From contig CAUJEL010000157.1 in NCBI GenBank assembly GCA_963169875.1, forward strand, positions 1 to 56,197: DNA of 56,197 nucleotides, in the 5' to 3' direction. Source of the DNA: Candidatus Zhuqueibacterota bacterium (GTDB lineage: Bacteria; Zhuqueibacterota; Zhuqueibacteria; Residuimicrobiales; Residuimicrobiaceae). Position 1 is the first letter of the stretch; each line of letters begins with the position of its first letter. Of the stretch, positions 1 through 56,197 are shown one piece after another. The notes under the pieces are model-generated. The model made no database searches and was not told the origin of the DNA. It worked only from the letters and a program-made list of their open reading frames with translations. Made by a program: the position numbers and the translations under genes.

Positions 1-122
1 CGACAAGTCCTTTGAAAGGCACTAACAACAAAATTATGACGATGCAACAGCAATCATATGGCTTCCGGAATAAGGAATTCTTTAAACTGAAAATCTATGC
101 AATCCATTGTTCCAGGTACGCA

Positions 123-728
123 TTAATCGGATGAGCCTAAAATAATATAAAGACGATAGCCCAAAGATCGATTGGTCAGTCGAAGCGTGCTGTCCGAATA
201 GGCAAGCAAATCGGAACTGGCGGGATCTATTTCGAAACGCAGAACTTCCGGATTATCGATATCGCATTTTTGCCCATTGCTGGTCTCACCGATGAAGGCT
301 TCCTTGAAACGTATCAGTTGCGAGCGCCAGGTTCGTGGAATGGCGGCGACCACATCGACTTGCCCTGCATCAATGGTTTTTTGCTCAATGCGAATATCGA
401 CAATGGTCTCTCCATCTTCAGCGACGGAAACCTCCCGGGTGGCGGTCACATAGCCCACGCGATTGAAGACAATCTGGTAGTTGCCGGGGGGAATTGACTT
501 CAGGATATAGCGGCCGTCAATGCCCGTGATAACCCCGATGGTGGTATGGGCCAGAAATACATTGGTGTGCGGCAGCGGCTCTCGTGTCGAAAGATCCAGC
601 ACACGTCCGCGGATGGATCCGCCTGCTCCAGTCTGTGTGCAAGCTTGCGCCACGATGCTCAAGAGAAACAGGCACAGCATCCAGCCGACTGACCGCGAAT
701 ATTTACTTGGTAACTTTGAGGTTTTCAT
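123..728 (-). CDS. Secreted carboxypeptidase-regulatory-like domain protein, C-terminus apparently truncated
   Basis: The 201-residue product starts with a signal peptide (hydrophobic residues about 16-29, ending near AQAC). It then has a CarboxypepD_reg-like beta-sandwich (about 37-115; GSIRGRVLD, GIDGRYILKSIPPGNY, NRVGYV). The tail (about 130-196) carries motifs I associate with larger Bacteroidota-type proteins in which this sandwich is followed by a long beta-rich domain: FKEAFIGET, NPEVLRF, NRSLGYRLYIIL. In those relatives the chain continues well past the LGYR motif. Here it stops seven residues later with TAA, and no other frame of the remaining 122 bases restores it. It is therefore probably a 3'-truncated gene, though a short natural version is possible. 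The start ATG has GAGATGAT just upstream. It is divergent from the DUF1573 gene. Function unknown; likely periplasmic or surface. Confidence 0.7.
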   Translation of the reverse strand: MKTSKLPSKYSRSVGWMLCLFLLSIVAQACTQTGAGGSIRGRVLDLSTREPLPHTNVFLAHTTIGVITGIDGRYILKSIPPGNYQIVFNRVGYVTATREVSVAEDGETIVDIRIEQKTIDAGQVDVVAAIPRTWRSQLIRFKEAFIGETSNGQKCDIDNPEVLRFEIDPASSDLLAYSDSTLRLTNRSLGYRLYIILGSSD

Positions 729-965
729 ATCATCTCGTAACAGGAATACATAACAATATACAACCGCATCCTGGTGTGTGCAAGCGTTAATTTTACCAGG
801 CAGCGATGGCTCTGATCACATGGCACGTTGTTTGCAAAGTTATTACATGGCGGGTGAATCAGATGTCATCCGTGCACTGTTGCCATCATCTCTTGACATA
901 TACGGGCCACATGGAGCGCCGGTTTTGTGGCGGCACCGCAGCACACTTTAGCTAATGGAGAAGGT
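729..965. other. Divergent intergenic region
   Basis: About 237 bases separate the leftward carboxypeptidase-regulatory-like gene from the rightward DUF1573 gene. It must hold promoters for both. I see no convincing -35/-10 pair or palindrome. GGAG at 957-960 is the ribosome site for the ATG at 966. Confidence 0.4.
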
Positions 966-1664
966 ATGTATCGTAAATTAGGGATTGTTATCTTGATTGC
1001 AGTTACAGGTGTCATCGCTTCCGGCCGGGCAGTGGCAAGCGATAAGGTTGTCTGGAAATCCGGAATGAGCCACGATTTTGGCGAAGTGTGGCAGAATTCT
1101 GTGGTGATGCACCGGTTCGAATTCACAAATAACGGAAAAGACACGCTTCATATCACCAGGGTGCGAACCTCTTGTGGCTGTACGGCCGCAATGGTATCCG
1201 CCGCGGCCATCGCGCCAGGAGCGAGCGGCACCATCGAAGCAAAATTCAATACCCAAGGCCGGAAGGGTCCACAGCAGAAATCCATCACCATTGAAACCAG
1301 CGCTGACCGTAACGAGGATTTGCTGCTCCAACTAAAAGGCACGATCCTGGTGCCCTACCCCGCCACACCGGAATATATACGCTTCAGCGAGTGTGTGGCG
1401 GGCCGCAGCGACACGGTTGCAATCACCTTGATGAACAAAACGGCAAAATCGATACAAATCGGACAACCGCGCTCTTCGGATGCGCATATCATGTTATCTT
1501 TGCATAAAAACGATCTCGGGCCCGGAGAACAGGCGCTTGTCACCGCGGTGATTCTGCCGGACGCTTCCATGCCGAAGCAATTCATCGCCACAGCCACCCT
1601 CCCGCTGGTTGCTGCGGACGTGCCCGTTTTGAATATTCCTGTTCTGGTCTCTTCGCGCCCCTGA
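966..1664 (+). CDS. DUF1573 domain secreted protein
   Basis: The 232-residue protein has an N-terminal signal peptide (about 1-25, ending near AVAS). An Ig-like/ASH-type DUF1573 domain follows: HDFGEVWQNSVVMHRFEFTN, then RTSCGCTAA with the characteristic cysteines C70 and C72, then PGASGTIEAKFN. A second, weaker beta-sandwich fills the C-terminal half. DUF1573 proteins are abundant in FCB-group bacteria; their role is not settled, and an envelope scaffold or adhesion role is plausible. The start at 966 is preferred over an in-frame upstream start at 927 because it has GGAG at good spacing and opens directly into the signal peptide. The stop abuts the stop of the convergent amidase gene, with no terminator between them. 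Confidence 0.8.
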   Translation: MYRKLGIVILIAVTGVIASGRAVASDKVVWKSGMSHDFGEVWQNSVVMHRFEFTNNGKDTLHITRVRTSCGCTAAMVSAAAIAPGASGTIEAKFNTQGRKGPQQKSITIETSADRNEDLLLQLKGTILVPYPATPEYIRFSECVAGRSDTVAITLMNKTAKSIQIGQPRSSDAHIMLSLHKNDLGPGEQALVTAVILPDASMPKQFIATATLPLVAADVPVLNIPVLVSSRP

Positions 1665-4085
1665 TCACTTGACCAGAGTCATCTTTTTGCTCTGGCGCAA
1701 AGTATTCCCGTTCAAGCGATAAAAATAGACGCCGCTGGGCACCGCGCCTCCGGCGGCATCGGTGCCATCCCACAGGCACGTGTGCACTCCGGGTTGAAGT
1801 TTTTGCTGGTGCATCAGCGTGCGAATGATCTCTCCGCTCAGATTATAAACGGTCAGTTCGATAGTTTCTTCCCGTGCCAGCGAGAAATGAATGGTTGTCG
1901 CTGGATTGAACGGATTGGGATAATTCTGATATAAGGCAGCTTGCGTTGGCAGGGTGAACGGGGGTTGTGTCTGGATACCCGTCAATTCACCGCTGCAGAG
2001 GTCATCGAAGCCGAGTTCGCCCGCGTGGCTGCCCAGGGGGCTCTTTTCCAGCATCATGCCGAGAAATAACGTGGGGCTATAAGGCAGTTCATTGATATTG
2101 ATATGGTAGAATCGCCAGCCTGTATAGAGGATGGCATCCGGAGATTGCTTGATCAGCGAATCGCTATCCGAGGCAAAGCAGAAAGAGAGATGATTTCCGG
2201 ACAGATCGCCAAAAACCCAGATGCCGATTTTCGTCCCGGTTGCGCCGCTGTTGAGCGGCACCGGTTGTTTGCGAAAAAACGCCGCCTGGCCGCTGTCGCT
2301 GGGAAAGGAGTATGTCAACTTGATGGCGTTATTCTTTGATACAATACGGTCGCTCACCGATGATATTTTGCTGCCGGCCAGATCCAGACCGGATGAGAGC
2401 GGGTGCATCACCGGCGAGATCCAGTTATTGATCGCGTCGCATGGATCAATCACGGTGCTGAGCCGCACGGGATTTGCCACTGTGGTGAAGGGGATGACAA
2501 GCGTTTCTGTCAAGCGGATATTGTAGGTGCTGCGCACCTGTTCCGAAATGATGATTCGATACGTCTTTCCGATTTCGAGCTGGTTTTTCAGTTCAAACAG
2601 AATTCTGCCCTTCCCCCCTTCCTGCATCACTTTGGCGCGTACGAGCGGCTGGCGTTCACCGGCGGAATCTTCCACGTAGAGATTTCCACTCACACTGGCT
2701 GTGGCGACAGGCTGATTAAAATACAAGCGAACCTGCAGTGTCGTACTCAGGCCGCTATTTTGCGCGAAGTCGGGGTAGGAGGATTCCAGTTCAAATCTGC
2801 CGATACGGTCGGTCACGAATTCAAACGAGAACGTGGAATCGATCGTTGCATCCAGTTTGTTGACGGCATTGGTATCGATGGTGACCCGATAAGTCGTGGC
2901 TGGATCGAAGTGGTATCTGGCTGTAAAAATCATGACCTGATCATAATCCTGCCAGGCGAAGGTGCCTTCCACCGGCGGTGTGATATGAAATGCCTGTTCT
3001 GTTTTGGCGGTATTCATGGTGTTGGTGAAACGTATGGAAACGCCGGTGCTGATGCGAACCGAGTCGGACGGGTCCGCTGGAGAATAGGACGCGATGTGCG
3101 GCGGCGCCGTGTTGATAGCGTAAAAATCGCGAAAATTAACCTTGTTGGCCTGGACGATGATATCCGCTGAGTCTGGCGCATAGCCTGGCGCAGAGATATG
3201 CACTTTATAGGTTCCAGCGGCAACGGAATCAAAGAAGAAGAAACCATTATTTTTTTGGTCGCCATGATACAGCCGGCCTCCTGGTTCGAGGCGAACGATT
3301 AAGTTGTTGACCGGCGCTTTTTCATCGTCCGGCAGCACGCTGAGCCAGGTATAGTCAATATTTTTTATGGGATCGCGCACGATGCCGGCCACCGTGCCAT
3401 GGGGAAGCGGACTTTTTTGGAAGAAGCGTATCCATGATCTCAGAAAGGAGACCGCTTCATGTTTGCGATACGCCAGATTCGTCAATCTGAAAGCTTCGGG
3501 GATGTAATCATGAAACGATCCCTCGGAAAGAACACCAGGCATTGCCAGTGTCCGCAGAACGCCGAGACCGACTTTATCTCCCCAATTCGTGTAGAAAGAC
3601 CAGTCACCGCGCACGGTATTCGAAAGCGGAATAGTGCGATTGGCAGCGGTAATTTCCTGAACCATGATTTGCGACATGGTTTTGGCGGCCGGGAATACAG
3701 GTTGATTGTCATAGCCACGGAATAACAGCAGGGTGTAATTCGCCTTGGTCGTGGTTCCAGTCGCGTTGCTGTGAATGGAATGAAAAAAATCTGCATTGTT
3801 GGCATTGGCTTCAGCGGCGATGCCGGAGAGGCTGCGATCATCCGCTTCAAAATTGGTGACGCGCGACATGATAACCTGGGCACCATGTTTGATCAGCAAA
3901 TCGCGGATATAGAGGCCTTTGGTGAGATTTCCTTCCGACTCCCAGAAACCGGTCTCAGGTATATAGCGGTCGTTTGCTGGATCATTGCCGCCATGACCCG
4001 GGTTGACGTATATTTTGATCCCACTGAAATCCTGTGCGATCAAGAGAGAACTATATAGTAACAGAAGTGTGGACAGCCGTTTCAT
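1665..4085 (-). CDS. Secreted N-acetylmuramoyl-L-alanine amidase with Ig-like domains and T9SS-type sorting domain
   Basis: The 806-residue protein is predicted to cleave the amide bond between MurNAc and the stem peptide. Order of parts: signal peptide (1-17); Amidase_3-type zinc domain (about 22-225) with H31 in NPGHGG, E51 in ESEGN, H105 in SIHSN and the C-terminal catalytic E188 in PGVLSEGSF; a carboxypeptidase-regulatory-like sandwich (about 230-345); two Big_5-like Ig domains (about 350-560); a jelly-roll-like stretch (about 565-710); and a CTD (about 717-806) with QNYPNPFNP and a final KKMTLVK. The CTD type is known as a T9SS or T9SS-like surface signal. The ATG at 4085 has AAAGGTGAG upstream and lies 7 bases after the stop of the TolB-like gene, so the two are co-transcribed. 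A surface-exported amidase suggests remodelling of its own wall at division or attack on other cells' walls. Enzyme class is secure; substrate in vivo is inference. Confidence 0.88.
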   Translation of the reverse strand: MKRLSTLLLLYSSLLIAQDFSGIKIYVNPGHGGNDPANDRYIPETGFWESEGNLTKGLYIRDLLIKHGAQVIMSRVTNFEADDRSLSGIAAEANANNADFFHSIHSNATGTTTKANYTLLLFRGYDNQPVFPAAKTMSQIMVQEITAANRTIPLSNTVRGDWSFYTNWGDKVGLGVLRTLAMPGVLSEGSFHDYIPEAFRLTNLAYRKHEAVSFLRSWIRFFQKSPLPHGTVAGIVRDPIKNIDYTWLSVLPDDEKAPVNNLIVRLEPGGRLYHGDQKNNGFFFFDSVAAGTYKVHISAPGYAPDSADIIVQANKVNFRDFYAINTAPPHIASYSPADPSDSVRISTGVSIRFTNTMNTAKTEQAFHITPPVEGTFAWQDYDQVMIFTARYHFDPATTYRVTIDTNAVNKLDATIDSTFSFEFVTDRIGRFELESSYPDFAQNSGLSTTLQVRLYFNQPVATASVSGNLYVEDSAGERQPLVRAKVMQEGGKGRILFELKNQLEIGKTYRIIISEQVRSTYNIRLTETLVIPFTTVANPVRLSTVIDPCDAINNWISPVMHPLSSGLDLAGSKISSVSDRIVSKNNAIKLTYSFPSDSGQAAFFRKQPVPLNSGATGTKIGIWVFGDLSGNHLSFCFASDSDSLIKQSPDAILYTGWRFYHININELPYSPTLFLGMMLEKSPLGSHAGELGFDDLCSGELTGIQTQPPFTLPTQAALYQNYPNPFNPATTIHFSLAREETIELTVYNLSGEIIRTLMHQQKLQPGVHTCLWDGTDAAGGAVPSGVYFYRLNGNTLRQSKKMTLVK

Positions 4086-4092
4086 GGTGGAC

Positions 4093-5028
4093 TCACCTTT
4101 CCGTATGAAATTCGACAATCGTAACATTGCCGGCATCTGTCGTGTGGACGATTTTACACGTCGAGGTTTTTGCAAAACTCGGATACATCTCTATTTTATT
4201 CTCTGTGCCGGTCACAGCATAACGGGTTTTTCCATCCGCCGAGACGACATGGATATCCGAGGCGGTAAAAAATAAACCATTATCATAATCGTCCATATAA
4301 CAGATCCAGCGGCCGTCCGGGGACCACTGCGGCGCGTTGGCTTTTCCCAGGGATACCAGGATCGTTCCATCCAGATCCGAGATAAATGTGCCGCGGCGCG
4401 CTTCGGTGAAAAGTATGCGATTATGATCCGGTGAAATCGATTGCCAGTAGTAACTCCCGCCCGGTATGGGGTCCAGCATCTTTTTCCCGGAATCGACGTA
4501 GAGTGCCATCTTTTGATTTTCAATAAAAACCACGGGATCATCGCTGGAGGTGATTTTCTCAAGTCTGTTTGTTGCCATGGTCAAGCCGGTCAAGCGGCTG
4601 GAAACCGTGAACCAGAGATTCCCGGCCTCCGTCAGGCATGGTGGCGATAATTCCGTATGCAAAGGCTGCAGGACTTGACGTGTGTTGTTCTGCAAATTCA
4701 TGGCCATGATGGCGGAACGCCGCCTGGGTTGATCAAAATTATCGGATCGGTAGATAAGGAAGAGACCGTCGGAAGAGATCTGGAAATTATAACCGGCACC
4801 CGGGTCATTGTTGAGCATCCTTGTAGTGGACGTCCGCAGATCATGTTCCCAGATGCCCTGAAAGTGGCTTGAAGTAAAATAGAGTTTCTCATCATCCGCT
4901 GAAAATTGCGGGTAATAGGCTTCCACTGGCAAACTCAAGGAGGTGATACGGGTGATGACGGCTTCCTGAGGCAGAGCCAGGGAACACCAGATCAGGACAC
5001 TCCATGCGTAGGATAAGCATCGCTTCAT
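4093..5028 (-). CDS. Secreted TolB-like (PD40) beta-propeller protein
   Basis: The 311-residue product has a signal peptide (about 1-20) followed by repeated WD40-like PD40 units. Each has the pattern hydrophobic-SPDG-hydrophobic: YPQFSADDEKLYFTSS, FQISSDGLFLIYRSD, QSISPDHNRILFTEA, PQWSPDGRWICYMDD. This fold resembles the C-terminal propeller of TolB but lacks the TolB N-terminal domain, so it is not called tolB. The start at 5028 is chosen over in-frame codons up to 5127 because it opens straight into the signal sequence and has AAGGA about a dozen bases upstream. It is the first gene of a two-gene unit with the amidase and may be its periplasmic or surface partner. Confidence 0.78.
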   Translation of the reverse strand: MKRCLSYAWSVLIWCSLALPQEAVITRITSLSLPVEAYYPQFSADDEKLYFTSSHFQGIWEHDLRTSTTRMLNNDPGAGYNFQISSDGLFLIYRSDNFDQPRRRSAIMAMNLQNNTRQVLQPLHTELSPPCLTEAGNLWFTVSSRLTGLTMATNRLEKITSSDDPVVFIENQKMALYVDSGKKMLDPIPGGSYYWQSISPDHNRILFTEARRGTFISDLDGTILVSLGKANAPQWSPDGRWICYMDDYDNGLFFTASDIHVVSADGKTRYAVTGTENKIEMYPSFAKTSTCKIVHTTDAGNVTIVEFHTER

Positions 5029-5220
5029 AGGGGGATTCCTTAAGGATAAAAATGGTTTACAGAGGAGACAACCCTGCGGTAAACAGACCACTTCTCTGGA
5101 ACTATTTATGAAAAATAAATTACCCATTCAAAGGGCAAAAAGCAAGTAAAAATCTCCTTCTGCGCAAGGGTAATAATCGATACAAAATACCACTACCTCT
5201 TTTCAGGATTAAAAAAGGGC

Positions 5221-5249
5221 TTGATTGTTCGTGAGAGATTGATTAAAAT
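5221..5249 (+). promoter_or_regulatory. Candidate promoter for rfaE1-gmhB
   Basis: TTGATT (5221-5226) and TAAAAT (5244-5249) are separated by 17 bases, a sigma-70-like arrangement 39 bases upstream of the rfaE1 ATG. Found by eye; no start site is known. Confidence 0.4.
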
Positions 5250-5288
5250 ATCCCAAGATGACTGTATACCGGCAAACCTGGGAATTCT

Positions 5289-6284
5289 ATGCAATCCGCC
5301 CGTGAGAAACGTATACGCGAGCATATCAATGCCATGAGGCAAAAAACCATTTTGGTGATAGGCGATTTGATGCTCGATGAATTCATTTGGGGACGCGTCA
5401 CGCGTATTTCACCAGAAGCGCCCGTGCCCGTGGTGCATGTCACCCGTGAATCGGCGTATCCGGGCGGTGCGGCGAATGTGGCGCGCAATCTGGCTGATTT
5501 CGGCATTCGCACCATCATGTGCGGCATGGCGGGGCGCGATCTCAACGGCCGCAAGCGACTCAGCCTTCTCTCCGCCGCCCAGATCGATGCGAGCGGAATT
5601 TTATTGAGTTCGGCCTTTGCGACGATTGTCAAAACCCGCATTATCGCCCGTAATCAGCAGGTCGTCCGCGTCGATCGTGAAGATCAGTCCCGGCTGAACA
5701 GCGCGGAACTGCGAAAATTGAAAAGCCTGCTCGAACGTATCATGAAGAACGTCGATGCGGTGATCATAGAGGATTATGGTAAAGGTTTCGTCACCCAGAA
5801 CCTGGTGGACTTTATTGTCGCCAAGGCCCAGGAACACAGAATTCTGGTGACGGTGGATCCCAATCCCAACAACCCCTTGCACTGGCGCGGCGCTACGCTG
5901 ATCAAGCCAAACCGTTCGGAAGCCTTTGCGGTTGCACGCATGTCCGACAGCAACTCCGATGATCAGCTATTCCTGGCTGGTGAACGCCTGCTGCAGGAAT
6001 GGCAGGTGCCTTATCTCCTGATAACCCTCGGTGAAGACGGGATGATGCTGTTTCATCCGCCGAAAAAGCCGTATCACAGTCCGACCAAAGCGCGCGAAGT
6101 ATATGATGTTTCCGGTGCGGGCGATACGGTGATCGCATTTCTCACCGCTGCACTAGCGGCGGGCATTGCACCAGAAGAAGCCACCGATCTGGCCAATCAC
6201 GCCGCGGGCGTCGTAGTCGGCAAATTGGGGACGGCCACGGTCAATGATTCTGAACTTGTCATGAGTTTTCTGCAAGATGCCTAG
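5289..6284 (+). CDS. rfaE1: D-glycero-beta-D-manno-heptose-7-phosphate kinase
   Basis: The 331-residue PfkB-fold kinase phosphorylates D,D-heptose 7-phosphate to the 1,7-bisphosphate in ADP-heptose synthesis for the LPS inner core. Family marks: IGDLMLDEFIWG (24-35), PEAPVPVV (42-49), the PGGAANVARNLA sugar-binding stretch (58-69), VRVDRED (126-132), and the ATP/catalytic motif DVSGAGDT (273-280) with catalytic D279. Length fits a stand-alone kinase; the nucleotidyltransferase half (RfaE2) found in the E. coli fusion HldE is absent and must be encoded elsewhere. GGGAATTC lies just before the ATG. It overlaps gmhB by 8 bases, so the two are translationally coupled. Generic PfkB sugar kinase is the alternative, made unlikely by the neighbour. 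Confidence 0.87.
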   Translation: MQSAREKRIREHINAMRQKTILVIGDLMLDEFIWGRVTRISPEAPVPVVHVTRESAYPGGAANVARNLADFGIRTIMCGMAGRDLNGRKRLSLLSAAQIDASGILLSSAFATIVKTRIIARNQQVVRVDREDQSRLNSAELRKLKSLLERIMKNVDAVIIEDYGKGFVTQNLVDFIVAKAQEHRILVTVDPNPNNPLHWRGATLIKPNRSEAFAVARMSDSNSDDQLFLAGERLLQEWQVPYLLITLGEDGMMLFHPPKKPYHSPTKAREVYDVSGAGDTVIAFLTAALAAGIAPEEATDLANHAAGVVVGKLGTATVNDSELVMSFLQDA

Positions 6285-6813
6285 GATTGCTGTTTTTTTT
6301 GACCGCGATGACACGCTCATTCGCGATGTGCCCTATCTCGGTGATCCGCAGCTGGTTCGCCTCATGCCATCTGCCAGGGAAGCCCTGCGCCTTTTGCGTG
6401 ATCATGGCTTTGTGCTCATCATGGTTTCCAACCAGTCCGGCGTCGGCCGTGGTATGATTACCATCGAGCAGGTTTCGGCCGTGAATGCGGAAATACTGCA
6501 TCAGCTGGGCGAGGACTTTTTTGCCGCCATTTATCTCTGCTACGCGGCGCCGGGCGCGGAGGACCACAACTGCCGCAAACCCAATCCCGGCATGGTTTGG
6601 CAGGCGCGTGATGATTTTGACATCGATCTCGCCAACTCCTGGCTGATCGGCGACAAGATTGCAGATATGCAATGCGCAAGGAATGCCGGTTGTCACGGCA
6701 TTCTGGTGCGGACCGGACAACACGACCATGCCGAAATTGCAGCAGCGGAGTCTCTGGCTGAATATGCCGCGGATGATCTCTTGACAGCCGCTCAATATAT
6801 CATTTCCGGATAA
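6277..6813 (+). CDS. gmhB: D-glycero-D-manno-heptose 1,7-bisphosphate phosphatase (HAD family)
   Basis: This 178-residue HAD phosphatase removes the 7-phosphate from heptose 1,7-bisphosphate, the step after the upstream kinase. Seen: the FFDRDDTL motif with nucleophile D9 and acid/base D11, SNQSG (51-55), the CRKPNPGM motif with K101, and GDKIADM (D126, D130). Relatives carry a zinc loop of about four Cys/His residues. Here the loop is C88, H97, C99 and lacks the usual CPHH start, so the metal site may be reduced or absent. The related histidinol-phosphatase activity is an alternative, but the coupling to rfaE1 (8-base overlap) argues for heptose metabolism. Confidence 0.85.
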   Translation: MPRIAVFFDRDDTLIRDVPYLGDPQLVRLMPSAREALRLLRDHGFVLIMVSNQSGVGRGMITIEQVSAVNAEILHQLGEDFFAAIYLCYAAPGAEDHNCRKPNPGMVWQARDDFDIDLANSWLIGDKIADMQCARNAGCHGILVRTGQHDHAEIAAAESLAEYAADDLLTAAQYIISG

Positions 6814-6846
6814 TACCTATCACTTACTATTGGCAGGAGGTGTACT

Positions 6847-7227
6847 ATGATCGCGAAATCTCAAGTCTATCGTTGTTCCGTGTGTGGTAACATGGTCGAA
6901 GTGGTGGCCGTGGGCGGTGGGACCCTGGTCTGCTGCGGCCAACCCATGGATTTACAGCAGGAGAACACATCCGACGGCGCCGTGGAGAAGCATGTGCCTG
7001 AATATACCCATCAGAACGGCGTGGTTAAAGTCGTGGTGGGCAGTGTGGTACATCCCATGCTCGAAAACCATTATATCCAATGGATCGAAGTGATCACCGC
7101 AAAAGAGGTGTATCGCAAATATCTGAAAGCCGGGGAAGAGCCTGTGGCTGAATTTGCCATCCAGGAACCTGTCCTCAAAGTGCGCGAGTATTGCAATTTG
7201 CACGGGCTCTGGGCCAAAAATATCTAG
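6847..7227 (+). CDS. dfx: Desulfoferrodoxin / superoxide reductase (two iron centres)
   Basis: This 126-residue cytoplasmic protein reduces superoxide to hydrogen peroxide using electrons from rubredoxin-like donors. Its N-terminal desulforedoxin centre has C10, C13, C29 and C30. The catalytic centre II has H49 in EKHVP, H69 in VVHPM, H75 in ENHYI, and C116 and H119 in REYCNLHGLW. All ligands of a classic 2Fe superoxide reductase are present at full length. AGGAGGTG lies 4 bases before the ATG, one of the strongest ribosome sites in the window. A hairpin with a T-run follows about 75 bases downstream, so it is probably a single-gene or end-of-unit transcript. Its presence indicates an anaerobe or microaerophile needing to survive oxygen. 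Confidence 0.95.
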   Translation: MIAKSQVYRCSVCGNMVEVVAVGGGTLVCCGQPMDLQQENTSDGAVEKHVPEYTHQNGVVKVVVGSVVHPMLENHYIQWIEVITAKEVYRKYLKAGEEPVAEFAIQEPVLKVREYCNLHGLWAKNI

Positions 7228-7302
7228 AGATATCAGCACCCTGTTCCGCCTGTTCGATTCGTACCCGGACTTTGTGCCATGGATCGCTAAAAGCCACTTC
7301 TT

Positions 7303-7326
7303 TTCACCGCATCGGTGAATATTTTT
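7303..7326 (+). terminator. Intrinsic terminator after dfx
   Basis: A perfect 7-base-pair stem (TTCACCG at 7303-7309, CGGTGAA at 7313-7319) with a 3-base loop is followed at once by TATTTTT. It separates the dfx transcript from the cytochrome genes. Confidence 0.7.
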
Positions 7327-7624
7327 GAGCTTGAGAGTCGCGCTATCAGCGAATCCGCGTCATAAACCGCTGTGCGCGCCAAGTTTTTTTTGCAGGGACG
7401 AGCGAACAGGAATTGATATAAATTTCATCCCAGCGCTTGAAGGTGCTGTCGATGCTGTTTTTATGGCGCGGCTCTGCGTTTTCGGCGATGAATAATTCAT
7501 GTTGAAGCAATGGGGGGGTTCTCTTCAGCTTTCGTTTTATCCGCTAACAGTGATTTATCTTTCTGGCATCATGGTATGAGTTATGCCAGAAGAATGGAAT
7601 GCATCATTACGCCGGGGAGGCGCC
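7327..7624. other. Intergenic region upstream of the cytochrome pair
   Basis: About 300 bases with no assignable gene. On the minus strand around 7370-7500 two overlapping frames run open for about 45-55 codons; one could start at ATG 7500 and stop near 7360. Neither has an SD site or a recognisable motif, so they could be chance or a gene remnant. A T-run lies at 7383-7390. GGGGAGG at 7614-7620 is the ribosome site for the cytochrome gene. A promoter for the cytochrome genes should lie here, but no clear element is visible. Confidence 0.35.
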
Positions 7625-8968
7625 ATGAAAATCAAGATCACCCTTTTTTGCAGCTTTTTTATGTTTACCGTGCTTTTTTCGCAAATCCCGCCATCCGGTG
7701 AGGGTCTCAAGGGCAGCAAAAAGTATGATCAATTCGAAAAGCCTGAAGCCTGCAAAAGCTGTCACACCCATATTTATCAGCAATGGCGTCAGGCCATGAT
7801 GTCGCAATCTTACACCCATCACTGGGATGAGATCGAGTATTTTGATCTCGCTGTCCCTCATGCTGAAAAAGTACCCGGCCTGAAGGAACCGGTGGATGGC
7901 TGCAATGGCTGCCACACGCCCCTGGCATATATGGCAGGCGATGTGACGCCGCCGCGGCCCTCCGCCAACTCCCGTGCCAATGAGGGCGTGAGCTGTGATG
8001 TCTGTCATACCATCAGCGGCTGGGCCGGCGATGTGCCGCATAATTTCAGTTATATCTCTTCGCCGGGTCGGCGCAAATATGGCGCCAAACCCGGTCTTGT
8101 ATCTCCGCACCACGACACCGAAGCCTTGCCGCTTTATGAGCAGACTGAATACTGCGGCAACTGTCACAATGAAAAGAATCCTTATGGCATCTGGGTGAAA
8201 TCGACGCAGATCGAATGGAAAGAGGGTCCCTATGCCAGGGAAGATGTGCCTTGTCAGCGCTGTCACATGCCCAAAGCGTGGGGTAAAAACGCAACCATGG
8301 CGAAAGAAGATATGGTCGCGCAGCACCTTTTCCACGGCGCCCATGATGCCGGCAAAATAGCCGGGACCATCGAACTGCGCATTCATCCGGAAGAACATGA
8401 AATTCCCTATGATGGAACTGCCCACCTGCAAATTCAGCTCTTCAACGCCAAAACAGGTCACAAATTTCCAACCGGTTCCGTCGAAGACCGCATCGTCTGG
8501 CTGCATGTAACGGCCACAGATGCCAATGGCAAGGAATATCATCTCGCCGTGGATAAAAAAGGTTTCAGCGGCGAAGAATATACGATAGCCAGTGATGCAT
8601 TGGGATATCAGGATATGGGCATCCCCAAAGGCATCGCCAATTTCAAGGGTGTACAGCGCGACGGGGTTCCGGTTGGGGATCGCATCTTCCGTATGCCCTA
8701 TTTTGATGCTGAAGGCAATATCACCATCATGCAATGGAATACCAAAACGTTGGGCGTGGATTATCGCATCGGACCGCGAGAAACCAAAATTGAAACCTTC
8801 ACCTGGCCGCTTCCCGAAGATATCGCTCCCGGCCGGGTGGTAGTGACTGCGCAGCTCAACTACCAAAAACTGGTCAAGCCGGTGGCGGATTTTCTCGGCG
8901 TTCCAGAAGAAGAAAGCGAAATTATTCCGGTGAATTCAGCATCGACCTATTTTGAAGTCTATGAATAA
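7625..8968 (+). CDS. Secreted pentaheme c-type cytochrome (cytochrome c554-like)
   Basis: The 447-residue protein has a signal peptide (1-19) and five CxxCH heme sites: C43-H47 (CKSCH), C93-H97 (CNGCH), C124-H128 (CDVCH), C177-H181 (CGNCH) and C210-H214 (CQRCH). Spacing resembles the cytochrome c554/NrfB-like group. From about residue 235 a beta-sandwich domain follows, including the GHKFPTG motif (His may be a distal heme ligand) common in multiheme cytochromes. It should act in the periplasm or at the cell surface as an electron carrier. The start at 7625 has GGGGAGG 4 bases upstream and opens into the signal peptide; an in-frame start at 7583 would add 14 polar residues. The gap to the next gene is 16 bases, so they are co-transcribed. 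Whether it is an oxidoreductase or only a carrier cannot be told from sequence. Confidence 0.88.
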   Translation: MKIKITLFCSFFMFTVLFSQIPPSGEGLKGSKKYDQFEKPEACKSCHTHIYQQWRQAMMSQSYTHHWDEIEYFDLAVPHAEKVPGLKEPVDGCNGCHTPLAYMAGDVTPPRPSANSRANEGVSCDVCHTISGWAGDVPHNFSYISSPGRRKYGAKPGLVSPHHDTEALPLYEQTEYCGNCHNEKNPYGIWVKSTQIEWKEGPYAREDVPCQRCHMPKAWGKNATMAKEDMVAQHLFHGAHDAGKIAGTIELRIHPEEHEIPYDGTAHLQIQLFNAKTGHKFPTGSVEDRIVWLHVTATDANGKEYHLAVDKKGFSGEEYTIASDALGYQDMGIPKGIANFKGVQRDGVPVGDRIFRMPYFDAEGNITIMQWNTKTLGVDYRIGPRETKIETFTWPLPEDIAPGRVVVTAQLNYQKLVKPVADFLGVPEEESEIIPVNSASTYFEVYE

Positions 8969-8984
8969 AACGGCGAGGTGAGCC

Positions 8985-10199
8985 ATGAAACGAATCAACA
9001 TAATCATAATGATCTCTCTACTTCTTTTCGCAATGGATTGTTTCTTGAGCGCTGAAAAGAGCCATGCCATACCGGCGTTTGCCCGGCGTCACAATCTCTC
9101 CTGTTCGACCTGTCATGCGCCCATCCCCAAACTCAAACCCTATGGCGCCGATTTTGCGGGCGATGGCTTTATGATTCCGGAGGATGAAAAAGAACGGGAT
9201 TATATTTCGGCCGGAGATCCGCTGCTTCACCTCAACAAAACCTTCCCCATCGGAGTCCGCTTTGACGCCTACGCCATGCATGAGTCCGGTCAAACAGTTA
9301 AAAATGATCTGCAGTCTCCCTGGGGCATCAAGCTTCTTTCCGGAGGCACCTTGGGGCAACAAATCGGATATTATTTCTATTTCTATATGAGCGAACGCGG
9401 CGAGGTGGCGGGCATCGAAGACGCCTATGTCCATTTCAACGATGTTTTTTCAGCGCCTCTGGACATCATGGTGGGACAATTCCAGACCAGTGATCCTTTG
9501 ATGAAGCGCGAGCTGCGGCTTTCCTATGAAGATTACATGATCTACAAGCACAAGACTGGTTTATCGCACACCAATCTGGCCTATGATCGCGGTGTCATGC
9601 TGGTCTATGGCGTGGAACAAACCGGGACTGATCTGGTGCTCTCTTTTACCAATGGCAATGGCAAGAACACAGCCGATGAAATGACGGGTAAATTCGATAT
9701 GGATGCCCAAAAGAATCTCGGCTTCCGGGTGTTGCAGGGCATTGGCGAAACCATGAGCATTGGCGGTTTTTATTATCACGGCGAGGAGGTGCTGGACAGT
9801 GGAGAAGGTGAACGCAGCAACACCGTGACCTACTGGGGTCCGGATGTTAACGTCACGGCTGGTCCAGTGGAACTCACCGCCCAGTATCTGCAGCGCGTGG
9901 ATACCAATCCCTGGTTCGCAAGTACCGACCAGGAATTCAAGACCGATGGTGTGGTGGTGGAGTTGATTCTGGCGCCGCAGAAGGATCGCTCGCGATACTA
10001 TTTCACGGCGCTGTATAACAGCATCAAACAGAGCAGCGATGGGGCGATTGCCAGTGAGGCATTATTGACAGACTATGAAAGCGCCACGCTGAGCGCCACC
10101 TATCTGGTGCAACGCAACATGCGTCTCATGGCGGAATACACGCGCGATCTGGAAAACGCGCAAAATCGCATTATTTTTGGATTGATAAGCGGTTTCTAA
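8985..10199 (+). CDS. Outer-membrane monoheme cytochrome-porin fusion (Cyc2-like architecture)
   Basis: The 404-residue product has a signal peptide (about 1-28), then IPAFARRHNLSCSTCHAPIP with one heme site (C40, C43, H44) and KPYGADFAGDGF. The rest (about 75-404) is alternating hydrophobic/polar strands rich in Y, G and T, ending in phenylalanine, as in outer-membrane beta-barrels. This order (signal peptide, PAFAR..CxxCH..P.L..(F/Y)G, barrel) is that of Cyc2, the fused cytochrome-porin that takes electrons from iron in iron oxidisers, and of wider unstudied relatives. The length is slightly below typical Cyc2. Together with the upstream pentaheme cytochrome it could move electrons across the outer membrane. 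Iron as the substrate is not shown by the sequence. GAGGTGAGCC precedes the ATG. The stop overlaps the convergent methyltransferase stop by 4 bases. Confidence 0.8.
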   Translation: MKRINIIIMISLLLFAMDCFLSAEKSHAIPAFARRHNLSCSTCHAPIPKLKPYGADFAGDGFMIPEDEKERDYISAGDPLLHLNKTFPIGVRFDAYAMHESGQTVKNDLQSPWGIKLLSGGTLGQQIGYYFYFYMSERGEVAGIEDAYVHFNDVFSAPLDIMVGQFQTSDPLMKRELRLSYEDYMIYKHKTGLSHTNLAYDRGVMLVYGVEQTGTDLVLSFTNGNGKNTADEMTGKFDMDAQKNLGFRVLQGIGETMSIGGFYYHGEEVLDSGEGERSNTVTYWGPDVNVTAGPVELTAQYLQRVDTNPWFASTDQEFKTDGVVVELILAPQKDRSRYYFTALYNSIKQSSDGAIASEALLTDYESATLSATYLVQRNMRLMAEYTRDLENAQNRIIFGLISGF

Positions 10200-10948
10200 A
10201 CGTTTGATGGGGGTATGGATAACCGCTGACGCATGCATTCAGCAAGAATGATGGCCGCCGCGTGACTCAGAGAAAGAGAACCGATGTCGGCCATCATGGG
10301 AATTTTAACGAGGCGATCGCAGTGTTCGCGAACCGACGCGCTCAAGCCGCGCTTCTCCCCTCCCAGCGCCAGAAGTGTAGAATGGCTGAAGTCGGCTTCG
10401 TAGATGGTTTTTTGAGCATTGGCGATGCAGCCAAAAATGGTGATGCCCAGGTAGGACAATTTCGGCAGGACCCTGTTCGCCTGATCAAAAACATAGAGCG
10501 GCAGCCGTTCGAAAGCCCCTGAGGAGGCCCGGGAAACGGCTGCTGCATCAAAATCCCAAATATGCTTCTTGATTAAAACCGCTGTGATGCCGCAAGCTTC
10601 CGCTGATCTCAGAACAAATCCCAGATTCTGGCTGTCATCCACCCCTTCGAGCAGCAACAAAAATGATTGGCGAGGTCCAGCTGCAACCGCTTTGAACAGC
10701 TCTTCGATCGGCAGCGCCGGCTTTGGCGAGCACAGGGCGACCACACCGCCGTGGGTCTTTCCGTGGGCCATGGCATCGATCTCCTCTGCCGGTGTCAGTT
10801 TATAGGGGATATTTTGCTGCTCCGCCAGAGCGATCAGGGGTTGAATCGTCTCAGGATGCAGACCTGCGCGTAGAATCAACAGTTTGATTTTGCGATGCCG
10901 TGCGCGGAGCGCAGCCTCTACCGATATGCGGCCTTCAAGTAATTCCAT
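10196..10948 (-). CDS. rlmB: TrmH/SpoU-family RNA 2'-O-ribose methyltransferase (RlmB-like)
   Basis: This 250-residue SPOUT enzyme has an N-terminal substrate-binding domain (about 3-75; ELLEGRISVEAAL, KTHGGVVA) and a knotted catalytic domain (about 95-245). Motif 1 is DSQNLGFVLRSAEACG (105-120), motif 2 is ALGGEKRGLS (194-203), and motif 3 is IPMMADIGSLSLSHAA (216-231). RlmB methylates G2251 of 23S rRNA. Motif 3 departs from the usual SLNVSVAA: Asn is replaced by Ser and a Val by His, so cofactor binding or specificity may differ. It is the last gene of the dNK-PBP1A operon, 12 bases after the sugar kinase. The family is certain; RlmB versus a TrmH-like tRNA target is less so. Confidence 0.82.
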   Translation of the reverse strand: MELLEGRISVEAALRARHRKIKLLILRAGLHPETIQPLIALAEQQNIPYKLTPAEEIDAMAHGKTHGGVVALCSPKPALPIEELFKAVAAGPRQSFLLLLEGVDDSQNLGFVLRSAEACGITAVLIKKHIWDFDAAAVSRASSGAFERLPLYVFDQANRVLPKLSYLGITIFGCIANAQKTIYEADFSHSTLLALGGEKRGLSASVREHCDRLVKIPMMADIGSLSLSHAAAIILAECMRQRLSIPPSNV

Positions 10949-10960
10949 GCTCAGTCTCGT

Positions 10961-11878
10961 TTAACCGCCATGACAGGGCGGGTTTGGGGTCAGATCGGCC
11001 AAATCACGGGGATGCCAGTCCGGCACGGCGCCTGTTCGGGTGGCCACAAAAGCGCCAAGCCGGTTTGCATAATCCGCTATCTCTTCCAGTGAGCTTTTGT
11101 GCAGATATTTCAGCAGCAGTCCCGCGGCAAATGCATCTCCGCATCCGGTGGTGTCCACCGCAGCCACATTGAATCCGTTGTGAAGCAACTGAGTATTGCG
11201 ATTGTACAATTTGCACCCCAATTTGCCCCGAGTCACTGCGACGAGTTTGATGTCATAATCCACAAACAGTTGCCGGATGAAGGCAAGATCCCCAGACTGG
11301 GGAGATTTGGCGTTGAGGAGCAGGTTGAATTCATCCTCGTTCATTTTGAGGATATCGCAAGCGGATAATCCAAATTCGACGATCTCGGCCGTCTCCGCAT
11401 TCCAGCCGCGGAGATTGACATCGAAGAGTTTGACGGCTTGATGCGCAGCGCGGAGAAATGATTGGATGGCATTTCTGCTTTGGAGCGTTCTCTGTGCCAG
11501 GGTGCCGAAAAGCAGACCGTGCAACTGCGGTGCAATCCTTTGCCAGGCTGGATCAAAAGACAGCGCATCGAAAGCCACATCCTTGCTGCAGAGAAAGGAG
11601 GGTTGTCCGGATGCATCCAGCGTCACCGCGACCGTCCCTGTTTTCCGGACAGGATCCGTTTGCAGTCCAATCAGATCGATATTGCAGCGAAGCAGCTCTT
11701 TTTTTAAGGCAGTGCCGGGTTCATCATCCCCCACCCTGCTGCATAAAAAAGCATGGGCGCCAGCCTGTGCAATATGAGCAGCAAAATTTGCAGGGGCGCC
11801 GCCCTGGAATCTGCCTTGCGGATAGATATCCCAGAGGACTTCGCCGACGCCGGCTATTTTTAGGGGCTCGAGATTCAC
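10961..11878 (-). CDS. PfkB-family sugar kinase (fructokinase-like)
   Basis: The 305-residue kinase has the fructokinase-type start GVGEVLWDIYP (10-20) and GGAPANFA (26-33), a DVNLRG strand (153-158), and the ATP/catalytic motif DTTGCGDAF (242-250) with catalytic D248. The start pattern matches bacterial fructokinases that make fructose 6-phosphate, but substrate assignment within PfkB is uncertain. Its ATG overlaps the PBP1A stop as ATGA (11875-11878), so translation is coupled. The link between a sugar kinase and wall synthesis may be only operon packing. Confidence 0.78.
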   Translation of the reverse strand: MNLEPLKIAGVGEVLWDIYPQGRFQGGAPANFAAHIAQAGAHAFLCSRVGDDEPGTALKKELLRCNIDLIGLQTDPVRKTGTVAVTLDASGQPSFLCSKDVAFDALSFDPAWQRIAPQLHGLLFGTLAQRTLQSRNAIQSFLRAAHQAVKLFDVNLRGWNAETAEIVEFGLSACDILKMNEDEFNLLLNAKSPQSGDLAFIRQLFVDYDIKLVAVTRGKLGCKLYNRNTQLLHNGFNVAAVDTTGCGDAFAAGLLLKYLHKSSLEEIADYANRLGAFVATRTGAVPDWHPRDLADLTPNPPCHGG

Positions 11879-13833
11879 TGTTTTTTCAGGGCAACGGTAA
11901 CAAGAGAATCCCCTTCCGCCGATTCCAAGCCGGTATGAATATTGATCGTGGTGAAGGTGATGTTGTCGGGGATGGCAAAGTCGGATTGCGGGTGCTGGGC
12001 CAGCGCATTGCGCATGAACCGCGCCCAGATAGGCAGCGCGGAGCGCGAACCTGTCATGCCGCGGCGTTTGCCATCGCGCATGATGCGATTATCATCAAAA
12101 CCCACCCACACGGCGGTCACCAGATCCGGTGTAAATCCGACAAACCAGTTATCGCGGTAATCACTGGAAGTCCCTGTCTTGCCTGCGCAGGTCTTGGTGA
12201 AACCATTGCTGCGCACTGCAGCGCCGGTTCCATATTTTTCCACCACACCGCGCATCATATCCAGCAGCAGATAGCTGGTGGAGGCATCCACGACGCGCTG
12301 GTACCTGGGGATGGTCTCTTCGATGACCTCGCCTTCGCTGTTCTTGATAAGCGTGTACATCATGGGATGACGCCGGGTGCCGCCATTGGCAATAGTGGCA
12401 AAAGCGGCCGCCATCTCCAGAGGCGAAACGCCGGTAGCACCCAGAGCGAGTGAAAGATTGGGTTCGATATTGCTCTCGATGCCCATGTTTTTTGCCATGG
12501 TCACCACTTTTTCCGGTCCTGTTTCACTGATCAGTTTTGCAGCGACGACGTTGATGGAACGCATCAGCGCCCATTTGAGCGCGACAGGTCCTTGAAACGT
12601 GAAATCGATATTATCAGGCGACCAGTTTCCCGTGCCCGTTGGCAGGCTGATTTCCTCATCCACATAGATGGTGGCCGGGGAGACATCCAGTTTCAGCAGG
12701 GCTGTCATATAAATGAACGGTTTGAATGCTGAACCCGCGTGGCGGTTGTTGGCGACGGCGCGATTATAGGGCGCGCGGCGGAAATCGCGGCCCCCCACCA
12801 TGGCTTTCACCGCGCCGGTTGCAGGATCAATGGCGACCAGTGCGGCCTGGGGATAGTTCAGCTTCTCATCCCAGGTGGCCTTTTGATAGGACGGCAGGCC
12901 CATCAACTCATCGATCTGGGCAAGGCCGTCAAGTACCGCGCGCGTGGCTTCTAACTGGTACTTGTTATTGAGGGATGTATAGAAACGCAAGCCGCCATAG
13001 TTGACAGCCTCTGTGCCAAGCGTTTTGCTCACACGATTCTTGAGTTCATCGACAAAGTAATCGGAGGAGCCTTGCATCTTGTTGATGCGATCCGCCTTGA
13101 TTTCCTCCAGAAGGGCGAGCGCTTTTTCGTTTTCCGAGATAAAGCGTTCCTCGACCATTCGTTTGAGGACAAAGGTCAAGCGTTCTTTTGCCACATCCGC
13201 ATTGATCGAGGGATTATAGCGTGCAGGCCAACGCGGTATGCCTGCAAGCATGGCCGCTTCCGCCAGGGTTAATTCATTGGCGTGTTTGCCATAGTAGGTC
13301 TGGGCAGCGAGTTCCACGCCATATACGCCTGAACCAAAATTTATCTGGTTAATATACGCTTCGAGGATTTGCTCCTTGCTGAATTGTCTCTCGATCTGAA
13401 AAGCCACAAATATTTCCTTGATCTTTCGAGCCCAATCCCGTTCGAAACTGAAAAAAAGATTCTTGGCGAGCTGCTGGGTAATCGTGCTCCCTCCCTGCCG
13501 CACTCTGAAATGGATGATATTATCGATGATGGCGCGCAGCAGCGCCCTTTTGTTGATGCCATGGTGCGAATAAAAATTATGATCCTCCAGCGCGATAAAC
13601 GCCTGGACAACGTAGGGGGACATCTGATCAAGGTTGATGACTTCCCGATCAGCCAGGATCTTGGCGATTTGACCATCGTCGCCCAAAATATAGGTCGGAT
13701 TGTTCAAGGCAATTTCATTCAGATCATCCGGTATTCGTGGGAAGGTCAGTGTGTGAACCAACAGAAAAATGATGACCAAGGCGATTGCCAGTCCGAGGAG
13801 CACCCAGAGCGTTTTGGCGGCTGTATTAGTCAT
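11875..13833 (-). CDS. mrcA: Class A penicillin-binding protein 1A (transglycosylase/transpeptidase)
   Basis: This 652-residue bifunctional peptidoglycan synthase is anchored by one N-terminal transmembrane helix (about 8-28). The GT51 transglycosylase domain (about 50-230) has catalytic E83 in ALEDHNFYSHHG and QGGSTITQQLAKN (113-125). The transpeptidase domain (about 325-620) has S368xxK371 in AGSAFKPF, S426-I-N428 and K552-T-G554. It polymerises and cross-links glycan strands on the periplasmic face. It is shorter than the E. coli enzyme (about 850), lacking the extra OB-type domain, as is common in other phyla. It overlaps the upstream membrane-protein gene by 8 bases and the downstream kinase by 4, so it sits inside a tightly coupled operon. 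Confidence 0.93.
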   Translation of the reverse strand: MTNTAAKTLWVLLGLAIALVIIFLLVHTLTFPRIPDDLNEIALNNPTYILGDDGQIAKILADREVINLDQMSPYVVQAFIALEDHNFYSHHGINKRALLRAIIDNIIHFRVRQGGSTITQQLAKNLFFSFERDWARKIKEIFVAFQIERQFSKEQILEAYINQINFGSGVYGVELAAQTYYGKHANELTLAEAAMLAGIPRWPARYNPSINADVAKERLTFVLKRMVEERFISENEKALALLEEIKADRINKMQGSSDYFVDELKNRVSKTLGTEAVNYGGLRFYTSLNNKYQLEATRAVLDGLAQIDELMGLPSYQKATWDEKLNYPQAALVAIDPATGAVKAMVGGRDFRRAPYNRAVANNRHAGSAFKPFIYMTALLKLDVSPATIYVDEEISLPTGTGNWSPDNIDFTFQGPVALKWALMRSINVVAAKLISETGPEKVVTMAKNMGIESNIEPNLSLALGATGVSPLEMAAAFATIANGGTRRHPMMYTLIKNSEGEVIEETIPRYQRVVDASTSYLLLDMMRGVVEKYGTGAAVRSNGFTKTCAGKTGTSSDYRDNWFVGFTPDLVTAVWVGFDDNRIMRDGKRRGMTGSRSALPIWARFMRNALAQHPQSDFAIPDNITFTTINIHTGLESAEGDSLVTVALKKQ

Positions 13834-14704
13834 GGGCGACCTCCTTCACAGGCATGCTCAGACCATAGGATTGTGGTGCCACTTCATTGATGCCGGTAAT
13901 CAGGTAGCCAACGGCCAATTCACTCGCCTGAAGCGAATAGACTTCGGTGCTGTCTGGCGAGACCACTTCGAGGGCGACGATCACACTTCCCTCCGTTACA
14001 TTGGATGATATCCCGGCTTGCAGCAGTTTGGGTTCCCATTCCTCCCATTTTTGCGGATTATTGATGATCTGCAGCTGCAGGCGGACAGGCAATTTTTCGT
14101 AAGCAGCGAGAAACGTTTCCCGGTCAACAATCCTCCCTGCAAAGAGGGGATTTTCCTGCAGCCGTGGCGGCAACAGGTGGCGCGAATGGGGATCCAGGTA
14201 AACGTAGCGGTCGAGCAGGGGTTGTCCAAAGGGATCCATGAAAAGCAGCACCAGTTTATGCTCCGCCTGGGTTAGGCGTACGCTGTACCAGGCGCTGTTC
14301 TCTGACAAATCCTTGAGTATATACGGATCCACCAGTTGAGCGGCCTCCTCCGCCGGAAAATTCCGGTAAATGGAAAGAAAATCATATTTGGACATGGAAA
14401 GGTTTGATTTGTAGGCCAGAAAGGCGATCAAATCATCCAGAGAGTGTATGTAACGAAGATGAATAGGCTGCTGCCGCAGCGAATCGATTCGTGTCGTGGC
14501 CTGACGTTGCCCTTCCTGATCGCGCTCCTCCTCGGTCCAGAGCCGGCCGACTTTGGGCCGTTTATCATTGGTCCATAGCATGAATTGGCCAATGGTTATC
14601 TCGAGGATATCGAACACGCCTTCAAGAAAAAAAAGTACCATTAAAGCGATAAAAAGCACCTTATACTTTTTACAAAATTCGACGCACTTTGTCACAATGG
14701 GCAT
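13826..14704 (-). CDS. Hypothetical single-pass membrane protein in the PBP1A operon
   Basis: The 292-residue protein has one transmembrane helix (about 16-37) after a short basic cytoplasmic start. A mostly soluble, probably periplasmic region follows, with no motif I recognise. The region 60-75 is highly charged, and a helical part (80-180) has FLAYKSNLSMSKYDF and LDRYVYLDPHSRHLLPP. It sits between a site-2 protease gene (12-base gap) and PBP1A (8-base overlap). That placement suggests a membrane partner or regulator of the wall synthase or a substrate of the neighbouring protease, but this is only context. Confidence 0.7.
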   Translation of the reverse strand: MPIVTKCVEFCKKYKVLFIALMVLFFLEGVFDILEITIGQFMLWTNDKRPKVGRLWTEEERDQEGQRQATTRIDSLRQQPIHLRYIHSLDDLIAFLAYKSNLSMSKYDFLSIYRNFPAEEAAQLVDPYILKDLSENSAWYSVRLTQAEHKLVLLFMDPFGQPLLDRYVYLDPHSRHLLPPRLQENPLFAGRIVDRETFLAAYEKLPVRLQLQIINNPQKWEEWEPKLLQAGISSNVTEGSVIVALEVVSPDSTEVYSLQASELAVGYLITGINEVAPQSYGLSMPVKEVAHD

Positions 14705-14716
14705 GGCATGCTCCGT

Positions 14717-15589
14717 TCACAATTCAAAGGGAATCGGGGTAAACGATAATGCAAAGATGAGAAAGACCAGATATCCCAACCAGCGTCTCTGCGGATCAAG
14801 GGCTGTAAAATCATCCCATGGTGCAGGATGTTTTCGGCCAAACAGCACCAGCAGGGCGAAGAGAAGCGCATACCCGTTGTAGATGATTGCCAGGATACCG
14901 AGCGAAAGGAGAAAGAGATAGGTGACATACTTGCTGTTGTGCCCGAACAGAGCGTAGGCCACATGGCCGCCGTCCAGTTGGCCGATCGGCAGGAGATTCA
15001 GGGCGGTGACGAACAAACCAGCCCAGCCGGCATAGGCCAGTGGATGCAGCAGGATATCCTGTCCGTCGGCGAGCGGTCCGACCGCAAGCCAGGAAATGCC
15101 CTTAAACAGGAGTGATTCCCCCAAACTCAGGCCCGCCTCCGGCATTGAGCCTGTATTTATGACCTGGGACGCCTGCAGTCCGAAATAGATGACAGGAAGC
15201 GATATGGCCAATCCGGCCAGAGGTCCTGCTGCGCCGATATCAAAGAGTGCTTTTCGGCTTGGGATGACACCGCGCATGGATATCACTGCGCCCATGGTGC
15301 CAAATGGATTGGCGATGGGGAAAGGGATGAAATAGGGAAGCGTCGCCGGCACCCCGTATTTACGGCACATCAGATAATGGCCCATCTCATGGGCCATGAG
15401 GATGGAAATGATGGCGACACAATACCACAATCCTCCGGTTACATAGGTGGAGGCGATGGTTAACAACAGCAGGATAATATTGATATAAAGCTTGCCGACG
15501 CGATGCCAGGTTTGCGGCGGCATCGAATAATAGTTCGAATAGAAATAGGGTTGAGAATAGGTTGTATTATTTTGTGGTTGGTCTTGCAC
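14717..15589 (-). CDS. Site-2 protease family (M50) intramembrane metalloprotease
   Basis: The 290-residue polytopic protein has the zinc motif HEMGH (H67, E68, H71) in the second membrane segment and the third-ligand motif LLPIGQLDGGH with D206. It has about six to seven hydrophobic helices and no PDZ domain, so it belongs to the short S2P-like group rather than RseP. These enzymes cut transmembrane substrates such as anti-sigma factors. The N-terminal 30 residues are rich in Q, N and Y and probably cytoplasmic. It lies 27 bases after the deoxynucleoside kinase gene. Substrate unknown; the membrane protein encoded next is a candidate. Confidence 0.87.
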   Translation of the reverse strand: MQDQPQNNTTYSQPYFYSNYYSMPPQTWHRVGKLYINIILLLLTIASTYVTGGLWYCVAIISILMAHEMGHYLMCRKYGVPATLPYFIPFPIANPFGTMGAVISMRGVIPSRKALFDIGAAGPLAGLAISLPVIYFGLQASQVINTGSMPEAGLSLGESLLFKGISWLAVGPLADGQDILLHPLAYAGWAGLFVTALNLLPIGQLDGGHVAYALFGHNSKYVTYLFLLSLGILAIIYNGYALLFALLVLFGRKHPAPWDDFTALDPQRRWLGYLVFLIFALSFTPIPFEL

Positions 15590-15616
15590 GATAGATGCCC
15601 GTTTCCGTTTATGGGG

Positions 15617-16294
15617 TCATGGTTTATAGCGTTCATCGATATGCAATTGGTCTTTAATGGCTTGGCACAACGATGAGAATTGTTCCGGTTTTTTTTCAAA
15701 ATCATTGCTGTCAGCATCCACCACCAGGACGGGGATCGTGCCCTGGAGGTTATGAATCCAACGCTCATAGGCATCATTAAGTTCGAAAAGATATTCATTG
15801 GTGATGCGTTTCTCATACTCCCGGCCGCGTTTGCGAATACGCGAGATCAACGTCCACGTCGAAGCGCGCAAGTAGACGACGAGATGGGGTTTGCGTAAAT
15901 ACTCCGCCATGGTATAAAACAATTCGCGGTAATTATCATAATCGCGATCGCTCATGTACTTTTGTTTATGCAGGATGTAGGCAAAGATTTCAGCATCTTC
16001 ATAGATCGTCCGGTCCTGAACGCACGATTGCGGGCTGGCGGAAATCAGTTTTTGATCCATGAAACGACGCGACAGAAAATAGACTTGCAGATTGAAACTC
16101 CAGCGCGACATATCGGCATAAAAATCATCCAGATAGGGATTATCAATGACGCGTTCGTAATACGCTTTCCAGCCAAAGTGTTCGCTGATCATCTGCGTCA
16201 AAGTAGTCTTGCCAACGCCAATATTGCCAGCAATCGCCAGATAAAAGGGCGTTTTATCCTTTGACGCCGGCGAAGAGCTGTGGTGGTGCTGCAT
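15617..16294 (-). CDS. Deoxynucleoside kinase (deoxyadenosine/deoxycytidine kinase family)
   Basis: This 225-residue cytosolic enzyme transfers phosphate to deoxynucleosides for salvage. Seen: the P-loop AGNIGVGKTT (22-31), NPYLDDFY (with the YERVIDNPYL variant of the usual EPVxxNPYL), the DRTIYEDAEIF stretch carrying the conserved DR-E motif, and the lid region RIRKRGREYE. The start at 16294 has GAGGGTAACC upstream. An in-frame start at 16441 would overlap the radical SAM gene and add unrelated residues. The N-terminus (MQHHHSSSPA) is unusually His/Ser-rich. First gene of the operon leading to PBP1A. Confidence 0.88.
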   Translation of the reverse strand: MQHHHSSSPASKDKTPFYLAIAGNIGVGKTTLTQMISEHFGWKAYYERVIDNPYLDDFYADMSRWSFNLQVYFLSRRFMDQKLISASPQSCVQDRTIYEDAEIFAYILHKQKYMSDRDYDNYRELFYTMAEYLRKPHLVVYLRASTWTLISRIRKRGREYEKRITNEYLFELNDAYERWIHNLQGTIPVLVVDADSNDFEKKPEQFSSLCQAIKDQLHIDERYKP

Positions 16295-16352
16295 AGGGTT
16301 ACCCTCATTTTGCGGTATGAACGAATTCCGAATCGTTTTATTGGCACCTTCT

Positions 16353-16381
16353 ATACTATACAAATAATATGCAACGTTCAA
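16353..16381 (-). promoter_or_regulatory. Candidate promoter for the dNK-PBP1A operon
   Basis: Reading leftward, TTGAAC (16376-16381) is followed by TAGTAT (16353-16358) after 17 bases, or by TATAGT (16355-16360) after 15. It lies in the 130-base gap after the radical SAM gene, about 60 bases before the dNK ATG. Confidence 0.3.
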
Positions 16382-16383
16382 GG

Positions 16384-16413
16384 AAAATTTTTCATCGTTG
16401 GCAAAACTTTGCC
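16384..16413 (-). terminator. Weak hairpin after the radical SAM gene
   Basis: On the minus strand GGCAA/TTGCC (within 16400-16413) forms a small stem just after the radical SAM stop, with ATTTT about 10 bases further on. The T-run is distant, so termination may be partial. Confidence 0.3.
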
Positions 16414-16424
16414 CCGTCTCCTGT

Positions 16425-17789
16425 CTACTGCGTTTGTTCATTTTTCTGTTTGACCCAGGACAACAATCCGTTGATTTCCTCAGGTCTGTATCTTTTTCGC
16501 CAGAGTGGAAATATTGAATTATTGGTCAGGACGAGGTCCTCTTCCTCATCCCACGCGCCCAGTTCAACAGCTTTTCGATATTCCACGGTATTTGGAATTG
16601 GTGAAAAAGAAGCCAGATTGACTCGCACGCCCATACGGTTCACAAAGTTGACCGAATCTCTCACCTCCTGAATGTCCTGATCCGGCAAGCCCATGAGAAC
16701 ATAGACGCCAATCTGGTGTTTTTGGTATCCAGCTGTGATGAGATGATCGATCGCCTTTTCCAGTTCCGCATCGGTCACTTTGGCAGACATGGCCCTTTGG
16801 CGTTGCGCGTTGCTGCTTTCATAGCTCAATCTGATGGAGACGATGCCGGCTCGTTGCATCAGGAAAGCCATCTCTTCATCGATGCCGCGCGGCTGAATGC
16901 CATTGGGCGTATGAAAACGCCAGCGCTCCTCTGCGCCGGCCAGCATCCCAAACAGCACTTTGGCGTATTTTTCCCCGTCATGCAGCAACGCATCGTCAAA
17001 AAAAGCGACATTGTGTATGTTGCGCTGCGCCCGCCAATGCTGGAGTTCGTCGAAGACATCCTGCGGCGCACGGCGACGATAATTTACGCATAACTTTTTG
17101 GAGGCACAGAAAGAACAGTTATAGGGACATCCTCTGGACGTGAGCAGCGCGATACTGCCTAATTCAGGATAGAGATCGTAGAGCGGCCACCGTGGTTCAG
17201 ACGAAGATTCCCGGGCGTCGCCCTGGAAAACGGAGATCTGCTGCAAAAGCTCAAGGATTTGAGATTCGCCCTCACCTTTTATCAGATAGTCGGGTTGGAT
17301 CACACGTCTGGCATGCTCCGTACAAAGGGTTGCATAGATGCCCCCGAGGACGATGGGCGTTGCCGGGAATGTGGTTCTCAACAGATCGGCCATGTCCTTT
17401 ACAGCTGGATACCAATAGGTCATGCAGGACGTCAGCAGGATGACATCGGGACGGGGCAGGGTTTGCAGCCTGTTCAAGACAGTTTGGTATGGTAAACCAT
17501 AGCGGCTGTAGCGTCTGGGGATCTCTTTAAGACAGTCCGGCCGCGCAACCGGCTCCCGATGGTATTTGCCTGAACCGTCGCCGCGACCGCTTTGTGCGGA
17601 TTGGGGATAGGCGCACGCTAAATCCGGATGATAGCGATCCAGGCAATCCAGCAGATCAACCTGAAATCCGTTTTTACGCAAAACGGCGCCGATATACAGC
17701 AGTCCGAGAGGTTTTTGCCAGAAGTCATAGGCCGCGAAATCATAAATCCACGGATTAACCAATAACGCTCTTTTTTTTCTTCCACCCAT
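16425..17789 (-). CDS. B12-binding-domain radical SAM protein
   Basis: The 454-residue protein has an N-terminal cobalamin-binding-like Rossmann domain (about 6-180; LLVNPW, KPLGLLYIGAVLRKNG, VILLTSCMTYW, PIVLGGIYATL). A radical SAM barrel (about 212-420) follows with the 4Fe-4S motif C221-x3-C225-x2-C228 (TSRGCPYNCSFC). The DxHxxG cobalamin motif is not evident, so B12 may not be bound. Family members modify lipids, tetrapyrroles, tRNA or natural products; no substrate can be named. It starts 15 bases after the receiver-phosphatase gene, so it is at the distal end of the partner-switch operon. Confidence 0.83.
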   Translation of the reverse strand: MGGRKKRALLVNPWIYDFAAYDFWQKPLGLLYIGAVLRKNGFQVDLLDCLDRYHPDLACAYPQSAQSGRGDGSGKYHREPVARPDCLKEIPRRYSRYGLPYQTVLNRLQTLPRPDVILLTSCMTYWYPAVKDMADLLRTTFPATPIVLGGIYATLCTEHARRVIQPDYLIKGEGESQILELLQQISVFQGDARESSSEPRWPLYDLYPELGSIALLTSRGCPYNCSFCASKKLCVNYRRRAPQDVFDELQHWRAQRNIHNVAFFDDALLHDGEKYAKVLFGMLAGAEERWRFHTPNGIQPRGIDEEMAFLMQRAGIVSIRLSYESSNAQRQRAMSAKVTDAELEKAIDHLITAGYQKHQIGVYVLMGLPDQDIQEVRDSVNFVNRMGVRVNLASFSPIPNTVEYRKAVELGAWDEEEDLVLTNNSIFPLWRKRYRPEEINGLLSWVKQKNEQTQ

Positions 17790-17804
17790 CCTGGCAGTCC
17801 AGAC

Positions 17805-18971
17805 TCAACAGAACGCAGCAACCAGGATCAACATATCATCTTCAACAGCCCCATGGCTGAAACTCAGCAAGTCCTCAAGGATGCCGGAAGCGGATTGCAG
17901 CACCGGCGCATGGGTGTGCCGCTTGATGATGCGCTGCAAGCCATCCAATCCAATGGGCTTGCCCTGTTGGTTTTCAGCTTCGCAGAGTCCATCCGTGAAG
18001 AGATAGAGCACATCACCCTTGGCGACGTCAAGTTCCTCTTCGATGAATTCCGATTCCAGTTTGTGCTCAAATCCGATGATGATATTCTGCGCCTCGAGGC
18101 GTTGGAAGCGTCCAAGTCCGTGGCGCCATAAAAGAGCCGGGGGATGTGCACTGCCACAAAACCGGATACTTCCGTTGTTGAGATCGCATTCGATGATCAT
18201 GATGGTCAAAAAGAGCGGTGTATCATAAAAGGTGCGCAGAAAGAATGCATTCAAGCGACAGAGAATTTGCGCGGGGCGCAGTCCCTCCTGCGCCCATTTA
18301 CGCCATTCACTGCAGACACGATTAACGACCAGGGCTGCGGCAATACCGTGTCCGGTGACATCGGTGACGGTGAAATAGACATGTCCGGGGCGTTTCTCAA
18401 GGATATCGGCAAAGTCACCACCCAAACCAATCATGGGAATGTATTTGACGCCGACATCGATCTTCTGGGTGGAAAAAAATTCTGGGACAAGACTGGCCTG
18501 GACCTGACGTGCCAGGCCTAAATCGCGTTCTATCATCAGATGATGTTCATCAAGAATCTTTTCCTGGCGTGCAAGGGTCTGCTGTAAATGGCGGCGCTCC
18601 AGAGCATTTCTGACTTTCAGCACCAGCGCTTCCCCCTGGACCGGTTTGGTCAGGTATTCATACGCGCCCTGCTGCATGGCATTGACCGCCGTGGCAACAG
18701 ATCCAAATCCGGTGACGATAAGAACCTGGGTGAACGGATCTCTGTTTTTAGCGGCATTGAGGACATCCAGACCGCTGAGTTTTCGCATCTGCATATCTGT
18801 GATGATCACATCGTAATTGTTTTGTCCGATCAACTCCTTGGCCATTTCACCCGTGTCGGCTTCATGGACGCTGTATTTCTCCCGCAGAAGGAATTGGACA
18901 AAAAGCCGGCGCAAGTTCACTTCATCTTCCACAACGAGGATCAGGGATGTGTTGGCGTGTTCCTGTTTCAT
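17805..18971 (-). CDS. Response regulator with SpoIIE/RsbU-type PP2C phosphatase output
   Basis: The 388-residue cytosolic protein has a receiver domain (about 9-125) with acidic E15/D16/E17, phosphoacceptor D59 in VIITDMQ, and K in YLTKPV. A short helical linker follows, then a SpoIIE phosphatase domain (about 165-385) with GGDFAD, TDVTGHGIAAAL, GSAHPPALL, FTDGLCEAEN and EDDMLIL. Known relatives (RsbU, RssB-like hybrids) dephosphorylate STAS anti-sigma antagonists when the receiver is phosphorylated. GGDFAD in place of GGDYYD is a mild departure; the metal aspartates remain. The ATG at 18971 forms an ATGA overlap with the upstream phosphatase stop and is preferred over the codon at 18980. 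No histidine kinase is encoded nearby. Confidence 0.9.
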   Translation of the reverse strand: MKQEHANTSLILVVEDEVNLRRLFVQFLLREKYSVHEADTGEMAKELIGQNNYDVIITDMQMRKLSGLDVLNAAKNRDPFTQVLIVTGFGSVATAVNAMQQGAYEYLTKPVQGEALVLKVRNALERRHLQQTLARQEKILDEHHLMIERDLGLARQVQASLVPEFFSTQKIDVGVKYIPMIGLGGDFADILEKRPGHVYFTVTDVTGHGIAAALVVNRVCSEWRKWAQEGLRPAQILCRLNAFFLRTFYDTPLFLTIMIIECDLNNGSIRFCGSAHPPALLWRHGLGRFQRLEAQNIIIGFEHKLESEFIEEELDVAKGDVLYLFTDGLCEAENQQGKPIGLDGLQRIIKRHTHAPVLQSASGILEDLLSFSHGAVEDDMLILVAAFC

Positions 18972-20722
18972 GACAGCCACCGGATTGCCATCATGGTGAT
19001 ATCATCGGACTGTGGCGCGCCTGCTGTGAACGCTGCGATCTCGTCACTGACGACCTGCAGCAGTTGCTTCATAGGGAGATGCAGAGATGCGCGCAGTAAT
19101 TTTTCAAGCCGTTCATCCTCAAAATCTTCATCTTCAATGTTCTTGGCTTCGGTGACGCCATCGGTGAAGAGCAGGATCACGTCATCCTTGCGCATGCGCA
19201 CCGTCTCTGCCTCGTAGGGCGCATTGTCGAGCATGCCGAGCAGCAGTCCCCCCACATCGAGTTGCCGCAATGTGCCATCGTGGTGCATCAACAAGGGTGG
19301 ATTATGTCCTGCGTTGACGTATGTGAAGGAATGCTCCTCGAAATTAAACATGCCGATAAAAAAGGTTATGAATTTGTCGACGCTGGTATTGGCCTGTATG
19401 AAATTATTAAGTTTAGCTACAAGAGCATCCAGCGGGAGATTGAGGTCGATGAGATTACGCAACCCGGCCTGGAGCGAGGACATCAGCAGGGAAGCGGGAA
19501 TGCCTTTGCCGGAAACATCAGCGATGGCCACGGCCAGATGGTTTTCGTCCAATTTAACGCAATCGAAATAGTCGCCACCCACTTGGCGGGAAGGGATATT
19601 CATGCCATGGATGGAAATTTTGTCGGTATTTGGACACTGGTTCGGGAGGAGACGCTGCTGAATTTCACGCGCGATGGATAATTCCTCCTCGATGCGTTCT
19701 TTCTCCAGGGTCTCCTCGAAAAGACGTGCGTTCTCGATGGAGATCATCGCTTGATTGCACAGGGTGGACAGAAACTCCACTTCATCGTTTTCATAGTCGT
19801 GCTGGGTGATTTTTTCGCCGACGATCAGGATGCCGCGCGTCTCTTCCTGGTTTTGCATGGGGATGACCAGTTTCAGCTGTTGTTCCTGGAGCAGTTTCAG
19901 TTCCGGAGCGAGATTAGTTTCATCCACGATGATCGGCGTGCTGGTCAGGGACAGCTGCTCAAGAAAACGCTTTTCGCCGAGAATGGCGTGAATATTTTCA
20001 TCCACGCGCACACCCCGTGCAGCAAAGAGTCGCATTTCGTCTTCTTGTTTCAAAAAGACGAAGCAGCGATTCACCACCAGTTCCCCCATGACGGCATAGA
20101 TGAGGAGGTTGACAATGCGGTCCGTTTCCAGAGTGGCATTCAGTTCTTTGCCGATTTCGAAAATGGTTTTTAACTCCTGGATTTTTTTATCAAGCTGCCG
20201 GTTGACGTGCTCCAATTTTTGATACATGAGCGCGTTGGCAATCGCTGAAGAAGCAATGTTTGACAGGGATATGAGATATTCGATTTCAGAAGGCGTGAAC
20301 TCAACACCACCCAGTTTGCGGCCAAATCCGATTAATCCGACCGTACCCGAATTACTGGTGATGGGCACAATCAGATCGATATCCAATTTGGCAAAAAAAG
20401 ACTTGATGACATTATCACGGTCCGGAATTTGCTGGACAAAAACCGGTTGATCGATGGTCGGTTCCGCAAAAAGACGTTTTCCGGCCAGATCTCGAGGCAG
20501 TCCTTTCATCACAGAGACTTCGAAGCTGCCGTGTTCGTTGGCCACGAGGACCAGGCCTCGGCTGATCATCATCCGCCCCATGGGGGTTAACAAGAGATTG
20601 TTCAGTACAGTACGCAGATTGAGCGAAGCGTTGAGGACCTGGCTCATTTCAAACAGGGACTGCAATTCCATCAGACGCTCATCAAGTTCCCGCGCCAAGG
20701 ATGAAGAGGATCGAGAATCCAT
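18968..20722 (-). CDS. GAF-GAF-PP2C (SpoIIE-type) serine phosphatase
   Basis: The 584-residue soluble protein has a short coiled start, GAF domain 1 (about 25-165), a coiled-coil linker (about 165-190), GAF domain 2 (about 190-335), a second helical linker (LEKERIEEELSIAREIQQRL) and a PP2C domain (about 355-584) with QVGGDYFD, ADVSGKGIPASLLM, NAGHNPPLL, FTDGVTEAKN and SDDITMM. All metal-binding aspartates are present. GAF domains usually bind small ligands or gases, so this is a cytosolic sensor that would act on the STAS protein encoded nearby. It starts 18 bases after the kinase gene and overlaps the receiver-phosphatase gene as ATGA. The GAF ligand is unknown. Confidence 0.92.
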   Translation of the reverse strand: MDSRSSSSLARELDERLMELQSLFEMSQVLNASLNLRTVLNNLLLTPMGRMMISRGLVLVANEHGSFEVSVMKGLPRDLAGKRLFAEPTIDQPVFVQQIPDRDNVIKSFFAKLDIDLIVPITSNSGTVGLIGFGRKLGGVEFTPSEIEYLISLSNIASSAIANALMYQKLEHVNRQLDKKIQELKTIFEIGKELNATLETDRIVNLLIYAVMGELVVNRCFVFLKQEDEMRLFAARGVRVDENIHAILGEKRFLEQLSLTSTPIIVDETNLAPELKLLQEQQLKLVIPMQNQEETRGILIVGEKITQHDYENDEVEFLSTLCNQAMISIENARLFEETLEKERIEEELSIAREIQQRLLPNQCPNTDKISIHGMNIPSRQVGGDYFDCVKLDENHLAVAIADVSGKGIPASLLMSSLQAGLRNLIDLNLPLDALVAKLNNFIQANTSVDKFITFFIGMFNFEEHSFTYVNAGHNPPLLMHHDGTLRQLDVGGLLLGMLDNAPYEAETVRMRKDDVILLFTDGVTEAKNIEDEDFEDERLEKLLRASLHLPMKQLLQVVSDEIAAFTAGAPQSDDITMMAIRWLS

Positions 20723-20740
20723 GCATCCACTTTCGCTGGT

Positions 20741-21199
20741 TTAATTAAGAATGTCAGAAGTCTTTTTATTGATCAGATATTTTACCATGCGAACTTGATT
20801 ACGCACGCCCGGTTTGATGTCATAGTCCACTTCATCCATCAGTGTTTTCATCAGGTATATACCCAGTCCGCCGACCCGCAGTTCGGCAAGATACTCTTTC
20901 ATATCTGGTATGCGTATTTTCTTCGGATCAAATCCCTTGCCATGATCGGTTACGACCAGTGTCAATTTTTGGTAGTCGATTTTCACCGCTACATCGAGCG
21001 ATTTGTCCGTAATATCCTCTTTATAAGCATGTTTCATGACATTGGTGCACGCTTCATCAACCGCCAGCTCGATTTTGCCAATATCATCCTCACTGAAACC
21101 AACTTTGTGAGCGACCTTGCCCACAAAGAATCGGATTATTTCCAGGTTATCGGTCTGGCTGGGAATGCGCAACCTATATTCTGCTTTTTGTTTTTGCAT
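20741..21199 (-). CDS. RsbW/SpoIIAB-like serine kinase (anti-sigma factor family)
   Basis: The 152-residue GHKL protein has the N box ELAVDEACTNVMKHA, G1 motif DHGKGFD and G2 motif VGGLGIYLMKTLMDE. This is the short RsbW-type fold without dimerisation or receiver domains. Such kinases phosphorylate a STAS partner and sequester a sigma factor or another effector. The ATG at 21199 is chosen because AAGGTGGA lies 8 bases upstream; the in-frame GTG at 21211 lies inside that ribosome site. The STAS gene is 81 bases upstream and the GAF-GAF phosphatase 18 bases downstream. No sigma factor gene follows, unlike the classic rsbVWX-sigB order. Confidence 0.9.
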   Translation of the reverse strand: MQKQKAEYRLRIPSQTDNLEIIRFFVGKVAHKVGFSEDDIGKIELAVDEACTNVMKHAYKEDITDKSLDVAVKIDYQKLTLVVTDHGKGFDPKKIRIPDMKEYLAELRVGGLGIYLMKTLMDEVDYDIKPGVRNQVRMVKYLINKKTSDILN

Positions 21200-21280
21200 C
21201 ACTGGTTCCACCTTATTTGAAATGCTTCGTCTTCAAGGTTAGTGCGAATAAGAGATGGTCTGATTTAAGTACCAGCTTTA

Positions 21281-21658
21281 TCAGGACGATTTATCAGTTG
21301 CGGGAGCTGCAGTGGGATTGAACAGAGCAGCTGCCTCATCATACTTTTCAAAGATCTGATAAATGGTCGGAAAGCCCAGCAAGTCAAAGACACGATAGAT
21401 TTTGGGCGACATGCTGCACATTTTTATGTCGCCTTTTTTGCTACGGATTTCTTCAATGAATCCCATGAAAACCCCCAAACCTGCGCTGCTGATGTAGGTC
21501 AACTCTCTGAAATCAATGACGATGTTATATCTGCCCTCATCGACTAATCGCTGGATGGCCTCTTCCAGAGCAGGTGCAGTATGAGCATCGAGGAAGCCGC
21601 CAATCTTGAGCGTAGACATGAGCTCACTGTCCGATCGGGTTACTTGAAAATTTTCCAT
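21281..21658 (-). CDS. STAS-domain anti-sigma factor antagonist (RsbV/SpoIIAA-like)
   Basis: The 125-residue single-domain protein has the fold IDFRELTYISSAGLGVFMG, with S57/S58 at the phospho-acceptor position used in SpoIIAA and RsbV. Relatives are phosphorylated by an RsbW kinase and reset by SpoIIE-type phosphatases; the dephosphorylated form binds the kinase and frees its partner. The C-terminal 15 residues are Ala/Pro/Ser-rich and probably disordered. It is the only STAS protein in the window, beside one kinase and four phosphatases, so it is the likely shared substrate. Confidence 0.92.
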   Translation of the reverse strand: MENFQVTRSDSELMSTLKIGGFLDAHTAPALEEAIQRLVDEGRYNIVIDFRELTYISSAGLGVFMGFIEEIRSKKGDIKMCSMSPKIYRVFDLLGFPTIYQIFEKYDEAAALFNPTAAPATDKSS

Positions 21659-21697
21659 CTACACTCCTCCGTGATCGATATATCTCTACACTGTAAA

Positions 21698-23776
21698 TTA
21701 TAATGCTTTTACGATTAAAAACGTTAAATCATCGTGCGACTTGGCCGTACCGCTAAAGGTTGTAATTTCCTGAATCAAGCGATGCATGAGCTGTTTTGGC
21801 TGCAGATGGCGGTACTGCTGAAACAATGCCACCAATCTGATTTCCGTGAACTCCTCCCCGCGCGGATTGCGCGCCTCAACAGCGCCGTCTGTAAATAACA
21901 TCATCATATCATCTTTTTTCAAAGTGATCTTAACTTCCTCGAGTCCATTTGCGAAAAGTGCGCCGCGATCGAGCCCAAGGCCCATGCCCGGCGGTTCAAA
22001 AACCTCCACTTTCTCGGCCCTGGCAGAGCTGAACAGCAGGGGACATTGTCCCGCCCGGCAAAACGTAAAACACTTTTTCCGGCTATCCATAATCCCAAAG
22101 ATGACACTGACAAAGGTATTACGATCCACCGTGTCGTACAACGTCTCGTTGGCCGCAATCAGGAGTTCTTTGGGATTGTTGTGATGACGCGCCAGCGCTT
22201 CCATGATCCCTTTGAGTTCCGCCATGATAAATGCAGCGGAAGCACCTTTGCCCGAAACATCCCCGACCACCATTCCCAAACGATGATCGTCAATATGAAA
22301 AAAATCGTAATAATCCCCACCCACTTCATTGGCCGTCAAGCAGATAGCCTCAAGCTTAAAACCAGGCAGATCAGGCATCACTTTGGGCAGAAGTTTCATC
22401 TGGGCTTCATGGGCGATTTTCAATTCCTGTTCCAGCCTTTCCTTCACCAGTGAAGATTCGATCAGCCGGGCATTCTCGATGGCGACCACAGCCTGCTCGC
22501 CGAAGGCGCGCAGGGTATCCATATCGTCCTGTTCAAATCCATACTCGATGCGTTTGGAAGCAAGCAGGCAGCCGATGGTTTTGTCTCCGGTCAACAAAGG
22601 AATGGCAATGAGCGATTGCACATCGCGCTTCCACACCGCCATGGGGACGTTCAACTCGCTTTTGACCACATGGTTGATCAGCCGCGGCTCTTTCATGTCA
22701 CTGATCCAGCGGTTGATCCGATCAGGGATCCCAGTCTGTTTTTCCTCGTCGGAGAGATTGTGAGCGGCAGCCAGCGTCCATCCCGAAGCGCCTGAGTCGG
22801 CCAGCAGCAGCCAGCAGGCATCCGCTTCGGTGACCTGAACAGCCAGTTGGACGATGGTATCCACCAGGCGTTTCAGATCGAATTCAGAGCTGATGGCGCG
22901 GCTGAGGTCATGCATCGATGAAATCTGACGCATTTTACGATCAAAGAGCTGAGCGGTTGGCAAATAAAAGACCAGAACAACGAATCCCACAGAAAGGTAA
23001 ATCGACAGAAACAAAAATCCCATATCGACGAAACGGCCGAGCACCGGACTGAACAGGGCTGCCGGATTGGCGTTATGAAATTTAAAATTGAGCAGCCACT
23101 GCAGAGGGACGAGGATGAGCCCGCCCCAGAATATGAGCAGTTTTTGCTTTTTGTTGAGATAATTCAACCAGGAAATACGGAAAGAGTTGATAACCATTAG
23201 ATTGATGACAATGAACAGGATGATGTATCCCAGTGTTTCGCCATCAAAGCGATAGGAGAAGCGATTGGCCATATCGCTGAGATGCCCCAGGCTCAGCAGG
23301 GCATATAAAACCAGACAGAGCATGAGGAGGAGAAAATTGGAGGCGGTATTCTTTTTCTGTTTGATAAATATCAGGCTGCGTACAGTGCCGAAAGCCACCA
23401 GGGCGAAAATGCATGAAAAGAGGGTCCATGCGGTGATAACGGTGTACCCGAGCACAGAACCGTAAAGAGCATTTTCTCCTGTCTTTTGCGTAGTGACCGC
23501 AAAATTCTCCAGGCTGGAGAGCAGCAGCAACAGATAGGTGCCGAGAATCAGATAAAACAGAGAGCGTAAGCCGCGCAGTACGTTGCGATCCGTCGCCCAG
23601 CTCTGTTTATAGATGATGGGCAGAGACAGAATCAGTGCGAGTACGATCATCGCTTCCCGCAGATATTGCATGGCCTCTACGGAAAGGATACCGGTCATGG
23701 TATTGACATCCAACAGCACTGCGGCTGCAAAGAGCCCGAGTGGCAGAAGGAGTGAACGGCTGGTCCAGTTTTTCAT
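21698..23776 (-). CDS. Multi-pass membrane GAF-PP2C (SpoIIE-type) phosphatase
   Basis: The 692-residue protein has about eight transmembrane helices (within 8-275), a helical stretch (SSMHDLSRAISSEFDLKRL), a GAF domain (about 295-445), a coiled linker (SSLVKERLEQELKIAHEAQM) and a PP2C domain (about 475-692). The PP2C domain shows NEVGGDYYD, GDVSGKGASAAFIM, FTDGAVEARN and HDDLTFLIV. The usual AGHxP motif reads AGQCPLLF, a His-to-Gln change outside the metal ligands. The membrane part resembles 7TM/histidine-kinase-like sensor modules but carries no ligand motif I can name. It starts 21 bases after the 802-residue phosphatase gene and is followed by the STAS gene 39 bases on. Confidence 0.9.
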   Translation of the reverse strand: MKNWTSRSLLLPLGLFAAAVLLDVNTMTGILSVEAMQYLREAMIVLALILSLPIIYKQSWATDRNVLRGLRSLFYLILGTYLLLLLSSLENFAVTTQKTGENALYGSVLGYTVITAWTLFSCIFALVAFGTVRSLIFIKQKKNTASNFLLLMLCLVLYALLSLGHLSDMANRFSYRFDGETLGYIILFIVINLMVINSFRISWLNYLNKKQKLLIFWGGLILVPLQWLLNFKFHNANPAALFSPVLGRFVDMGFLFLSIYLSVGFVVLVFYLPTAQLFDRKMRQISSMHDLSRAISSEFDLKRLVDTIVQLAVQVTEADACWLLLADSGASGWTLAAAHNLSDEEKQTGIPDRINRWISDMKEPRLINHVVKSELNVPMAVWKRDVQSLIAIPLLTGDKTIGCLLASKRIEYGFEQDDMDTLRAFGEQAVVAIENARLIESSLVKERLEQELKIAHEAQMKLLPKVMPDLPGFKLEAICLTANEVGGDYYDFFHIDDHRLGMVVGDVSGKGASAAFIMAELKGIMEALARHHNNPKELLIAANETLYDTVDRNTFVSVIFGIMDSRKKCFTFCRAGQCPLLFSSARAEKVEVFEPPGMGLGLDRGALFANGLEEVKITLKKDDMMMLFTDGAVEARNPRGEEFTEIRLVALFQQYRHLQPKQLMHRLIQEITTFSGTAKSHDDLTFLIVKAL

Positions 23777-23797
23777 AAATTATCTGCGGTTGTGCGT

Positions 23798-26206
23798 TTA
23801 CAGAACGCGTATAATGACCATCGTCATATCATCGTGTTGCGGGTGTTGACCGACAAAATGCTGAACCTGGGCGATGATTTTTTGCAATAATTCTTTTGCC
23901 GGAATGGAGGCATTACGGCGAATGGCCTGTTCCAGCCGCTCTTCACCAAATTCTCCGGAAATGGGATTCATCGCCTCAGAAAAACCATCCGTGTAGAGGA
24001 TGAAGCGATCACCGGATTCGATCTTGATGGTCTGTTCTTTGATTATCTCTTTGAAGACATCGCCGGGTTCGAGTCCCAGGGCTATGCCGGGCGGACTCAG
24101 ATGTTCAAACCGTTCATTATCGCGGCGCTGCCAGATGAGCGGCGTATGGCCGGCCCGCGCAAAACTGATCGTCCGTTTCTTCAAATCGATAATCCCAAAT
24201 ACCAGGCTGATAAAATGGCCGCGATCCACGGATTCGTAAAAAAGCGTGTTGATCTCCGTCAGCACTTCCCGCGGACTCCATTTCATCCTTGATAAAGAAC
24301 GAAGAAAACCCTTGGTCAATGTCATGTAAAAGGCGGCCGATATGCCTTTGCCGGAGACATCACCGATGGCGAATCCCAGGCGATGCGCATCCAGCTTAAT
24401 GAAATCGTAATAATCGCCGCCTACTTCATTGGCCGGGATACAGATACTGGCGATCTCCAGGCCTTCTATTTGCGGATTGGATTTGGGCAAAAAGCTCAGC
24501 TGCACTCTTTGCGCGATCTCCAGTTCACGTTTGAGCCGGTCATTCTCAATTATTTTTACGGCTTGTCGTGGCAAATAGTTACGCAATTCATCCATCGATT
24601 TTGGCACGCGCCATGCCCATGCAGCGAATAGTAATAATCCCAGGGGCATCGCTAAAAGCAGCCAGCCGGAGAGCACAAACGTCGATTGATGAATCGCGCA
24701 CAGCCGCATCGCGGATAAAATGATCGCAAAGGTAAAATGCGTGACAAGTGCGGTGATAAAGTCGAAGCGAAGAAAAATGGCTGTAAAATAGATGCCCATC
24801 ACAAAGGTTATCGCCAAAGTCAGGCCGAGTGGATCACTCGGATAGCTCACCTGATTCTGCAAGCTGGCCGCGATGATGAAACCAATGGGGGTGGTAATCC
24901 AGAGAAATTTTTGTGTAGATCTCAGAAACAGGGGCACGAGAACCAGGAGGACGGCAAACTGCCACCACAGGACCTCCGCGCTCACAAGCACCATGCTGTA
25001 AAGAAAGGGGATGGTATTGGCTTCTTTGGTCAAATGAGCGCACCAATCCACGAGGCTGACGGGGTGAAAAACGGAAGTCAATTTAATGATCAGGGTGACG
25101 AAACCGGCCAGACCGATGCCCAGACTCAAGCCGCGCAAAAGGGCCTGAGCCATGATGCGATGCCTGACACGTCCGTGATATAAGGCATCCAGTGTCAGTA
25201 GTTTGTCCGATGCCACCTGACGGAGGATGGATTCGCCCGTGGCAGCGGCCACGCCCATGGCCAAAGCCGTGACACCGGAGGAGAGGAGCGTTCCAATAAT
25301 GAGGAAAATGATATCTGGACGGCTGTTGTCAATGTTGATCATGACCATCGTGGAGAGTGCAATGATGGCTGCCGGCACAGCCGCGTATTGAAAATTGACC
25401 GCATCGATGCGCAGCCTGCGAATGAGAACGATAATGCAGATAATGGTCAACAAAGCCATGAGCAGAAACAGCGGAATCATTTCGATGGCGTGTGTTTTTT
25501 CATCCTGGGCGGTCGTGGCCGGATTGTACTGCAGAGCAAATTTTGAGATACGCTGTCCAGTCACGCGGATGTTCACATGCTGCTGCAAACCGGCTGCCAA
25601 CTCTGAATACGTGTATGAAAAATGGTGCTCGATATGTTCTGACAACAAGCTGTTTCGTGTCCGCGCCAGTTCGTATCGTCCAGCCTTTTCTCCAAAACGT
25701 GCCTGCAGCACTGAATCTGCCATTGCTCTCGCAGCGGAATCGGAGAGGGATGCCTGCAGCGTATCCTCATCCTGATCAATCCAAAAGGCTACAGGACCGC
25801 CATGGTGATCGAACTGGACGACGATCTCACGGTAATTTTCAGGAAATCGGCCGCTGATGATACCCGGCGCGGGACGGTAATCCTCAGGGCGGCGCCAGCG
25901 CACCTGCCAATAATAGACGGGAAGTTGTTTCAGGGCGTCAGCACGCTCTTCAGGTTTGAACTGAAGTTCAATGTGGCGCAGAAGATCCTTGCGGATTTCA
26001 AACGTGGTCTGCACATCATAATCAGCAGGCGTGTATCCCCACATCTGCAGATATTTTTCTCCGATGCGTTCCGCCTCAGCGCGGTTGAAACTCATATCGC
26101 GCGGAAGGATGGATACCAAAGACGGCGTAAACGCGACCAGCAAGAGCAGTCCGGCACATGCGATCAACAGGTAAAAGAGGGTCTGATTAAATTGTTTTTT
26201 AGTCAT
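23798..26206 (-). CDS. Membrane SpoIIE-type PP2C phosphatase with large periplasmic domain
   Basis: The 802-residue protein has a transmembrane helix (about 9-30), a periplasmic domain (about 35-235), about eight further helices (240-545), a linker (NDRLKRELEIAQRVQLSFLP) and a PP2C domain (about 580-802). The PP2C domain shows NEVGGDYYD, GDVSGKGISAAFYM, RAGHTPLIW, YTDGFSEAMN and HDDMTMVII. The periplasmic part (RAEAERIGEKYLQMWGY) and the membrane stretch GESILRQVASDKL, ALYHGRVRHRIMAQALLRG remind me of the non-catalytic halves of large acidobacterial-type CPBP intramembrane proteases. The protease EExxxR motif is absent, so this looks like that sensor module joined to a phosphatase. That comparison is from memory. 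It is 15 bases after the propeller lipoprotein gene. Confidence 0.88.
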   Translation of the reverse strand: MTKKQFNQTLFYLLIACAGLLLLVAFTPSLVSILPRDMSFNRAEAERIGEKYLQMWGYTPADYDVQTTFEIRKDLLRHIELQFKPEERADALKQLPVYYWQVRWRRPEDYRPAPGIISGRFPENYREIVVQFDHHGGPVAFWIDQDEDTLQASLSDSAARAMADSVLQARFGEKAGRYELARTRNSLLSEHIEHHFSYTYSELAAGLQQHVNIRVTGQRISKFALQYNPATTAQDEKTHAIEMIPLFLLMALLTIICIIVLIRRLRIDAVNFQYAAVPAAIIALSTMVMINIDNSRPDIIFLIIGTLLSSGVTALAMGVAAATGESILRQVASDKLLTLDALYHGRVRHRIMAQALLRGLSLGIGLAGFVTLIIKLTSVFHPVSLVDWCAHLTKEANTIPFLYSMVLVSAEVLWWQFAVLLVLVPLFLRSTQKFLWITTPIGFIIAASLQNQVSYPSDPLGLTLAITFVMGIYFTAIFLRFDFITALVTHFTFAIILSAMRLCAIHQSTFVLSGWLLLAMPLGLLLFAAWAWRVPKSMDELRNYLPRQAVKIIENDRLKRELEIAQRVQLSFLPKSNPQIEGLEIASICIPANEVGGDYYDFIKLDAHRLGFAIGDVSGKGISAAFYMTLTKGFLRSLSRMKWSPREVLTEINTLFYESVDRGHFISLVFGIIDLKKRTISFARAGHTPLIWQRRDNERFEHLSPPGIALGLEPGDVFKEIIKEQTIKIESGDRFILYTDGFSEAMNPISGEFGEERLEQAIRRNASIPAKELLQKIIAQVQHFVGQHPQHDDMTMVIIRVL

Positions 26207-26221
26207 ATGGATATCTGCAAG

Positions 26222-27502
26222 TTATGGCGATAGCTCGGTGGCGCGGTTTTCCACGGCGACGGCAAAGGGCGCCGCGTAATCGCCGATGCGTTCAATTTTG
26301 TTTCCTGTGGACGAGATGCGATACAGGCCATAATGATCCCAACTGATGTCAGCCACCAGACAGCTGCCATCGAATTCATTGACAGCGATCTCAAAAGGAT
26401 AGCCAAAAGCGGACGTGGAAAATTCGATTTTCATATCTTGATCCGCTTTATAGAGCCTGGCAGGCTGGCCCGTGCTTTCCCAATCCACAAACCACAGGCT
26501 CTGATCCTCATTGTTGTGGGCGATCAAAGCGGCATCCACCAAGCCACCAATGCCACGTCCCGTTGGCAGCGCATTATAATCATATTCGATCACCCGGGTG
26601 CTGTCCGCAACCCACACTTTTTGCAGGCGTGGTGACAAGGCCAGATCCTTGGGCGCCATCAAGCAGGGGCCGGAGCTACTGATGCGCACGCCCCAGGCGC
26701 TGTACTGCAGCAGTTCTTTGCTGCCGCGGTCAACCAGCCAGCAGGAATGCGTCAAATTATCCGCCTTAATGGCAACCGGGACTGACAAATGGCTGATGGA
26801 AGTCATCATCTGACCGGTCCCAGCGAAAAGCTTTACTCTGCCGGGTGTGCGCTGCGCAATCCAGAGGGTGGACTGTGTCTGATCCACAGCCATATCCACG
26901 ACATTGTCGACGCCGCTCAACTGGGCGAGCAATCGCCCATCCTGGTCAACCTTGAATATCTGTTCGCCATAACGCAAGGCAACATAAGCGGCATGCTCCA
27001 GGCGGCTGCCGGCCACGCTACGGGGATAGCTCAGCAGGCCAAATTTGCATACTTCGGTTCGCAGATCGTGGCTCAGACAATAGAGATAACCACTTTGCTG
27101 ATCGGCTACCCAGGTGAAGGTTGGTCCTGGCGTGCAACGCCTCTGTTCCGAAGCGGGTGATTCATAGTCACCGGCTTGAGCGGTCACATAATAGCAATAG
27201 TCCGCTCCATCAACAACCGTCGTATCGGCGAACGTTGAAGCGCCCGTCCGACCGATTTCCGTAAACTGCGCCGAATCCGCATCACAGCAGTGGCGATAAA
27301 CAAGGTAGGCCGTCAAATCGCTGACGGGCAGTGCGTTCCAGCTCAATTCAACTTTCTTCTCCAGACCAAGCGCCACCAAACACGTCACCCTGCCTTGGGT
27401 GGCCGGATTGAGAGGATCGAGCGGGTTGTTGCGATCCCGATCCGCGCAGGAGAAAAAGAAAAGGCCCGACAAGAGGACCAGGCTGTATATTGTTTTTGCC
27501 AT
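26222..27502 (-). CDS. Propeller lipoprotein with FN3-like domain
   Basis: The 426-residue product has a lipoprotein signal (1-18) with lipobox cysteine C19 in FFFSCADRD, followed by NNPLDPLNPAT, a start typical of FCB-group lipoproteins. A fibronectin-III-like domain (about 35-120; VELSWNALPVSDLTAYLVYR) precedes a six- or seven-blade propeller of NHL/YncE type (about 130-420; repeated FxVDxxGxL and WxxD units). It is probably tethered in the periplasm or outer membrane and binds a ligand. Being the first gene of the partner-switch operon and directly before the phosphatase with the largest periplasmic domain, it could be that sensor's ligand-binding partner. That role is inferred only from gene order. 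Confidence 0.75.
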   Translation of the reverse strand: MAKTIYSLVLLSGLFFFSCADRDRNNPLDPLNPATQGRVTCLVALGLEKKVELSWNALPVSDLTAYLVYRHCCDADSAQFTEIGRTGASTFADTTVVDGADYCYYVTAQAGDYESPASEQRRCTPGPTFTWVADQQSGYLYCLSHDLRTEVCKFGLLSYPRSVAGSRLEHAAYVALRYGEQIFKVDQDGRLLAQLSGVDNVVDMAVDQTQSTLWIAQRTPGRVKLFAGTGQMMTSISHLSVPVAIKADNLTHSCWLVDRGSKELLQYSAWGVRISSSGPCLMAPKDLALSPRLQKVWVADSTRVIEYDYNALPTGRGIGGLVDAALIAHNNEDQSLWFVDWESTGQPARLYKADQDMKIEFSTSAFGYPFEIAVNEFDGSCLVADISWDHYGLYRISSTGNKIERIGDYAAPFAVAVENRATELSP

Positions 27503-27629
27503 GGATAAAATGGAGTAATTTCTTTAAACGTAAACAATTCTATCTATTTAATCAAGTTAAATATCAGGCCGTAAATATCCCTAATGTAGTTCTGTGGCAA
27601 AGGAAAAATGGATTCCGATTGCAGGAGAA
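27503..27629. other. Gap between amrA and the propeller lipoprotein gene
   Basis: A 127-base AT-rich region between two leftward genes. It should hold the end of the AmmeMemoRadiSam transcript and the promoter of the partner-switch operon. I see no hairpin with a T-run. Confidence 0.3.
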
Positions 27630-28223
27630 TTAATGATTACATCCTTGCGAATCAGCTGGTAACGGTTCCGAAAAGACATCGGCGGTGAAGGTGAATATTT
27701 TGATGTCAGGTTCACGCCAGGCAGACTTTGGGAGACCGGCTTTGAGGCAGGTATGGTTGAGTAACTCTTCCCGATCCCAGTTCTGCTCAGGGGCGACCTG
27801 AGGCAGCAGAAGTCCCGAATGATACTCCTTTTCGACCATCACACCATGAACCCCCGGAACCACTTCCTCCGGCGAGGCGACACGACGCATGGGCGAAAGA
27901 ACGGAGATTTCGATGTGCAGATGCTCCACTTCATGAGCTTTTACCGGGTAGAACCGGGGATCGTGCAAGGCCGCGGCTTCGGCCATTTCCACAACCGTGT
28001 CAAGTAACGGTTTCATGGCGCGGACGTAACCAATACAGCCTCGCAGCTCACCCTCTTCATGCAAGGTGACGAAAGCGCCCCTTTTCTGCAGCAGTAAGGC
28101 GCTTTGCGCTGCAAATGGACCCGGGCGTTTACCGGCCGTTACGGCAGCAATGGTTTTTCTCGCTACGTCCAGGAGCAGCGTTTTATCTTCTTGGGACAAA
28201 CTGTTTTCATCACCTTCATGCAT
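27630..28223 (-). CDS. amrA: AmmeMemoRadiSam system protein A (AMMECR1 family), stand-alone
   Basis: The 197-residue AMMECR1-fold protein has the family core LRGCIGYVRAMKPL (about 60-73), AALHDPRFYPV, LHIEISVLSPM and VEKEYHSGLLLPQVA. It has no signal peptide and is predicted cytosolic. AMMECR1 proteins occur with Memo and radical SAM partners in many bacteria and archaea; their chemistry is unknown. It is the last gene of the cluster, 13 bases after the Memo-AMMECR1 fusion, giving the locus two AMMECR1 domains in different compartments. AGGA lies about 9 bases before the ATG. Confidence 0.92.
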   Translation of the reverse strand: MHEGDENSLSQEDKTLLLDVARKTIAAVTAGKRPGPFAAQSALLLQKRGAFVTLHEEGELRGCIGYVRAMKPLLDTVVEMAEAAALHDPRFYPVKAHEVEHLHIEISVLSPMRRVASPEEVVPGVHGVMVEKEYHSGLLLPQVAPEQNWDREELLNHTCLKAGLPKSAWREPDIKIFTFTADVFSEPLPADSQGCNH

Positions 28224-28236
28224 GGCAGTATCCTGG

Positions 28237-29727
28237 TTATTCGTTTATCATTTTTTCATCAAAAATCTGCGTTTCATAGAGGTAGAACTGCGCATCCTTT
28301 TTCCAGGCGCCGCGCGGCAGTCCAGCCTTCTGGCACAGGCTTTCCAACTCTTCCTCTTTGGATTTCCAGCCCGCTTCTATGGGTACCTCAGGCAAATAGG
28401 TCGCGCCGCGCCCATCCTTGATCATGATGATGCCATGTTTTCCCATTTCAAATTCATCCAGACTCCCGGCCGGATAAACATTGGTGAGATATGCTGATAT
28501 CTTGATCTCGATCTCATCCAGCTCGCTGGCTTGCAGGGGCGGAAATCGCGGATCAGAAAAAGCAGCAGCAATGGCCCGGTCAGGCACCAATTCATACAAC
28601 GGCCGATCCGATTCGTGGTAACCAATACAACCCCGCAATTGTCCGTTTTTCGTCAGGGTGACGAAAACGCCTCTCTTTTCTTTTAACCACTCATCTGTCG
28701 ATGAATAGGTTATATTTTTCTTTTCCTTCATGTAATACTTTATGCTTTCTCGAGCCATTTTCAGCAGTTCGCGCTGGGTTTTTAGCGGCAGCGGTTTAAA
28801 AGATTTTTTGCCGAACGTCTCCGCATCATCCACGAAATAAGCAACCGCCCCATAGCCGACGACATAGCCTCCCTTCTGCCCCGTTACATCATTGGAATTG
28901 GTCTGCTGCAACAGAGCTGCTTTGGTGGGTGCGGATTCCAGAGCAGCGACCTGAAGGATCACCAAGGGCGCCGCGCCGCACGCTTGATACGTTTCGGCTG
29001 AGAATCCCTGACACAGCGTGTGCGGCGCCATGCTGGTCACTGCTTCCAGTGTGGCGTGGACACTTTTTTGGCATTCTGTGTAGGAATTTCCATGATAAAG
29101 ATCCGTACTGGCAACCAAAAGTACCCGATATCCCTGAATGGCTTTAGCCAGGGCCTTGCCCATTTTTTCGCACATCGTCCAATCAAATGCGCCGATCACA
29201 ATGGGCACAATTTCTGCCTTGGGCAGGACGGTCTGTATAAAGGGAAGTTGGACTTCCACGGCGTGTTCAGGGCCATGCCCCTCATAGGACTTGACAAACC
29301 AGGCACTTTCTTTAAGCAGCGCATCTGAGATGGTCTTATTGATTTTTACCTGCCCCAATGGGGTCTCATAGGCGCTTCCCGGATAAATCGATCCGCCCTT
29401 GAAATAGGCGCGGTGGCTTGGCGCCATGACGACCACCACATCAAACTCATTTTCCTGAATTTGTTTATATCCTTCGGCAGCAACGGCTGCGGAATAGACA
29501 TAGCCGGCATGCGGTACGCTGAGGCCGATCAACCGGCCTTTTTCGGAGCAGATTTTTGCGTTAGCAAGGTAACGTCGTACGTCCTGGCACAGTTTTTGTG
29601 CATCCGCCTCATAAAACTGCCCGGCAACCACAGGTTTGCGGACATCTTCCTTGAGTTGCGCTGTGACGGACGATTGCAGACTCAGCAGGAATAGAATCGC
29701 CCCCCATTTTGATAGATGTATGCTCAT
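28237..29727 (-). CDS. amrB: Exported Memo-AMMECR1 fusion (AmmeMemoRadiSam proteins B+A)
   Basis: The 496-residue protein has a signal peptide (1-23, cleavage near VTA-QL). A Memo domain follows (about 30-300), with metal ligands equivalent to those of human MEMO1: H73 in VPHAGYVYS, H105 in APSHRAYF and C250 in CGAAPLV, plus H155 in PEHAVEVQLPF. An AMMECR1 domain (about 315-490; LRGCIGYHE, AFSDPRFPPL, YLPEVPIEAGW) completes it. Memo resembles extradiol dioxygenases and has been linked to metal and redox chemistry. Fusion of B and A is known; an added export signal means this copy would work in the periplasm. AAGG lies 9 bases before the ATG. It sits 30 bases after the radical SAM gene. Confidence 0.9.
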   Translation of the reverse strand: MSIHLSKWGAILFLLSLQSSVTAQLKEDVRKPVVAGQFYEADAQKLCQDVRRYLANAKICSEKGRLIGLSVPHAGYVYSAAVAAEGYKQIQENEFDVVVVMAPSHRAYFKGGSIYPGSAYETPLGQVKINKTISDALLKESAWFVKSYEGHGPEHAVEVQLPFIQTVLPKAEIVPIVIGAFDWTMCEKMGKALAKAIQGYRVLLVASTDLYHGNSYTECQKSVHATLEAVTSMAPHTLCQGFSAETYQACGAAPLVILQVAALESAPTKAALLQQTNSNDVTGQKGGYVVGYGAVAYFVDDAETFGKKSFKPLPLKTQRELLKMARESIKYYMKEKKNITYSSTDEWLKEKRGVFVTLTKNGQLRGCIGYHESDRPLYELVPDRAIAAAFSDPRFPPLQASELDEIEIKISAYLTNVYPAGSLDEFEMGKHGIIMIKDGRGATYLPEVPIEAGWKSKEEELESLCQKAGLPRGAWKKDAQFYLYETQIFDEKMINE

Positions 29728-29757
29728 GGTTTCGCCTTCATCAGAGCTTGGGATTAT

Positions 29758-30888
29758 TTATTTCCAAACGCCAGGTATTGGTGTGCGGCATTTTGGGCAT
29801 TGTCCGGTTTTGATTCTGTTTTCTGCAATGGCATACCCCATTCTTTTGATCAATAACTCGGAGCACTTGCTGCAATAAGTGTTCTCTCCTGGATCACCGG
29901 GAACGTTGCCTGAGTAGACAAATTGTAACCCCGCATCCTGTGCTATCTGGCGGGCTTTTTGCAGCGTTTGCAAAGGCGTGGCCGGAACATTGGTCAGCCG
30001 GTACTGCGGGTAGAAGCGCGTAAAGTGCAGCGGAACGCCGGGGCCCAGCTCTTTATAGATCCATTTGCACAAACTGCTCAATTCGTGTGGATCATCATTT
30101 TGGCCGGGAATGACGAGATAAACAATTTCAAACCAGATTTTCTCCTGCTTCAGGAGGATCAGGGAATCCAGTACAGGTTGAAGCTGCCCGGAGACCAGTT
30201 CTTTGTAGAAGCGTTCGCTGAAGGCTTTGAGATCGATCTTGACCGCGCTCAAGACCCGGCATAAATCCTTGAGTGGTTTTGCCTGGATATAACCGTTGGA
30301 AATCATGGCGGTGTGAACGCCAACGCCCCTGGCTTTCTCCGCGATGTCGTACATGTATTCAGTAAAAACAACGGGTTCATTGTACGTAAATGCAATGACA
30401 GGGCACTTTTTTTCACGGGTGAGTGCAACCAGCTTTGCAGGGGCTAAATCCAGTGAAGGCAGCTGTTCGGGACGCGATTGGGAAATCTCCCAATTCTGGC
30501 AAAATTTACAAAACACATTACATCCGGCTGTAGCAATTGACAATGCTTCGCTGCCCGGCAGGAAATGGAAGAGCGGTTTCTTCTCAATGGGATCGATATG
30601 CAAGGTACAGGGTTTGCCGTATACCAGTGTATAATAGATGCCATCACGGTTCTCCCGGACACCGCAGTAGCCTCGTTCGAGATCGTCGATCACGCAGGTT
30701 CGCGGGCAGAGCAGGCATTTTATTTTGCGGTTGGGCAATTTTTCATAATAGCGCGCCTCAACCAGTTGATCGGTTTTCATGGCCGAATGGACAGCCTTTG
30801 TCCGTGCGGGGGCTGCCATCAGAAAACACAAGCCGCCTGCCGCACAGGTCATGAACTCACGGCGATCATACAGGACGCTTGCGCTCAT
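29758..30888 (-). CDS. amrS: AmmeMemoRadiSam radical SAM enzyme with Tat-like signal
   Basis: The 376-residue protein is of the PflA-like group found with Memo/AMMECR1. It has an N-terminal cysteine cluster (C58, C61, C65, C75 in CLLCPRTC and GYCGVREN) and the radical SAM cluster C123-x3-C127-x2-C130 (AGCNVFCKFC). Other marks are FTYNEPVVF, KIDLKAF and a C-terminal zinc-ribbon-like pair of CxxC (YCSKC, QCPKC). The first 30 residues read as a twin-arginine signal: R9-R10 in DRREFM, then a hydrophobic stretch to MAAPA. A folded Fe-S radical enzyme outside the cytoplasm would need an unusual electron donor, so it may instead be retained or anchored. Its ATG overlaps the DUF362 stop as ATGA. Confidence 0.9.
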   Translation of the reverse strand: MSASVLYDRREFMTCAAGGLCFLMAAPARTKAVHSAMKTDQLVEARYYEKLPNRKIKCLLCPRTCVIDDLERGYCGVRENRDGIYYTLVYGKPCTLHIDPIEKKPLFHFLPGSEALSIATAGCNVFCKFCQNWEISQSRPEQLPSLDLAPAKLVALTREKKCPVIAFTYNEPVVFTEYMYDIAEKARGVGVHTAMISNGYIQAKPLKDLCRVLSAVKIDLKAFSERFYKELVSGQLQPVLDSLILLKQEKIWFEIVYLVIPGQNDDPHELSSLCKWIYKELGPGVPLHFTRFYPQYRLTNVPATPLQTLQKARQIAQDAGLQFVYSGNVPGDPGENTYCSKCSELLIKRMGYAIAENRIKTGQCPKCRTPIPGVWK

Positions 30889-31856
30889 ACGTCAATGACC
30901 TCTATTTTCTGCAAATCATCCGTGCCCAATCCGCGCAAGGCGGCGGTATGAATATAGGAAGGATATCGTCCTGCATCCCTGAGGGTTGGCAAATTGTTCT
31001 CACTGCGTTTGTTTTCTATGATGGTCCAACAAATCCGGTCGAGGGCGACCATGTCTTTTGCAAGTAACAAGGAACGCATGGGCCAGTTCCACTGTCGCAT
31101 AAAGGGAGGTCCGCCTTCATACTGCGCGGTGATGGCATCGCAGATCGTCAAGCGGACTTTACTGCGCAGAGCGGGGATCATATTGACATCCGCGACATAG
31201 GGATCGCCACAGGAATCGTGATATTTATTGGGATTATCGATGGCGCCGAAAAAGTTTTTCAATCCGGCGCTGATGCCGACGATGCCGTGGTCTTTTAGGA
31301 CCGGGAGGTTGATGATGGCAGTGCAATGATCCGTCACGATGCGCGACAATCTGCTGCAGGCTGATTGGTATTCATAGAGCGCCTGGCTGTAGCCCGCCGC
31401 ATCATTGCCGTAGCAGAGCGCCTGTTGTGGATTCTGATTCAGCGTAAAGCCAGCCCCTTGTAAATCCATGTTGAGCCGGTCCCAGATGATGATTTGGCCG
31501 GGTTTGAGTCCAATGGATACTAACCGGGTTATAATGGCTTGTACGAGAGAGCTATGTGTGGAAAAATATTTACCGGCGAGACAGCTGACTTTGAGTCCCA
31601 CGATATCCCGCGGGGATACAATCTCCGCCCATGCCTCTTTGCCTGGCATTTGCAGCAGAGCTTCCATACCCCGATCGAGCGCACGCAGGACGTGATCTGC
31701 TTCAGCGCCGCTCTTTGCGGATGGCAAGTTGGCTTGCACCACCCTTGCGGTCAATGCAGGAGCCGCGAACAGATCTTGCAGCGCCAGCGGCGTCAAGGTC
31801 GCCCCAACAGCCAGCGCTGCATGGTCTTTAATAAAATCTCTTCTGCTGATTGACAT
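30885..31856 (-). CDS. DUF362 domain protein with Tat signal
   Basis: The 323-residue product starts MSISRRDFIKDHAAL, a clear twin-arginine signal (R5-R6) ending near FAAPA. DUF362 features follow: DIVGLKVSC, TAIINLPVLKDHGIVGISAGLKNFFGAID and a C-terminal region with LLLAKDMVALDRI. DUF362 proteins are often found with ferredoxin domains; here there is no CxxCxxC cluster, so no Fe-S centre is expected. Function unknown. It is the first gene of the AmmeMemoRadiSam operon and overlaps the radical SAM gene by 4 bases, implying co-export and joint work. The ATG at 31856 is preferred to an in-frame GTG at 31868 because it begins the Tat motif directly. Confidence 0.85.
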   Translation of the reverse strand: MSISRRDFIKDHAALAVGATLTPLALQDLFAAPALTARVVQANLPSAKSGAEADHVLRALDRGMEALLQMPGKEAWAEIVSPRDIVGLKVSCLAGKYFSTHSSLVQAIITRLVSIGLKPGQIIIWDRLNMDLQGAGFTLNQNPQQALCYGNDAAGYSQALYEYQSACSRLSRIVTDHCTAIINLPVLKDHGIVGISAGLKNFFGAIDNPNKYHDSCGDPYVADVNMIPALRSKVRLTICDAITAQYEGGPPFMRQWNWPMRSLLLAKDMVALDRICWTIIENKRSENNLPTLRDAGRYPSYIHTAALRGLGTDDLQKIEVIDV

Positions 31857-31873
31857 CAAAGCGCACACCCATC

Positions 31874-31917
31874 AAAAAAAAACCGTGCCCCGGCAAAAGA
31901 TGCATTGGGATCACGGT
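31874..31917 (-). terminator. Intrinsic terminator after the PAS/GAF gene
   Basis: On the minus strand ACCGTG (31912-31917) pairs with CACGGT (31882-31887), supported by inner CCC/GGG pairing, and is followed by an unbroken run of T (plus-strand A at 31874-31882). It lies about 29 bases past the PAS/GAF stop and insulates the AmmeMemoRadiSam operon. Confidence 0.75.
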
Positions 31918-31945
31918 GTGGATAGACAACAATTTTTATGGTACC

Positions 31946-33952
31946 TCAACGTAAGAATCTATCGACCAATCTCCGCAAACCAGTGGCAGTTTCTTCAATC
32001 TCTTTGGATTCCTCCGGTTTGCTTTCAGGCACTTCTACAGGGGAAGGTGATTGTGGTGCTTCTTTGCCTTGAATATAGAGCATGCGATTATCGATGGCGA
32101 TGGCGACCTGATTGGCGAGTATTTCCAGGATGCTGACACTTTCCGTGGTGGGCATTCTTCCATCGCTGGGATCATCGACCATGATAAATCCGATGATTTT
32201 GCCTTCTCTGGATTTGATGGGCACCATGAGCAGGGCGTATCGCGGCCATCCGTCATGATAATGTCCGTTGGTGAGATTGCCATAATAAATCTGTTTGAAA
32301 TGTCGGAGAACAGGTTCTTCGGTGCTGATCAAGAACGATTTGCCGCGGCGGTATTCATCGCGCAGCAGCATGCTGAAATCTTTCAGATCATACGCCAATT
32401 CGCTGATCTGCGACAGTTTGATCTTGTCATCGCAGGCGACCGCCTTGGTTTCCAGTTGTCCGGTTTTTTTGCTGATGAGCACCAGCGAGACGAGGTTAAA
32501 TTCGAGTGAAAATTTCACGGACCAGACCACCTCGCGCAACAGTTCGCTCAAGCTGAGATAAAGCTTGAAAATATTGCTGTTAACCATGACCTGTTTGAGG
32601 CGACGATTGCGCCGGTCCAGCGTTGAGTAGCGGTAATAATTCTCAATGACCATGGAGACCAGCAAGCTGAACAATTCCAGATTATAAAAGGTCGTGCTGG
32701 TCGGCGTCATATCGTCCAGAGGCTCGTCGATGGAGACAAAGCCAAATTGGCTGCCGTTGTGGTCCGCCAGGCGGAGCAGCACCAGATCGCGCGGGTGCCA
32801 CTGGGTTTCCTGGGTATTGTTGAACTGCTGCAGGGCGGTCGACTGTGGATTGTGCAGCGCTTCCGAGGAGACGAGTTCCTGGTTGTAATAGATGATTTTC
32901 ACGGGGTTTTTGTCGATGAACAGACGATCCACGACATCCTGGGGCACATCAAGGGGCCGTCCTTCGGCGTTTGCGGCAGACTCGTTGTAACCGACCAAGG
33001 CATGTTTTACATAGGTCTTTTTTCGGCGATCGAGGAGCGCCACCGTTGAACGGGTGAACCCGAAAACCTGACAGACCACTTCGCCAATACGCTTCAGGAG
33101 TACATTAATGGGCTCTGTATAACTCATTTGCACCAGGTCCAGCAAATGCTGAACCATGATATTCTGGTCTATGGGCCCTGTTGGGCGCATTTCTTCACTC
33201 GAAGCGCCCGTGCGCGCCACCACGGCCCCGCGAAAACCGATAATGCGCTGCTCTCGTGATTCATCATGAAGCATGGTGATATTCAGAAACACCGGATGGC
33301 TGTTGCCGATCTTGTCGATCAGGTGCATGGGAATCGACGAAGTGGAGGCGGATTCGTTTTCATCAAAGACGCGTTGAAAAAAGATCTGTTCTTCCGCTTT
33401 ATTTAAAAGGTCGGACAGGGATAATTCAAGTATTTCGTCTTCGGAATATCGGGTCAGGCTCTGCAGGCTTTTATTGGCGGAGAGGAAACGTCCGCGGCGA
33501 TCACAGATAAAATAGCCTTCACCAGGCAAGGAAGGTATTTTGCTGGTGGATGCTGGTTGCGCCGGGGTTTTAGCCGGCTTGGGTACCCGTCTGGAATGGC
33601 TGTCGCGGATGGCATCCGCCAGACTGCTCAGATAACCCTTTGTCTTGAAGAGCAGCGTAACATTCTTCTGACTCTGCAATTCAAAAGTCAGTTGACTTTC
33701 GGTTTCATCCAAAAGAATGATAAGGGGGTGATATGGTGCGTTGTTTACAAGTTTTTCTATTCTGTTTTGCGGTTGATCATGCAGTAAAACGGCATCAATG
33801 ACCGATACTTCGGCTGATTCTTTTTCTATATTGGCGGATACATCTGTTAATGAGGTGGCGCCTATGGTTTGAAAATCTTCTCCTTGTGCGGCTAACAGTT
33901 GGTTGATCGCATCAAGATAAGAAGTAATAGGATGCCCGATTTGGATTTTCAT
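31946..33952 (-). CDS. PAS/GAF sensor protein with degenerate receiver and no output domain
   Basis: The 668-residue soluble protein begins with a receiver-like domain (about 1-118). This keeps an aspartate in VSVIDAVLL and a lysine in LFKTKGY but lacks the N-terminal acidic pair. A PAS domain (about 148-255; GEGYFICDRRGRFLSANKSL, LTRYSEDEIL) and two GAF-like domains (about 275-445 and 465-635) follow, then an acidic P/E/S-rich tail. No kinase, phosphatase, GGDEF or DNA-binding domain is present. It may therefore pass its signal by protein contact, for instance to the nearby cyclic-nucleotide or partner-switch proteins. The start at 33952 opens the receiver fold; an upstream codon at 34018 would add 22 residues outside the fold. 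A terminator follows. Confidence 0.78.
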   Translation of the reverse strand: MKIQIGHPITSYLDAINQLLAAQGEDFQTIGATSLTDVSANIEKESAEVSVIDAVLLHDQPQNRIEKLVNNAPYHPLIILLDETESQLTFELQSQKNVTLLFKTKGYLSSLADAIRDSHSRRVPKPAKTPAQPASTSKIPSLPGEGYFICDRRGRFLSANKSLQSLTRYSEDEILELSLSDLLNKAEEQIFFQRVFDENESASTSSIPMHLIDKIGNSHPVFLNITMLHDESREQRIIGFRGAVVARTGASSEEMRPTGPIDQNIMVQHLLDLVQMSYTEPINVLLKRIGEVVCQVFGFTRSTVALLDRRKKTYVKHALVGYNESAANAEGRPLDVPQDVVDRLFIDKNPVKIIYYNQELVSSEALHNPQSTALQQFNNTQETQWHPRDLVLLRLADHNGSQFGFVSIDEPLDDMTPTSTTFYNLELFSLLVSMVIENYYRYSTLDRRNRRLKQVMVNSNIFKLYLSLSELLREVVWSVKFSLEFNLVSLVLISKKTGQLETKAVACDDKIKLSQISELAYDLKDFSMLLRDEYRRGKSFLISTEEPVLRHFKQIYYGNLTNGHYHDGWPRYALLMVPIKSREGKIIGFIMVDDPSDGRMPTTESVSILEILANQVAIAIDNRMLYIQGKEAPQSPSPVEVPESKPEESKEIEETATGLRRLVDRFLR

Positions 33953-33998
33953 GCCACCAAGTTCTCCCTTTATCCCAGTCACAACACATCGTCGAATT

Positions 33999-34059
33999 AG
34001 TATAGCTAAAATTAACAAAATCTTTCGTAAAATGTCAAGCGAATAAATAATTAATTATT
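33999..34059 (-). promoter_or_regulatory. Candidate promoter and AT-rich palindrome upstream of the PAS/GAF gene
   Basis: A perfect 14-base palindrome, AATAATTAATTATT (34046-34059), sits a few bases from a consensus TTGACA on the minus strand (34033-34038). A TATACT (33999-34004) is well formed but 28 bases from the TTGACA, so the pairing is not standard. The palindrome could be an operator. Confidence 0.3.
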
Positions 34060-34122
34060 CAATGCGTAAGCGCAACAGCTCCTTCTTGTGCGTTGGCCGT
34101 TCTTTTTCATCCTTCATACTGG

Positions 34123-34599
34123 TCAATACTCACAAATCTGGCTGTTTTGCCGGGATTTGCTCAGCCATTGATCATTCATGCGCCGGAGGCGCTGGCTGAG
34201 AATGCGGGCAAAATTGGTCATGATTTTGTAGCCCAAGAGGGGGGTTTCGAGCATAAGTTGTTCAAGCTTGAGGGATGAAAAGGTGATGACGCGAACATGA
34301 CTCTTGGCCCGGGCGCTTGCTGAACGTAATCCTTTTTCAATAAAGGCCATCTCGCCAAAAACCTGACCAGCTTTGAGGACCAGCAGCTGCCGGTTATAAA
34401 ACGGATTTGACAAATTATTCTTCCTCTCGATCTGGACGCGGCCCTCGAGCAGCAGATATATCGAATCCACGGCTTCCTTTTCGTTGAAAATCAGTTCATT
34501 CTTAAAAAAAGATTGTTCGCAGGCAATCCCTGACAGCATCATTAGCTCTTCTTTTGTTAAATCGCATGCGAGAACGGTATCTTTTAAAATTTCCATCAT
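34123..34599 (-). CDS. Cyclic-nucleotide-binding (Crp-like) domain protein without DNA-binding domain
   Basis: The 158-residue protein is a single cNMP-binding beta-roll: FFKNELIFNEKEAVDSIYLLLEG, then GQVFGEMAFIEKGLRSASARA, which matches the phosphate-binding cassette (GE..FI....R.A). A C-terminal helix (RILSQRLRRMNDQW) follows, but there is no helix-turn-helix, so it is not a Crp/Fnr regulator. It may report ligand binding to a partner protein. It lies 23 bases after the Usp gene and 170 bases before the PAS/GAF gene. Start could be 34599 or 34596 (two ATGs in a row). Confidence 0.85.
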   Translation of the reverse strand: MMEILKDTVLACDLTKEELMMLSGIACEQSFFKNELIFNEKEAVDSIYLLLEGRVQIERKNNLSNPFYNRQLLVLKAGQVFGEMAFIEKGLRSASARAKSHVRVITFSSLKLEQLMLETPLLGYKIMTNFARILSQRLRRMNDQWLSKSRQNSQICEY

Positions 34600-34622
34600 A
34601 TGCTTGTAATGCCCTTACCTGT

Positions 34623-35375
34623 TTAAAGCGAAATAAATATCGAACTGCTCGTTTTTTGCAAGATCGCGCGGCATCTCTTGCTCAACTGCTCTTTTTCATG
34701 GAGCTTTTTCGGATTCGTAGACATGACGATGTGGTGCGGATGGATCGTTTTTTCTATCTCTGCGATCAGCGCTTCGCATGCACCGGACAATGCCAGGGTT
34801 TCAACGGTTGCACCATGTGCCTGCACCAAGGCAGCCGCGGGATCGAGCATGCCTTGTGCTTTTCCCGGATCTTCATTCTGATGAAAAAGAAGATATTGCG
34901 CTTTCATACGCTGCAGCAGATGCAAATGTTGCCTCAATGTTCTGCCAATGCCGCCGGCGCCGCTCCAGGCCACCAGCACAGGTTTTGCAGCGGATGTTTC
35001 CTGCCGAGCCAGAAAAATCGGTGCACCGCTCTGGATCAGCAAACGGACCAGATGCCGTTCTTGCCTGACTTTAAGCTGCCGTGGAGCCATGGCGAGCATG
35101 ACCAGATCAGCGCCATGCGCCAGGGGTAAAGACTCCGCAAATGTCAGTCCCGACGAAGAGACGATCTCATAAGCGATGGTTTTCTCCTGGCACTGTCTGG
35201 CACTGTCGCGTAATATTTTCTGCAAACGCTTTTGTCCGGCGGCGGTTTCTTTTTTCTGGCACAGCGGGACTAGTTGCAGTGCGGCATGATTATCCAGAGC
35301 CATCTGCAGCGCGTGCTGCAGCAACAATGCTGTGTCCTCCCCGGCTTCGATCAATACCAGAATTTTCTTAAGCAT
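34623..35375 (-). CDS. Universal stress protein (UspA-like, tandem domain)
   Basis: The 250-residue protein has an N-terminal Usp-type Rossmann unit (KKILVLIEAGEDTALLLQHAL, then HGADLVMLAMAP). A second, more diverged unit follows (PVLVAWSGAGGIGRTLRQHLHLL, ending HIVMSTNPKKL and SSSIFISL). The first half lacks a clear G-2x-G-9x-GS/T ATP motif and the second has only a partial one, so ATP binding is doubtful. AGGGAGGA lies a few bases before the ATG. It sits between the homocysteine methyltransferase gene (11-base gap) and the cNMP-binding gene. Confidence 0.7.
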   Translation of the reverse strand: MLKKILVLIEAGEDTALLLQHALQMALDNHAALQLVPLCQKKETAAGQKRLQKILRDSARQCQEKTIAYEIVSSSGLTFAESLPLAHGADLVMLAMAPRQLKVRQERHLVRLLIQSGAPIFLARQETSAAKPVLVAWSGAGGIGRTLRQHLHLLQRMKAQYLLFHQNEDPGKAQGMLDPAAALVQAHGATVETLALSGACEALIAEIEKTIHPHHIVMSTNPKKLHEKEQLSKRCRAILQKTSSSIFISL

Positions 35376-35386
35376 CGCATCCTCCC

Positions 35387-36256
35387 TTACAAACAGGCTT
35401 GAAACGCAGCAATGTGCGCTGGCGTCGTTCCACAGCAGCCACCAATAAAATTTGCGCCCGCGGCGATCAGAGCCGGAATTTTGCCCGCCATTATTTCCGG
35501 TGATTCCTTATAGACCGTTCGCCCATCCACATACTGAGGCAGTCCCGCATTGGGCTCAGCCAGCAACGGCAAGTTTGTCTGCTTTCGCATCTCTTTGATG
35601 ATTTCGATGGCATCCTCCGCCCCAGTACCGCAATTGCAGCCAAGGACATCGGCGCCCGCTTGTGATAACGCAGGAACAGCTGCCGTCGTATCAACCCCCA
35701 TCATGGTGCGATAGCCGCGCTGGCCTGCTGCAAAGGTCAGGGAAGCGATGACCGGTACGCCGCACACCTGCTTGGCGGCGCGCAGAGCGATCAGTGCTTC
35801 CTGCAGATCTGACATCGTTTCGATGATGATGCAGTCCGCGCCGCCGCGGACCAGGTTTTCGGCCTGGATGAGAAAACCCTGGAAGAGTTCCTCTTCGCTG
35901 ACTTCTTCCATCATCAGCATGGCGCCTGAGGGTCCCATAGAGCCGGCAACCCATACTTTTTCTCCCGCACACTTACGGGCGATCTCGGCAGCGCGACGAT
36001 TTATCAAACCGGCGTCCTCTACGATTTTTGCGGATGTGAGTTTATGCGGACTGCCGCCGAAGGTATTGGTGGTGAGCACGTGTGCACCTGCATTCACATA
36101 GGCTTGATGCACCTGTGCGACACGATCAGGATGTTGCAGATTCCATCCTTCGGGCGCTTGCCCGATAGGCAGGCCGAGTGCCTGCAGCTCCGTGCCGATG
36201 CCGCCATCGAAAAGGATCACGCCTTCCCTGGCTGCGTCGAGGATACTCTTTTTCAT
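35387..36256 (-). CDS. Homocysteine S-methyltransferase family protein
   Basis: The 289-residue TIM-barrel enzyme matches the homocysteine-binding module of MetH. It has ILFDGGIGTELQ (14-25), LTTNTFGGSP (61-70), GSMGPSG (105-111), VLGCNCGTG with C207/C209, and IGGCCGTTP with C274/C275 as the zinc-binding cysteines. It transfers a methyl group to homocysteine to make methionine; the donor could be S-methylmethionine, or a methyl-cobalamin protein since no folate or B12 module is attached. It starts 3 bases after the SPOR gene stop. Family certain, donor unknown. Confidence 0.88.
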   Translation of the reverse strand: MKKSILDAAREGVILFDGGIGTELQALGLPIGQAPEGWNLQHPDRVAQVHQAYVNAGAHVLTTNTFGGSPHKLTSAKIVEDAGLINRRAAEIARKCAGEKVWVAGSMGPSGAMLMMEEVSEEELFQGFLIQAENLVRGGADCIIIETMSDLQEALIALRAAKQVCGVPVIASLTFAAGQRGYRTMMGVDTTAAVPALSQAGADVLGCNCGTGAEDAIEIIKEMRKQTNLPLLAEPNAGLPQYVDGRTVYKESPEIMAGKIPALIAAGANFIGGCCGTTPAHIAAFQACL

Positions 36257-36259
36257 GAG

Positions 36260-37069
36260 CTACTCACTTTTTACGATTTGATACTCTTTGGTCATTTTGA
36301 GGATGAATCGCTTTGCGTACTCCTCCGCCGCTGCGCGATCCGTGAACCGGCCAATCCACACAGCCCAAAAAATACGGCTGCCTACTTTTTTTTCGACGAT
36401 CTGCCCATTATATCCCACTTTTTCCAGTCCCGCCAGAATCGTTTTGGCATTGTTGACCTGACTGAAAGCGCCCACCTGAATCGCATAATAGGACTTGCTC
36501 TGTTTCTCGGGGAGTTTGTCCGGCACGTGTGCGTTGATTTGCGCCGCTCTATCAGGTGTCTGTTCCAGATCAGCCACCGCCAGATCTGCATACAGTGAGC
36601 CTGGATAAGCCTTGATCAAATTCCGCCAGGTGATACGAGCGGAATCGCTCTTGCCCTCTGCTAAATAGCTTTGCCCTATGAGATAGATGCTGTCATCCAC
36701 CCATCTGGAACGGGGATACCGTTTTTGCAGGAGTTGATAAGTTTTGCGGGCGGTGGTATAGCGTTCATGGGCATAGTGATACTGCGCCATTTTCAGGAGT
36801 GCGGTTTCTGCGTATTTGGAATCATCCTTGGGTTCAAGAACCTGTTTATAATATGTAAACGCCCTTTCCGCATCTTCTGAAACCAGAGCCCTGAAAAAAA
36901 GTACAGTCGGATGGTTGGGATGGGCTTTTTCTGCTGCGGGCAGCAAGCGCACGATTTCCTCAAAGCGATCTTCGACCCAGGCGCGTTCCAAAGCGGACAG
37001 GGGTGTCTGGCTGAAACCAGCCCTCACGGATGCAAGAACAAACAAAAAAAGGCAAAGCCGTTTTGTCAT
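36260..37069 (-). CDS. Secreted TPR and SPOR-domain protein
   Basis: About 269 residues. A signal peptide (about 1-20, ending near AGFSQ) precedes several TPR-like helical repeats (about 22-170; YAETALLKMAQYHYAHERY, RSRWVDDSIYLIGQSYLAEGKSDSA). A C-terminal SPOR domain (about 190-265) has YYAIQVGAFSQVNNAKTI and FWAVWIGRFTDRAAAEEYAKR. SPOR domains bind denuded glycan at division sites, so the protein probably acts on the wall at the septum. Two ATGs are possible: 37075, which overlaps the lapB stop, and 37069, which has the better spacing to AGAGGGG. It belongs to the lapAB operon. Confidence 0.83.
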   Translation of the reverse strand: MTKRLCLFLFVLASVRAGFSQTPLSALERAWVEDRFEEIVRLLPAAEKAHPNHPTVLFFRALVSEDAERAFTYYKQVLEPKDDSKYAETALLKMAQYHYAHERYTTARKTYQLLQKRYPRSRWVDDSIYLIGQSYLAEGKSDSARITWRNLIKAYPGSLYADLAVADLEQTPDRAAQINAHVPDKLPEKQSKSYYAIQVGAFSQVNNAKTILAGLEKVGYNGQIVEKKVGSRIFWAVWIGRFTDRAAAEEYAKRFILKMTKEYQIVKSE

Positions 37070-37071
37070 GC

Positions 37072-38220
37072 TCATCCCCTCTGGGCTGAATCCCAGGTTT
37101 GACACTGCGGGCAGCGATAAAAATAGCGTTCCATGCGATGTCCGCAGGAATTGCATTTGAAATTATTTTGCCGGGCGAGTAATTGTCCGTTTATTTGTAC
37201 CAGGTTTTCACTGGATTTGTCATTCTGTCCCAATTTGAGAAAAAGCTGCGCCAGCATCAGATGCGCATCGAGACGTTCCGGTTGATGGGACAGAGCTGAT
37301 TTGCAGGCTTCCACGGCCTTGTCCATCTCGCCCTTTTTCACATACAACTCGGCGAGTCCGAGGTAAGCTTCAACGAGGGTTGAAGGCGATTCCAGAAATT
37401 CCTGATAATATTTTTCCAGGTCTCCATAGAGGCCGAGCTCAAAAAGAACCTGCTTGAGACGGCCAAAAATCAATTCGGGAAATGGCGTTGTAAAAGTCAC
37501 GATCTGGCGCAGGATTGTCAAGGCCGCTTTAGGGCGGCCGTCGCGCATGTAGCTATCTACCAATTCGAGATAAGGTGGCAAGTAGCTTGGCGAAGCCTTC
37601 ATTGCTTCGCGGAAACGCAGCCGGGCATCGTGTTCCTTGCCATCCTTGGCCAGTTCCAATCCTTGAGCGGTCAAATAAAGGGCGGTGCGGTGCAGTTGTT
37701 CTTCTCTGGTGAGGGTGGGATGATTCTCGACCGCGGCAGTGGCATTCACCCAATCGTTGGTGGCTTCATAGAGTGAGATGCGAAAATGAGCGGCCCATGA
37801 ATCTCTTTCATCCAATGCCGCCAATTTATCCAGGGCTTCGAGTGCAAGGGTGTATTTCTTATTTGCCTTGTAATCTTCGGCGAGGGCATGGTAGATCGAG
37901 ATCTTTTGGTCATTTGTGAGATTTTGCCGGATGAGAAGATCGCGATGAACTTTGGCGGCTCGTTCTGCTGTGCCCATGGTGCGCAGAATATCGCCAATTT
38001 TTATATACGCATCGATGTTTTCTGTATTCTGCTGGATGGTGGCATAGAATTTTTTTAGCGCCTTCTCGAGATCGCCGGACACGAAGGCGCTGAGTCCGGC
38101 GTAATAGAGATCCTGGCCGGGGAAAGCCTTTATATTTTCTTTCCGGGAATTGTGGATCAGCATGGCGAAAACAACCGCAGCCAAAATGCCAACGATTGCG
38201 AGAATAAGTGTTTCTTGCAT
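37072..38220 (-). CDS. lapB: LapB (YciM)-like TPR membrane protein with rubredoxin-type metal site
   Basis: The 382-residue protein has an N-terminal membrane helix (about 3-22), about nine TPR-like repeats on the cytoplasmic side (about 38-345), and a C-terminal metal ribbon with C356-x2-C359 and C370-x2-C373 (CNSCGHRM, CPQCQTW). This is the exact architecture of E. coli LapB, which controls LpxC turnover by FtsH and so the rate of LPS synthesis. It directly follows lapA with a 3-base gap, as in E. coli. The LPS heptose genes about 30 kb away agree with an LPS-bearing cell. Confidence 0.9.
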   Translation of the reverse strand: MQETLILAIVGILAAVVFAMLIHNSRKENIKAFPGQDLYYAGLSAFVSGDLEKALKKFYATIQQNTENIDAYIKIGDILRTMGTAERAAKVHRDLLIRQNLTNDQKISIYHALAEDYKANKKYTLALEALDKLAALDERDSWAAHFRISLYEATNDWVNATAAVENHPTLTREEQLHRTALYLTAQGLELAKDGKEHDARLRFREAMKASPSYLPPYLELVDSYMRDGRPKAALTILRQIVTFTTPFPELIFGRLKQVLFELGLYGDLEKYYQEFLESPSTLVEAYLGLAELYVKKGEMDKAVEACKSALSHQPERLDAHLMLAQLFLKLGQNDKSSENLVQINGQLLARQNNFKCNSCGHRMERYFYRCPQCQTWDSAQRG

Positions 38221-38223
38221 GAT

Positions 38224-38565
38224 CTATCCCTCACTCTTTTGAGAGGCGGAAGTGATAATGCCGAGTGCGGCGATGGATTCTTCCACAGAAAGATTGCGCA
38301 ATCGATCCAGTTCCTGGCGTACCTTTGCAAGTTCTTTTTCCAGCAGGAGCTTTTCAGCGCGGCCTGCTGTATTTTGCAGCATGGTAACGATCAGCCAGAA
38401 CAAAACACCGACGCCAAAGGAAATATACATGAGCATCCAGACAGGCAGCTCCTGGCTGCGATAGTTAAAAAACGAAATGGAAACGATCTGCGCCGTGTTC
38501 TGCATGGCAAATCCGATGACGAAGAGGATCAGAATAGCCATGAAAATCCATTTAATGATCCACAT
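38224..38565 (-). CDS. lapA: LapA-domain (DUF1049) inner-membrane protein
   Basis: The 113-residue protein has two transmembrane helices (about 3-22 and 42-63), with FAMQNTAQIVSISFFNYRSQELPVW between them, and a coiled-coil tail (LLLEKELAKVRQELDRLRN). This matches the LapA/DUF1049 family, partner of LapB in LPS regulation. The ATG at 38565 has GGGAG at good spacing; an in-frame TTG at 38577 is less likely. First gene of the lapAB-SPOR-methyltransferase-Usp-cNMP operon. Confidence 0.85.
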   Translation of the reverse strand: MWIIKWIFMAILILFVIGFAMQNTAQIVSISFFNYRSQELPVWMLMYISFGVGVLFWLIVTMLQNTAGRAEKLLLEKELAKVRQELDRLRNLSVEESIAALGIITSASQKSEG

Positions 38566-38864
38566 ATCAACTCCCAAAGGTTCGCTGGGTCAAAATTGTC
38601 GTGATGAAATGTATCATAATTCATTTAGAATTCAAAAGGTTTTTTCAAGGTGATGTGAGAAGAGTCAAAGGAGTACGAACAACTCAATGCTTTCTTTTTT
38701 TTCATTGATCAGCGTAAACTGTTACCAACCTTCCTCTCAGCGTGACTCGCGCAGTAGTGACTGCAAAAAAAAAGTTGTTTCGTGCACAATGAATTCCTAT
38801 TATATGGGGTTGAATAGATGCATGATCGCCTTTGCTATGGCCACCAAACCGCAGGGAGAGTACC
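38566..38864. other. Divergent region between lapA and rsgA
   Basis: About 300 bases, AT-rich, with several A or T runs. It must carry promoters for both directions. Apart from the rsgA promoter candidate I see no conserved structure. Confidence 0.4.
38775..38803 (+). promoter_or_regulatory. Candidate promoter for rsgA
   Basis: TTGTTT (38775-38780) and TATTAT (38798-38803) lie 17 bases apart, about 60 bases before the rsgA ATG. The -10 is good and the -35 weak. Confidence 0.35.
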
Positions 38865-40004
38865 ATGTCCGACCCGCAACACGAAATAAATTCAAATTCT
38901 GACGCCGAGCCAGCCGGCGTGCAGAAAAATCAGATCTCTGCATCGCTGAAGCAATTGGGTTACGATGATTGGTTTGAGGCGGCACATCAGAAATACAGAG
39001 ATGCAAATATAAGCGTTGCGCGAGTCGTCGAGGTGAACCGGAATAATTATAAGGTCAGTGACGGCCGGCATGAAATGATGGCGGAATTATCGGGAAAATA
39101 TCTATTCAATATTGAAAGCAGTCTCGAGTATCCGACCGTAGGAGATTGGGTTGGCGTACAGTGCTTTGACAACGATACGCTGGCCATCATTCATCATCTT
39201 TTACCGCGAAAATCCTTATTAAAGCGCAAAGACCCAGGCAAAGCGACTGAATTTCAATTAATTGCGGCCAACCTCGATTATGCGCTGATCATGCAGTCCG
39301 CTGATGCCAATTTCAATATGAATCGGCTGGAACGCTATTTCGTCATGGTCCATGAAAGCGCGATCCAGCCCATGGTAGTTTTAAGCAAAACGGATTTAAT
39401 CAGTGCGGAAGAACTGGCCCAAATCAAAGAGCAGCTCAACCGGTTCCAGCAAAAATACCTGTTTCTGCCCATCAGCAACGTGACGGACGATGGCATTTCG
39501 ATATTAATAAAAGAACTCGAAGCGGAGAAAACCTATTGTCTCCTGGGATCCTCGGGAGTTGGCAAAACCACGTTGCTGAATAATCTGCTGGGCGAGCGGC
39601 GCTTCGATGTGAATGAGGTCCGCGAAAAAGACAACAGGGGCAGACATACAACCACGCGCAGGCAGCTCATCCGTATCGAGTCCGGCAGCATCTTCATCGA
39701 TACCCCGGGTATGCGAGAGCTCGGCAACTATGGTGTTGATGCTGGGTTGGAAGAGACGTTCGATGAAATCGTGGCCTGCAGCAGCCAGTGCCGCTTTAAA
39801 GATTGCACCCATACGCATGAAGACGGATGTGCGGTGAAAGAGGCGGTCGCCCAGGGAACCATAGAATCAGAGCGATATAATAACTTTCTCAAGCTGCAGA
39901 AAGAATCCGCCTTCTATGAGATGTCCTCCCTGGATAAACGAAAACGCGACAAGTCGTTTGGCAAGATGGTAAAAAATTACAAAAAAATGATGCGAAAAAA
40001 ATAA
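38865..40004 (+). CDS. rsgA: Small-ribosomal-subunit assembly GTPase RsgA
   Basis: The 379-residue GTPase checks the maturing 30S subunit. It has an N-terminal OB-like domain (about 50-110; ARVVEVNRNNYKV, YPTVGDWVGV), then the circularly permuted G domain in the order G4 (LSKTD), G1 (LLGSSGVGKTTLLNNLLG), G2 region (NRGRHTTTRRQL) and G3 (FIDTPGMREL). A C-terminal zinc knuckle (CSSQCRFKDCTHTHEDGC) and a basic tail rich in lysine complete it. The start at 38865 has GGGAGAG upstream; a codon at 38832 would add 11 residues. It stands alone between two leftward operons. Confidence 0.94.
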   Translation: MSDPQHEINSNSDAEPAGVQKNQISASLKQLGYDDWFEAAHQKYRDANISVARVVEVNRNNYKVSDGRHEMMAELSGKYLFNIESSLEYPTVGDWVGVQCFDNDTLAIIHHLLPRKSLLKRKDPGKATEFQLIAANLDYALIMQSADANFNMNRLERYFVMVHESAIQPMVVLSKTDLISAEELAQIKEQLNRFQQKYLFLPISNVTDDGISILIKELEAEKTYCLLGSSGVGKTTLLNNLLGERRFDVNEVREKDNRGRHTTTRRQLIRIESGSIFIDTPGMRELGNYGVDAGLEETFDEIVACSSQCRFKDCTHTHEDGCAVKEAVAQGTIESERYNNFLKLQKESAFYEMSSLDKRKRDKSFGKMVKNYKKMMRKK

Positions 40005-40279
40005 CAACCAGGCATTTCGCTTCCGCTTCAGAACAAATTACTTGAATAACTGTGGTTCAAGATATATCCGCGGCAGTCCCTCGCTCGCAACTGCCGCGCA
40101 AATGGGTGCAGCGCCAAAAATCAGCGACTGTGCAGCCATAAGGCGGACAACCGGTAACGAAATGGCATTTGTGAGTGCGCAAAATATCATACAGTAGCAC
40201 TACACGCAATGCATTGCAATTTGGCCTGTTCCATTCATAAGCCGCCTGGCGCGCCGAGGCGGTTCATGTATAGAACAGA
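40005..40279. other. Convergent intergenic region with hairpins and a palindrome
   Basis: Between the ends of rsgA and the glycan operon there are three structures. A 9-base-pair hairpin is formed by CGCGGCAGT (40069-40077) and ACTGCCGCG (40090-40098). A perfect 12-base palindrome, GCAATGCATTGC, lies at 40206-40217. A GC hairpin, CCGCCT (40242-40247) with AGGCGG (40257-40262), encloses GGCGCGCC. None is followed by a T-run, so they may be factor-dependent ends or a dispersed repeat. Confidence 0.45.
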
Positions 40280-42928
40280 TTAACTGACATATATCTTGAC
40301 GCTTTCAATGCTTCGGCCCCGCATCGTCAGGGATATTCCATCCTCAATTACCTGCAAATCTTCAAGATTTTCTTCCAGAACAGTGACACGCTCCGCTTTT
40401 TGCACCTGATTTCGCGGCAGTACCAGGTGAACGGCAACATCCGTTGCAGCCTGATTAATCAAACGAATGAGAATAGCTTGTTCCTGTTCTGCCCTCCGGA
40501 CATGGAGCACCTCTATGGAATCATGATCCACCTCAATAAAAGTGCCCTGTCTTTGCTGTGGCAAGGCAATGGCGGGATGCACTTCAAGGCCTATCTTTTC
40601 CGCCATGGCGGATTTTCTGATCCTGGCCGGATCGAACTGCGCAAACGTGGTGAGGTAATAAGTCAATTCGATGAAGCCGGGCTGAGACGGGCGGAAATTG
40701 GTGTCCCAGTAATTATTCATCGGCCATGCCAGAAGCAATGGGTGCTCTGAGCGGATGATTTTCTGGCTTCTCTTGCCAAAATTGAAATCTCCAACCTGGA
40801 CCATGGGGGCATCCGGACAAAACAGCGCTGCGCCATAGTCTTCATCATGGACTGCTACATAGGATTCTACTGTGAGCCAATCTTTGCTGGTGTTTTTGAG
40901 CTGCTCGACATCAAGTTCCACGGTAGAACCCGCTGTGTCGAAATGGCAGCGCCACGCTGGCTGCAGCTGCAAGGGAAAGACGAAATAGAGAGATTCGGGT
41001 GTCCTGATATCTTCTTTATTGAAACTTGCTGAAAGAGAAATAAGTGGCTGCAAAGCGTGCAAAAGAATTTTTTGTTTGAAATCCTTGATGCCGGGAAAGG
41101 CAAAGGCCAGGGTCAGGCTGATTCCTTGCGCGCTGGTTTCAATCTCGTAACCCTGCGGATGCGTCGCCGTTTCGAGAATGCGTCGCCAATCGCTGTTCCA
41201 GCAGGAGATATCATATTGTTCCTTCTCCAATTCGCGGCTGTAATAGGCGCGTCGGTCCTCGCGGAAGAGCGGATCCGTTCGTTCGCGGACCGGTTGAAAG
41301 AACGTGTAGTCACCGTTACTGTCGAGCAAATCGCGTTGATGCATCTTGTCGTACACCCGCAAGATGCGGTTGTTATCAGGATCGAATTCAAGACGGTAAA
41401 ATTCTGATTCAATGAACTGTGTGGTGTGGGTTTCGCGCGTCTTTTCGAGCGTATTCAGCCGCCGCGCTGAAGTTTCCGCAGTGATTTCGCCGTGCTGCAG
41501 GCTGGATGAAGGTTCTGCCTGGGCGATATCTGAAAACGGAATGAACTGGAAAGAATAAGGGGGTACCTCCACAGGACCGTACCAGGGTGCATGGGCTGGT
41601 TGATTGCAGCGCGCGTCCCAGCCGAACCTGGCGGTGCGCAGACGCTTTCCTTCAGCCTGCCAGGCATCGGGAATACGGATGTATTCCTTTCTCGCTGCGC
41701 CGCTCAGGTTCAGTATGAGGGCCCCCTCCTGCTCATCCGCTGATTTTGCATTGGCGGTTATCGCCTCGAGCTGATCCACCAGAAGATATTCTGCCAATTC
41801 ATGGGCGGCATAGGCGCTGTGGTCTTTAATATTGAACTGCGCTTTGGAGAAGATATTATCGGGGTCCATTGAATTGAAAGAACCCCAGGTATGTTCATCG
41901 AAAAGATTGAGATGGCGCCAGGTTTTTTCTGCCAAATCATGATAGTATTTTTTACTATCCGGGGAAAAGGCATGGAGAAGATCTGCTTTATAGAGCTTAT
42001 GCTTGGCGTGCAAATTGACCTTGGTCGGCTCCGCGGTGCTGGCGCAACCGAAATTCCAGAAATCGGTCCAGTCACCGCTATGCGTTTCGATCTGCCCGGG
42101 AGGCAGGCTTTTAATCTTTTGCAGCAGTTCGTTGGTGGTAATGAAACGGATGCCCGGCTGCAGTCCGCGTTCGTTCCAGGTGCGAATCAGCCGCGCGACA
42201 TCCATGCTGGGGGGCGAATTGTCCCAGCAAACCGGCGCAGCTGCCGTGGTCAGGTAGATGAAATCGTGGCGATAATCCATTTTGGCCAAATGCTCAAGAT
42301 AAGTGTTCAATCCTTCCTGCATGGCCTGAATGCTGTTTTCCCAGGTATAGAGGAGCTGATCGAACATGGTATAATGGGCGCCATTCATGACATATAGTTC
42401 CGCCCCGGACGCTCCCTTCCAGCGAAAGACAGAAGGCCGCTTTTCGGCAGGACCGCCAAGATGCAGATTTATCGCCATAATCAACAGTTCGATGCCTGCC
42501 GAACTCAAGAGATCCACCGCCGTCCATGGGATGCCGTTCACATCATGCTGGTTGACCGTTTTGATCTCGACGTCAAGCAGGTTGCGCAGCCGTTTAACTG
42601 GTTTGAGCTGCTTTACGAGTTGTTCAGCCGTGCACAGGGGCGTGGTATTGAACTCCAGACCGGAAAGACCCAAGCGCTGCTGCGCAATATAATATTTGAG
42701 GCGATCTATTTGCTTGTGATCCGCGGTCTCCAGCCACTTTAATATCTGCGCCGTGGCCTCGATGGTCCATTTGGGGGCGGATTTGCCATCCCAGTCCGCT
42801 GTCTCATCCAGGAGATCCAGGGCGTGATCGATGAACTCGCGCTGCAGTTCCCAGACGATCGGCTGGGAATGGGTGTAGCCAACATCCAGGTGACTGTGGT
42901 GCAGGACCAGTATTTCCTTGATATCCAT
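40280..42928 (-). CDS. Cytoplasmic GH38-type alpha-mannosidase
   Basis: The 882-residue protein has no signal peptide. Its N-terminal catalytic domain starts LVLHHSHLDVGYTHSQP (zinc ligands H13 and D15). It has NQHDVNGIPW carrying the likely nucleophile aspartate, and DEHTWGSF with a further histidine. The central and C-terminal parts are the helical and beta-sandwich domains of family 38 (about 480-880; FYRLEFDPDNNRILRVYDK). Family 38 enzymes cleave alpha-mannosides using zinc; related DUF5054 proteins may act on other sugars. The ATG at 42928 has AAAGGAAG upstream and lies 11 bases after the isomerase-fusion stop. As the last gene of the cluster it would finish imported oligosaccharides in the cytoplasm. 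It is a distant paralogue of the secreted enzyme at 50.6 kb. Confidence 0.82.
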   Translation of the reverse strand: MDIKEILVLHHSHLDVGYTHSQPIVWELQREFIDHALDLLDETADWDGKSAPKWTIEATAQILKWLETADHKQIDRLKYYIAQQRLGLSGLEFNTTPLCTAEQLVKQLKPVKRLRNLLDVEIKTVNQHDVNGIPWTAVDLLSSAGIELLIMAINLHLGGPAEKRPSVFRWKGASGAELYVMNGAHYTMFDQLLYTWENSIQAMQEGLNTYLEHLAKMDYRHDFIYLTTAAAPVCWDNSPPSMDVARLIRTWNERGLQPGIRFITTNELLQKIKSLPPGQIETHSGDWTDFWNFGCASTAEPTKVNLHAKHKLYKADLLHAFSPDSKKYYHDLAEKTWRHLNLFDEHTWGSFNSMDPDNIFSKAQFNIKDHSAYAAHELAEYLLVDQLEAITANAKSADEQEGALILNLSGAARKEYIRIPDAWQAEGKRLRTARFGWDARCNQPAHAPWYGPVEVPPYSFQFIPFSDIAQAEPSSSLQHGEITAETSARRLNTLEKTRETHTTQFIESEFYRLEFDPDNNRILRVYDKMHQRDLLDSNGDYTFFQPVRERTDPLFREDRRAYYSRELEKEQYDISCWNSDWRRILETATHPQGYEIETSAQGISLTLAFAFPGIKDFKQKILLHALQPLISLSASFNKEDIRTPESLYFVFPLQLQPAWRCHFDTAGSTVELDVEQLKNTSKDWLTVESYVAVHDEDYGAALFCPDAPMVQVGDFNFGKRSQKIIRSEHPLLLAWPMNNYWDTNFRPSQPGFIELTYYLTTFAQFDPARIRKSAMAEKIGLEVHPAIALPQQRQGTFIEVDHDSIEVLHVRRAEQEQAILIRLINQAATDVAVHLVLPRNQVQKAERVTVLEENLEDLQVIEDGISLTMRGRSIESVKIYVS

Positions 42929-42939
42929 GTTCTTCCTTT

Positions 42940-44793
42940 TCAATCATTCGGATTGTTCACCGGCATCGACACGCCGATCCCCGGCTTGACGTAAACCAGT
43001 ATCAGTTTGCATTTTTGCTCTCCCTGGTTGACCAGGGTGACTTTTTCCGCCGCCGCGGGAATGACCATGCTCTCCAGATAGGCGAGTCGCGTGCGCCGAT
43101 CCGGTGCGGAAATCACATCGATTTTTTCACCCCGCACCAGATTGGCGGCGTAGCCCCTGCCCCCGGTATGCAGGACATAGCGGCTGGAAAATTCAAGGCG
43201 AACAATCGTGTAAAAGGTGAAAGGTTTGTTGTAAAGCTCGTAGAGTTCCCAATCCCGTCCGGAGTTGATCAACCGGGGCCGGGCGATGAGATTTTCCCGC
43301 ACCCAGCTGCCCTTCCGTTCAGGCCGGATGTTGGCGAAGCCGCGCTCGATATTGATGGGCCGCAACTTGCCCTGCAAATCTCTGCGCAGATAATCATAAA
43401 TTTTAAAGGTAAAGATATAGGGTGTGGCGCTGATTTCCAGGACCAGGTTTCCCTGGCCGCTGCAGTGCACCGTGCCGTTGGGGATGCAGAAGAGATCGTG
43501 CGGTGCCGCGGGTTCGCTGTGGATGTAGCGGCTCACATCCAGCGCCTTCTCCTCCCCGGCTGATTTCTGCAACTCCATTTTGAATTGGTCGAGATTGACA
43601 TCTTCATGGAGGCCGAGAAAAACGCGCGATTCCGGTTTGGCGTTGACGATATAATAGCATTCATCCTGCGTATAGGTCTCGCCGAACTCCTTTTTGATAT
43701 ACCGGGGGCGTGGATGCACCTGCACCGAAAGATTGCCCCCATCAATAGTGTCGAGATAATCAAGCCGAATGGGCCACTCATATTTGAACTGCCGCCCCGC
43801 CTCTTCTCCGAGAATGGCGGTGTAGTCCATGAACATGGCAAAATCGAAAGAGCATTCGAGAAAGCGCTCGCCGCTTCTGAAGATGATGCCGTTTTCCGGC
43901 ACGATGAGCTCAAATGACCAGGCATAATTGGGCTGTTCCTTTTCCAGATCCATATGCCATTTCATGTACTGTCCGCCCCAGGGACCGGGGAAAAACCAGG
44001 GTCTGGCGCGAAATGGGGCGCGTGTCAGTTGCTGCAGGGCCTGGCGGAAGGCGGCGCCGCTCATGGAGGCGGGCTCGATTGTGTTTTGGCCATCGATGAA
44101 CAAGTCGATAAGAGGTAATACATTTCGTTTCAGGCGATTGAAAGCAGGCCATTCAATAAAGTAGCATCGTTTATAAAATTCTTCGAAATCAGCTGCAGCA
44201 TGCCCGATGTTTTGCGTCCTGCCATCTCGGAAGCGCTGCTGGATGACATCCTTGGGGATGTCGATATACCAGAGTTCATCCCAGAGTTCGATCAGTGAAG
44301 CGCCGGTGCCGGCGATGATCGTCACTTTTCCGGCTTGTCTGCTGCGGTGGATGGCGGCGTCTATCCGCATTCTCGCGACTTTTTCGGCATCGAAAAATAC
44401 CTCCGGGCCAAACGGAAAGTGCGTCCCGAAGATGCGATCGCCTCCACCTGAAAATGGTTCGAGCGCCTTACCCAAGCTAACAGGATTACAGCGACATGTT
44501 GCGAAATCGACAATTTCGAATTCGATAGCGTGATTTTCCAGTTGGCTGCGCAGAGTGTCTGCAAAAGCCGGCCAGTCCACCCCCGGATAACCATCTATGG
44601 CCAAAACCCGGAGTCCCCCGGGCACAGCAGCCAAAATATGATCGCATAAGACGTTGAATCCCGTGCCGATGGTTCCCTCCTCAATGGGAAAGGCGGGCAG
44701 GGCATCATAGAGTCCTTTAGCATAAACGCTGCTACCCTCAGGCAGCGGCGCCCGAAAGGGATTTTCTGCCTGATCTTTCTTGCTCTTCATCAT
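42940..44793 (-). CDS. manA: Class I mannose-6-phosphate isomerase fused to a nucleotide-kinase-like domain lacking a P-loop
   Basis: The 617-residue protein has two parts. Residues about 1-255 resemble a uridine/phosphoribulokinase-type P-loop fold (VLAIDGYPGVDWPAFADTL, KVTIIAGTGASLIEL, YIDIPKDVIQQRFRDGR), but the GxxxxGK[ST] motif is replaced by GYPGVDW, so ATP binding is doubtful. Residues about 262-610 are a type I phosphomannose isomerase: PWGGQYM, zinc ligands Q358 and H360 in SVQVHPRP, E371 region in FGETYTQDE, and the later His in PNGTVHCSG. It would convert mannose 6-phosphate to fructose 6-phosphate. The start at 44793 follows AAAGGAATT and comes 13 bases after the ROK gene. Its place between a sugar kinase and mannosidases supports mannose as the released sugar. 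Confidence 0.8.
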   Translation of the reverse strand: MMKSKKDQAENPFRAPLPEGSSVYAKGLYDALPAFPIEEGTIGTGFNVLCDHILAAVPGGLRVLAIDGYPGVDWPAFADTLRSQLENHAIEFEIVDFATCRCNPVSLGKALEPFSGGGDRIFGTHFPFGPEVFFDAEKVARMRIDAAIHRSRQAGKVTIIAGTGASLIELWDELWYIDIPKDVIQQRFRDGRTQNIGHAAADFEEFYKRCYFIEWPAFNRLKRNVLPLIDLFIDGQNTIEPASMSGAAFRQALQQLTRAPFRARPWFFPGPWGGQYMKWHMDLEKEQPNYAWSFELIVPENGIIFRSGERFLECSFDFAMFMDYTAILGEEAGRQFKYEWPIRLDYLDTIDGGNLSVQVHPRPRYIKKEFGETYTQDECYYIVNAKPESRVFLGLHEDVNLDQFKMELQKSAGEEKALDVSRYIHSEPAAPHDLFCIPNGTVHCSGQGNLVLEISATPYIFTFKIYDYLRRDLQGKLRPINIERGFANIRPERKGSWVRENLIARPRLINSGRDWELYELYNKPFTFYTIVRLEFSSRYVLHTGGRGYAANLVRGEKIDVISAPDRRTRLAYLESMVIPAAAEKVTLVNQGEQKCKLILVYVKPGIGVSMPVNNPND

Positions 44794-44806
44794 AATTCCT
44801 TTACTT

Positions 44807-45706
44807 CTATATATCCAAAAAAGCCGCGCCAATGCATGCAGCCTGGTCTTCCAGCTGGGCGGGCAGGATGCGCACCTCGACGCCTGGCACCAGCCACGCG
44901 TGCTGTTTGACCAGGTTCACTAATTGCGGCAGAATGACGTGATGACTTTTCATCAGACCGCCACCGAGTATAAAATTATTGATGCCATAGGCATTCATGA
45001 CATTGACGATGCCGATGGATAAATTCTCCTGAAATTCCTGCAACAACAAACCATAAGCAGGCTGTGCCGCTGCTCTGTCAAAAAAAGCCTTGAGGGGGAG
45101 AGCCTCTGACTCAAGCTCCGGGAAGGCGGAGAGCACTTGTTTTTCAAACTGGGCAGCAGAACAGTACAGCTCCAGACAGCCGCGCAGACCGCAGGGGCAT
45201 ACAGGACCGTTGCGGTCGATGCTGATGTGTCCACCCAGTAATCCGGTGGTGGGGCTCTCCGAGACCAACAAGCGGCCGTCCATGATCACGCCGCAACCGA
45301 CCCCCGTGCCGAGGGTCATGACGATCACCGAGTTGAATGCTTTGCCAGCGCCGAATTTCCATTCACCCACCGCATAAGCGCGCGCGTCATTTTCGAAGAA
45401 AAACGGTACACCGAGCCGCTCAGCGAAGCAGCTGCGCACATTAACGCCGGCGAAAACGTTGGCGATACCCATATCATTGATGAGGGTTCCGTTTACGCGA
45501 TCCACGACCCCCTTCATGGCCAGGCCGCCGCTGCGTAATTGAACGCCAGCGGCGAATTTTGCCGCACTATCAAGAAACGCGTTCAACAGATCACCGCTGG
45601 CGGCAAGGTCGGCGACAGCGACGCTGGCAAATTTGTCCGCAGTGCCGTCTTCAGCGAACAGCCCCATTTTTATATTGGTGCCGCCAAAATCTATACCGAT
45701 ACGCAT
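44807..45706 (-). CDS. ROK-family sugar kinase (glucokinase/mannokinase-like)
   Basis: The 299-residue cytosolic kinase has the ATP motif GIDFGGTNIKMG (4-15), catalytic aspartate in FENDARAYAVGEW, TLGTGVGCGVI, and the ROK zinc motif GHISIDRNGPVCPCGLRGCLE. It lacks an N-terminal helix-turn-helix, so it is an enzyme and not a NagC/Mlc-type repressor. In this operon, next to a mannose-6-phosphate isomerase, mannose or a related hexose is the likely substrate; glucose is also possible. It lies 12 bases after the esterase gene. Confidence 0.88.
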   Translation of the reverse strand: MRIGIDFGGTNIKMGLFAEDGTADKFASVAVADLAASGDLLNAFLDSAAKFAAGVQLRSGGLAMKGVVDRVNGTLINDMGIANVFAGVNVRSCFAERLGVPFFFENDARAYAVGEWKFGAGKAFNSVIVMTLGTGVGCGVIMDGRLLVSESPTTGLLGGHISIDRNGPVCPCGLRGCLELYCSAAQFEKQVLSAFPELESEALPLKAFFDRAAAQPAYGLLLQEFQENLSIGIVNVMNAYGINNFILGGGLMKSHHVILPQLVNLVKQHAWLVPGVEVRILPAQLEDQAACIGAAFLDI

Positions 45707-45718
45707 AAATTAGTTCCT

Positions 45719-46972
45719 TCAATTCTCCCCTGGAAAAAACCACATCAGCGCATCGATGAGGTGCCGCCGCCAGTTGCCCCAGGTATGTCCTTCCGGATAT
45801 TCGCGATAGACGAAATCGTAGTCCCGCTCCTGCAGCACCGGAACGAAACGGCGATTCGCCGCCAGAAAATTGGTTTCATCCGCCGGCAAAAAACTTGCAC
45901 CAACACGCTCCTCATAGATGCCGACATCGACGTAGAGCCGGAGATCTTTTTTCTCCGACGCCCGGTAGAGGTTGATGAGTTTGTCTTGATTGAACGAGAG
46001 GTAGCCGGATTGACTGTAGCCATTGGCGAATACCTCGGGCCGCGCAAAGGGAATGTAGGCCGAAATTAATCCGCCAAAGGAATCACCTGCCACGAGTCTC
46101 GACCTGGCATCAGCAATCGTGCTGTAAGTCCGGTCGATAAACGGCACCAACTCATCCGCGAAAAATTTCACATAGTCATCGTTCAGGCCATACTCGGACA
46201 TGCGGTTGGGGAAATCAGCCTTGAAGCGGTTCGGCGGCGTGACAAAGACGACCAGCATGGGTTGAATTTTGCGATCGCGAATGAGCTGATCCATGGTATG
46301 CGGCACCTGGGCGAACTCGACATAGTCGATGCCATCCTGCAGGTAGAGAACCGGGTATTTTTCTTCAGGGTTGTACCCCGGCGGCAAATAGACATGGATG
46401 GTGTGGTGGTAGCCCAGGCATTTGGAATCGATTTCATGGACCCGGAGGCCGTCGCTGCTCCCCTTCCGCCCTGAAAGATAATCTGCGAAATAGGGATGCT
46501 GCTGATAGCCGGGCATGGCCAGCTCGGAGATTTCGCCAAATCCGTTGAGCGACTTGCGCGGATTGAGCGGATCGATGGACCACAGAGTGTTCGCCCCGAA
46601 CATCAGCCAATACTCGATGCGCGCATCATTTGGCGCGTGTCCACGCAGGTAGAAGAGATCGGTGCCGGCGATGCGCTCCATCCAGGCCGTCTCGGACCAA
46701 TTATTCATATCGCCGAGAATGCCGGCCGAGTCGACTTTGCCTTTGTAGAAAAGGATGTAGGTGGAATCATCCGCAAAGAGCGGATAGGGCATCGTTTTCA
46801 GTTTTTGGTAAAAGGCCTCCGCCAAGTCAACTCTTTGATCCGGCTCCGGCGTATTGCGCAGGGTGTCAAGGAACTCGTCGAACACCGCTGCGCCCTTTTT
46901 AGTTTCCATGGTACAACTCACCATTATGAGTAATATGGAAAAAAGCATGGTGCAGTATATAATTCGCTTCAT
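45719..46972 (-). CDS. Lipoprotein esterase (alpha/beta-hydrolase, esterase D/CE1-like)
   Basis: The 417-residue product has a lipoprotein signal with C20 in LLIMVSC. An N-terminal sandwich of E-set/CBM48 type (about 60-170; FYKGKVDSAGILGDMNNWS) precedes an esterase domain (about 180-415). The latter has nucleophile serine in VAGDSFGG, YLPPGYNPEEKYPVLYLQDG and catalytic histidine in EGHTWGNWR. The fold matches enterochelin esterase/feruloyl-esterase relatives that remove acyl groups from glycans. It probably sits in the outer membrane and strips acetyl or other esters before the mannosidases act. The first bases of the gene are duplicated just upstream (see repeat at 46947-47132). Confidence 0.85.
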   Translation of the reverse strand: MKRIIYCTMLFSILLIMVSCTMETKKGAAVFDEFLDTLRNTPEPDQRVDLAEAFYQKLKTMPYPLFADDSTYILFYKGKVDSAGILGDMNNWSETAWMERIAGTDLFYLRGHAPNDARIEYWLMFGANTLWSIDPLNPRKSLNGFGEISELAMPGYQQHPYFADYLSGRKGSSDGLRVHEIDSKCLGYHHTIHVYLPPGYNPEEKYPVLYLQDGIDYVEFAQVPHTMDQLIRDRKIQPMLVVFVTPPNRFKADFPNRMSEYGLNDDYVKFFADELVPFIDRTYSTIADARSRLVAGDSFGGLISAYIPFARPEVFANGYSQSGYLSFNQDKLINLYRASEKKDLRLYVDVGIYEERVGASFLPADETNFLAANRRFVPVLQERDYDFVYREYPEGHTWGNWRRHLIDALMWFFPGEN

Positions 46973-46979
46973 GGCAGCG

Positions 46980-47037
46980 TCACTTTATTTTAGTCAAACC
47001 GTTTATGGTTGCATGGTGGTATTTGTTTTGATATCTG
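46980..47037 (-). pseudogene. Remnant 3' end of a second glycosidase gene
   Basis: In the left repeat copy the minus strand encodes RYQNKYHHATINGLTKIK then TGA. The live glycosidase ends RYQNEYYQASINGLTKTK then TGA. No start or body remains. Confidence 0.7.
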
Positions 47038-47065
47038 GGATGGTGTAGTAAATAATTCGCTTCAT
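47003..47065 (-). pseudogene. Remnant 5' end of a second esterase gene
   Basis: In the right repeat copy an ATG at 47065 encodes MKRIIYYTIPD and ends at TAA after 20 codons. The first nine codons match the live esterase start MKRIIYCTM, after which the frame runs into the left repeat copy. Confidence 0.65.
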
Positions 47066-47072
47066 GGTAGCG

Positions 47073-49139
47073 TCACTTTGTTTTAGTTAAACCGTTTATG
47101 GAAGCCTGGTAGTATTCATTTTGATATCTGAGATAATGCAACTCGGCTTTCGCATCAAAGCCGCAGAATTGCGGCCGTGCAGTGATACCCGCATAGGCAT
47201 CAGCGCTTACGCCGAAAATGCCTTCGATGATGGCGGTGATATAACTGCCGCTGGAGGAGCAGGCCCAATCCGCGCCATAGGGCCATTCATAATAGGCTTT
47301 CAGGGCGCCGCCCGAATCCGGCGGCATGGCGCTCTCGACGAAATGGCATTGGGCGAACGGACCCTGGTTGGCGGACCGGGCGATGCCTTTGAGCCAGGGG
47401 AAGGCGAGTTCGCCACGTTTGATGCGATACAGCCCCGCCGCGGCCAGCGCCGGCCAGGCGGTATAGGCGCCGTTCCACTGGTGATCCGGCCGCACGCTGA
47501 ACATGGCATTGGGATCTTTGGGTGAAAGCGCGCGCATCCAGACAGGCGTCTGCAGTTCATGGACGAAGAACTGCACCATCTCCTCTTTTTGCCGCTCATC
47601 GAGGTCCTGGTGCAGCGTCTGCAGAATGGTCATGAAGTCGTAGCCATGGCGGACTTCCACCCGAGAGCCATCGGGAAATCGTGTGTTCCAGTAGCCATTG
47701 CCGTGGCTGTACAGTTTCATCACCTCCTGCACCAGCGCTTCCGCCTCCTGTGCATAGGCGCTGGCATCCCTGTCATGATACTGCCGGTCTAGAATCCGGG
47801 CGAGCGCGCGCAGACTGAAAACGTTGCCGGCATTGAGGCTGGCCACTTCATGAATATAGGTACTGACGCACTCGAGCAGATTGTTGATGCCGCCGTAATC
47901 CGCCAGACCGTTTGCCGTCTTGAACTGACGGTAATTGATGGCGTATTCCTTGAGATACGCAATGATGGATTTGCCGCTCGCACCGATGTTTTTATCCAGC
48001 CAGGAAAAATCACCGTTCCAGCGCAGGTAATCATTGGCCATCCACACCAGGGCGAAATCATTGACCGCATACCAGGGGCCCACGGTGCCGCCGGTCAGGT
48101 ATTCGGTGCCAAAATGGGAATGGACATCGGTTTGCATCCACAATTCGAGATATTTTTTCATCACTTCGGGATCCAGCAGGGCATGCACCCCGGAGCTGAG
48201 AAAATAATCCCAGATGAAAGTCGTGCCCTGCCAATAACGCGGCATCAGGGTGTCGTAGGCGCGGCCATAAACAGAAAAGGGATTGTCTCTTCTGAAATAG
48301 ATGACGCCCAGGGCGGCGGTATAATAAAGGCGATAGATATCCGGATCATCGGTATACAGCGTGGGCAGGCAGCCGGCGTATTGCGAATTGCCGGGCGTGA
48401 AAGCCGCGGCGATCTGCTCATTCCACTGCTGTTCTGTTTCTGAAAAAAGATTTTCAATCTGATCATGCGCCAGCCTGTCGAATTGCTGTATCGCATTTTG
48501 GGGCGTGTCGCCAATGACATGGAGGTAAAAAACCGTACTTTTTCCCCCTGCGGGAATGGACAGCGTCTTCTCCAGGCCGAATCCCGTGGCCTGATGCGGC
48601 AGCGGATACATGCCCTGAACGGAGCAGGCCTCGCTGTGAACCGCCGCAAAAATGACGGCACGGCGCGACGGTTCAATCGTTATTTTGTGATCCTCTTCAA
48701 AGGGAGGGATATAGACTTTGCCTGTGTCCATGTTTTTAGTGATGTGGGCGGCGGTGGCGAATTTAATTTTCACGTCGCGATCAGCTTGTGCGGTATTCTC
48801 AATGCAGAGTTTTATGATGACAGCCGTTTTGCCGAATGGCAGAATCGTTGTCGAGGACAACTTTAGGCCGTTATATTCGGTCTCGCGCACGATTTTATCC
48901 GGATACCAGGTGAAGGCGATGGGACAATTATGGGCCGCGAAATAGCAGTCATCCAGATAGAGGGATGCCGTCACCTTGGTGGAATTGGTGAAGGGCGGAA
49001 AATTGAGACTGCTGATGGCGGTGATGTCCAGGTCAGCCTGACAGACGCCGTGAAAGTTGGTCAGGCCCGGCGGTGCAAACACATCGCCGAATTTGTGGAC
49101 GAGCCGGTCGCTTTTGAGTCGTTCGACGGTTGGAATCAA
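47073..49139 (-). CDS. Six-hairpin (alpha/alpha barrel) glycoside hydrolase
   Basis: The 688-residue protein has no evident signal peptide. An N-terminal beta-sandwich domain (about 1-255) is followed by an (alpha/alpha)6 barrel (about 260-670). This has GTTFIWDYFLSSGVHALLDP, TGGTVGPWYAVNDFALVWMANDYLRWNGD and QWNGAYTAWPALAAAGLY, resembling GH63/GH37-type or related glycosidases. Acidic residues in IWDYF and in the C-terminal barrel are candidate catalysts. Family number and linkage cannot be fixed by eye. The start is a TTG at 49139 with GAGG seven bases upstream; the nearby ATG is out of frame. It lies 14 bases after the DUF4185-like gene. Its 3' end is part of the 93-bp duplication. Confidence 0.77.
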   Translation of the reverse strand: MIPTVERLKSDRLVHKFGDVFAPPGLTNFHGVCQADLDITAISSLNFPPFTNSTKVTASLYLDDCYFAAHNCPIAFTWYPDKIVRETEYNGLKLSSTTILPFGKTAVIIKLCIENTAQADRDVKIKFATAAHITKNMDTGKVYIPPFEEDHKITIEPSRRAVIFAAVHSEACSVQGMYPLPHQATGFGLEKTLSIPAGGKSTVFYLHVIGDTPQNAIQQFDRLAHDQIENLFSETEQQWNEQIAAAFTPGNSQYAGCLPTLYTDDPDIYRLYYTAALGVIYFRRDNPFSVYGRAYDTLMPRYWQGTTFIWDYFLSSGVHALLDPEVMKKYLELWMQTDVHSHFGTEYLTGGTVGPWYAVNDFALVWMANDYLRWNGDFSWLDKNIGASGKSIIAYLKEYAINYRQFKTANGLADYGGINNLLECVSTYIHEVASLNAGNVFSLRALARILDRQYHDRDASAYAQEAEALVQEVMKLYSHGNGYWNTRFPDGSRVEVRHGYDFMTILQTLHQDLDERQKEEMVQFFVHELQTPVWMRALSPKDPNAMFSVRPDHQWNGAYTAWPALAAAGLYRIKRGELAFPWLKGIARSANQGPFAQCHFVESAMPPDSGGALKAYYEWPYGADWACSSSGSYITAIIEGIFGVSADAYAGITARPQFCGFDAKAELHYLRYQNEYYQASINGLTKTK

Positions 49140-49153
49140 GATGAAGCCTCATG

Positions 49154-50224
49154 TTAAGCGATTGTGATCTCGAGCAGATGCGGATAGTACTCTTCGAATT
49201 CGATATAAGTGACATAGATGATACGGCCATTCTCGCGCGCCAGGGCCGGGTGTTCCTTGCCCGCATAGATGAGCTGCGGGTAGAGATGCGCATACGGATG
49301 TTCTTTGCGCACCTGATACAATTCAACCGAATCGCTCCACGGACCCCAGGGCTGCTCCGCCGTGCGGGCGACGATCTTGCCGGATAAATCCAGCGAATGC
49401 ACCGCGAGATACTTTCCCAGATAGGGATTAAAAGAGACCGACTGTTCGTTGGGCATGCCTGTGAAAACAGGTATGGCTTCTTTCACATGCGGGCTCCAGC
49501 GCGGCGCGGCATCGCAGAGGTACTCATAGTGGTCAAGTTGTGCGATTTTCGACTTGAAGACGCGTGCCAGGTAACAGCGCTGTATTTTATCTTCGTCCTG
49601 TAAAACCCCGTAATGATAGAGATAGTCGCCTGTCACATCGAGCACTGCGGAGCTGAAATGCGGACACTCCGCGGACCACCAGATGTCACTGCCGCGATGC
49701 CGGATGCGGGTAAATTGCCAATCACGGGTATTTCCCGCAGCCAATCCGGAGCCGATGATTTTGAAATTGACCGGAAATATCCCTTCAGCGATGGTCTCTA
49801 CTTTGATGAAATAAAGATAGAGGTTACCGCCGAGTTCCACGCCATGCAAGCACCAGATTCTGTGGCGATCGGGATCCTCTCCAGGCAAGAGCGGAATCAG
49901 CGCCTTGATGTGATTGTGCTCGTCAACAATATATTGATAATCCCTGATGCCCTCCGCCGCCGAGGAGTCGCGGCTGACCAGGCCGGTGTTGTTGAGCATT
50001 TTTTCAATGCCGGCCTTGCCGCTCATGTCCATGGGGCCAACCGGCCGGCTATGCGGATACCACAGACTTTCGCCGGGACTGCGGCGGCCGATGAGGGTAT
50101 CGCCGAAAAACCACAACTGGCCGTCTTGCAGGGGAATGGTGAACGCGCCATCCTGCCCCACCATGCGGTGCGGATTGTCCCTGAATTGAGCGCCTAAATC
50201 TCTGACGGATTGGATGGAGAACAT
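49154..50224 (-). CDS. DUF4185-like five-bladed propeller protein, cytoplasmic
   Basis: The 356-residue protein starts MFSIQSVRDLG with no signal peptide. It has the DUF4185 hallmark GQDGAFTIPLQDGQLWFFGDTLIG (by position about 26-49). Further blades read WWSAECPHFSSAVL, SVSFNPYLGKYLAVHS and LARENGRIIYVTYIE. The fold resembles GH43/GH117/GH130-type propellers, so it may be a glycosidase or phosphorylase, but the catalytic residues are not established. AAGAGAGA precedes the ATG at 50224. An in-frame extension to 50401 runs through low-complexity intergenic DNA and is rejected. A second, secreted member of the group lies at 54.0-55.9 kb. Confidence 0.75.
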   Translation of the reverse strand: MFSIQSVRDLGAQFRDNPHRMVGQDGAFTIPLQDGQLWFFGDTLIGRRSPGESLWYPHSRPVGPMDMSGKAGIEKMLNNTGLVSRDSSAAEGIRDYQYIVDEHNHIKALIPLLPGEDPDRHRIWCLHGVELGGNLYLYFIKVETIAEGIFPVNFKIIGSGLAAGNTRDWQFTRIRHRGSDIWWSAECPHFSSAVLDVTGDYLYHYGVLQDEDKIQRCYLARVFKSKIAQLDHYEYLCDAAPRWSPHVKEAIPVFTGMPNEQSVSFNPYLGKYLAVHSLDLSGKIVARTAEQPWGPWSDSVELYQVRKEHPYAHLYPQLIYAGKEHPALARENGRIIYVTYIEFEEYYPHLLEITIA

Positions 50225-50649
50225 GATAGTCTCTCTTATTAAGCAGATCCCGCGCCGCTGCGCGCCTCGGGATGCCGGCCTTTCACCCCCGCGCATGCCC
50301 AAGCTCCAGCAGGGGCATGTGAAATGCGCTGTTTGCCGCTCCCAATCTGGGGCCTGAGAGCGCGTAAAGCGGGGCGGCCCCCAATGAACCCGGCATGTCA
50401 TTGTTCGCAGTTCCGTCTTTAGACGGCTTTTGCGCCGGCTAACGCTGGATCAACAAGCCAGCATACATAACTATTCATAAACCGCAGAGTACGCAAAGGT
50501 CGCTGAGTTCTATCTTTGGATGTTATGAGAAGATTCTATAGCTGATTTTTCAGGATATTATATCAGAATGCCCGGTGTATTCATTTCTATCATATTCATA
50601 ACTCTGCGCATCTCGACGTGCTTTACGGTGAATTATTCACGCAAGGTAA
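50225..50649. other. 425-base intergenic region inside the glycan cluster
   Basis: No gene. It contains an inverted repeat, CATGCCC (50294-50300) with GGGCATG (50313-50319), flanked by TTTCAC and GTGAAA. A small stem CCGTC/GACGG lies at 50413-50426. Near 50480-50506 a quasi-repeat of the form ACCGCAGAGTACGCAAAG resembles short repeats I have seen scattered between genes in several environmental phyla. The GC-rich left part and AT-rich right part differ sharply, suggesting inserted repeat material. A promoter for the five downstream cytoplasmic genes may lie here. Confidence 0.4.
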
Positions 50650-53600
50650 CTATTCAAACTGTCTAAATAAGATCCTCTTGATCTCATTCGGACCCAGTTC
50701 CAGGGAGATGGCATGCGCTTTTACCGCTATGTCTTTTTTCACATTTCCCATGAAATCAATCTCCCTGGCTTGCGCATCCGTGAAAAAAAGCTCCGAGGTC
50801 AGCGTGACGCTTTCATGACGAACGTGCGAGCTGTTCTGCAGTAATAATTCATAACCGCGATGTTCGCCATCTACAGGCCGCAATGAAAGTATTTTTATCA
50901 AGGCATTGGAAGATTGCAGATGCTGTTTCACTGGTTCACTCCTGGTGAACCAACTTTTGCGAAAAACAGGTTCCGCGGCAGCCTCCCAGCCAAAAGCGGC
51001 GATGTCCGCCTCTCCCCTGTCCCGTTTCGTCAGGAAGAACCTGAACGCCACCGTTCCGTTGGTGTCCTCATTGCGGTTCCACGACTTGGGAAAATTATTG
51101 AGCAGATTGGCAATAACCACCGGACTGCTTCGGCTCGTATCCACCGCAAAGATGCGGCAATCGGGCGATGCGATCAAATAGCATGAAGTCTGTGTCCCCA
51201 CGCCGAGACCGCGACGAATGGAGAAAAAGTCATGTCCCACGCCTTTGAAGCGGTCCGCCAATCCGGTCACACCGCCCAGCGTCTCACTGAGAACCTCCCC
51301 GGATGTGGCGGTGAAAGCAAAAGGCAGTCCATATTCCTCGGTGTATTCGGTTTGCTGGAGTCCTTCGAGATTGACCTGCACAACGAGATCGATGCGATCG
51401 AGGCCGCGCCAGAGTCTGAGCTTGATCCATTTATAAATATCATCCTGGTAATGACCGGTCAGCTCCTCGAAAACATCATTTTTTTCAATATCTGTAACAT
51501 CCGCGTTTTGTGTCAAAACGGCGAAACGCTCCGAAAGCTGGAATCGCTTGCGCACGGGCCACAGCGAAGGCAGAGCCGCCGAGGGATCGAACAAATTTTC
51601 ACCGCTCCGTTTATCGATGATGGACCATCCCTTTTCTGCCAGGGTGATTTGGTAATATTCATTTTCGATGAATGGCGGCTTGTCATTTTTTTTCGCAGAT
51701 TCAGGTTGAGCAGTCACGAGTTCATACTGTCTGCTGCCAATGCCGGGCACCGCTTTAGCCAAAAAGACAAGTTTATCACCGCTGCGGTGTGCCGGCGTTT
51801 TGGTCCCGGCGCCGAGGTCGATCACCGCATAGTGGTTATGCTCTGTTTCCGGGAAGGCGATCTCCACCGGCATGGAGCGCTCCCAGGGCAGCGTGTTTAA
51901 GACAACCACGCCTTGCGACTCAAAACTTTCTTTGGTCACGGTGAGACGGTGGGCCATTTGCTCCTGCAGGGCCCGGGTGCGCAGATAGGCGTTGTGGACA
52001 TACGCTTCACGGATGGCGTCGGTCCACACATTCTCCGCCAATGAACCAAGGCCATATTCCATGCCGCTGCCATGCCCGGAAAAATGCAGGAGGTTATCGT
52101 AAATCATGTCGATTTCGGATGGATTCGCCGTGGTCTCGGGATACAAGGCCTGTGACAGCGCCGCCAGAATCTCCGCGCCGGGCAGCTGATTCTGCACCCA
52201 GCGATACTTGACCATGCGCCTGGTTTCACCCTGGTAAAGGATGTCCCAATCGGAGGTCCAGTCACCGCGCACCGTCTCGAACACTTTCCTGTCTTCACGG
52301 GGCAAGGTCCGGCAGAAATCGTTCAAAGTTGAAATGACGAACCTGGGATATTCGTACGCCTTATTCCATTTCAGCGCATTTTGATACTGGTTAATCGCAA
52401 TGCCGCTATTATCGGTAAAAGCGCCGCTGATGAGTATTTTATGCAGCGGATACTCCCGCTGCAAAAGATTATGGATGCGTTGCCAGATTCGATAACCCGT
52501 CGCGGTCGCATCGCGCTCCAGGCCATAGCGGGAGCCTTCAACGTAGGCTTCGGTCAGATAGAGCATGACCGTGTCCTGGCTGCTCCCCGCCCAGCGAAAA
52601 ACCTTGGGCAGACTTTTCTGATATTTGTAATCCGCAAACAATTCATTGATGCCATCCACCAGCACATGTACCCCGGCCTGGCGCAGGTACTGCGGCAGCG
52701 CCCAGGATTGGCCGGGGACATCGTTATAGACCGCGCCATAATAGTCGATGCCGTATTTTCGCTTGTACGATTCCGCGAGCCGGAAACTGGCGGCCATCTC
52801 CGCTTCACTGACCCATCCGGTGTAGGGATTGGTATAGAGCGGCGAAACGGCAATCCGGCCGCTGCGGATCAAATTAATGAGCTTGTCAAAAGCCGGTTTG
52901 GATCGCGCCTGGCGGTAGTTGTCCAGCAGCCACAGCGTTTCGATGGTCCATTTGAAATCGGCGTCCGCTTCGCATTGCGCCACCACCTGATCCAGCGTAT
53001 GCAAATGACGCTCGATGACGATGGGCTGTGGATTGGTGTAGCCGATGTCCATGTGCGTGGTCGGCATGAAATAGAGTTCATACTTGGGCAGCGGCTGCAA
53101 CGCAACCGTTTTGCCCAATTTGTCACTTCCCCACGCCAGGGTGGCCCTGGCCTTCCCAGCAGTCGCGGTCTCCGGAAGATAGATTTCCTTCTGATTGATG
53201 CCAAAGTGGACGCCGGTTAACTGAAAAGAATAGGACTTGTTTTTGTGTGCAATGGTCAAAGCTGCATCTGATTTATTCAGCAGGGACGATCGCAGCTCGA
53301 CAAAATATTTTTGCTGCAATCCATCATGAAGCTTTTTATAAAACAGGGTCGGCGTCAGATGAAAATCGGGTGTCACGGCCCTGGTATCGATCAGCACCGC
53401 TGCGTCTGCAACCGCTTCACCCTGCGGTTCCGTCATGCGCAGGTAAAAACCCCACTCATAGCGGATGGGATCGAAAAACGAGACCGTGTGATTACGGTGG
53501 GAATTGGCAACTTTGACCAGCAGGCGGTTTAGTCCCTGCTGCAGAGTCACATTCTCGACGAACTGGTCTTTCGTTGCATTAATTTCCTGCTTCGATTCAT

Positions 53601-54051
53601 AAATCAGCTTGTCATTGAGGAACAAGCCGGTTATGGTATTCCCCCCAAACAATAGCTGTACGTTTTGCTCACGCGCCGCATAGAGGTCCGCATAGGCGTA
53701 CACGATCTTGGCATACCAGATTTTTTCAGAGGTGTTAAACGTCTTCCAGCCATAATATTCATTGAAATCTGTAAAACCGTTTTCCTTGGGACTGATATAG
53801 AGCCATTCTGTACGTTTGCTGGCAACCGATAGATTTTTCTCCATGGCGCCAGGCAGCGGATGCAGGGCCGTCTCGTCGAGCGGTTTTTCGTCGGAGATGT
53901 CGCCGAAACCGATGGTCCTGATCTCGAAGGGGCCGTTGCTGAGCCAGACCGGGATGCTGCCATCCGCGCGCAAGGGGATTTTTTCGCCCCCGTGCGCCGA
54001 AGAATTTATGACACAGAAGAATAGACAGGCTATCATAAATCGATTTTTCAT
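50650..54051 (-). CDS. Secreted GH38-type alpha-mannosidase
   Basis: The 1133-residue protein has a signal peptide (1-20). A jelly-roll carbohydrate-binding-like domain (about 85-205) and a further sandwich (about 225-320) precede the family 38 catalytic core (about 325-640). The core has FMPTTHMDIGYTNPQP (zinc ligands H333 and D335), AVYNDVPGQSWALPQYL carrying the likely nucleophile, and GHGSGMEYG as a later His region. A long beta-rich C-terminal half follows. It should cut alpha-linked mannose or similar units in the periplasm or at the surface. The catalytic pattern (T/S-H-x-D-x-GYT-x-x-QPIV) is shared with the cytoplasmic enzyme at 40.3 kb. Its ATG overlaps the upstream CTD-protein stop as ATGA (54048-54051). 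Confidence 0.83.
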   Translation of the reverse strand: MKNRFMIACLFFCVINSSAHGGEKIPLRADGSIPVWLSNGPFEIRTIGFGDISDEKPLDETALHPLPGAMEKNLSVASKRTEWLYISPKENGFTDFNEYYGWKTFNTSEKIWYAKIVYAYADLYAAREQNVQLLFGGNTITGLFLNDKLIYESKQEINATKDQFVENVTLQQGLNRLLVKVANSHRNHTVSFFDPIRYEWGFYLRMTEPQGEAVADAAVLIDTRAVTPDFHLTPTLFYKKLHDGLQQKYFVELRSSLLNKSDAALTIAHKNKSYSFQLTGVHFGINQKEIYLPETATAGKARATLAWGSDKLGKTVALQPLPKYELYFMPTTHMDIGYTNPQPIVIERHLHTLDQVVAQCEADADFKWTIETLWLLDNYRQARSKPAFDKLINLIRSGRIAVSPLYTNPYTGWVSEAEMAASFRLAESYKRKYGIDYYGAVYNDVPGQSWALPQYLRQAGVHVLVDGINELFADYKYQKSLPKVFRWAGSSQDTVMLYLTEAYVEGSRYGLERDATATGYRIWQRIHNLLQREYPLHKILISGAFTDNSGIAINQYQNALKWNKAYEYPRFVISTLNDFCRTLPREDRKVFETVRGDWTSDWDILYQGETRRMVKYRWVQNQLPGAEILAALSQALYPETTANPSEIDMIYDNLLHFSGHGSGMEYGLGSLAENVWTDAIREAYVHNAYLRTRALQEQMAHRLTVTKESFESQGVVVLNTLPWERSMPVEIAFPETEHNHYAVIDLGAGTKTPAHRSGDKLVFLAKAVPGIGSRQYELVTAQPESAKKNDKPPFIENEYYQITLAEKGWSIIDKRSGENLFDPSAALPSLWPVRKRFQLSERFAVLTQNADVTDIEKNDVFEELTGHYQDDIYKWIKLRLWRGLDRIDLVVQVNLEGLQQTEYTEEYGLPFAFTATSGEVLSETLGGVTGLADRFKGVGHDFFSIRRGLGVGTQTSCYLIASPDCRIFAVDTSRSSPVVIANLLNNFPKSWNRNEDTNGTVAFRFFLTKRDRGEADIAAFGWEAAAEPVFRKSWFTRSEPVKQHLQSSNALIKILSLRPVDGEHRGYELLLQNSSHVRHESVTLTSELFFTDAQAREIDFMGNVKKDIAVKAHAISLELGPNEIKRILFRQFE

Positions 54052-55943
54052 CGAATCAACACCATTTTTTTGATTTCATGCCAACCTGGCGATTCCAGCG
54101 TATAGAAAAACACACCGCTGCTTTGATCCTGTGGCTGCCAGCGGGTCGTGTAGAGACCCGGCGCAAAAGTTTGCTGGTGCAGCAGCGTCTCCACCACCTG
54201 CCCGAGCGCATTGTAGATCCTAAGCGTGACCTCACTTTTTTTCAGGAGTTCGAAGGAGATCTGCGTGACCGGATTGAATGGATTGGGATAATTCTGCAGC
54301 AGGCGAAAAGCGCAAGGCATATTCGTTTTTTCTTTGATGCCTGAAGAATTCTCGAGCAGCGAAAATCTGATGAATCGCGGCCGGTAGATGTCGGCGATGT
54401 TGATATTTTCGGCGAAATTCAGCGTGTTGACGTTATAGCTGATCAACAGCGAGTTGTCGTCCGAAAGCGATGGGTGCGCCTTGGCATTATATATAAAAAC
54501 ATTGCTGGAGATATTTGCTTCGGGACACTGATAGATTTCGCTGTAAAAACCGAACGGTCCCACCGGCGTCTCGCCAAAGCGCACGATAACGGAGGAGCCG
54601 GCCTGCGCCACCAGCACATATTGGTCCCCCATTTCCGAGACGCTGAACTCCTGGGAGATGCGATCGGTGATACCGGCGCAGGCGTTGAAAGCCTCGCCCC
54701 ACTCCGCGCCATTCCAAAATCGCCACTGCGAAAAATCGAGAAAATTTTCCGGCAGCACGCGTGCAGCGACCAGTTTTTTGCCCGAGCCATCATCGCGCGG
54801 TCCGTAGATATAGATGTAACCATCCTGATGCTTGTTGCCGCTTGCGCGCGCATGCGGCATGATGGCCTGTCCGAAGACCACAGAGACGCCGCCCTCGTTC
54901 TTGAAGAACGGCAGATCCTGCTGCTGCACCAGGGCCGGGTGCCGATCATCATCCAGTTTGAAAGAGAGCAGGACCACGCCGTTAAGATTGAAATCAAAGG
55001 CGCCGCCCCCGGTGATATTCAGCCGCAGCGCAAAAACATGGATAATGCTGTCAATTTTGACGCCATCCATGAGCCAGTAGAAATCCTTGGCACCGGCTGA
55101 GGGTGTGGCCGGTGTAAAGACCGCCCTGGCGCCGGCGCCGCTTTGGTCCCACATGAATGAAATGCTGTCGGCGGTGGGCTTGTTTCCGCGCAGGTATGCC
55201 AGGGTGTTATTGACCAGAGTCGAATTAATGCGTTTGCCAGCGGCATCCACCTGTCCGAGAAAGGTATCGCTGAAGAGGAGCAGATGATCCTGTCCCTGCG
55301 GCTGTTCACAACCGTCCATGGGGATGGAGTAGATGCCGTCGGCGCCGGTCCACCCCGACTTGCGGTTGAGCAGGTCATTCCAATCCTCGGCGCGCTCCAC
55401 TTTGAAATTTTCGTCACAGGTTGTGCCAAGGGGAACAGCCACTTTGTTGGGATAGGAAAAGGGCGCCCAGCTGTCCACCCCGGCGCAGATCAAGCCGGAA
55501 GTGGCTTTGCTCACCAGATAGCCCAGTTTGAAGCAGCCCTCGGCATTGCCGGTCAGCAAGCGCAAATCGACATCGACCGTGACCGGAGTCTCATGCGCGT
55601 ATCCTTGATCTGATACCAGAGCGATCCACTTCATATCGCCCTCGAAATCGCCCGGCGGATAACAGGTAACCAGCGAGTCGGTCCATGCGTCGCTGGGGGA
55701 GAGAATGCCCGAACCCAGCGCGCAGCGGTACGTCGCAGAAAGCACCTGCCAATCCCTTGGCAGGAGGATGCCGACAACACCCTTGTGCGCATTGGGCTCC
55801 GGTACATCATTGGCGAGAATGGAGAGGCTGACAGTGATCTCGCTGTTCTTATCCGCGGATGCGGGTTGGGTGATCTGCACGATTTTGCAGCCGCTGAACA
55901 TCATGGTCATAGATAACACCGCAAGTAGAATAAGTTTTTTCAT
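54048..55943 (-). CDS. Surface lipoprotein-like DUF4185/DUF5005 propeller with T9SS-type sorting domain
   Basis: The 631-residue protein opens with a lipoprotein-type signal (MMFSGC, C19). A sandwich domain follows (about 25-180). Then comes a five-bladed propeller (about 185-535) with SGWTGADGIYSIPMDGC and LLLFSDTFLGQVD, the same hallmark as the cytoplasmic gene at 49.2 kb. A CTD (about 545-631) has LLQNYPNPFNPVTQISF, LRIYNALGQVV and a final EIKKMVLIR. A lipobox and a CTD together are an odd pairing, since one anchors by lipid and the other by type IX secretion. It likely binds or cuts glycan at the surface. The neighbouring PorV/PorQ-like gene ends only 2 bases upstream. Confidence 0.82.
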   Translation of the reverse strand: MKKLILLAVLSMTMMFSGCKIVQITQPASADKNSEITVSLSILANDVPEPNAHKGVVGILLPRDWQVLSATYRCALGSGILSPSDAWTDSLVTCYPPGDFEGDMKWIALVSDQGYAHETPVTVDVDLRLLTGNAEGCFKLGYLVSKATSGLICAGVDSWAPFSYPNKVAVPLGTTCDENFKVERAEDWNDLLNRKSGWTGADGIYSIPMDGCEQPQGQDHLLLFSDTFLGQVDAAGKRINSTLVNNTLAYLRGNKPTADSISFMWDQSGAGARAVFTPATPSAGAKDFYWLMDGVKIDSIIHVFALRLNITGGGAFDFNLNGVVLLSFKLDDDRHPALVQQQDLPFFKNEGGVSVVFGQAIMPHARASGNKHQDGYIYIYGPRDDGSGKKLVAARVLPENFLDFSQWRFWNGAEWGEAFNACAGITDRISQEFSVSEMGDQYVLVAQAGSSVIVRFGETPVGPFGFYSEIYQCPEANISSNVFIYNAKAHPSLSDDNSLLISYNVNTLNFAENINIADIYRPRFIRFSLLENSSGIKEKTNMPCAFRLLQNYPNPFNPVTQISFELLKKSEVTLRIYNALGQVVETLLHQQTFAPGLYTTRWQPQDQSSGVFFYTLESPGWHEIKKMVLIR

Positions 55944-55945
55944 AG

Positions 55946-56197
55946 TTAAAATTCGATCCCGAAAGTAAAGCGATTAATATCGTCAAATACGATTTCTGAC
56001 TGGACAAAGGAGTAATCCATTCTCAGTTTGACGCCGGTGATCTGCGGCGTGATGATGCCAAAGCCGCAGGATAATTTTCCCTCATCCGTGTTGAAACGGT
56101 AGCCGCCGCGTATGAAAAGCAGGTTGTGCAATTGCAGTTCCGTGCCCACATTCACCACCTCGACGTGATCGGTGGCATGCACCAGTTCAGCCGCGGC
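55946..56197 (-). CDS. PorV/PorQ-like outer-membrane protein, 3' end only
   Basis: The last 83 codons of a gene that runs off the window edge. The visible part (ELQLHNLLFIRGGYRFNTDE, GFGIITPQITGVKLRMDYSF, NRFTFGIEF) matches the C-terminal strands of PorV/PorQ (UPF0164-type) barrels, ending in phenylalanine. PorV shuttles CTD proteins from the T9SS to their surface anchor. Its place directly before a CTD protein fits that job. Only the end is seen, so the family call is moderate. Confidence 0.6.
   Translation of the reverse strand, partial: AAAELVHATDHVEVVNVGTELQLHNLLFIRGGYRFNTDEGKLSCGFGIITPQITGVKLRMDYSFVQSEIVFDDINRFTFGIEF

Follow-up and report, generated by a model that had tools for sequence, protein, structure and literature searches.

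The window analysed here, a 56,197-nucleotide stretch of DNA from a Candidatus Zhuqueibacterota bacterium, contains a four-gene operon of the AmmeMemoRadiSam type, a conserved, uncharacterised radical-enzyme system, and the first three of its proteins begin with export signals. The radical SAM enzyme falls in a clade spread over at least 12 phyla whose members begin with signals of this kind and keep their catalytic residues. Export of these proteins is very likely on the basis of their sequences, and the best explanation overall is probably that the DUF362 protein, the radical SAM enzyme and the Memo-AMMECR1 fusion form a module located in the cell envelope. We found no literature on an exported AmmeMemoRadiSam or an extracytoplasmic radical SAM enzyme, in a search that left uncovered Burroughs et al. 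2019, reportedly a review of the Memo superfamily; within this scope, the exported form is a variant of a known system for which an earlier description was not found.

Organization of the operon

The four genes form a tight operon on the minus strand, between positions 31856 and 27630, in the order DUF362 protein (D, 31856–30885), radical SAM enzyme (R, 30888–29758), Memo-AMMECR1 fusion (MB, 29727–28237) and stand-alone AMMECR1 protein (A, 28223–27630); all operon features given below are on this strand. D and R overlap in an ATGA, and the gaps that follow are of 30 nt (R to MB) and 13 nt (MB to A). D starts with ATG, with an alternative GTG at 31868. Its sole Pfam match at E≤0.001 is DUF362 (PF04015, 56.8 bits), R scores 395.6 bits against the AmmeMemoRadiSam radical SAM model TIGR04337 (cut-off 220), MB scores 237.7 bits against TIGR04336 (cut-off 26), and TIGR04335 is matched by both MB (167.4 bits) and A (183.7 bits; cut-off 99). 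All three AmmeMemoRadiSam subunit types exceed their curated cut-offs, and R contains the CxxxCxxC motif. The coordinates and family scores agree with the first-pass annotation of this DNA, which had read here four coupled genes for DUF362, radical SAM, Memo-AMMECR1 and AMMECR1 proteins. The window system resembles known AmmeMemoRadiSam in that all three components pass the cut-offs and the catalytic residues are kept, and departs from it in the three export signals, the Memo-AMMECR1 fusion, the DUF362 partner, the distinct clade of its R, and a genome that apparently encodes a cytosolic trio as well.

A PAS/GAF protein is encoded upstream of the operon (31946–34018) and recurs at 17 loci in the phylum, and SpoIIE-type phosphatases, encoded downstream (23798–26206), are likewise recurrent in this neighbourhood, a hint of common regulation. 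The stretch separating the operon from the SpoIIE gene contains a gene (26222–27502) for a lipoprotein-like protein without a Pfam match, which recurs at four phylum loci. An upstream gene at 35387–36256 has a start that by eye is homocysteine methyltransferase-like, and a similar gene is found at three phylum loci.

Export signals of the operon proteins

Twin-arginine motifs had been proposed for D and R and a Sec signal for MB, with A left unsignalled, and these assignments held in every case. The signal region of D (31752–31856), MSISRRDFIKDHAALAVGATLTPLALQDLFAAPAL, has an RRxF-type motif and a hydrophobic stretch, and scores 24.8 bits against the NCBI Tat model TIGR01409 (cut-off 16.7). 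The N-terminus of R (30781–30888) is MSASVLYDRREFMTCAAGGLCFLMAAPARTKA, in which YDRREFM precedes a hydrophobic, Cys-containing core; this region is kept across the clade described below. Because TIGR01409 does not report the window R at E≤0.01, the case for its Tat signal rests on conservation: among 84 homologues selected for the RR, the second arginine (R10) is invariant and the first (R9) is at least 90% conserved. The model also lies outside the 25 families most matched by 84 R homologues, the 25th of which has 15 members. MB begins with a plain Sec signal, MSIHLSKWGAILFLLSLQSSVTA (29659–29727), and A begins directly with its AMMECR1 domain. The window genome encodes a Tat translocase, with TatC and two TatA-type genes.

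The R signals are richer in cysteine than those of D. A cysteine stands within 22 residues after the RR in 84 of 90 R signals against 22 of 57 D signals (Fisher p 5e-13, with relatedness ignored), and cysteine content is 7.3% in R Tat signals and 2.2% in D signals, the R cysteines lying inside the hydrophobic core. They occur at +11, +12 and +15 after the first arginine and do not in general fit a lipobox, which makes lipoprotein modification of R at these residues doubtful.

A clade of radical SAM enzymes with export signals

Relatives of R were taken from the 80 best genome loci retrieved with the window protein, a set biased to its close relatives, from family-model matches in the 33 genomes behind those first loci, and from TIGR04337 matches in 82 genomes of the window's phylum, which were unselected by signal. 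A tree of 173 TIGR04337 cores, with the signal regions removed before building, has two groups, an exported clade (n = 114) and a cytosolic remainder (n = 59). FastTree gives the exported clade a support of 98, and IQ-TREE on a subset gives the same split with zero mismatches (SH-aLRT 83). The clade covers at least 12 phyla, among them Acidobacteriota, Planctomycetota, Omnitrophota, Aminicenantes, KSB1, Calditrichota, Armatimonadota, Poribacteria, Latescibacterota, Chrysiogenota, Myxococcota, Eiseniibacteriota and Sumerlaeota.

Export-type N-termini are present in 113 of 113 readable members of the exported clade and absent from 58 of the 59 cytosolic enzymes; the single Tat call outside the clade (L159) is doubtful and looks false. 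A script called 98 of the 114 clade members Tat, 6 Sec or transmembrane, and 10 none. When the latter were re-read by eye, eight proved to be Tat-like misses (anchoring, KR or charged-residue), one (L192) has a short Sec-type start, and one (L043) is lost at a contig end. Nearly all members use a Tat signal and about seven a Sec signal or membrane anchor. Within the clade one signal type has been exchanged for another, which points to selection acting on location. A consistent lack of signals among homologues had been named beforehand as the finding that would speak against export, and the homologues keep them. It could still be asked whether the motifs arose by chance or from mis-called starts, as the silence of the NCBI Tat model on the window R at E≤0.01 might suggest, but the unbroken series in the clade against one doubtful call outside it, together with the matching signals on neighbouring proteins, effectively rules this out, short of start codons mis-assigned across the whole clade.

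The catalytic parts of the enzyme are the same in both groups. The radical SAM cluster motif CNVFCKFC (30499–30522), with C123, C127 and C130, is invariant in the 114 exported-clade and 59 cytosolic enzymes, and the N-terminal C58/C61/C65/C75, the C-terminal C339/C342/C364/C367, and E102, E177, K221 and R349 (which include SAM-site residues) are invariant or nearly so. Since the catalytic residues and 11 cysteines are unchanged in the exported enzymes, the active site has not been relaxed by export; the invariant residues rule out R as a vestigial enzyme. By profile, the closest solved relative of R is the pyruvate formate-lyase activating enzyme (PDB 3c8f, E 2e-13). The glycyl-radical enzyme activases are cytoplasmic, and R differs from them in its additional N-terminal four-Cys and C-terminal four-Cys motifs. 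It scores 61.4 bits against PFLA, below the cut-off of 231.75, and no glycyl-radical partner enzyme recurs among the neighbours of exported loci.

Partner proteins

The neighbours of exported R genes are themselves signalled. DUF362 proteins adjoining an exported R were called Tat by the script in 57 of 63 cases and by eye in 3 more, in line with the earlier proposal that DUF362 is a co-exported partner; at two Aminicenantes loci (L039 and L040) D is without a signal of its own. All 72 of the Memo proteins at exported loci have a hydrophobic segment at the N-terminus. In roughly 45 genomes of the phylum, by hand count and with partial copies included, an exported R lies directly beside a Memo, which is mostly in a fusion-length frame. 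Around the 59 cytosolic R genes, a scan out to 3.5 kb with models derived from the exported forms detected no D, Memo or AMMECR1. Also common in the phylum is a third type of Memo, with frames of about 410–490 aa and lower scores.

These signals bear on two alternatives to work outside the cell's cytoplasm. The N-termini could be membrane tethers, with the catalytic domains kept at the cytoplasmic side, and some of them do resemble uncleaved anchors (L072, L073, L086). However, an RR ahead of the hydrophobic stretch favours an N-in, C-out orientation, tethering would have no need of the RRxF consensus, and the partners carry Tat signals (D) and Sec or lipoprotein-type signals (MB), so that we regard tethering as very unlikely. 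Alternatively, R could be a maturase that acts on D or another partner a single time, before export, and then leaves the cytoplasm with it through Tat to be inert or structural outside. SAM and reductant are present in the cytoplasm, R is nearest to the glycyl-radical enzyme activases, which modify a partner protein, and the unsignalled D of the two Aminicenantes loci looks like a hitchhiker. Tat does carry folded, co-assembled partners, as reported for PaoABC (PMC4273604). Against this, MB, exported unfolded by Sec, could meet R and D only outside, the Sec or anchor signals of about seven R enzymes mean that prior folding with a partner is not general, and the glycyl-radical partner is not recurrent. 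A maturase role confined to the cytoplasm is thus, in our judgement, unlikely.

An AlphaFold2 model of mature D (pLDDT 96.6) has top structural matches that all belong to the LarA family of lactate and malate racemases (VIA Z 13.6–16.6 over about 210–222 residues, with the next unrelated match at 5.0). D shares with LarA an H-x3-G-x-S-x-G-x-K motif with equal spacing from H190 to K200, and a weak profile alignment of the two pairs the same histidine and lysine, whose LarA counterparts we take to be the LarA His and the cofactor lysine. The motif and the following H213 lie at 31218–31289, and H190, K200 and H213 are invariant or nearly so. No Lar_N (PF09861) match was found in D, in which DUF362 alone is matched at E≤0.001, and the window genome, which is 95.6% complete, has no match to LarC (PF01969). 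Because LarC is absent from the genome, we do not call D a nickel-pincer enzyme, despite the fitting fold and motif, and make no claim of a nickel-pincer nucleotide (NPN) on it. A Lar_N protein is encoded elsewhere in the genome (C139:47029–47622) although LarC was not found.

The Memo domain of MB (28840–29640) aligns with human MEMO1 (PDB 7kq8) over 202 residues that span H49 and H81, both of which have aligned equivalents, with the stretch around C244 outside the alignment. H49, H81 and C244 are the iron ligands of MEMO1 (PMC11081632). MB differs from human MEMO1 and the iron extradiol dioxygenases in being secreted, as predicted from its signal, and in its fusion to an AMMECR1 domain (28261–28770), recognised by TIGR04335.

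A membrane neighbour with a spermidine synthase fold

A further neighbour recurs beside exported R, a membrane protein of 700–850 aa with a PF01564 domain. Of 112 exported loci, 35 have it nearby, whereas none of the 59 cytosolic loci, which are similar in length, does. It is seen in at least four named phyla (e.g. L055:8552–10909), and the window genome encodes one such protein on another contig (L238). In an AlphaFold2 model (pLDDT 87) the domain is set between seven helices on either side, 14 in all. Lysines and arginines in the short loops number 493 on the cytoplasmic side and 120 on the other, with the same sign in 22 of 22 sequences, and because of this bias on the seven-helix model the soluble domain is predicted to face outwards.

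The soluble domain is similar to spermidine synthase (PDB 1uir and 2o05, E 6e-38), from which the protein differs by its 7+7 flanking helices and in key residues. When 22 sequences are aligned to solved spermidine synthases, E336, D338 and D368 are invariant; these presumably correspond to the acidic residues that bind ribose and adenine. The Asp of GGGDGG, in contrast, is lost (position 316 is A, V, I, L or M), and at position 386, where the catalytic Asp is mostly replaced, 15 of 22 sequences have N. We take positions 316 and 386 to be the catalytic acidic residues of spermidine synthase, and the full catalytic pair is not retained, which speaks against a spermidine synthase. With the three binding residues kept and the two acidic catalytic positions lost, the protein is likely to bind an S-adenosyl compound but not to transfer an aminopropyl group. 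It could be a supplier of SAM to the exported enzymes, and may move, present or sense SAM.

Two probable trios in one genome

The window genome has two R genes (one on the window's contig, C157, and one on C164), two Memo genes (C157 and C18) and two AMMECR1 domains (MB and A, both on C157). The second R and Memo proteins (R′ and Memo′), encoded on the other contigs, are without signals. Two AMMECR1 domains split between compartments had been proposed, and there are indeed two copies, one signalled and one not; however, since A is the sole AMMECR1 in the genome besides MB, and the second R and Memo are signal-less and elsewhere, a pair of complete trios accounts for the copies better than a split does. 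The simplest reading of these gene counts is one full trio per compartment, with R and MB outside and R′, Memo′ and A inside, and A probably serves the cytosolic one. Most genomes of the phylum have both a long and a short R gene.

Proposed site and course of catalysis

We know of no radical SAM enzyme that works outside the cytoplasm, nor of SAM or a strong reductant there. Catalysis outside the cytoplasm is the best reading of the signals and active sites, and we hold it with moderate confidence, on evidence drawn entirely from sequences and structure predictions. R (carrying its iron-sulfur cluster) and D (perhaps holding a cofactor) would fold in the cytoplasm and exit through Tat, and MB would exit through Sec and be loaded with metal outside. 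The three would then constitute an envelope-located AmmeMemoRadiSam module whose target may be either a small molecule or a component of the envelope: R would convert SAM to a 5′-deoxyadenosyl radical outside the cytoplasm, the Memo domain, with its MEMO1-type iron site, and AMMECR1 would perform a linked redox step, and D, with its LarA fold, would bind or rearrange the same compound as R and MB. SAM might come from the 14-helix membrane protein, with its S-adenosyl-binding domain turned outward, and the electron from a membrane or periplasmic donor; A, R′ and Memo′ would make up the separate cytosolic trio. It counts against this model that the membrane protein adjoins just about one third of exported loci and, in the window genome, is encoded on a different contig. 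The wider proposal, that radical SAM enzymes of the whole clade work outside the cytoplasm in many phyla with SAM delivered or presented by an outward-facing S-adenosyl-binding protein, is tentative and somewhat doubtful.

Multiheme cytochromes close to the operon had been put forward as a possible electron donor, and this part of the earlier interpretation was not supported. The nearest CxxCH-rich ORF (7583–8968, with five motifs), which is the only multiheme candidate in the window, is about 19 kb from the operon on the opposite strand, and the neighbours of exported loci include no recurrent cytochrome family; the distance and the lack of a recurring cluster speak against a multiheme cytochrome as a nearby donor. 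No recurrent electron donor was found near the exported loci.

Significance

Radical SAM enzymes are regarded as cytoplasmic because of their need for SAM and a strong reductant and their fragile cluster. A clade that has conserved both its export signals and intact active sites calls this cytoplasm-only view into question, and the recurrence of export signals in at least 12 phyla suggests that radical SAM chemistry may also occur in the cell envelope. Memo and AMMECR1 both have human homologues, and a genome with two trios offers a built-in comparison for their unsolved chemistry. The added partners, DUF362 and the membrane protein with the SpeE fold, narrow the guess at a substrate, and with the exported version the questions of location, SAM supply and partners become open to direct tests. 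If the proposal is true, bacteria of many phyla would run SAM-based radical chemistry in the envelope.
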